Part shown: positions 1 to 20,154 of the stretch, in pieces
Position numbering within the stretch: the first letter of the stretch is position 1
Layout of the letters: each line of letters begins with the position of its first letter
Source of the DNA: a virus
Virus record (IMG/VR): IMGVR_UViG_3300048672_000257
Coordinates: 1-20,154 of that record
DNA: 20,154 bases
Reading direction: 5' to 3' (one strand)
The notes under the pieces: model-generated
Seen by the model: the letters and a program-made list of their open reading frames with translations, nothing else
Database searches by the model: none
Told to the model about the DNA's origin: nothing
Program-made: the position numbers and the translations under genes

Positions 1-1120
1 AACGGAAGGTATATCTAAAGGTTTATTCACAACAAAAGACTTACTTAAAGTTGCTGCTGAAATGAAGCGGATGGTTTCTGACAAAGAAATCTCTGACATG
101 ATGAAGACACCAGAAAAAATGGTGATAAGGTTAAAGAATTCATGGGGTAGTCTCCTCATGTCACTTAATGACTCAGGGTTATGGGGAGTCTTGGCAGATG
201 GGTTAGACTCAATAACCAAAGGCATTCAAAACCTTACTCCGTATGTACCAACCATTGTAGGTGCTTTTAAAGACTTGTATGGGGTTCTTGATACTTTGAA
301 GTATATCCTACCTCTCCTTTGGGGATATTTCAAGGCTTCCGCTGCAATAAAAGCTGTAGAGGGAGTTAAGACAATGACACAAGCTTTCAAAATACTTGGT
401 GCTGCAATGATGGAAGCAGTTATTGTTCCAGCGGCTATCCTTGGAGGTTTATTCCTAATCTCTGATGCTGTTGAAAGTATTAAATATGGTAAGAGTGGGA
501 TATTAACAGATTGGTCTAAAGAGGGGGGGATGCTTGGGTACCTTGCAGATGCCCTACTAACCCTGACAAAGATAGCTCAGATGATGGGGCTTATTGATAA
601 ATCAGCTAAGCAAGTTAAAGAAGAGGCTACTGTTAGAAAGATAGAAGCTGACTCAAGACTAACAGATACCTTGGTTAATGTACAAGAGGGGAAATACAAA
701 AACCAAGCGGCAGAGACAAGTTGGGTGAGGTCTGCATTAATACGTTTTGCAAATGCCTCTAAAGATGCTGACCCACTAGCTAAACATAACATGGTAGAGA
801 GATTCAATGAGGTTAGTAAGGGACATAAGAATCTTCTTGACGATGAAAGGATACAACAAACTCTTAGAGACTTAGACGCCCCTTATCAGAAATTCGCAGC
901 AACTTCTGATAGATTCATGCAATCGGGAGGGTTACTTCGGAACCAACCACAGCAGATGCCAACAACAATAAATATTACTGTTCAGAATACAGAACCTAAT
1001 GTATCTAAAGATTGGCTATCTAGGGTGCTCCCTGATGTGTTAGGTGGTGCTATACAAAAACATGTACAAAGAGAAGCATCCTTTACACCTAATCTGCTTT
1101 TAAGGAGTACAACACAGTAA
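1..1120 (+). CDS. Tail tape measure protein, C-terminal part (5' end outside window)
   Basis: The open frame runs from the left edge (codons begin at base 2) to TAA at 1118-1120, so about 372 residues are visible and the true start lies upstream. The first Met at base 62 is internal: in-frame codons before it encode a plausible helical stretch (KGLFTTKDLLKVAAEMKR). The visible part is mostly helical with hydrophobic segments (around LPLLWGYFKASAAI and PAAILGGLFLISDAV) and ends in a charged tail. This composition, plus the position just before the Dit-like, hub and spike genes, is what tape measure proteins show; they set tail length inside the tube. No lytic domain is visible in this part. 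The stop overlaps the next start (TAATG). The family call rests on context and composition rather than on a diagnostic motif. Confidence 0.75.
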   Translation, partial: TEGISKGLFTTKDLLKVAAEMKRMVSDKEISDMMKTPEKMVIRLKNSWGSLLMSLNDSGLWGVLADGLDSITKGIQNLTPYVPTIVGAFKDLYGVLDTLKYILPLLWGYFKASAAIKAVEGVKTMTQAFKILGAAMMEAVIVPAAILGGLFLISDAVESIKYGKSGILTDWSKEGGMLGYLADALLTLTKIAQMMGLIDKSAKQVKEEATVRKIEADSRLTDTLVNVQEGKYKNQAAETSWVRSALIRFANASKDADPLAKHNMVERFNEVSKGHKNLLDDERIQQTLRDLDAPYQKFAATSDRFMQSGGLLRNQPQQMPTTINITVQNTEPNVSKDWLSRVLPDVLGGAIQKHVQREASFTPNLLLRSTTQ

Positions 1121-1848
1121 TGGCTTGGTATGATTTTATAACAGACAGGACAGGGGCTATTGGTAGCTTGATTAAACACCAAGCGGCTAGGGTAAATAGG
1201 GATAAGATAGTTTCCAATCTTCTTATTAAGATGCCGCCCCCTAAAGAAACTAAAATCATTTTAGAAGATGGAAGTATTATTTGGTTTGACTGTGCTGAAC
1301 AAGTTGACCATGTATTCCCCTCTAAAGTGACCGAGTTTCCTATTGAAGATGGTGCTAGTGTTTCTGACCATATTGTAAATGGTAATGCAACCTTTAGTAT
1401 TACAGGTATTTTCTCTGATGCTAGATTACGTAAGCCAGATGCACAAGGCAATGCAACTGCTCCACTACAACCCACTCAAACTGAGACTTATCAATCACTT
1501 TTAAAACTTAGAAATGATCGTAGAAGTTTCAGTCTACTAACCCCCTTAGACACTTACACAAATATTGTCTTAAAGAATCTTGGGATGCCCAGAGATAAAG
1601 GGGATGCTTTAAGTGTTAAGATGGAGTTTGAGCAGATACGAAGGGCTACTTCAGGTACTACTACAGTGTCTATCGTTAGTAACAGTGGTGGTGGGAAAAC
1701 AGTGGATGTTAAGAAACCTGTCCCTAGTTCGGTTCCTTCTACAGCCCCAGAAACAAAACTAGGAACCCCTCCTGTAGATAACACCACCTACGCTAAGGAT
1801 TTTAAAGATAAAGCCATAAGATTGTTCAAGGGTGTGACTGGTAGATGA
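1120..1848 (+). CDS. Dit-like tail/baseplate protein
   Basis: 242 residues, starting at the ATG that overlaps the tape measure stop. The first ~110 residues fit the N-terminal domain of myophage Dit-like proteins: a beta-rich run containing FPIEDGASVSDHIVNG and then FSITGIFSDARLR. In this family the 'PVEDGA..TDH' then 'ITG.ISD..LR' pattern is typical. A second conserved stretch (FSLLTPLDTYTNIVLKNLG, about residues 138-156) fits the 'TpL..Y.NM' region. The last ~70 residues are Pro/Ser/Thr-rich with a basic end. Dit-like proteins join the tube to the baseplate hub. The gene overlaps its downstream neighbour by 4 nt. Family assignment is from remembered motif patterns, not a search. Confidence 0.65.
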   Translation: MAWYDFITDRTGAIGSLIKHQAARVNRDKIVSNLLIKMPPPKETKIILEDGSIIWFDCAEQVDHVFPSKVTEFPIEDGASVSDHIVNGNATFSITGIFSDARLRKPDAQGNATAPLQPTQTETYQSLLKLRNDRRSFSLLTPLDTYTNIVLKNLGMPRDKGDALSVKMEFEQIRRATSGTTTVSIVSNSGGGKTVDVKKPVPSSVPSTAPETKLGTPPVDNTTYAKDFKDKAIRLFKGVTGR

Positions 1849-2180
1849 CGATATCAATATTAAAATTACCTACAAGCTCTACCCCATTTTGTTCTTACCA
1901 AGTATTGCTTGATGGCACACAGTTTACTCTATCTTTCAGATATTTAAGTAGAGGGGATTCTAGCTGGCACTTGAGCATCTATGATAATCAAGATGCAATG
2001 TTAGTTTCTAACATAAAGCTAGTACCTTGGTTTGATGTAATGTTACCTCTATCAGGGGACGGATTACCCCTTGGAAGTTTGGGACTTATTTGTATCTCAC
2101 AGACATACCCAAAAGCTCCTGCTATAACCTTAGATAACCTTTCCACTGATTTTCAATTGATATATATTTCTGCTTCTTAA
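1845..2180 (+). CDS. Baseplate plug protein (Pam3 gp18-like domain)
   Basis: 111 residues, starting at an ATG that overlaps the upstream stop (ATGA type). The protein is short and almost all beta: QFTLSFRYLSRGDSSWHLSI is followed by YDNQDAMLVSNIKLVPW. That spacing of a 'F.L.FRY....W.L.IYD..' strand pair and a following 'G..LVPW.D..' strand matches the small plug protein found next to the hub in simple contractile tails such as cyanophage Pam3. In those particles the plug closes the tube above the spike. It lies between Dit-like and hub genes, as expected. No enzymatic motif is visible. Confidence 0.6.
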   Translation: MTISILKLPTSSTPFCSYQVLLDGTQFTLSFRYLSRGDSSWHLSIYDNQDAMLVSNIKLVPWFDVMLPLSGDGLPLGSLGLICISQTYPKAPAITLDNLSTDFQLIYISAS

Positions 2181-2189
2181 AGGTCGCCC

Positions 2190-3092
2190 ATGTCTAGTTA
2201 TAAATTTATAAGAAAGTATAGACTGGTTATTGGGGAGACAAACACAAGTGCATCTACAGATAAAAAATCCTCAGTAATCACTGATCAACATATTGAGTTC
2301 GACACACAACATCACCAAGGCTCTAAGCCAGACACAATGGAACTTAAGGTATTCAATTTATCTAAAAGTACAATAGCATTGTTTGATAAGAAAGATGTGT
2401 TAGTTAGTTTGTATGTTGGGTATGGTGACGATGAACTAGTGTTGTTATTCCGTGGAAATAAATCTTTCATGGAGACAACTAAAAGTAATACGGAAATTAT
2501 TACAAGGATTCTGGTTACTGATGGTTATGTCACTATCCGTGAAGGCAGGGCACACACCACACAACCTGAAGGAACTACAGTAGAAGCTATCATTCGAGAT
2601 ATTGTGAAGAAAGGGATGCCTGAAATCACAAACATCAATATGAATGGTGAAGCACTTAAGCGCACTTACAATAGTGGGTATGCAGTTAATGGTAATGCTT
2701 CTACTGCACTCAATAGTATTTGTTCTTCTAACGCTTTGATGTGGAACATCTCAGAGAATGTAACTCTTAATGTATTCCCAATCAAGGGGAACATTAAGAA
2801 AGAAGCTACAATCATCTCCCCTGATACAGGTCTTATCAACACAATTGAAAAGACTAATCAAGATATTAAGTCACTTAAGAAAGACTTAGATGCCCCAGAA
2901 GATGAGGGTATTAAATTTAAGATGTTCCTCAATCCTCTTGTTAAAGCAGGACAGCTTATTAGTATCCAAGGAACCTTTGGCACAGACGGTGTGTACAAAG
3001 TGATGTATGTCACACACAGCGGAAGCTATGAGGGGGATCAATGGGAAACTACGGTTGAAGCTGAAAACACTTCTTACAGAACCACTAAATAA
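2190..3092 (+). CDS. Baseplate hub protein (gp27/gpD-like)
   Basis: 300 residues. It sits 9 nt after the plug gene and directly upstream of the spike gene, the canonical place for the hub. The sequence has the hub-type layout: an N-terminal barrel (YRLVIGETN... IEFDTQHHQ... MELKVFNLSKSTIALFDKKD), a 'VSLYVGYGDDELVLLFRG' strand pair typical of hub/late-control-D barrels, a middle helical domain (GTTVEAIIRDIVKKGM) and a C-terminal barrel (FLNPLVKAGQLISIQ, then VYKVMYVTHSGSYEG). The closing 'I.G.Y.V....H.G....W.T..E' pattern is common to phage hub proteins. It should form the trimeric platform between tube and spike. No peptidoglycan-hydrolase insertion is seen. Confidence 0.72.
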   Translation: MSSYKFIRKYRLVIGETNTSASTDKKSSVITDQHIEFDTQHHQGSKPDTMELKVFNLSKSTIALFDKKDVLVSLYVGYGDDELVLLFRGNKSFMETTKSNTEIITRILVTDGYVTIREGRAHTTQPEGTTVEAIIRDIVKKGMPEITNINMNGEALKRTYNSGYAVNGNASTALNSICSSNALMWNISENVTLNVFPIKGNIKKEATIISPDTGLINTIEKTNQDIKSLKKDLDAPEDEGIKFKMFLNPLVKAGQLISIQGTFGTDGVYKVMYVTHSGSYEGDQWETTVEAENTSYRTTK

Positions 3093-3106
3093 AAAGAGAT
3101 TCAACA

Positions 3107-3859
3107 ATGGGTGATTTCAGCCTCTCAGGGCTTGCTCAGAGCGTCGTAGAGCGATTTGCTGGGGATTTGCATACTTGCCTACCTGCAAGGATTATAAGCC
3201 TATCCTACGACCTACAGAAAGCCACAGTACAACCTATGGTAAAAGCTAGGTATACAGATGGTGATGGTGATCCTGTAAATGGTGTAAAGGAGATGGCAAG
3301 TATACCCTCAGTACCCTTAGTATTTATGGGGAGTAAACATGCCACCATGACCTTCCCCGTTACTGTTGGTGATCTAGTATTAGTATTTTTCAGTGAGAGA
3401 AGTATTGATGCTTTTAAATATTCAGACGGTAAGAATCCAGTTGACCCTAAAGACTTAAGGATGCACGACTACTCAGATGCTTTTGCTCTGTGTGGAATGT
3501 TCACTTACCCAACAGCGCTTGGCATACATCAAACCGATACAGTCATTCGAATGAATGCAGGACAATCAAATGAAACTAAAGTATCACTTAAAACAAATGG
3601 CGATATTGTTGCAGATTCATCAGCAAAGTTTATTGTTAATGCTCAGTCTAATGTTGAGCTAACTACATCTGGGACAACCACCGTAACCTCTAGTGGATTG
3701 GTTAAGATTGATTCATCTAACACAACCATTACAGGGAACTTACGTGTAGATGGAGGAGTTTCTGTAGGGGCAGATGTATCCACGGATGCAGGTATTACCC
3801 TGAAAACTCATAAACACATAGGTAATTTGGGTCGTCCTACTAGTGCAGGTATCCCATGA
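3107..3859 (+). CDS. Baseplate membrane-puncturing spike (Gp138-like)
   Basis: 250 residues. The N-terminal ~120 residues form an OB-fold-like domain of the Gp138 type: LPARIISLSYDLQKATVQPM, then VPLVFMGSKHATMTFPVTVG and DLVLVFFSERSID. Residues ~150-230 are a repetitive Thr/Ser/Val-rich run (SSAKFIVNAQSNVELTTSGT and following) that fits a trimeric beta-helix. The protein ends with THKHIGNLGRPTSAGIP. The H-x-H pair (His235, His237) and Gly/Pro-rich end are typical of spike tips, where two His per chain bind a metal ion in a trimer. The gene starts 14 nt after the hub and overlaps the next gene by 4 nt. Confidence is high because domain, tail motif and context agree. Confidence 0.85.
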   Translation: MGDFSLSGLAQSVVERFAGDLHTCLPARIISLSYDLQKATVQPMVKARYTDGDGDPVNGVKEMASIPSVPLVFMGSKHATMTFPVTVGDLVLVFFSERSIDAFKYSDGKNPVDPKDLRMHDYSDAFALCGMFTYPTALGIHQTDTVIRMNAGQSNETKVSLKTNGDIVADSSAKFIVNAQSNVELTTSGTTTVTSSGLVKIDSSNTTITGNLRVDGGVSVGADVSTDAGITLKTHKHIGNLGRPTSAGIP

Positions 3860-4332
3860 GTCTGAGTGCTTCTGGTTGTGCTTCTGCAATTAACTCTGCA
3901 ATGAGTAGCTACATATCCACTTACCCATCGGGAAATTTCACTACAGCCTTTGTGAGTGTCTATAAAGCCTATTCACAAGCTGGTGTACTATCCTTTGGTG
4001 GAGGTGTTGCTGTAACAGAGGATGATGGAATACTAACATCATTCTTTAACAGTTTTTCAAGTTATACAAGTGATGCTGACTTTGCTCAAGCAATGGCTGA
4101 TTATTGGTCAACTTGTTTAAAGACCCCTGTACCCCCAGCAACAGCCCTATCTAATGATGCTTCAACTAAGGTGGCTGCACTCACAGCAGCTATTGCAGCA
4201 AGCTATAGAACTACGGATACACAGCCCTATTATCGGCATTTCATTCAAGCAATTGAAGACGTTGCTAAAACTATTCAGTGGACAGCGGTTCTTTCTGTCC
4301 CACCGTATTCAAGAATAGAAACGGTTTCTTAA
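3856..4332 (+). CDS. Hypothetical baseplate-region protein, 158 aa
   Basis: I do not recognise a named family. The ATG overlaps the spike stop (ATGA), so the two are likely translationally coupled. The protein is Ser/Ala/Thr-rich and mostly helical, with three helical stretches: about residues 5-20, 68-90 (DADFAQAMADYWSTCL) and 105-150. A Gly-rich turn (SFGGGVAVTEDDG) lies between. There is no signal peptide, TM segment or catalytic motif. Its place between the spike and gp25-like genes suggests a small baseplate component or assembly factor; that is inference from order only. Confidence 0.7.
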   Translation: MSLSASGCASAINSAMSSYISTYPSGNFTTAFVSVYKAYSQAGVLSFGGGVAVTEDDGILTSFFNSFSSYTSDADFAQAMADYWSTCLKTPVPPATALSNDASTKVAALTAAIAASYRTTDTQPYYRHFIQAIEDVAKTIQWTAVLSVPPYSRIETVS

Positions 4333-4345
4333 TGCAGAGCTACTT

Positions 4346-4702
4346 ATGGATTTCTATTTAGACCCACTAACCCATGACTTAGATGTTACTGGGTTTGATC
4401 TTAGGGTAACTTCAGATGATGAAGAGGCTCTAATACAACAATTGAAAATAAAACTACTCTTCTTTAAGGGAGAGTGGTTTTTAAATACTAACTTTGGTAT
4501 CCCTTACTTTCAAGAGATATTCGTCAGTATGAATGCTAAAGATGATGCTGACACAGTATTTAAACTAGCAATCACAGAGATGCAAGGTGTAGACGCTTTA
4601 CTAAAATACTCATCTACCTTTGATCCCTACACAAGAGAATTCGCAATAGATTTTTCTGTACGTTTCAATGGAGATGTCATTACAACATCTCTTCTTATCT
4701 AA
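4346..4702 (+). CDS. gp25-like baseplate wedge protein (P2 W-like)
   Basis: 118 residues, the usual length for the T4 gp25/P2 gpW family. The family pattern is visible: an N-terminal DLDVTGFDLRVTSDDEEALI stretch, a helix QQLKIKLLFFKGEWFLNTNF with the typical 'l.t.kGEwf.d...Gipy' motif (GEWFLNTNFGIPYFQEIF), and a C-terminal strand pair (FAIDFSVRF). gp25-like proteins act as the core bundle of baseplate wedges and help start sheath polymerisation. The gene is immediately followed by baseplate J, a conserved pairing. The ribosome binding site is weak; the start was taken as the only ATG giving a full-length domain. Confidence 0.85.
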   Translation: MDFYLDPLTHDLDVTGFDLRVTSDDEEALIQQLKIKLLFFKGEWFLNTNFGIPYFQEIFVSMNAKDDADTVFKLAITEMQGVDALLKYSSTFDPYTREFAIDFSVRFNGDVITTSLLI

Positions 4703-4713
4703 TAGGGTAAAAG

Positions 4714-6141
4714 ATGGCAGGACTATCCACAACAGGCTTAACAATAAAAAGCCTAACAGATGTTATCAACGATATGTCTGATAAAATTAAAACAAGAATA
4801 AATCCAAACTTCACTATAGCAGAAGATACTGTTGCTGGTATCTACACTGGTATCATTGGGGACGAAGTAAGTAATCTTTGGGAACTGGGGCAGATGGTTT
4901 ATGATGCATCTTATCCCAGAACAGCTACAGGGATTTCTTTAGACTACACTTCTAACATTGTAAACGTAACTCGTATCCCTGCTGCTAAGAGTGCTGGTAA
5001 TATCGAGTTTACTGGTACTGTCGGTACTGTGGTGCCTGTTGGCACAGCATTGAAGATAGATGCCACTGGTGACAGATACTTTACAACGAGTGCTCTTACT
5101 TTAGCTAGTACAGTGTTTAGTGACATTACTTTAAACATTTCTACAGTTGCTAACAGTACGGTTTACACATTAACAGTTAACAATGTTGTTGTAAGTATTA
5201 CTTCTGGTGTAAGTGCAACAGCTAACAGCATCTTATTACAATTACAAACTGCAATTAACAGTTTGGTTACTGGTGTTACTACTTCACTACCAACATCTAC
5301 AACACTTCGTATCAATGTAACTGAAGCTGACTCAACTTACCCATTGGTAATTGGTACTCGCATTGGTGTCACTACAGTATCTAACTTAGTTAATGCTGAG
5401 AGTGAATTCTATGGAGAGTATGTAGCCCCTGCTAATACAATTACAACGCAACTTGTACCCATCTATGGTGTTACAGGTGTAACTAACCTTAAAGATATGG
5501 TTGTTGGTAGAACCTTAGAAACAGATGACGAGCTCAGGGTTCGCAGATATAACTCTGTTGGTATCATTGGTGCATCAACTTACGATTCAATACTTTCTAA
5601 TATTAGGAATATTGAGGGTGTAACTGCTGCATTCATCATTGAGAATAAAACAGGTAGTCCTGATATTGACGGCAGACCTTCTCATAGTTTTGAATTAGTA
5701 GTTGAAGGTGGAGATACTTCTGTGATAACAGAAATATTATGGAAGTATCACCCACTAGGTATTCAGACTTGGGGAGATGTTACTCGTACTACAGAAGCAG
5801 GACAAACTGTAAGATTCAGTAGACCAGAAACAATCTACATTAGATTGAGTATTGATTACTCACTGTATTCAGAAGAAGCTTTTGCTACCTCTGGTTCTGA
5901 TGGAATTAAGCAAGCTGCTCTGGCTTACGGTAATACTCTACAAGTTGGGCAAGATGTTATTCCCCAAAGATTCTTTGGCGGCATCTTTAGTTCTGTTACA
6001 GGTTTATCTGCATTAGTAGTTAGAGTTGCTTACAGTACGGATAATATCACTTATAGTGCATACCAAACTACCCCTATTAGCATCACTGCTAACCAACATG
6101 CAAACTTTGATATTACTCGTATTATTACAACTGAGGTGTGA
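4714..6141 (+). CDS. Baseplate J-like wedge protein
   Basis: 475 residues, within the normal size range of baseplate J/Mu gp47-type proteins. The N-terminus has the family pattern of a helical segment followed by LWELGQMVYDASYPRTATGI and 'LDYTSNIVNVTRIPA'. A Thr/Val-rich beta domain covers about residues 85-230. It is followed by the conserved VTGVTNLKDMVVGRTLETDD and ELRVRRYNSVG, which match the 'G..n...a..G.d.EtDdelR.R' signature of the family. The C-terminal domain (SFELVVEGGDTSVITEILWK, then GIQTWGD) also fits. A Shine-Dalgarno-like AGGGTAAAAG precedes the ATG. The protein forms the arms of the baseplate wedge. Confidence 0.88.
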   Translation: MAGLSTTGLTIKSLTDVINDMSDKIKTRINPNFTIAEDTVAGIYTGIIGDEVSNLWELGQMVYDASYPRTATGISLDYTSNIVNVTRIPAAKSAGNIEFTGTVGTVVPVGTALKIDATGDRYFTTSALTLASTVFSDITLNISTVANSTVYTLTVNNVVVSITSGVSATANSILLQLQTAINSLVTGVTTSLPTSTTLRINVTEADSTYPLVIGTRIGVTTVSNLVNAESEFYGEYVAPANTITTQLVPIYGVTGVTNLKDMVVGRTLETDDELRVRRYNSVGIIGASTYDSILSNIRNIEGVTAAFIIENKTGSPDIDGRPSHSFELVVEGGDTSVITEILWKYHPLGIQTWGDVTRTTEAGQTVRFSRPETIYIRLSIDYSLYSEEAFATSGSDGIKQAALAYGNTLQVGQDVIPQRFFGGIFSSVTGLSALVVRVAYSTDNITYSAYQTTPISITANQHANFDITRIITTEV

Positions 6142-6143
6142 CC

Positions 6144-6194
6144 ATGAATACTCATTCCTTTTATAATCTTAAAGGTGCTACATGGACACAATAG
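6144..6194 (+). CDS. Possible 16-codon leader ORF before the DUF2612 gene
   Basis: An ATG at 6144, two bases after the baseplate J stop, opens a 16-codon frame (MNTHSFYNLKGATWTQ) that ends at TAG 6192-6194, inside the DUF2612 gene in another frame. Its 3' part contains the AAAGGTG that serves as the ribosome binding site of the next gene. It could be a short coupling ORF that brings ribosomes to the 6182 start, or chance. No homology is claimed. Confidence 0.25.
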   Translation: MNTHSFYNLKGATWTQ

Positions 6195-6742
6195 ATCATG
6201 TAGCCAATGGTCTATCAAGGCTTCCATCTCAGTATAGAGACAGTCCAATCTTACAGGAACTCTTAACTATTTACTTAGAAGAGTTACAAGAGGTAGAAGA
6301 CTGCTTAATTGATATTGTTAATCAGAAAGATGTTGACCAAGCTATCGGCTTTCAATTAGATATCATTGGTGAGCATGTTGGCCTTCTTCGAGAAGGTAGA
6401 GATGACACAACTTACAGGCTTGCTATTAAAGTACAGAAAGTTATCAACTCCTCACAAGGGCAATATGAGACAGTCCTACAACTATGGAGACTCTTACTTA
6501 ACAGCCCAACAGCAGCACTTATAGAAGAGTTCCCAGCAGGTATTAACCTGTACTCAGATGTGGGTATTTCAGACTTTTCCATAGTTGATTATCTAGTTCA
6601 GGCATTACCTATCACTATCAATGCTGGTATTACATCATCATTTGATGCTGATCCACCATTTGGATTTGATACAAACCCCTCCACACTAGGTTTTGATACT
6701 TCAGGTGGTAAATTTATTGGTCGTTACGTACCACTACCATAA
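6182..6742 (+). CDS. DUF2612 baseplate protein
   Basis: 186 residues. The chosen ATG has AAAGGTG five bases upstream. The first ~110 residues show the DUF2612 pattern: SRLPSQYRDSPILQELLTI, a long acidic helix (YLEELQEVEDCLIDIV), then QAIGFQLDIIGEHVGLLREG followed by 'YRLAIKVQKVINSSQGQYE'. The C-terminal part carries short repeated turns (FDADPPFGFDTN, then LGFDTSGGKFIG), which in relatives leads to 'FGF...G..FG.GRY'. DUF2612 proteins lie after baseplate J and are regarded as tail-protein-I-like components that link wedge and fibre. The order here agrees with that. Confidence 0.8.
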   Translation: MDTIDHVANGLSRLPSQYRDSPILQELLTIYLEELQEVEDCLIDIVNQKDVDQAIGFQLDIIGEHVGLLREGRDDTTYRLAIKVQKVINSSQGQYETVLQLWRLLLNSPTAALIEEFPAGINLYSDVGISDFSIVDYLVQALPITINAGITSSFDADPPFGFDTNPSTLGFDTSGGKFIGRYVPLP

Positions 6743-6751
6743 GAGATTAAT

Positions 6752-7024
6752 ATGCCATACACATATGCACAGCCAGTTAAGAAGCCAGATTTTGCCATGT
6801 TAGATGGCACTAATGGTGTTGCTGGCGGAGTTAATACAGCAGAGCCGCCACAGGACAGCAAGGACTACGGATGGGACTTCGGGGAGAAACCCACAAGCGC
6901 TTGGATGAACTGGGTTCATAGAATTACAGCTAACTGGATTTATTATTTAGATGAGAGAGTGACCGCCCTCTTATCCTCAAAAACAGCAGACGATGCTGAC
7001 AACTACTTCAGAGGTCAGTGGTAA
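6752..7024 (+). CDS. Small fibre-adaptor-like tail protein, 90 aa
   Basis: 90 residues, ending exactly where the next gene begins (TAATG). It contains VNTAEPPQDSKDYGWDFGEK and then PTSAWMNWVHRITANWIYYL. The pattern 'P....kd.Gw..Ge.p...W.NW..r.t..Wi.Y.D' is common at the N-terminal, baseplate-facing end of many phage tail fibre proteins. Here it stands alone as a small protein, so it may be the attachment module of a multi-subunit fibre whose distal parts are the next two genes. I infer that from order; no beta-helix or chaperone domain is present. Confidence 0.65.
   Translation: MPYTYAQPVKKPDFAMLDGTNGVAGGVNTAEPPQDSKDYGWDFGEKPTSAWMNWVHRITANWIYYLDERVTALLSSKTADDADNYFRGQW
7010..7015 (+). promoter_or_regulatory. 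Ribosome binding site deciding the 7024 start
   Basis: AGAGGT, eight bases upstream of the ATG at 7024. A GTG at 7018 would sit too close to this site (2 bases), so the ATG that overlaps the upstream stop (TAATG) is preferred. Confidence 0.55.
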
Positions 7025-7656
7025 TGTTAGGATCACATAAAAGTTCAGCAGCAGGCACTTACAATGTTTACACAGTCCCCAACAATAAGACTGTGGAAGC
7101 TAATGTAATTGTCCATAACGCTTCTGGTGCAGTAAATAAAGTAACTTTATATAGGAGCACAATCAGCAGCCCCACAGCCATTCACACAATTCAAATAGAC
7201 AGTTTACCTATTGATGGCGGTTATGAACGTACTGCCTTAGTGTTAAAAGCTGGGGATATTATCAGTTACTCCACCGATACAATTGGTACACATGTAAGTG
7301 TAATTGGTGGTGTATATGACACCAGAAGTAATGAGATTTCAAGCCAGATGCTAATTACAAGCAACACTGAAACCGTCATATACGACAACACTATTGCTAA
7401 AGCTGGAACTGTCAACATATGCGCGTCAATGGGACATGGTTCCCTGAATGTGGATCAAGCTACTTGTGAACTATACATCAGCTCAACCAATGCTGCTGCG
7501 GGGGCTAAGATAACTAAAACAATTATTTCAGGCACAGGAACCACAGGTTTCGAGAAGACAGGTCTGGCAATAGGTGCCACAGATAAGGTCATCTGTGTCA
7601 CTACAAATTTAACTGGGCAGGTGGCAACCTGTGTAAGTGGATATACTAAAGGGTAA
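7024..7656 (+). CDS. Tail-fibre-region protein with two tandem similar domains
   Basis: 210 residues from the ATG at 7024. No family is recognised. The protein consists of two similar beta-rich halves, about residues 12-98 and 117-208. The clearest matching segments are GGYERTALVLKAGDII in the first half and TGFEKTGLAIGATDKVI in the second. Each is followed by a comparable strand and a terminal GG/SG-Y turn (VSVIGGVYD against ATCVSGYTK). The all-beta, Thr/Ser/Gly-rich make-up and the position between the adaptor-like gene and the large fibre suggest a structural fibre, collar or decoration protein. It ends three bases before the next ATG. Codon use looks like its neighbours. Confidence 0.7.
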   Translation: MLGSHKSSAAGTYNVYTVPNNKTVEANVIVHNASGAVNKVTLYRSTISSPTAIHTIQIDSLPIDGGYERTALVLKAGDIISYSTDTIGTHVSVIGGVYDTRSNEISSQMLITSNTETVIYDNTIAKAGTVNICASMGHGSLNVDQATCELYISSTNAAAGAKITKTIISGTGTTGFEKTGLAIGATDKVICVTTNLTGQVATCVSGYTKG

Positions 7657-7659
7657 CAC

Positions 7660-9717
7660 ATGGGAATTAATTATTTCAATCAGCAACAAGGGGGTGATGG
7701 CTTGCCTGTAGGTACGGTGATATCAGCATCCACAAGCTCCACGCCACTCACTGGCGACTATCTGCCCTGTAACACCCCCAAGCTTCTACTTAAGTCTGAG
7801 TATCCAGACCTACAAGGTGCTGTTGGTGTGCAACCTTGGTATCCAGACTTGACTAAAGTGAGTTTACCTGCCTTTGGCAGTTTCTCTGCTTTAGATATTG
7901 TCTACGGTAATAGTAAATACGTGGCCATTGCAGATGGGGGTCAAGTCGGCACGTCCACAGATGGCATTACTTGGACTTCTCAATCAAGTCCCTTGTCAGC
8001 AGCACCCTCCAATACACTGTCGTTTTGTAATGGATACTTCTGGGCTACAGGTGGTACAAGCTCTTTCTACTCAGCAGACGGTGTTACTTGGACAACAGTG
8101 TCAAGTATGGCACTTCGTCATGTAGTTTATAGTAATGGTGCTTACCTTAGCAACCACCACTCAGGTAACGATGTCTATATTAAAGCTTCCACTGACGGGA
8201 ATACTTGGAACGTGGTGGGGACAGTATCATTATCTGCAAATCCAGTGTACAGATACTCCAACTTACTTGTACCAACAGACGGTAAGGTAGTGTATTTACA
8301 GAGTAATGATACTGGGGGGACATTTACAGCAGTATCTTACTCAAATACAGGGGCTGCAATATCCTCTCAAAACCTCAATGTAACTGATTTGGCAAATGTG
8401 GGAGACTATTTGTCAGATTTGTACATTTCATGGGGGGATCGTAATAATGGAGCTGGTACAGGAGAGTACTGGATTTGGTCTAGGAAGCACACTGATGACA
8501 GCAACTATAGGATACATACCGCCTCTGGAGTGGAGTCTGGCGGTTCTTCCTCTTGGAGTAGGACAACACCCACCAATTGGGTTGGCTCGTCAAGTGCCCC
8601 TAAAGGTATCACGAAGTGGGTGCATTACTCGACATATGGAATGGCAGCTATCTGCCCCGTAACAGACTCGATATACTTAACTACCGATGGAATTACTGGG
8701 ACGGTCATCTCTGCACTAGACCCCACAGGTGTATCTACCAATGCCACAAACTTTGCAGTTACAGATAGTGTTGGTGCCATTAAATATACAAACAGTACTA
8801 CAGACTTAACTCCCAACACTGTAGCAGTTAGCCCATTTACAGCAACCTCACTCTATGACTGCTATGGGGTTGCGTCTGACGGGGTGTCTAAAGTTGTTGC
8901 TATATCGGCAAGCACCTCTACATACTATCATAGCCAAGATGGTGGAGCTACTTGGACAGCAAGTACAACATTAACTACACCCGCTCAAGCTATTGGATTT
9001 GGAGCTACAAAGTTTGTGTCGTTGAGTAGCACCAGTCCGTACCTTAGATATTCAAGTGATGGTATTACTTGGACTAATTGTACAGGTACTCTCCCCACCT
9101 ATACCGTAAGTTACATTCATTGGACAGGGACAGCTCTCCTCCTGTCCACCACATCTGGTTTATACAGAAGTACGAATGGCATTGCTTGGACTCAAATTAA
9201 TACCGTGTCAGGGACTTATCTGTGCAATATCGGAGCTAAGGTATTGAGAGTACTAGCTTCAGGATCAGCCACCCTGTCCTCAGATCATGGGGCAACGTGG
9301 AGCGCTATAAATATCACTGACTACTTCGGTGTCCCAGCGGGTGCTATCGAATTTGCCAGTGTATTTAAGGGGCAATTTGTTGTGTCACCTGCCACCAGCA
9401 CTTCTATGTATTACTCTGAGGATGGAGTATCATGGTCAAGCAGATATAAAGTCGCGTCCTTAAAGCCTAGATGGTATGTGCAGGATGTCTTATTAGACTC
9501 GACATACCTCTCATCTGACGGGGTGGAGGTATTTTCTGGGTACTCTAAGTTGCCACCTACTAACGCCAAAAATGCCGTCTGTGAGATAGGGGATACAGTG
9601 TTTCTTGCAGCAAGTGGTGGACTACAGAAAGGAAACTTACTGGGCTACGACACAGGTACTTATGTTGCTTTTAGGCCTATAACAAGTGTGAATAACGCCC
9701 ACATGAAAGTGAGGTAA
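7660..9717 (+). CDS. Tail fibre / receptor-binding protein with Asp-box repeats
   Basis: 685 residues. The N-terminal 15-55 resembles the start of a phage tail-collar domain (LPVGTVISASTSSTPLTGDY, then LLKSEYPDLQGAVG). The body carries repeated Asp-box (BNR-like) motifs, S-x-D-(x)-G-x-T-W: residues 99-105, 138-144, 177-183, 215-222, a degenerate one at 341-347, then 425-432, 465-471, 504-510 (Asn for Asp), 540-547 and 586-592. Spacing is close to 39 residues inside each set, as in beta-propeller blades. The C-terminus (NNAHMKVR) recalls the short basic 'Y.kV' end of collar-type fibres. Likely role: host surface (glycan) recognition at the tail tip. No sialidase catalytic set can be identified, so enzymatic activity is not claimed. 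Confidence 0.75.
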   Translation: MGINYFNQQQGGDGLPVGTVISASTSSTPLTGDYLPCNTPKLLLKSEYPDLQGAVGVQPWYPDLTKVSLPAFGSFSALDIVYGNSKYVAIADGGQVGTSTDGITWTSQSSPLSAAPSNTLSFCNGYFWATGGTSSFYSADGVTWTTVSSMALRHVVYSNGAYLSNHHSGNDVYIKASTDGNTWNVVGTVSLSANPVYRYSNLLVPTDGKVVYLQSNDTGGTFTAVSYSNTGAAISSQNLNVTDLANVGDYLSDLYISWGDRNNGAGTGEYWIWSRKHTDDSNYRIHTASGVESGGSSSWSRTTPTNWVGSSSAPKGITKWVHYSTYGMAAICPVTDSIYLTTDGITGTVISALDPTGVSTNATNFAVTDSVGAIKYTNSTTDLTPNTVAVSPFTATSLYDCYGVASDGVSKVVAISASTSTYYHSQDGGATWTASTTLTTPAQAIGFGATKFVSLSSTSPYLRYSSDGITWTNCTGTLPTYTVSYIHWTGTALLLSTTSGLYRSTNGIAWTQINTVSGTYLCNIGAKVLRVLASGSATLSSDHGATWSAINITDYFGVPAGAIEFASVFKGQFVVSPATSTSMYYSEDGVSWSSRYKVASLKPRWYVQDVLLDSTYLSSDGVEVFSGYSKLPPTNAKNAVCEIGDTVFLAASGGLQKGNLLGYDTGTYVAFRPITSVNNAHMKVR

Positions 9718-9720
9718 GTC

Positions 9721-10194
9721 ATGTACATCTACACACCGTTAGTAAGTTTGGAGGGTATTGTTCAATACCCCCAAGGTGTAGGTAGTTGGGAAAACGCTAG
9801 GATTATAAATCACCACCTTGTTGGGAACTTTAGTGGTGATTTATACTTAGGAGATGGCGAGACTAAAGCATTTACTTGGGAATTCTATAAACAGGACGAC
9901 CTCACAGGTTTTGGTACTAAAATCACTAAACTGGCCTTCCTCAACCGTCTAGGAGATGCTGCGTTAATAAGTATTGAGGCTGCTAGTAGGGTAGACAACT
10001 TGTTAGGTGTTGCAGCCGCTGTAATCAAGGTTAAACATGCCTCAAGTACCTACATAGATTTATCTCTCCCTGAAACAGCTTCAGATATTCAGAAGTTGGT
10101 TGATTACGGGTTCATCACACAAGACAAGAAGATCTCGATACTAAGTACCCCAGTACAAGAGAAGGAAGTTCCCATATTCATATCCACTATTTAA
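9721..10194 (+). CDS. Hypothetical protein downstream of tail fibre, 157 aa
   Basis: Not recognised. Its ATG follows the fibre stop by three bases and uses GAGGTAAG, which overlaps the end of the fibre gene, as its ribosome binding site. The protein is mixed alpha/beta: an N-terminal strand region (FSGDLYLGDGETKAFTWEFY), a central helix with LAFLNRLGDAALISIEAASR and a C-terminal acidic/Lys stretch. There is no signal peptide or TM segment. Tail fibre assembly factors or fibre-tip proteins often sit here, but no diagnostic motif supports either role. Confidence 0.7.
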   Translation: MYIYTPLVSLEGIVQYPQGVGSWENARIINHHLVGNFSGDLYLGDGETKAFTWEFYKQDDLTGFGTKITKLAFLNRLGDAALISIEAASRVDNLLGVAAAVIKVKHASSTYIDLSLPETASDIQKLVDYGFITQDKKISILSTPVQEKEVPIFISTI

Positions 10195-10206
10195 AGGTTT
10201 ATACAA

Positions 10207-10506
10207 ATGAAACATATTAAAACAAACGTAGGCTCTGTAGCCTCACAGGAAGCCCCGCAAGCCTCTATAACAGAACAGGCTACCCTATCATCCCTAGAAG
10301 CAGCAAATGCGATAGAGACAAGCATAGAGCCAGCAAAGGCCATTGACATACGAGACTTACTGAACCGTTACTTAAATGCAGAAGATAAAGCTGTTGTGCA
10401 ACAAGCTGTAGCGGCTTACCCCGATAAAGTGGCTAAGATTGCTGTATACGCCAATAAGTTCTCTGGAGCTGATCTAGCTCGTTGTCTCGGTCATTCAGCT
10501 TTCTAA
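10207..10506 (+). CDS. Hypothetical protein, 99 aa
   Basis: Not recognised. The first ~45 residues are low-complexity Ala/Ser/Glu/Thr-rich and probably disordered. The last ~50 form two to three predicted helices (IDIRDLLNRYLNAEDKAVVQ, then DKVAKIAVYANKFSGADLAR). It ends 12 bases before the lysis-type enzyme gene. A disordered N-terminus and helical C-terminus would fit a small assembly or adaptor protein, which is inference only. Confidence 0.65.
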   Translation: MKHIKTNVGSVASQEAPQASITEQATLSSLEAANAIETSIEPAKAIDIRDLLNRYLNAEDKAVVQQAVAAYPDKVAKIAVYANKFSGADLARCLGHSAF

Positions 10507-10518
10507 TAAGAGATTCCT

Positions 10519-10953
10519 ATGGAACAGGTTAAAGTGGTATTTGGTAGTAACTGGAAGCCAGCTTCAATATTCATTAAGTTGTTCACTTGGAGTAGATGGT
10601 GCCACTGTGGGATTGTTGATGGTGAATATATCATTGACACCACTTTAGCTACAGGATGCAGACGTATCCTTATCTCTGAGTGGGTGAAACACTATAACAC
10701 TTATGAAGTGATGGATTTCCCTGTTGGGAGTAAAGAAGGTTGTTTGGACCTAGCTCGTAGTTATGTTGGCAGTGCTTATGATTGGCTTGGTATCTTATCT
10801 TATGCTTTCTATAAAGAATTTGACGATAAAACTAAGTTCTTCTGTTCCGAGTTACTTGCACATTGTGTTGGTATGAAATACAAGCCTTGGAGTATATCAC
10901 CTGCATGGTTATATAAATTAGCGAAAACTTGTAAGGGGTGGCTGTATGAATAG
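10519..10953 (+). CDS. Permuted NlpC/P60-like (papain-fold) cysteine enzyme
   Basis: 144 residues. The arrangement is that of the circularly permuted NlpC/P60 group (YebB/YiiX-like): an N-terminal His in SRWCHCGIVDGEYIIDTT (His29) and a C-terminal nucleophile in TKFFCSELLAHC (Cys109, followed by Ser-Glu). In that group the order His first, Cys later is diagnostic, and substrates are peptide or amide bonds of peptidoglycan or acyl groups. The gene overlaps the endolysin gene by 8 nt, which suggests a role in lysis or wall degradation. There is no signal sequence. A virion-associated wall enzyme is an alternative. Confidence 0.68.
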   Translation: MEQVKVVFGSNWKPASIFIKLFTWSRWCHCGIVDGEYIIDTTLATGCRRILISEWVKHYNTYEVMDFPVGSKEGCLDLARSYVGSAYDWLGILSYAFYKEFDDKTKFFCSELLAHCVGMKYKPWSISPAWLYKLAKTCKGWLYE

Positions 10954-11464
10954 TGATACAGTAAAGAAGCTACTTGCTGCAACTGGAGTAAGTGGTGTTA
11001 TCGCATTCACCCTAATTGATCCTTTTGAGGGTAAGGTTAATAAGACTTACCTCGACCCAATCTCAATAACTACTAGCTGCTATGGACACACTGGGGCGGA
11101 ACTTCGTCTAGGGCAGACCTTTACAGACGATCAATGCCTAGTGCAGCTTGAGAAGGATTTAATTGAAAAAGATAAGCAGTTGATGGGACTTGTAAAGGTG
11201 CCACTTAATCCTTACGAGCATGGAGCCTACTTAAGTTTTATTTATAACGTAGGGGCTGTAAACTTCTCTAAGAGCACTCTACTTGGTAAATTGAATGCAG
11301 GAAACCATCAAGGAGCTTGTGAGTCCCTGCTGCAATGGGTTTACGCAGGTAAGACCAAGCTTAAGGGTTTAGAGCGTAGACGTAAGGCTGAGATGGATAT
11401 GTGCCTTGGTAAAGCTCAAATAACAGATAAGGAGGTGCTAGATGCTATCGCTCAGTCCAAGTAG
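10946..11464 (+). CDS. GH24 endolysin (lysozyme) with SAR-type N-terminus
   Basis: 172 residues. The GH24 catalytic triad is present with T4-lysozyme spacing: Glu28 (FEGK), Asp37 (YLDP) and Thr43, followed by SCYGHTG. The remainder (PLNPYEHGAYLSFIYNVGAV, then 'LQWVYAGKTKLKGLERRR') is typical of lambdoid-type lysozymes that cleave the MurNAc-GlcNAc bond. Residues 9-24 (LLAATGVSGVIAFTLI) are weakly hydrophobic and rich in Ala, Gly, Ser and Thr, with Lys just before. That is the character of a signal-arrest-release segment, so the enzyme is probably exported by Sec, tethered, then released. Cys45 beside the active site could take part in redox control as in P21-like enzymes; this is inference. 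The gene overlaps both neighbours. Confidence 0.88.
   Translation: MNSDTVKKLLAATGVSGVIAFTLIDPFEGKVNKTYLDPISITTSCYGHTGAELRLGQTFTDDQCLVQLEKDLIEKDKQLMGLVKVPLNPYEHGAYLSFIYNVGAVNFSKSTLLGKLNAGNHQGACESLLQWVYAGKTKLKGLERRRKAEMDMCLGKAQITDKEVLDAIAQSK
11429..11436 (+). promoter_or_regulatory. Strong ribosome binding site of the i-spanin gene
   Basis: AAGGAGGT lies inside the 3' end of the endolysin gene, five bases before the ATG at 11442. It fixes the start of the i-spanin gene. Confidence 0.7.
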
Positions 11465-11855
11465 CGTTGTCATAATCGTTTTATTAGCTCTGTGCAGCTT
11501 GTCAGGAGCTTTTAACTACTACGAGATAGGTAAGGTAGCCACCCTCACTTCAAAGGTAACAGAGCTGGAGAATACTGCCAAGGAAGCTGTAGAGAGTAAA
11601 GAGAAAGTATCTGAAAGCTGTAAGCAAGATGATAAAGCTGTTAAAGGATTAGTTGAGATTAATAGGTCTACTGACACCAACACTAAATCATTGCAAGATC
11701 AACTTGAAGAGCTTTCTAAGCCCACTAAACCAAAACAACCAACTCCCCTTGTTGTAACTCCATCTGTCGAGACTCCTAATGAAATCTCTATTAATTCTAA
11801 GCTTCCTAGTGATCTTATCAAGTTGCTCGACAAAGCCTATCAAGACAACCGTTGA
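11442..11855 (+). CDS. Rz-like inner-membrane spanin (i-spanin)
   Basis: 137 residues. A single N-terminal TM segment lies at about residues 8-24 (SVVIIVLLALCSLSGAF). It is followed by a charged helical region (VTELENTAKEAVESKEKVSE and onwards to QDQLEELSK) suitable for a periplasmic coiled coil, then a Pro-rich linker (KPTKPKQPTP) and a short terminal helix. N-in/C-out topology, size and the position right after the endolysin are those of Rz-type i-spanins, which fuse inner and outer membranes with the o-spanin after wall degradation. The reading frame overlaps the endolysin by 23 nt and the o-spanin by 77 nt. Confidence 0.8.
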   Translation: MLSLSPSSVVIIVLLALCSLSGAFNYYEIGKVATLTSKVTELENTAKEAVESKEKVSESCKQDDKAVKGLVEINRSTDTNTKSLQDQLEELSKPTKPKQPTPLVVTPSVETPNEISINSKLPSDLIKLLDKAYQDNR

Positions 11856-12060
11856 GGTTGCTATCCTTCCGCCTGAAACCTTATTAGTAAATCCTTGTGA
11901 TAACACTAAAGCAGGAGATACCTTAGAAAGTTTATCTTCTGCTTATATTGACCAATCAGGTTGTATAAAAAAGTATAAAACTACCCTTCAAACCTTAAGA
12001 GAGTGGAGGGAGGCTAAGTCTAATCTCTACTCTACAAAAGAATTAGAGAATAAGAAATGA
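11779..12060 (+). CDS. Rz1-like outer-membrane lipoprotein spanin (o-spanin)
   Basis: 93 residues. The N-terminus is a lipoprotein signal: MKSLLILSFLVILSSCS, with lipobox LSSC and lipidated Cys16. The mature part (about 78 residues) is longer than in lambda Rz1. It has a Pro-containing region (ILPPETLLVNP) and a C-terminal helix (CIKKYKTTLQTLREWREAKS). The gene starts inside the i-spanin gene in another frame, the 'overlapped' spanin arrangement, and its final codons overlap the next ATG (ATGA). Partner of the i-spanin for outer-membrane disruption at lysis. Confidence 0.82.
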   Translation: MKSLLILSFLVILSSCSTKPIKTTVEVAILPPETLLVNPCDNTKAGDTLESLSSAYIDQSGCIKKYKTTLQTLREWREAKSNLYSTKELENKK

Positions 12061-12395
12061 TTACTTCGTTTAAAGAACTTTCAATGGCTGGAAAGATATT
12101 TACTCTAGCCGTACCCATTATGGTCACTATTGGGTTAGCTGTACGTGCAGCAGATTTAGCAAGATTAGATAGAATTGAAGAACGACAATTCACTATGCAA
12201 GGTGTTGCTGTTACTGATAGCAAACTCTCTGCAACTAAAGGTGAGATAGTTCAGTTGATGGATATTCGTTTTGTTGCTACGAATAGTAAGATTGATTTGA
12301 TTAGTCAACAACAAGACAGAATGATTGAGATTCAACAAAAAGCTAATGAGTACAATAAGCAGATTATTGATGAGCTACGCAGGTCGAAAAGATAG
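12057..12395 (+). CDS. Single-TM coiled-coil protein, holin candidate 1
   Basis: 112 residues, start coupled to the o-spanin stop (ATGA). One hydrophobic segment lies at about residues 13-33 (IFTLAVPIMVTIGLAVRAAD). It is followed by a long charged helix (LDRIEERQ, then LISQQQDRMIEIQQKANEYN) with heptad-like spacing. There is no signal cleavage site. No holin family motif is recognised, but no other holin-like gene is visible between the fibre and the terminator, and the position at the end of the lysis cassette makes a holin, antiholin or pinholin-related role plausible. Inference from topology and context. Confidence 0.6.
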   Translation: MITSFKELSMAGKIFTLAVPIMVTIGLAVRAADLARLDRIEERQFTMQGVAVTDSKLSATKGEIVQLMDIRFVATNSKIDLISQQQDRMIEIQQKANEYNKQIIDELRRSKR

Positions 12396-12434
12396 TATGG
12401 GCACGATGTTGTCCCTCAGAGGAGAGCAACACTT

Positions 12435-12743
12435 GTGGAGAGAAGAAGTTCAGATAAAACCCTACACTACTTAGTTATTACTTTCATAGTGACCATCTTA
12501 CTTTCTACGTTCGTAATGTTATATTTCTCAACTAAATCTAACACAGACCAATTGAGGATAGATGAGCTAGAGAGGAAGATGACGTTGTTGGTTAAAGAAA
12601 GTAATAGGGAATCAGAGGATCGTTACTTGAGAATACAAAGTAACGTAGATTCCTACCAATTGACCTCGGAGCGTAGGTCACAACTTATCTTAGATAAGAT
12701 AGATCGTCTACAAGATGAACTACAAAAGAATAAGAGTAAATAA
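12435..12743 (+). CDS. Single-TM coiled-coil protein, holin/antiholin candidate 2
   Basis: 102 residues from a GTG start at 12435. GGAGAG eight bases upstream supports this start. It has the same design as the preceding protein: short basic N-terminus (MERRSSDK), one TM segment at about residues 11-31 (HYLVITFIVTILLSTFVMLY), then a charged helix (RIDELERKMTLLVKESNRES and LILDKIDRLQDELQKNK). It is the last gene of the rightward block and stops 17 bases before the terminator hairpin. Sequence identity with its neighbour is low by eye, so shared topology rather than proven paralogy is claimed. Confidence 0.6.
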   Translation: MERRSSDKTLHYLVITFIVTILLSTFVMLYFSTKSNTDQLRIDELERKMTLLVKESNRESEDRYLRIQSNVDSYQLTSERRSQLILDKIDRLQDELQKNKSK

Positions 12744-12760
12744 TAATAACAGATGTAATT

Positions 12761-12799
12761 AAGCCCCATAGGATGTCAAAGTCTTATGGGGCTTTTCTT
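12761..12799 (+). terminator. Intrinsic terminator closing the rightward block
   Basis: AAGCCCCATA (12761-12770) pairs perfectly with TATGGGGCTT (12785-12794). The loop is 14 bases and is followed by TTCTTT on the + strand. It lies between converging genes. On the - strand the stem is followed only by TT AATTA, so it should act mainly on rightward transcripts. Confidence 0.88.
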
Positions 12800-12802
12800 T
12801 GC

Positions 12803-13081
12803 TTAAAATTTCCCCTGCTCTTTAAAGATAGCGTCTAGGCTCTCTAGGCGGGTTATGTAGCCATTTAAATCTGTATCTGACATCAGGGTAGCCTCGTGCT
12901 TTACAGCAGCCCTGAGACACTGCTGGATGTTAGGAAAGTAACCGACAAAAGCCCATCGTGATTCACTTACCTTACCCTTATCACCTTTCAAAGGAACCCC
13001 ACCAAGAGTCCACCGTTCAAGGGTGTGATTCATTGAATCAATGTTAATACGCCAGTCTTCGTTAATCGTTACAATAGCCAT
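12803..13081 (-). CDS. Small phage protein, possibly DUF5405-like
   Basis: 92 residues, last gene of the leftward block. AGGAGAATAGG directly precedes the ATG. The layout is an N-terminal strand pair (VTINEDWRINIDSM... LERWTLGG), a central 'WAFVGYFPNIQQCLRAAVKHE' and a C-terminal helix (YITRLESLDAIFKEQGK). The pattern 'W...GYypnl.q.l.a...' followed by 'L..y...i..l..i....' is seen in small phage proteins of the DUF5405 type. The match is from memory and moderate. No function is known to me. The stop codon lies just past the rightward terminator. Confidence 0.6.
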   Translation of the reverse strand: MAIVTINEDWRINIDSMNHTLERWTLGGVPLKGDKGKVSESRWAFVGYFPNIQQCLRAAVKHEATLMSDTDLNGYITRLESLDAIFKEQGKF

Positions 13082-13090
13082 CCTATTCTC

Positions 13091-13291
13091 CTAAACACAT
13101 TCAAGTTTATTGCACAGTCTCATCCAAGCAGATGATGTGCAAATTAGTGTAATATCCTCTTTATCTTTCTGAGTGAAAGTGATTTCTTTATCACTATTAC
13201 AGTCAGACTCCTTACAAGAGATGTTTAGGATAGTTGAGGCATCAAAACCCCACACCTCATTGTGTATATCTTTAATGAATATGTTGTTCAT
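13091..13291 (-). CDS. Hypothetical protein, 66 aa
   Basis: Not recognised. GGAGGTG, whose end lies eight bases before the ATG, supports the start. The protein is acidic with four Cys (ISCKESDC, then LICTSS and LCNKLECV) and alternating strand-like segments (KEITFTQKDKEDITLICTS). It may be a small OB- or SH3-like beta protein. It sits two bases downstream of a 52-aa gene and is part of a tight leftward cassette of small genes. Confidence 0.6.
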   Translation of the reverse strand: MNNIFIKDIHNEVWGFDASTILNISCKESDCNSDKEITFTQKDKEDITLICTSSAWMRLCNKLECV

Positions 13292-13293
13292 AA

Positions 13294-13452
13294 CTATTTC
13301 ACCTCCACAGTTTTAATACGTTGACTTTCACATTTCTCTTTAGCCTTATCAGCAGGCTTAGCAAATTTACAACACCAATTATTACGCATACTGGTGTGAA
13401 CTCCTTGTGACCACCAAAACTTACATCCTTCACAATGCGTAGGTCTGTTCAT
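13294..13452 (-). CDS. Small Cys-rich protein, 52 aa
   Basis: A 52-codon frame from ATG at 13452 to TAG at 13294-13296. Its ATG overlaps the stop of the upstream gene (TAATG), and its last codons contain the GGAGGTG that serves the next gene, so it fits the cassette exactly. It begins MNRPTHCEGCKFWWSQGVHT and continues RNNWCCKFAKPADKAKEKCE. Five Cys, including a CEGC pair and a CC pair plus His, could form a small zinc-binding knuckle. No family recognised; function unknown. Confidence 0.65.
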   Translation of the reverse strand: MNRPTHCEGCKFWWSQGVHTSMRNNWCCKFAKPADKAKEKCESQRIKTVEVK

Positions 13453-13757
13453 TAGGCTACCAACCCTCCCAAATATTGATCTAGTTTGCTCTTAGGCCAT
13501 ACGTTCGGATAGGAATAATCATCGAGATGTGCATATTGAATCCACTCATTGATTCCTAAGAAGGAAGATGGTTGGTCGTAGCACTCCACACTACCATATT
13601 CTGTCACGCCCAGAAAGTTCCAATTAGTCATAAGGCTAAAGGATAAGTGGGAGATGTTATTCTCGTACCCTTGACTAACTAGCTTACAGATGAATAATGA
13701 GTAAGTCTTGTATGTGAGATCTGTTGTTGGGATACATGCTTTGAGTGGGAACTTCAT
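13452..13757 (-). CDS. Hypothetical protein, 101 aa
   Basis: Not recognised. The ATG overlaps the stop of the upstream 52-aa gene (TAATG), and GGAGGGGAATGTATA precedes it. The protein is rich in aromatic residues (Tyr, Trp, Phe), for example LMTNWNFLGVTEYGSVECYD and IQYAHLDDYSYPNVW. No TM segment, signal peptide or catalytic motif is visible. It overlaps the downstream small Cys-rich gene by one base. Confidence 0.65.
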   Translation of the reverse strand: MKFPLKACIPTTDLTYKTYSLFICKLVSQGYENNISHLSFSLMTNWNFLGVTEYGSVECYDQPSSFLGINEWIQYAHLDDYSYPNVWPKSKLDQYLGGLVA

Positions 13758-13915
13758 TATACATTCCCCTCCGAGTGAATTACAACAGCAATAAGGGTTA
13801 CGTTGTAAAGGAAGATGCCTAGAGCCAAGTAGTAGTCACCGAACAGCAGTCCTCCAGCTACACAACCAATCAAGTTAGCTGCTGCGAATTGTTTGAACTT
13901 ATTTAATTTAGTCAT
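13757..13915 (-). CDS. Small two-TM membrane protein, 52 aa
   Basis: A 52-codon frame from ATG at 13915 to TAA at 13757-13759. GAGGAT nine bases upstream is its ribosome binding site, and its stop overlaps the next start (TAATG). The basic N-terminus (MTKLNKFKQ) is followed by two hydrophobic segments separated by a short Gly-Asp-Tyr turn: FAAANLIGCVAGGLLFG, then YLALGIFLYNVTLIAVVI. This is a helical hairpin with both ends probably cytoplasmic. No family recognised. Small membrane proteins in phage accessory blocks can be superinfection or holin-like factors, but nothing here decides. Confidence 0.65.
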   Translation of the reverse strand: MTKLNKFKQFAAANLIGCVAGGLLFGDYYLALGIFLYNVTLIAVVIHSEGNV

Positions 13916-13920
13916 ATCAA

Positions 13921-14859
13921 TTAATCCTCAGTAGATTTAAGCTCGTTGATTAAATTGCGTATCAAAGTACAAACACTGTTTTTAGAAGATGTATCTTTCT
14001 GCTTAACATCAAGATTAACCACCTTAGTTTGTATTGTACACAATTGATTATAAACTTTCAACTTAGTTGCAAAAGTAATAGGTTGAGCACCACCAAATAA
14101 CTTAAGGCGTAAACCATTTACAATCTCCTTAGCTTTATTCTCACAATACAGATTAGCTTCACTAAGGAACATAAATCCACAAGTGGCTTTCTCACTAGCT
14201 CCGTGAAAGTCAGAGAACATATACTCACCTTTAACTTTAAGGTATCTTACATAGTTTCTTCCATTGTCATTCTGCATGTGTTGGATTAAATCGTTGTCCT
14301 TAAGGTAAGTCATCGTTGTGTCGTAGACCAACTTGGTTACATCCACTTCATACAAGTTACCATTGTAATAGGTCTTTCCATTAAAAGCTAGGATGTTCTT
14401 AATGTAATCTGAACCTGTATCCTCAACTGTACCGACAATCTCAATATCAACGGGGGTGTAGGTTATAGTAGGTTCTGTGTAGAGAATCTCCACATGAGAT
14501 TTTAGAAGCTCTGTTTGTTTACGAACTTCAAACTCAACTTCAAGTGATGGGTATACACACTTCTCATCATCCTCGTCATAATATGGGGCAGTTAACGCTG
14601 CAAGTTTTATGCAATAATCCCTGACGTCCATTACAGAACCATCTGCATACACATATCCTGATACAGAACGTGAACTCCGTTGAATGGATTGTATCGGCAG
14701 GATGTCATTGCTGTATAAAATCTTGTGTCCGTTGTAACCAGAATTCACCTCATTACCATTAGCTAAGAGATAAGAACCGTATGGCAGATTGACCATGATC
14801 TGATCTCCAATGATAATAGCTTGTTTTTCTTTTAGTGCATTTAGTAGTGTTACACTCAT
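13921..14859 (-). CDS. Hypothetical protein, 312 aa
   Basis: Not recognised; the largest unknown of the window. AGGAGAAACAAT precedes the ATG. The N-terminal ~60 residues are a beta-rich segment (AIIIGDQIMVNLPYGSYLLA, then 'GHKILYSNDILPIQ'). The middle has an acidic region (APYYDEDDEKC) and further strands (YTPVDIEIVGTVED, 'GKTYYNGNLYEVDVTKLVY'). The end is helical and Lys/Ser-rich (NSVCTLIRNLINELKSTED). There is no signal peptide and no TM segment. It follows the HNH gene by 28 bases and may be translated from the 15651-15679 promoter. Role unknown. Confidence 0.7.
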   Translation of the reverse strand: MSVTLLNALKEKQAIIIGDQIMVNLPYGSYLLANGNEVNSGYNGHKILYSNDILPIQSIQRSSRSVSGYVYADGSVMDVRDYCIKLAALTAPYYDEDDEKCVYPSLEVEFEVRKQTELLKSHVEILYTEPTITYTPVDIEIVGTVEDTGSDYIKNILAFNGKTYYNGNLYEVDVTKLVYDTTMTYLKDNDLIQHMQNDNGRNYVRYLKVKGEYMFSDFHGASEKATCGFMFLSEANLYCENKAKEIVNGLRLKLFGGAQPITFATKLKVYNQLCTIQTKVVNLDVKQKDTSSKNSVCTLIRNLINELKSTED

Positions 14860-14887
14860 ATTGTTTCTCCTAACCTAGTTTAAGTAA

Positions 14888-15490
14888 TTATACTACTGGT
14901 GTATCAATTGTGCAAGCTCTGCCGTGATTTTCATGATAATTATAAGTTAACTCAGCTTCTTTCCTTGCTGCAATTGCTAAATCTTTGTCAGAGAAGTGCC
15001 CAAGATTAATCTTTTTGTAATTATCCCAAATATAAGCTTCATACTCCCCATTACCTTTGTTGAACGAAACGCCTGTGCAACCAGAAGTGTTAGTAGAGAA
15101 TATCTTAGCATTCCTACAGTTTTCCATATTAGTGACACTACGAAAGTTATTCAAAGCATTGTTTAATGGGTTGCCATCAATGTGGTCTATTAAATCTGGC
15201 TCAGTGCCATAGACAAGTTTCCAGATAATTCTATGAACATAGTATGACTTATAGTCCAGTCTTAGCTGTCTGCTCCTAGACCCGCAGGTAGTCTCAAACT
15301 CGTGGCCAGCCTCTTGCCCTGCAATTGTACTGTTCATCCTACGAATTCTTCTTTGTTTCCAACCATAAGCTGATAATACTTCTATATCAAAGTAATCTAC
15401 CCACTTCAAACTTCCAGTTTCTGGGTTGTAGGAAAATAGAATCTTCAAGTATTCTTGAGCTGGCAATTTTTGTATCTTAGTTAAGCTCAC
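14888..15490 (-). CDS. HNH homing endonuclease with AP2-like DNA-binding domain
   Basis: 200 residues from a GTG start at 15490 that overlaps the preceding stop (GTGA). The HNH_3 core is clear: YVHRIIWKLVYGTEPDLIDH, then IDGNPLNNALNNFRSVTNME and NCRNAK, with the H...N...N catalytic pattern. Residues about 137-175 (NTSGCTGVSFNKGNGEYEAY, then GHFSDKDLAIAARKEAE) are an AP2-like DNA-recognition module. The end (YNYHENHGRAC) is also typical of this group. These proteins are free-standing or intron-encoded endonucleases that spread themselves; here it lies downstream of the nrd genes, a common place for such elements. No intron boundaries were identified. Confidence 0.88.
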   Translation of the reverse strand: MSLTKIQKLPAQEYLKILFSYNPETGSLKWVDYFDIEVLSAYGWKQRRIRRMNSTIAGQEAGHEFETTCGSRSRQLRLDYKSYYVHRIIWKLVYGTEPDLIDHIDGNPLNNALNNFRSVTNMENCRNAKIFSTNTSGCTGVSFNKGNGEYEAYIWDNYKKINLGHFSDKDLAIAARKEAELTYNYHENHGRACTIDTPVV

Positions 15491-15600
15491 AACCAGCGTC
15501 CATTTAGGGGCATACTAGCCTCTATCTTAAGAATATCACCAACCTGCATATTCTTAGCATGTTCGATGATTGCAAGTTGTTCTTGTGATTTAGTTAACAT
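15487..15600 (-). CDS. Small ORF upstream of the HNH gene, 37 aa
   Basis: Frame from ATG at 15600 (preceded by CTGGAGAAACTAA, a good ribosome binding site) to TGA at 15487-15489. It encodes MLTKSQEQLAIIEHAKNMQV and then GDILKIEASMPLNGRWL. The first 20 residues look helical and the rest strand-like. The TGA overlaps the HNH GTG start. It is either a small first gene of the promoter-driven transcript or the truncated 5' end of a gene cut by insertion of the endonuclease. No family recognised. Confidence 0.5.
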   Translation of the reverse strand: MLTKSQEQLAIIEHAKNMQVGDILKIEASMPLNGRWL

Positions 15601-15615
15601 TTAGTTTCTCCAGAT

Positions 15616-15650
15616 AATAAAAAAGCCCACAACAATTAAGTTATGGGCTT
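15616..15650 (-). terminator. Intrinsic terminator after nrdA (leftward)
   Basis: Read on the - strand: AAGCCCATAAC, loop TTAATT, GTTGTGGGCTT, then TTTTATTAT. The stem is 11 bp with one G-U pair. It lies 61 bases after the nrdA stop and should end transcripts of the nucleotide-metabolism operon. The promoter at 15651-15679 abuts it. Confidence 0.85.
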
Positions 15651-15679
15651 AGTTTACAGAGGTTGATACTTTATGTCAA
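15651..15679 (-). promoter_or_regulatory. Sigma70-type promoter (leftward)
   Basis: -35 TTGACA (15679-15674, perfect), 17-base spacer, -10 TAAACT (15656-15651, four of six matches). The start point would be near A15644, seven bases past the -10, inside the terminator's 5' arm. It should drive the 37-aa ORF, the HNH gene and the small-gene cassette to the left. Confidence 0.65.
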
Positions 15680-15711
15680 CAATTATTTATGTTTACTAAC
15701 ATTATGAAGCA

Positions 15712-17445
15712 TTACATACACATTTCACACTCAGCACGTTTAATATCACCAGCCCCACGCATAGAGTAGATGTAGTATAAAGATAAGATACCTTCATCAT
15801 CAAACGCTTGCTTGTGAATCTTACTCATGTACTCCTCTGTATCATTAGATGTGAAGTATAAGTTGATACTCTGTCCTTGATCTACCCACTGTTGCCTTTG
15901 CGAACACAATTGTAAATAAGACTCCATAGGTATCTCAAAGGCAGTCCTAAACACCTTCTTCTCATGTTCACTCAACCAATCCTCTTGTTGCACACTACGA
16001 GCTTTGGCAATCCGCATGATAGTTTCATCACTGTAAACCTTACGCTCCTTCATAATACCAAGAAGAATCTTATTAATACGGAAGAATTCACCTCCAGCAG
16101 ATTGTTTAGTAAAGGCCATAGCGGTATCGAGGCCAATACCTTCACTGGCACCCGCCATAAGCTCAGCAGTAGACTTGGTAGGGGGCATCATCAATCGTGT
16201 AGCATTTCTGACACCCATCCCCTTACAGCCAGAAGGCTCCCCTAACACAGAAGCTAACCATTTAGTAGCTATTAAGCTTTCATCTCCAATATGTGAGAAT
16301 ATTTCTCCATTCAGAGCAAAGCTGTCAATATCCCCAACAACGATATTCTTCTTCTGCATCAAAGTGTGCCAACCTAAAACGCCACTCCCTAATGCTCTGA
16401 AGTCTTCTGTAAACTTTCTAATCTTACGCATAGCCTGCTTATCATAGACAGACATTTCATCAATAGTTTGTAAATATTCAGTGACATTACAATCACTCAT
16501 AACTTGTCCAATCTGAACAAGATGTTTAGGCCATGAATCCCATAACTCAAGGTTATAATTAAGAATCACACAACTGTACGTGTATTCCCAACTAGCAGGT
16601 AGTATGCACTCCTGACACAAATTGCTTGCATGGAACTCTAGCCCTGCCCGTTTAAACGCTTCAGCTAAGTGCCTACGGCATTTACTGATAAAGGTGAAGT
16701 ACCCCTTACCTCTTGGCAATTTAACACCAAGCATACGTTCCCACTTACTCAGTGCCAACTCATCTTCATTATCTAACAGCTCTTTAAATTCGTCATCTAG
16801 TAGCCAGCCGACATTGTTAGATTCTGTTTCTTCATAGAGGAAAGCAAGCACCTTGTCAAAGTCACCATGTTGTGGACGTAGACTGTATGCCAAACTACCT
16901 CTACGACTGCCTTGAGTAACCTCGTTCATACAGTTAATGAAATCTCTTATCAATGGCATTACACCAAGACTTCTACCACCACGAGATAACTTAGTACCTT
17001 CGGCAGGCCAGTCATCAATACCATAACTTGTACCGTGGCTGTGCTTAGTCAGCACCGCTGCTTCTGTGATTGCATCGTATCGGTCAAATAGGTTATTACC
17101 AACTACACCACCAGAACAACTTACTGTGGTTCCCCGCTTACGTATCCCAGCATTTGCCATCATTGGGGTAGATGGTGAAATATAGCCATCCCATAGAGTA
17201 TTAAAGAAAACCTGTGCCCAAGTTTTACCTTGAGTGTACTGGTCTTCTTCCCACCAATCAGGCTTCTCAACTGGAGCATGTTTAGCCATTGTGTGTGCAA
17301 TAGAGGTCATCCTTGACCTTACTGTTTCTTTGTTATACGAATACTTCTCGTAGAACAATTGTAAGCCTGCTGTAGTGTACCAATTAGGTACTTCACCTTC
17401 CTTCTGTAACTGCTTACGTAGCTTACTATAATCTAATTTACTCAT
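15712..17445 (-). CDS. nrdA: Class I ribonucleotide reductase, large (alpha) subunit
   Basis: 577 residues, about three quarters of E. coli NrdA (761). It makes dNDPs from NDPs. Visible landmarks: SPSTPMMANAG (90-100); Cys110 (VSCSGG) and Cys292 as the redox pair; SNLCQE with Asn275, Cys277 (thiyl) and Glu279; the PPTKSTAELMAG phosphate-binding loop (421-432); Tyr557-Tyr558 of the radical path; and a C-terminal CEMC (Cys573, Cys576) that accepts electrons. The N-terminus starts directly in the catalytic region, so no ATP-cone (activity site) is present. The start at 17445 is set by GGAGGT three bases upstream; an upstream in-frame Met would add 40 residues encoded by the nrdB 3' end and is rejected. 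The ATG overlaps the nrdB stop by 8 nt. C-terminal CxxC suits the adjacent glutaredoxin. Confidence 0.93.
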   Translation of the reverse strand: MSKLDYSKLRKQLQKEGEVPNWYTTAGLQLFYEKYSYNKETVRSRMTSIAHTMAKHAPVEKPDWWEEDQYTQGKTWAQVFFNTLWDGYISPSTPMMANAGIRKRGTTVSCSGGVVGNNLFDRYDAITEAAVLTKHSHGTSYGIDDWPAEGTKLSRGGRSLGVMPLIRDFINCMNEVTQGSRRGSLAYSLRPQHGDFDKVLAFLYEETESNNVGWLLDDEFKELLDNEDELALSKWERMLGVKLPRGKGYFTFISKCRRHLAEAFKRAGLEFHASNLCQECILPASWEYTYSCVILNYNLELWDSWPKHLVQIGQVMSDCNVTEYLQTIDEMSVYDKQAMRKIRKFTEDFRALGSGVLGWHTLMQKKNIVVGDIDSFALNGEIFSHIGDESLIATKWLASVLGEPSGCKGMGVRNATRLMMPPTKSTAELMAGASEGIGLDTAMAFTKQSAGGEFFRINKILLGIMKERKVYSDETIMRIAKARSVQQEDWLSEHEKKVFRTAFEIPMESYLQLCSQRQQWVDQGQSINLYFTSNDTEEYMSKIHKQAFDDEGILSLYYIYSMRGAGDIKRAECEMCM

Positions 17446-18421
17446 CTGACCTCCAAGCAGCACTAAACCCACGTTCATTATAAGATGTCTCATACTCCAT
17501 ACCCATACCAGCAGTAAAGAAGTCAATAACCTTATAGGCGTAGGTATTCTTTTCAAACCAATCAATGATGGGGCAGTCTGTAACTTTAAATCTAGCAGGT
17601 AACCCTAGACGATTGAGATAAATATTCAACCTATGTTTTACATATTGTTTATATTGATCTTTAGTAACACCATTCAAACTGTCCCCTAGGATAGCTAGGT
17701 CAATGATACGGCATTCATGCTCGTAAGCTGCCTCAACTGCTTCTAGTACCTTAGTGTAACGCTCTGTGTCTTCCCGTAGGGTTGTACCAATCTCGGTGTA
17801 GTAGGTGTTGATAATCTCAGCACTCACTTGACCATGTAAATCTTCGTCAATAGCGGATTGGTTTGTTCCACGAGAAATCACAGGTATTAAGTTATACCCA
17901 TTGGATTGAAAGCTTTTCAGAATAGAGAAAGAGCTGAATAATAAGGCTGTCTCTGTCATGCTGAAAATAATGATGCCCAATATACGATCTTCCCCACGTA
18001 AAACATTGTCTAACCACTCAGCCCTAGCATTTAAGATAGGGTCTTGTGTATATGCAAGATAATGCTCATCTGTATCCAATCCAAGTTGGATATTAACTTG
18101 ATCGTAGAATTCAGCATGTATTGCCCTTTCCGTAGCTTCAATAATTGAGCAAGATAACTGCACCTCTGGTCTTGGGAACGTCTTAGCCACTACTTGCCAG
18201 AAGTCTCCAACCTTACGCTCATAATGAACAAACAAACCTAACACTGTGGTTACAGCATGTTGTTGCTCTGGTGTAAGCTCATACTTGAGTTGCATCTTAT
18301 CTAGATGCACCTTCATCTCAGCACTTGTCCAGAACTGCTCATCAAACTGTTTCATTGCAAGCTTAACAATGTTTGGGTAGTACCGTTTATAACTGTTAGT
18401 TGGTGTTGTCAGTCTTGACAT
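17438..18421 (-). CDS. nrdB: Class I ribonucleotide reductase, small (beta) subunit
   Basis: 327 residues. The start at 18421 follows GGAGGT by four bases; a TTG four codons upstream is less likely. The ferritin-like helices carry the radical/metal site: a His-Ala-Glu-Phe-Tyr motif with His102 and Tyr106 (positions of E. coli His118 and radical Tyr122), Glu157 (SMTETALLFSSF, as Glu204), and DEDLH with Glu193 and His196 (as Glu238 and His241). The ligand that should precede His102 by three residues is Arg99; Glu98 is one position earlier. The ligand matching Asp84 aligns with Glu68. These two spacings are unusual (see findings). The gene overlaps the glutaredoxin gene by 26 nt and nrdA by 8 nt. 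The exact metallocofactor subclass cannot be read from sequence. Confidence 0.9.
   Translation of the reverse strand: MSRLTTPTNSYKRYYPNIVKLAMKQFDEQFWTSAEMKVHLDKMQLKYELTPEQQHAVTTVLGLFVHYERKVGDFWQVVAKTFPRPEVQLSCSIIEATERAIHAEFYDQVNIQLGLDTDEHYLAYTQDPILNARAEWLDNVLRGEDRILGIIIFSMTETALLFSSFSILKSFQSNGYNLIPVISRGTNQSAIDEDLHGQVSAEIINTYYTEIGTTLREDTERYTKVLEAVEAAYEHECRIIDLAILGDSLNGVTKDQYKQYVKHRLNIYLNRLGLPARFKVTDCPIIDWFEKNTYAYKVIDFFTAGMGMEYETSYNERGFSAAWRSDE
17449..17454 (-). promoter_or_regulatory. Ribosome binding site of nrdA
   Basis: GGAGGT inside the nrdB 3' end, three bases before the ATG at 17445; it decides the nrdA start. Confidence 0.7.
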
Positions 18422-18659
18422 CAATACCTCCAAAAGCTTTTAAGATTTCTTTAATCACAGATACGCTACTACCGACATACTTAAGGCCATTAATCATTGT
18501 AACTGGGATGTTTTTTATACCTAACTCTTTAGCCTTCTGCATCCCATCTTCTGTCATAATATCAACTTCAGTGAATGGGATGTTAACCATTTCCAGTTGT
18601 TTCTTAATTGTCTTACAACCGCCACACCAAGGAGCTGAATAAACTATAACCTCATTCAT
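18396..18659 (-). CDS. Glutaredoxin
   Basis: 87 residues, the typical length. The N-terminus MNEVIVYSAPWCGGCKTIKK holds the CxxC active site (CGGC, Cys12 and Cys15). The cis-Pro loop is KNIPVTMING (Pro52), and 'GLKYVGSSVSVIKEIL' is the GSH-fold terminal helix region. It reduces the C-terminal thiols of the large reductase subunit, which fits its place just upstream of nrdB and nrdA. CGGC rather than CPYC is less common but seen in phage and bacterial thioredoxin-like proteins. The ATG overlaps the upstream stop (ATGA). NrdH-type redoxin is a possible alternative name. Confidence 0.88.
   Translation of the reverse strand: MNEVIVYSAPWCGGCKTIKKQLEMVNIPFTEVDIMTEDGMQKAKELGIKNIPVTMINGLKYVGSSVSVIKEILKAFGGIDVKTDNTN
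18426..18431 (-). promoter_or_regulatory. Ribosome binding site of nrdB
   Basis: GGAGGT inside the glutaredoxin 3' end, four bases before the ATG at 18421; it supports that start over the upstream TTG. Confidence 0.65.
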
Positions 18660-19045
18660 ATACAGTCTTCTCCAGCATCACTCTCTACATCATAATCTTT
18701 AGAATCAAACATTCCTTCAGCACTAACGATACCAGAAGTTCTAATACTATTTAACTCACGTAAGAAACTTCCGTCTCCACGAGCTTCAGCTTTAGCCTGA
18801 GCACTGGCAGCTCCAGATACTAACCAACCTTCGTCACTACGTTCTACCCCAGTAACACGCTTACCTTCAACCACTTCATTCATTAAGTTACGGTGTGTGC
18901 ATTCTTCATAAGTAAAAGGTTTAGTAATATCCACCCCATTCAAATATAAGACTCGCAACTCTTCTCGCTTGTTATTCTCTTCTTTTGCTTTTCTGTAAGC
19001 TTCAATTCGGAGTAAATCCGACTCAGATAAAATGTGATACGCCAT
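18656..19045 (-). CDS. Hypothetical protein in the dNTP operon, 129 aa
   Basis: Not recognised. AGGAGAAGTAG precedes the ATG, and the stop overlaps the glutaredoxin ATG. The first 30 residues are a charged helix (LSESDLLRIEAYRKAKEENN). Then a segment THRNLMNEVVEGKRVTGVER lies before an Ala-rich helix (VSGAASAQAKAEARGDGSFL). The tail is acidic (FDSKDYDVESDAGEDC). No TM segment or catalytic motif is visible. Its place between thymidylate synthase and glutaredoxin suggests co-regulation with nucleotide metabolism only. Confidence 0.65.
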   Translation of the reverse strand: MAYHILSESDLLRIEAYRKAKEENNKREELRVLYLNGVDITKPFTYEECTHRNLMNEVVEGKRVTGVERSDEGWLVSGAASAQAKAEARGDGSFLRELNSIRTSGIVSAEGMFDSKDYDVESDAGEDCI

Positions 19046-19060
19046 CTACTTCTCCTACTG

Positions 19061-19948
19061 TCAAACTGCTAACTGGGGACGGGGAGTTGTGAATGGTGTT
19101 TTATTCACTTCAAGCCCAACCACTGTAAAATCTTCCCACTCTAATTTCAGAAGATCATCTAAGGTATTAATATTCTTGTTAATAATTACTTCACCTTGTT
19201 TACCTAAATCCCTTTCAACTAACTCCTTGGCATAGTCTACTTGATCCTTATAAATATGTACATGACTTAAATCAGCAGATAGCCTACCAAGTCTATAACC
19301 ATACATCTTACATAGACAGAGTTGCAGTAGTCGATATTGTTGTACAGCAAAGCTGTAACCAAACACAGAGTCTAATGAACGGTTACGAAGCTTCATGTGC
19401 AATGTATCACCAATCACTACCACTTGAAAGTTAAACCAACAAGGAGTTAGACACATTAAATGGTGCTCCGCTGGGTTCCACAAGTCAACCATAATTCTAC
19501 GAGAGAATGGGTCAAATGTGAGTGTGTTAATTAAACCAGCTAATTGATCTATTCCAACATCATCTGAACATATTGGATTAACACCCCCACCGAAGTCCCT
19601 ATATTGTAAGCTATAGGCTCTGCCAAGATCACCTTCTTGTAGCTTATGTAGCCCACGTTTATTTAAGAACTCTCTTGATGTTTGGGGTTTCCAGAAATCA
19701 ATACCTTTAGCTTCCAACTCTTTAGTGTTTGTCTTCCCTCGTAAGAAGAACCAAAGTTCCTCGAAAGACATTCTTAAAGCTGCTGGCTTAATTGTAGAGA
19801 AGCAACCAAAATAATCTTCTGGGTAGACTACCTTAGCATCAAAGATTGAGTAAGTACCCACGCCAGTTCTATCTGTCTGCTCTTCACCATTAGCCAAGAC
19901 ATCCCTAATGAGTTGAACATAACCTTGTTCCCCGTAATACTCTGTCAT
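19061..19948 (-). CDS. thyA: Thymidylate-synthase-family enzyme (ThyA-like, altered base site)
   Basis: 295 residues. The ThyA fold is clear: QTDRTGVGTYSIF with Arg27 (E. coli Arg21); EELWFFLRGKTN with Glu64 (Glu58); Trp86; LGRAYSLQYRDF with Tyr112 (Tyr94); FSRRIMVDLWN with Arg150-Arg151; LTPCWFNFQ with Cys170 (nucleophile Cys146); RNRSLDSVFGYSF with Arg190, Ser191 and Asp193; VHIY with His231 and Tyr233. Two base-facing residues differ: Asn177 is Ala201, and His147 is Trp171. The normal reaction is dUMP plus methylene-THF to dTMP; because of the changes, another C5 modification or relaxed dUMP/dCMP use is possible. AAGGAG precedes the ATG. It is the second gene of the leftward operon visible here. 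Confidence 0.9.
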   Translation of the reverse strand: MTEYYGEQGYVQLIRDVLANGEEQTDRTGVGTYSIFDAKVVYPEDYFGCFSTIKPAALRMSFEELWFFLRGKTNTKELEAKGIDFWKPQTSREFLNKRGLHKLQEGDLGRAYSLQYRDFGGGVNPICSDDVGIDQLAGLINTLTFDPFSRRIMVDLWNPAEHHLMCLTPCWFNFQVVVIGDTLHMKLRNRSLDSVFGYSFAVQQYRLLQLCLCKMYGYRLGRLSADLSHVHIYKDQVDYAKELVERDLGKQGEVIINKNINTLDDLLKLEWEDFTVVGLEVNKTPFTTPRPQLAV

Positions 19949-19962
19949 AGGACTCCTTTAAA

Positions 19963-20154
19963 TTAAAAAGCTTTACCACCAGCTTGTTTACGATTCTCAA
20001 CCTTGTGGTCTTCTCTTTGAGCGTTATATTTCATCTTCTCTACAATAGCTCCAGCTAAATCCATATTATAACCACCAGCTAAATCAAATGCACGTATAAC
20101 GGCATCTGCTAATTCCACTTCACGCATCTTACGATGTGGGAGCTTATCATCCAT
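19963..20154 (-). CDS. MazG-like nucleotide pyrophosphohydrolase, C-terminal part
   Basis: The frame is open to the right edge, so the N-terminus (with the metal-binding EExxE motif region) lies outside; a Met at the very edge is not taken as the start. The visible 63 residues show the typical C-terminal half of phage MazG-like proteins: EVELADAVIRAFDLAGGYNM, then DLAGAIVEKMKYNAQREDHK, with the acidic 'ELADAVIR..DlA' helix of the all-alpha NTP pyrophosphohydrolases and the common AGGKAF end. It likely hydrolyses NTPs or ppGpp-type nucleotides; in phages this is tied to nucleotide pool control. Context with reductase and thymidylate synthase genes agrees. Confidence 0.8.
   Translation of the reverse strand: MDDKLPHRKMREVELADAVIRAFDLAGGYNMDLAGAIVEKMKYNAQREDHKVENRKQAGGKAF

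Follow-up and report, generated by a model that had tools for sequence, protein, structure and literature searches.

A small phage clade of thymidylate synthase homologues with Ala177 and Trp147 in the base-reading pocket

The locus and its neighbouring genes

The window analysed here is the entire 20,154-base IMG/VR record IMGVR_UViG_3300048672_000257, so the remainder of the phage is out of view. Tail and baseplate genes (Baseplate_J) are carried on the plus strand of the window, and a run of nucleotide-metabolism genes is carried on the minus strand, comprising the end of a MazG-like gene, a thymidylate synthase (TS) homologue, a small ORF, a glutaredoxin gene and the two subunits of ribonucleotide reductase (RNR):

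19963..20154, minus strand: MazG-like pyrophosphatase, C-terminal part (phrog_5658 positions 359-421), cut by the contig end
19061..19948, minus strand: TS homologue, 295 aa (ORF call)
18656..19045, minus strand: small ORF between the TS and glutaredoxin genes (phrog_3506); homologues adjoin TS in G001 and G002
18396..18659, minus strand: glutaredoxin/NrdH-like protein (PF00462); the G002 neighbour is 66% identical
17438..18433, minus strand: RNR small subunit, NrdB (PF00268)
15712..17565, minus strand: RNR large subunit, NrdA (PF02867)

The first-pass annotation had read the ORF at 19061-19948 as a TS homologue, and profile searches bear this out: the product matches PF00303 (Thymidylat_synt; E = 4.8e-56, residues 9-281) and phrog_160 (7.8e-64), and scores 136.2 bits against TIGR03284, above the cut-off of 108.35. 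An AGGAG-like ribosome-binding site lies directly 5' of its ATG. The small ORF has no Pfam match and is without a TS domain, and the name 'thymidylate synthase' carried by phrog_3506 is probably a label borrowed from the neighbouring gene. The listed TTG start of the RNR large subunit overlaps the small-subunit gene, and its true start is likely further downstream. A single PF00303 gene, with no second TS, was found in each of six records tested (a set without G003-G005). ThyX was considered as the phage's true TS and rejected, as PF02511 had no match in eight genomes (a set without G004 and G005).

Elsewhere in the window, an HNH endonuclease gene (HNH_3; 14888-15490, minus strand), likely a homing endonuclease, adjoins the RNR large subunit, and a 312-aa protein (13921-14859, minus strand) has no Pfam match and matches only phrog_17099, of unknown function. 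On the plus strand, a 685-aa protein (7660-9717) at the tail-fibre position has no PHROG match, and the ORF at 10519-10953, which is followed by a predicted lysozyme-like ORF, has a weak match to permuted papain-like amidases (C92) and its product shares approximately 29% identity with a protein of Slickus01 that carries the annotation 'permuted papain-like amidase'.

Pocket residues and the clade that shares them

Residues were numbered by alignment to E. coli ThyA from NC_000913. Positions of the base-reading pocket and of features used below are as follows, where A177 members are the seven homologues, the window enzyme included, with Ala at E. coli position 177:

19448..19450, minus strand: Leu167 codon (E. 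coli Leu143; Asp in hydroxymethylases; alignment, PMC6400193)
19439..19441, minus strand: Cys170 codon (E. coli C146), catalytic nucleophile (alignment)
19436..19438, minus strand: Trp171 codon TGG (E. coli His147; alignment)
19382..19384, minus strand: Asn189 codon (E. coli Gln165); Asn in all A177 members
19346..19348, minus strand: Ala201 codon GCT (E. coli Asn177; alignment)
19337..19339, minus strand: Gln204 codon (E. coli Ser180); Gln in 7/7 A177 members and in SCTP-2
19262..19264, minus strand: His229 codon (E. coli Asp205); position changed in all A177 members
19064..19078, minus strand: codons of the C-terminal tail PQLAV (alignment, PMC6400193)

The placement of Trp171 at His147 and of Ala201 at Asn177, on which the first-pass annotation was built, was reproduced in this alignment and recurs in relatives. 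Cys170, Asp193, Tyr112, His231 and the phosphate-binding arginines had also been described as kept, which is correct and extends across the A177 members. The aligned pairs (window = E. coli) are D193=D169, Y112=Y94, H231=H207, Y233=Y209, R190/S191=R166/S167, E64=E58, W86=W80 and L167=L143, and R21, E58, W80, Y94, R126, R127, L143, C146, R166, S167, D169, G173, H207 and Y209 are kept in all seven members. The roles thereby retained in the window enzyme are those of the nucleophile, the general acid/base, the phosphate arginines, the folate-contacting Asp169 and the ribose-contacting His207 and Tyr209. Several near-fixed positions of canonical TSs are altered as well, namely Q165 to Asn, S180 to Gln, P144 to Thr, D205 to His and I79 to Phe; those at 165, 180 and 205 had not been remarked on before.

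Asn at 177 is named among the residues invariant in TS (PMC6005164), and no example with Ala177 was found among characterised TSs. Since the window enzyme has Ala201 there, it was filed as a TS-family variant with a putative substrate. All 75 canonical comparison sequences were H147/N177, a count that is unbiased at 177 and biased at 147: most of these sequences were gathered with two search patterns, of which one required His147. The original flag on this pair was reasonable, since 177 and 147 are the top two positions associated with DNA modification in MetaGPA (PMC8670742), but it put too much weight on Trp147. Working TSs tolerate other residues at position 147: the V. parahaemolyticus enzyme, assayed as working, has Met at the equivalent position (PMC6005164), B. 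subtilis TS-A has Val, and changes at E. coli His147 and mouse H190A lowered activity and left the Km for dUMP unchanged (PMC7962005). The V. parahaemolyticus TS (VAAP clade) resembles the window enzyme in its non-His residue at 147 and its altered binding residues, and is active on dUMP; it differs in retaining the Asn (Asn191) and in having its other change at the phosphate site (PMC6005164).

The set W147/A177/N165/Q180 is common to the window, the contigs L007 and L008 (72% identity to the window enzyme each), L017, L129 and Slickus01. The last, an Alishewanella phage cultured on strain SMS8, encodes a homologue (WGH49817) about 50-52% identical to the window enzyme and, unlike it, located away from RNR; Slicko01, likewise a cultured Alishewanella phage (PMC10507051), has a homologue of 50-51% identity. 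The seventh A177 member, L128, has H147. A sequencing or frame error was ruled out because the Trp/Ala pair recurs in independent contigs in the same intact frame. The TGG and GCT codons are unchanged in L007 and L008, and the window and L007 genes differ at 140 of 291 third codon positions and 43 of 291 second positions; with these codons kept and divergence falling mostly at third positions, purifying selection appears to act on the TS gene.

A tree was made without columns 147 and 177, using a quick search without bootstrap, in which the hydroxymethylase rows were long-branched. The comparison with hydroxymethylase families that had been proposed as a check was carried out: the A177 members and the TS of Salicola phage SCTP-2 formed an 8-row clade (SH-aLRT 100), with a long stem branch (0.89), nested inside canonical C-tailed phage TSs and apart from both hydroxymethylase clades. 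A 16-row clade that adds C-tailed H147/N177 TSs had an SH-aLRT of 99. SCTP-2, the closest named relative outside the A177 set, shares QQ at 179-180 and differs in having F147, S165 and D205 and in still having Asn177. The canonical TSs of phages RAS14, XacN1 and PA5oct (35-40% identity) belong to the larger clade and share the catalytic set, L143, W80 and the tail; they carry H147, N177, D205 and Q, M or A at 165, whereas the window enzyme has W147, A177, H205, N165 and Q180. No bacterial member of the W147/A177 clade was found in a scan of genome contigs. The Ala177 and Trp147 changes mark a small phage clade.

Chemistry and choice of base

The features of reductive TSs, L143, W80 and the closing C-terminal tail, are all present in the window enzyme (L167, W86 and ...QLAV), and by sequence they point to reductive methylation. 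In TS this tail closes the active site for hydride transfer (PMC6400193). Leu is found at 143 in 7/7 A177 members and most have a tail ending in ...AV or ...SV, with ...VA in L017 and ...AK in L129. An AlphaFold2 model, whose input alignment consisted of the window and scan-fetched sequences only, had a mean pLDDT of 91.7 and TM scores of 0.86-0.90 to solved TSs, and the best PDB matches by sequence and fold were dUMP-binding TSs, many with dUMP and antifolates bound. The window gene is probably an active folate-dependent, dTMP-forming TS with rebuilt base recognition; we infer its activity, substrate and base-reading side chain.

The genome neighbourhoods fit dTMP supply. In L129 a dCMP deaminase gene lies approximately 0.5 kb from the W147/A177 TS, the L128 contig (G004) encodes a dNMP kinase, a dCMP deaminase and DHFR within approximately 6 kb of its A177/H147 TS, and G001 also carries a dCMP deaminase. 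In the window, the TS gene has RNR and glutaredoxin genes for neighbours. A PF08761 dUTPase is encoded in Slickus01 and in G003 (the source of L017), and no trimeric dUTPase (PF00692) was found. DHFR was found only in G004 and not in G001, G002, G003, G005 or Slickus01; most of these are incomplete sequences, and DHFR could come from the host. A deaminase-DHFR-TS cluster is also present in phage AXL1 with an enzyme that has D177, so such a neighbourhood supports dUMP use without proving it. Among its other genes, G001 (L020-L024) has one for Gad1, a Gabija anti-defence protein, and two for NT5C-type nucleotidases, of which one lies approximately 1.3 kb from the TS; Slickus01 and G003 (L001, L034-L038) both encode an anti-CBASS Acb1 homologue, and G003 also encodes an S-adenosylmethionine lyase-family protein.

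From work on Asn229 of L. casei TS, the Asn177 equivalent reportedly excludes dCMP. As this is the role of Asn177, its loss could relax specificity, and a relaxed or dCMP-directed methylase would make 5-methyl-dCMP, alone or with dTMP, leading to 5-methylcytosine in phage DNA or to dTMP via later deamination. We regard this as unlikely, and similarly doubtful is the claim that a Trp147/Gln180 pocket lacking Asn177 takes dCMP as well as dUMP, or dCMP for the most part, and yields 5-methyl-dCMP without the Asp177 present in all the other cytosine-type members compared. In its favour, the N177D/N229D change turns TS into a dCMP methylase (cited in PMC8670742), the tail and L143 leave reductive methylation possible, neighbouring deaminases could act on the methylated product, and the complete genome of Slickus01 yielded no dCMP deaminase. 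Against it, Asp occupies 177 in T4 gp42, in 55/55 sampled relatives, as had been stated at first pass for dCMP hydroxymethylases, and in the AXL1 homologue, and on this comparison Asp177 is the mark of cytosine use; where the comparison is with dCMP methylases of the Xp12 type (5-methylcytosine phages), for which AXL1 stood in, this mark is putative and drawn from the N177D work and AXL1 (D177/P147/N143, against A177 in the window). The Asp of T4 gp42 is required for N3 protonation (PMC6400193), which Ala177 cannot provide, making dCMP preference unlikely, and the A177 clade sits among dUMP-type TSs. By sequence, then, dCMP specificity of the A177 enzymes would be disfavoured and dual acceptance of dUMP and dCMP possible. 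The AXL1 TS homologue itself (L214:623-1564; AXL1 is an Xp12 relative), which lies beside dCMP deaminase and DHFR genes, is plausibly a dCMP methylase for 5-methylcytosine DNA; AXL1 DNA resists restriction at C-containing sites (PMC9206674).

A pyrimidine hydroxymethylase, producing 5-hydroxymethyl-dUMP or -dCMP for hypermodified DNA, is improbable. The Slickus01 homologue is annotated 'thymidylate synthase/pyrimidine hydroxymethylase-like', a label for which no experimental support was found; Asn165 is shared with every dUMP hydroxymethylase sampled, and the loss of D205 is a further trait in common with hydroxymethylases; and G001, G003 and Slickus01 encode NT5C-type nucleotidases, but so do phages with a canonical TS. 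In structural work on T4 gp42, hydroxymethylation was tied to a water-activating acidic residue (Asp or Glu) that precedes the catalytic Cys by three positions; in gp42 this is Asp145, which is essential (D145N is inactive), and the TS tail is absent (PMC6400193). Asp143 was found in T4 gp42, its tree relatives and 5/5 SPO1-type dUMP-hydroxymethylase sequences, all with tails that differ from that of TS, whereas all seven A177 members have Leu. Thus T4 gp42, which shares the superfamily and Cys nucleophile with the window enzyme, has D143, T147 and D177 and no tail, against L143, W147, A177 and a tail in the window (Leu167 for Asp145, Ala201 for Asp179). SPO1 gp29 and its relatives share N165, the Cys and the RS-D-G and H-Y motifs, but have D143, N147 and N177 without the tail (5/5 sampled), a different C-terminus and no aligned W80; a search of viral contigs for SPO1-type enzymes returned no loci. 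With Asp143 absent, Trp80 kept and the tail kept in most of the clade, hydroxymethylation is disfavoured, as it is by the position of the clade in the tree. Carbamoyltransferase was absent from six records, and no hypermodification family was among the Pfam matches listed for the scanned protein subsets of G001, G003 and Slickus01. The CMP hydroxymethylase MilA (PMC5175136) also belongs to the TS superfamily and has an altered pocket, but was rejected as a precedent for Ala177, since its Ala176 aligns with Ser167 and Asp186 stands at 177; MilA/BcmA enzymes have Ala at S167, Lys at R126 and Asp177 (PMC5175136), and the window enzyme has S167, R126 and A177. Of the options first proposed, an unusual TS has therefore gained from L143, W80, the tail, the tree and the neighbours, while hydroxymethylation has lost ground for want of Asp143 and dCMP preference for want of Asp177.

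It is also improbable that the pocket was remodelled to take some other pyrimidine nucleotide, either a bulkier one or one that already bears a modification at C4 or C5: positions 144, 147, 165, 177, 180 and 205 did change together on the stem branch of 0.89, but no gene of a pathway to such a substrate was seen, and the enzyme has the usual ribose and phosphate sites, with the deoxyribose-preference residues S167 and R126 (PMC5175136) kept. A degenerate or catalytically dead TS retained for another role, which the loss of the normally fixed Asn177 and the long stem branch might suggest, is highly improbable given that all other catalytic residues are kept over 50-72% identity, divergence is third-position-dominated and this is the sole TS in the records tested.

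Proposed recognition of uracil and its implications

As a dTMP-forming TS, the enzyme would reductively methylate dUMP for phage DNA synthesis by standard chemistry, in which Cys170 would attack C6, methylene-tetrahydrofolate would supply the one-carbon unit and hydride transfer would give dTMP and dihydrofolate. The altered step would be the reading of the pyrimidine C4/N3 edge, where the Asn177 carboxamide is lost and its space may be refilled by Trp147 and Gln180. Contacts to O4 and N3 would probably be made by the Trp147 indole N-H, the clade-specific Gln180 amide (Gln204, a candidate replacement amide), or both, a proposal drawn from alignment position and helix spacing alone, 177 and 180 being approximately one turn apart. 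The enzyme may also shut out dCMP less strictly than an ordinary TS does. Gln180 is found together with Asn177 in SCTP-2, B. subtilis TS-A and SPO1, and so may predate the loss of Asn177 and have permitted it.

TS is among the most studied of enzymes and a major drug target. Asn177 is regarded as its invariant specificity residue, and the lack of this residue throughout a conserved clade of natural enzymes would mean that other side chains can be recruited to read uracil. The combinations F147/N177 (SCTP-2), H147/A177 (L128) and W147/A177 (the remaining members) are apparent intermediates for the evolution of base specificity. They also counsel caution, in that positions 147 and 177 alone are insufficient to call a hydroxymethylase. 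Slickus01 and Slicko01 are cultured, which makes the substrate question directly testable; if dCMP proved to be accepted, these enzymes would add a phage route to modified cytosine.
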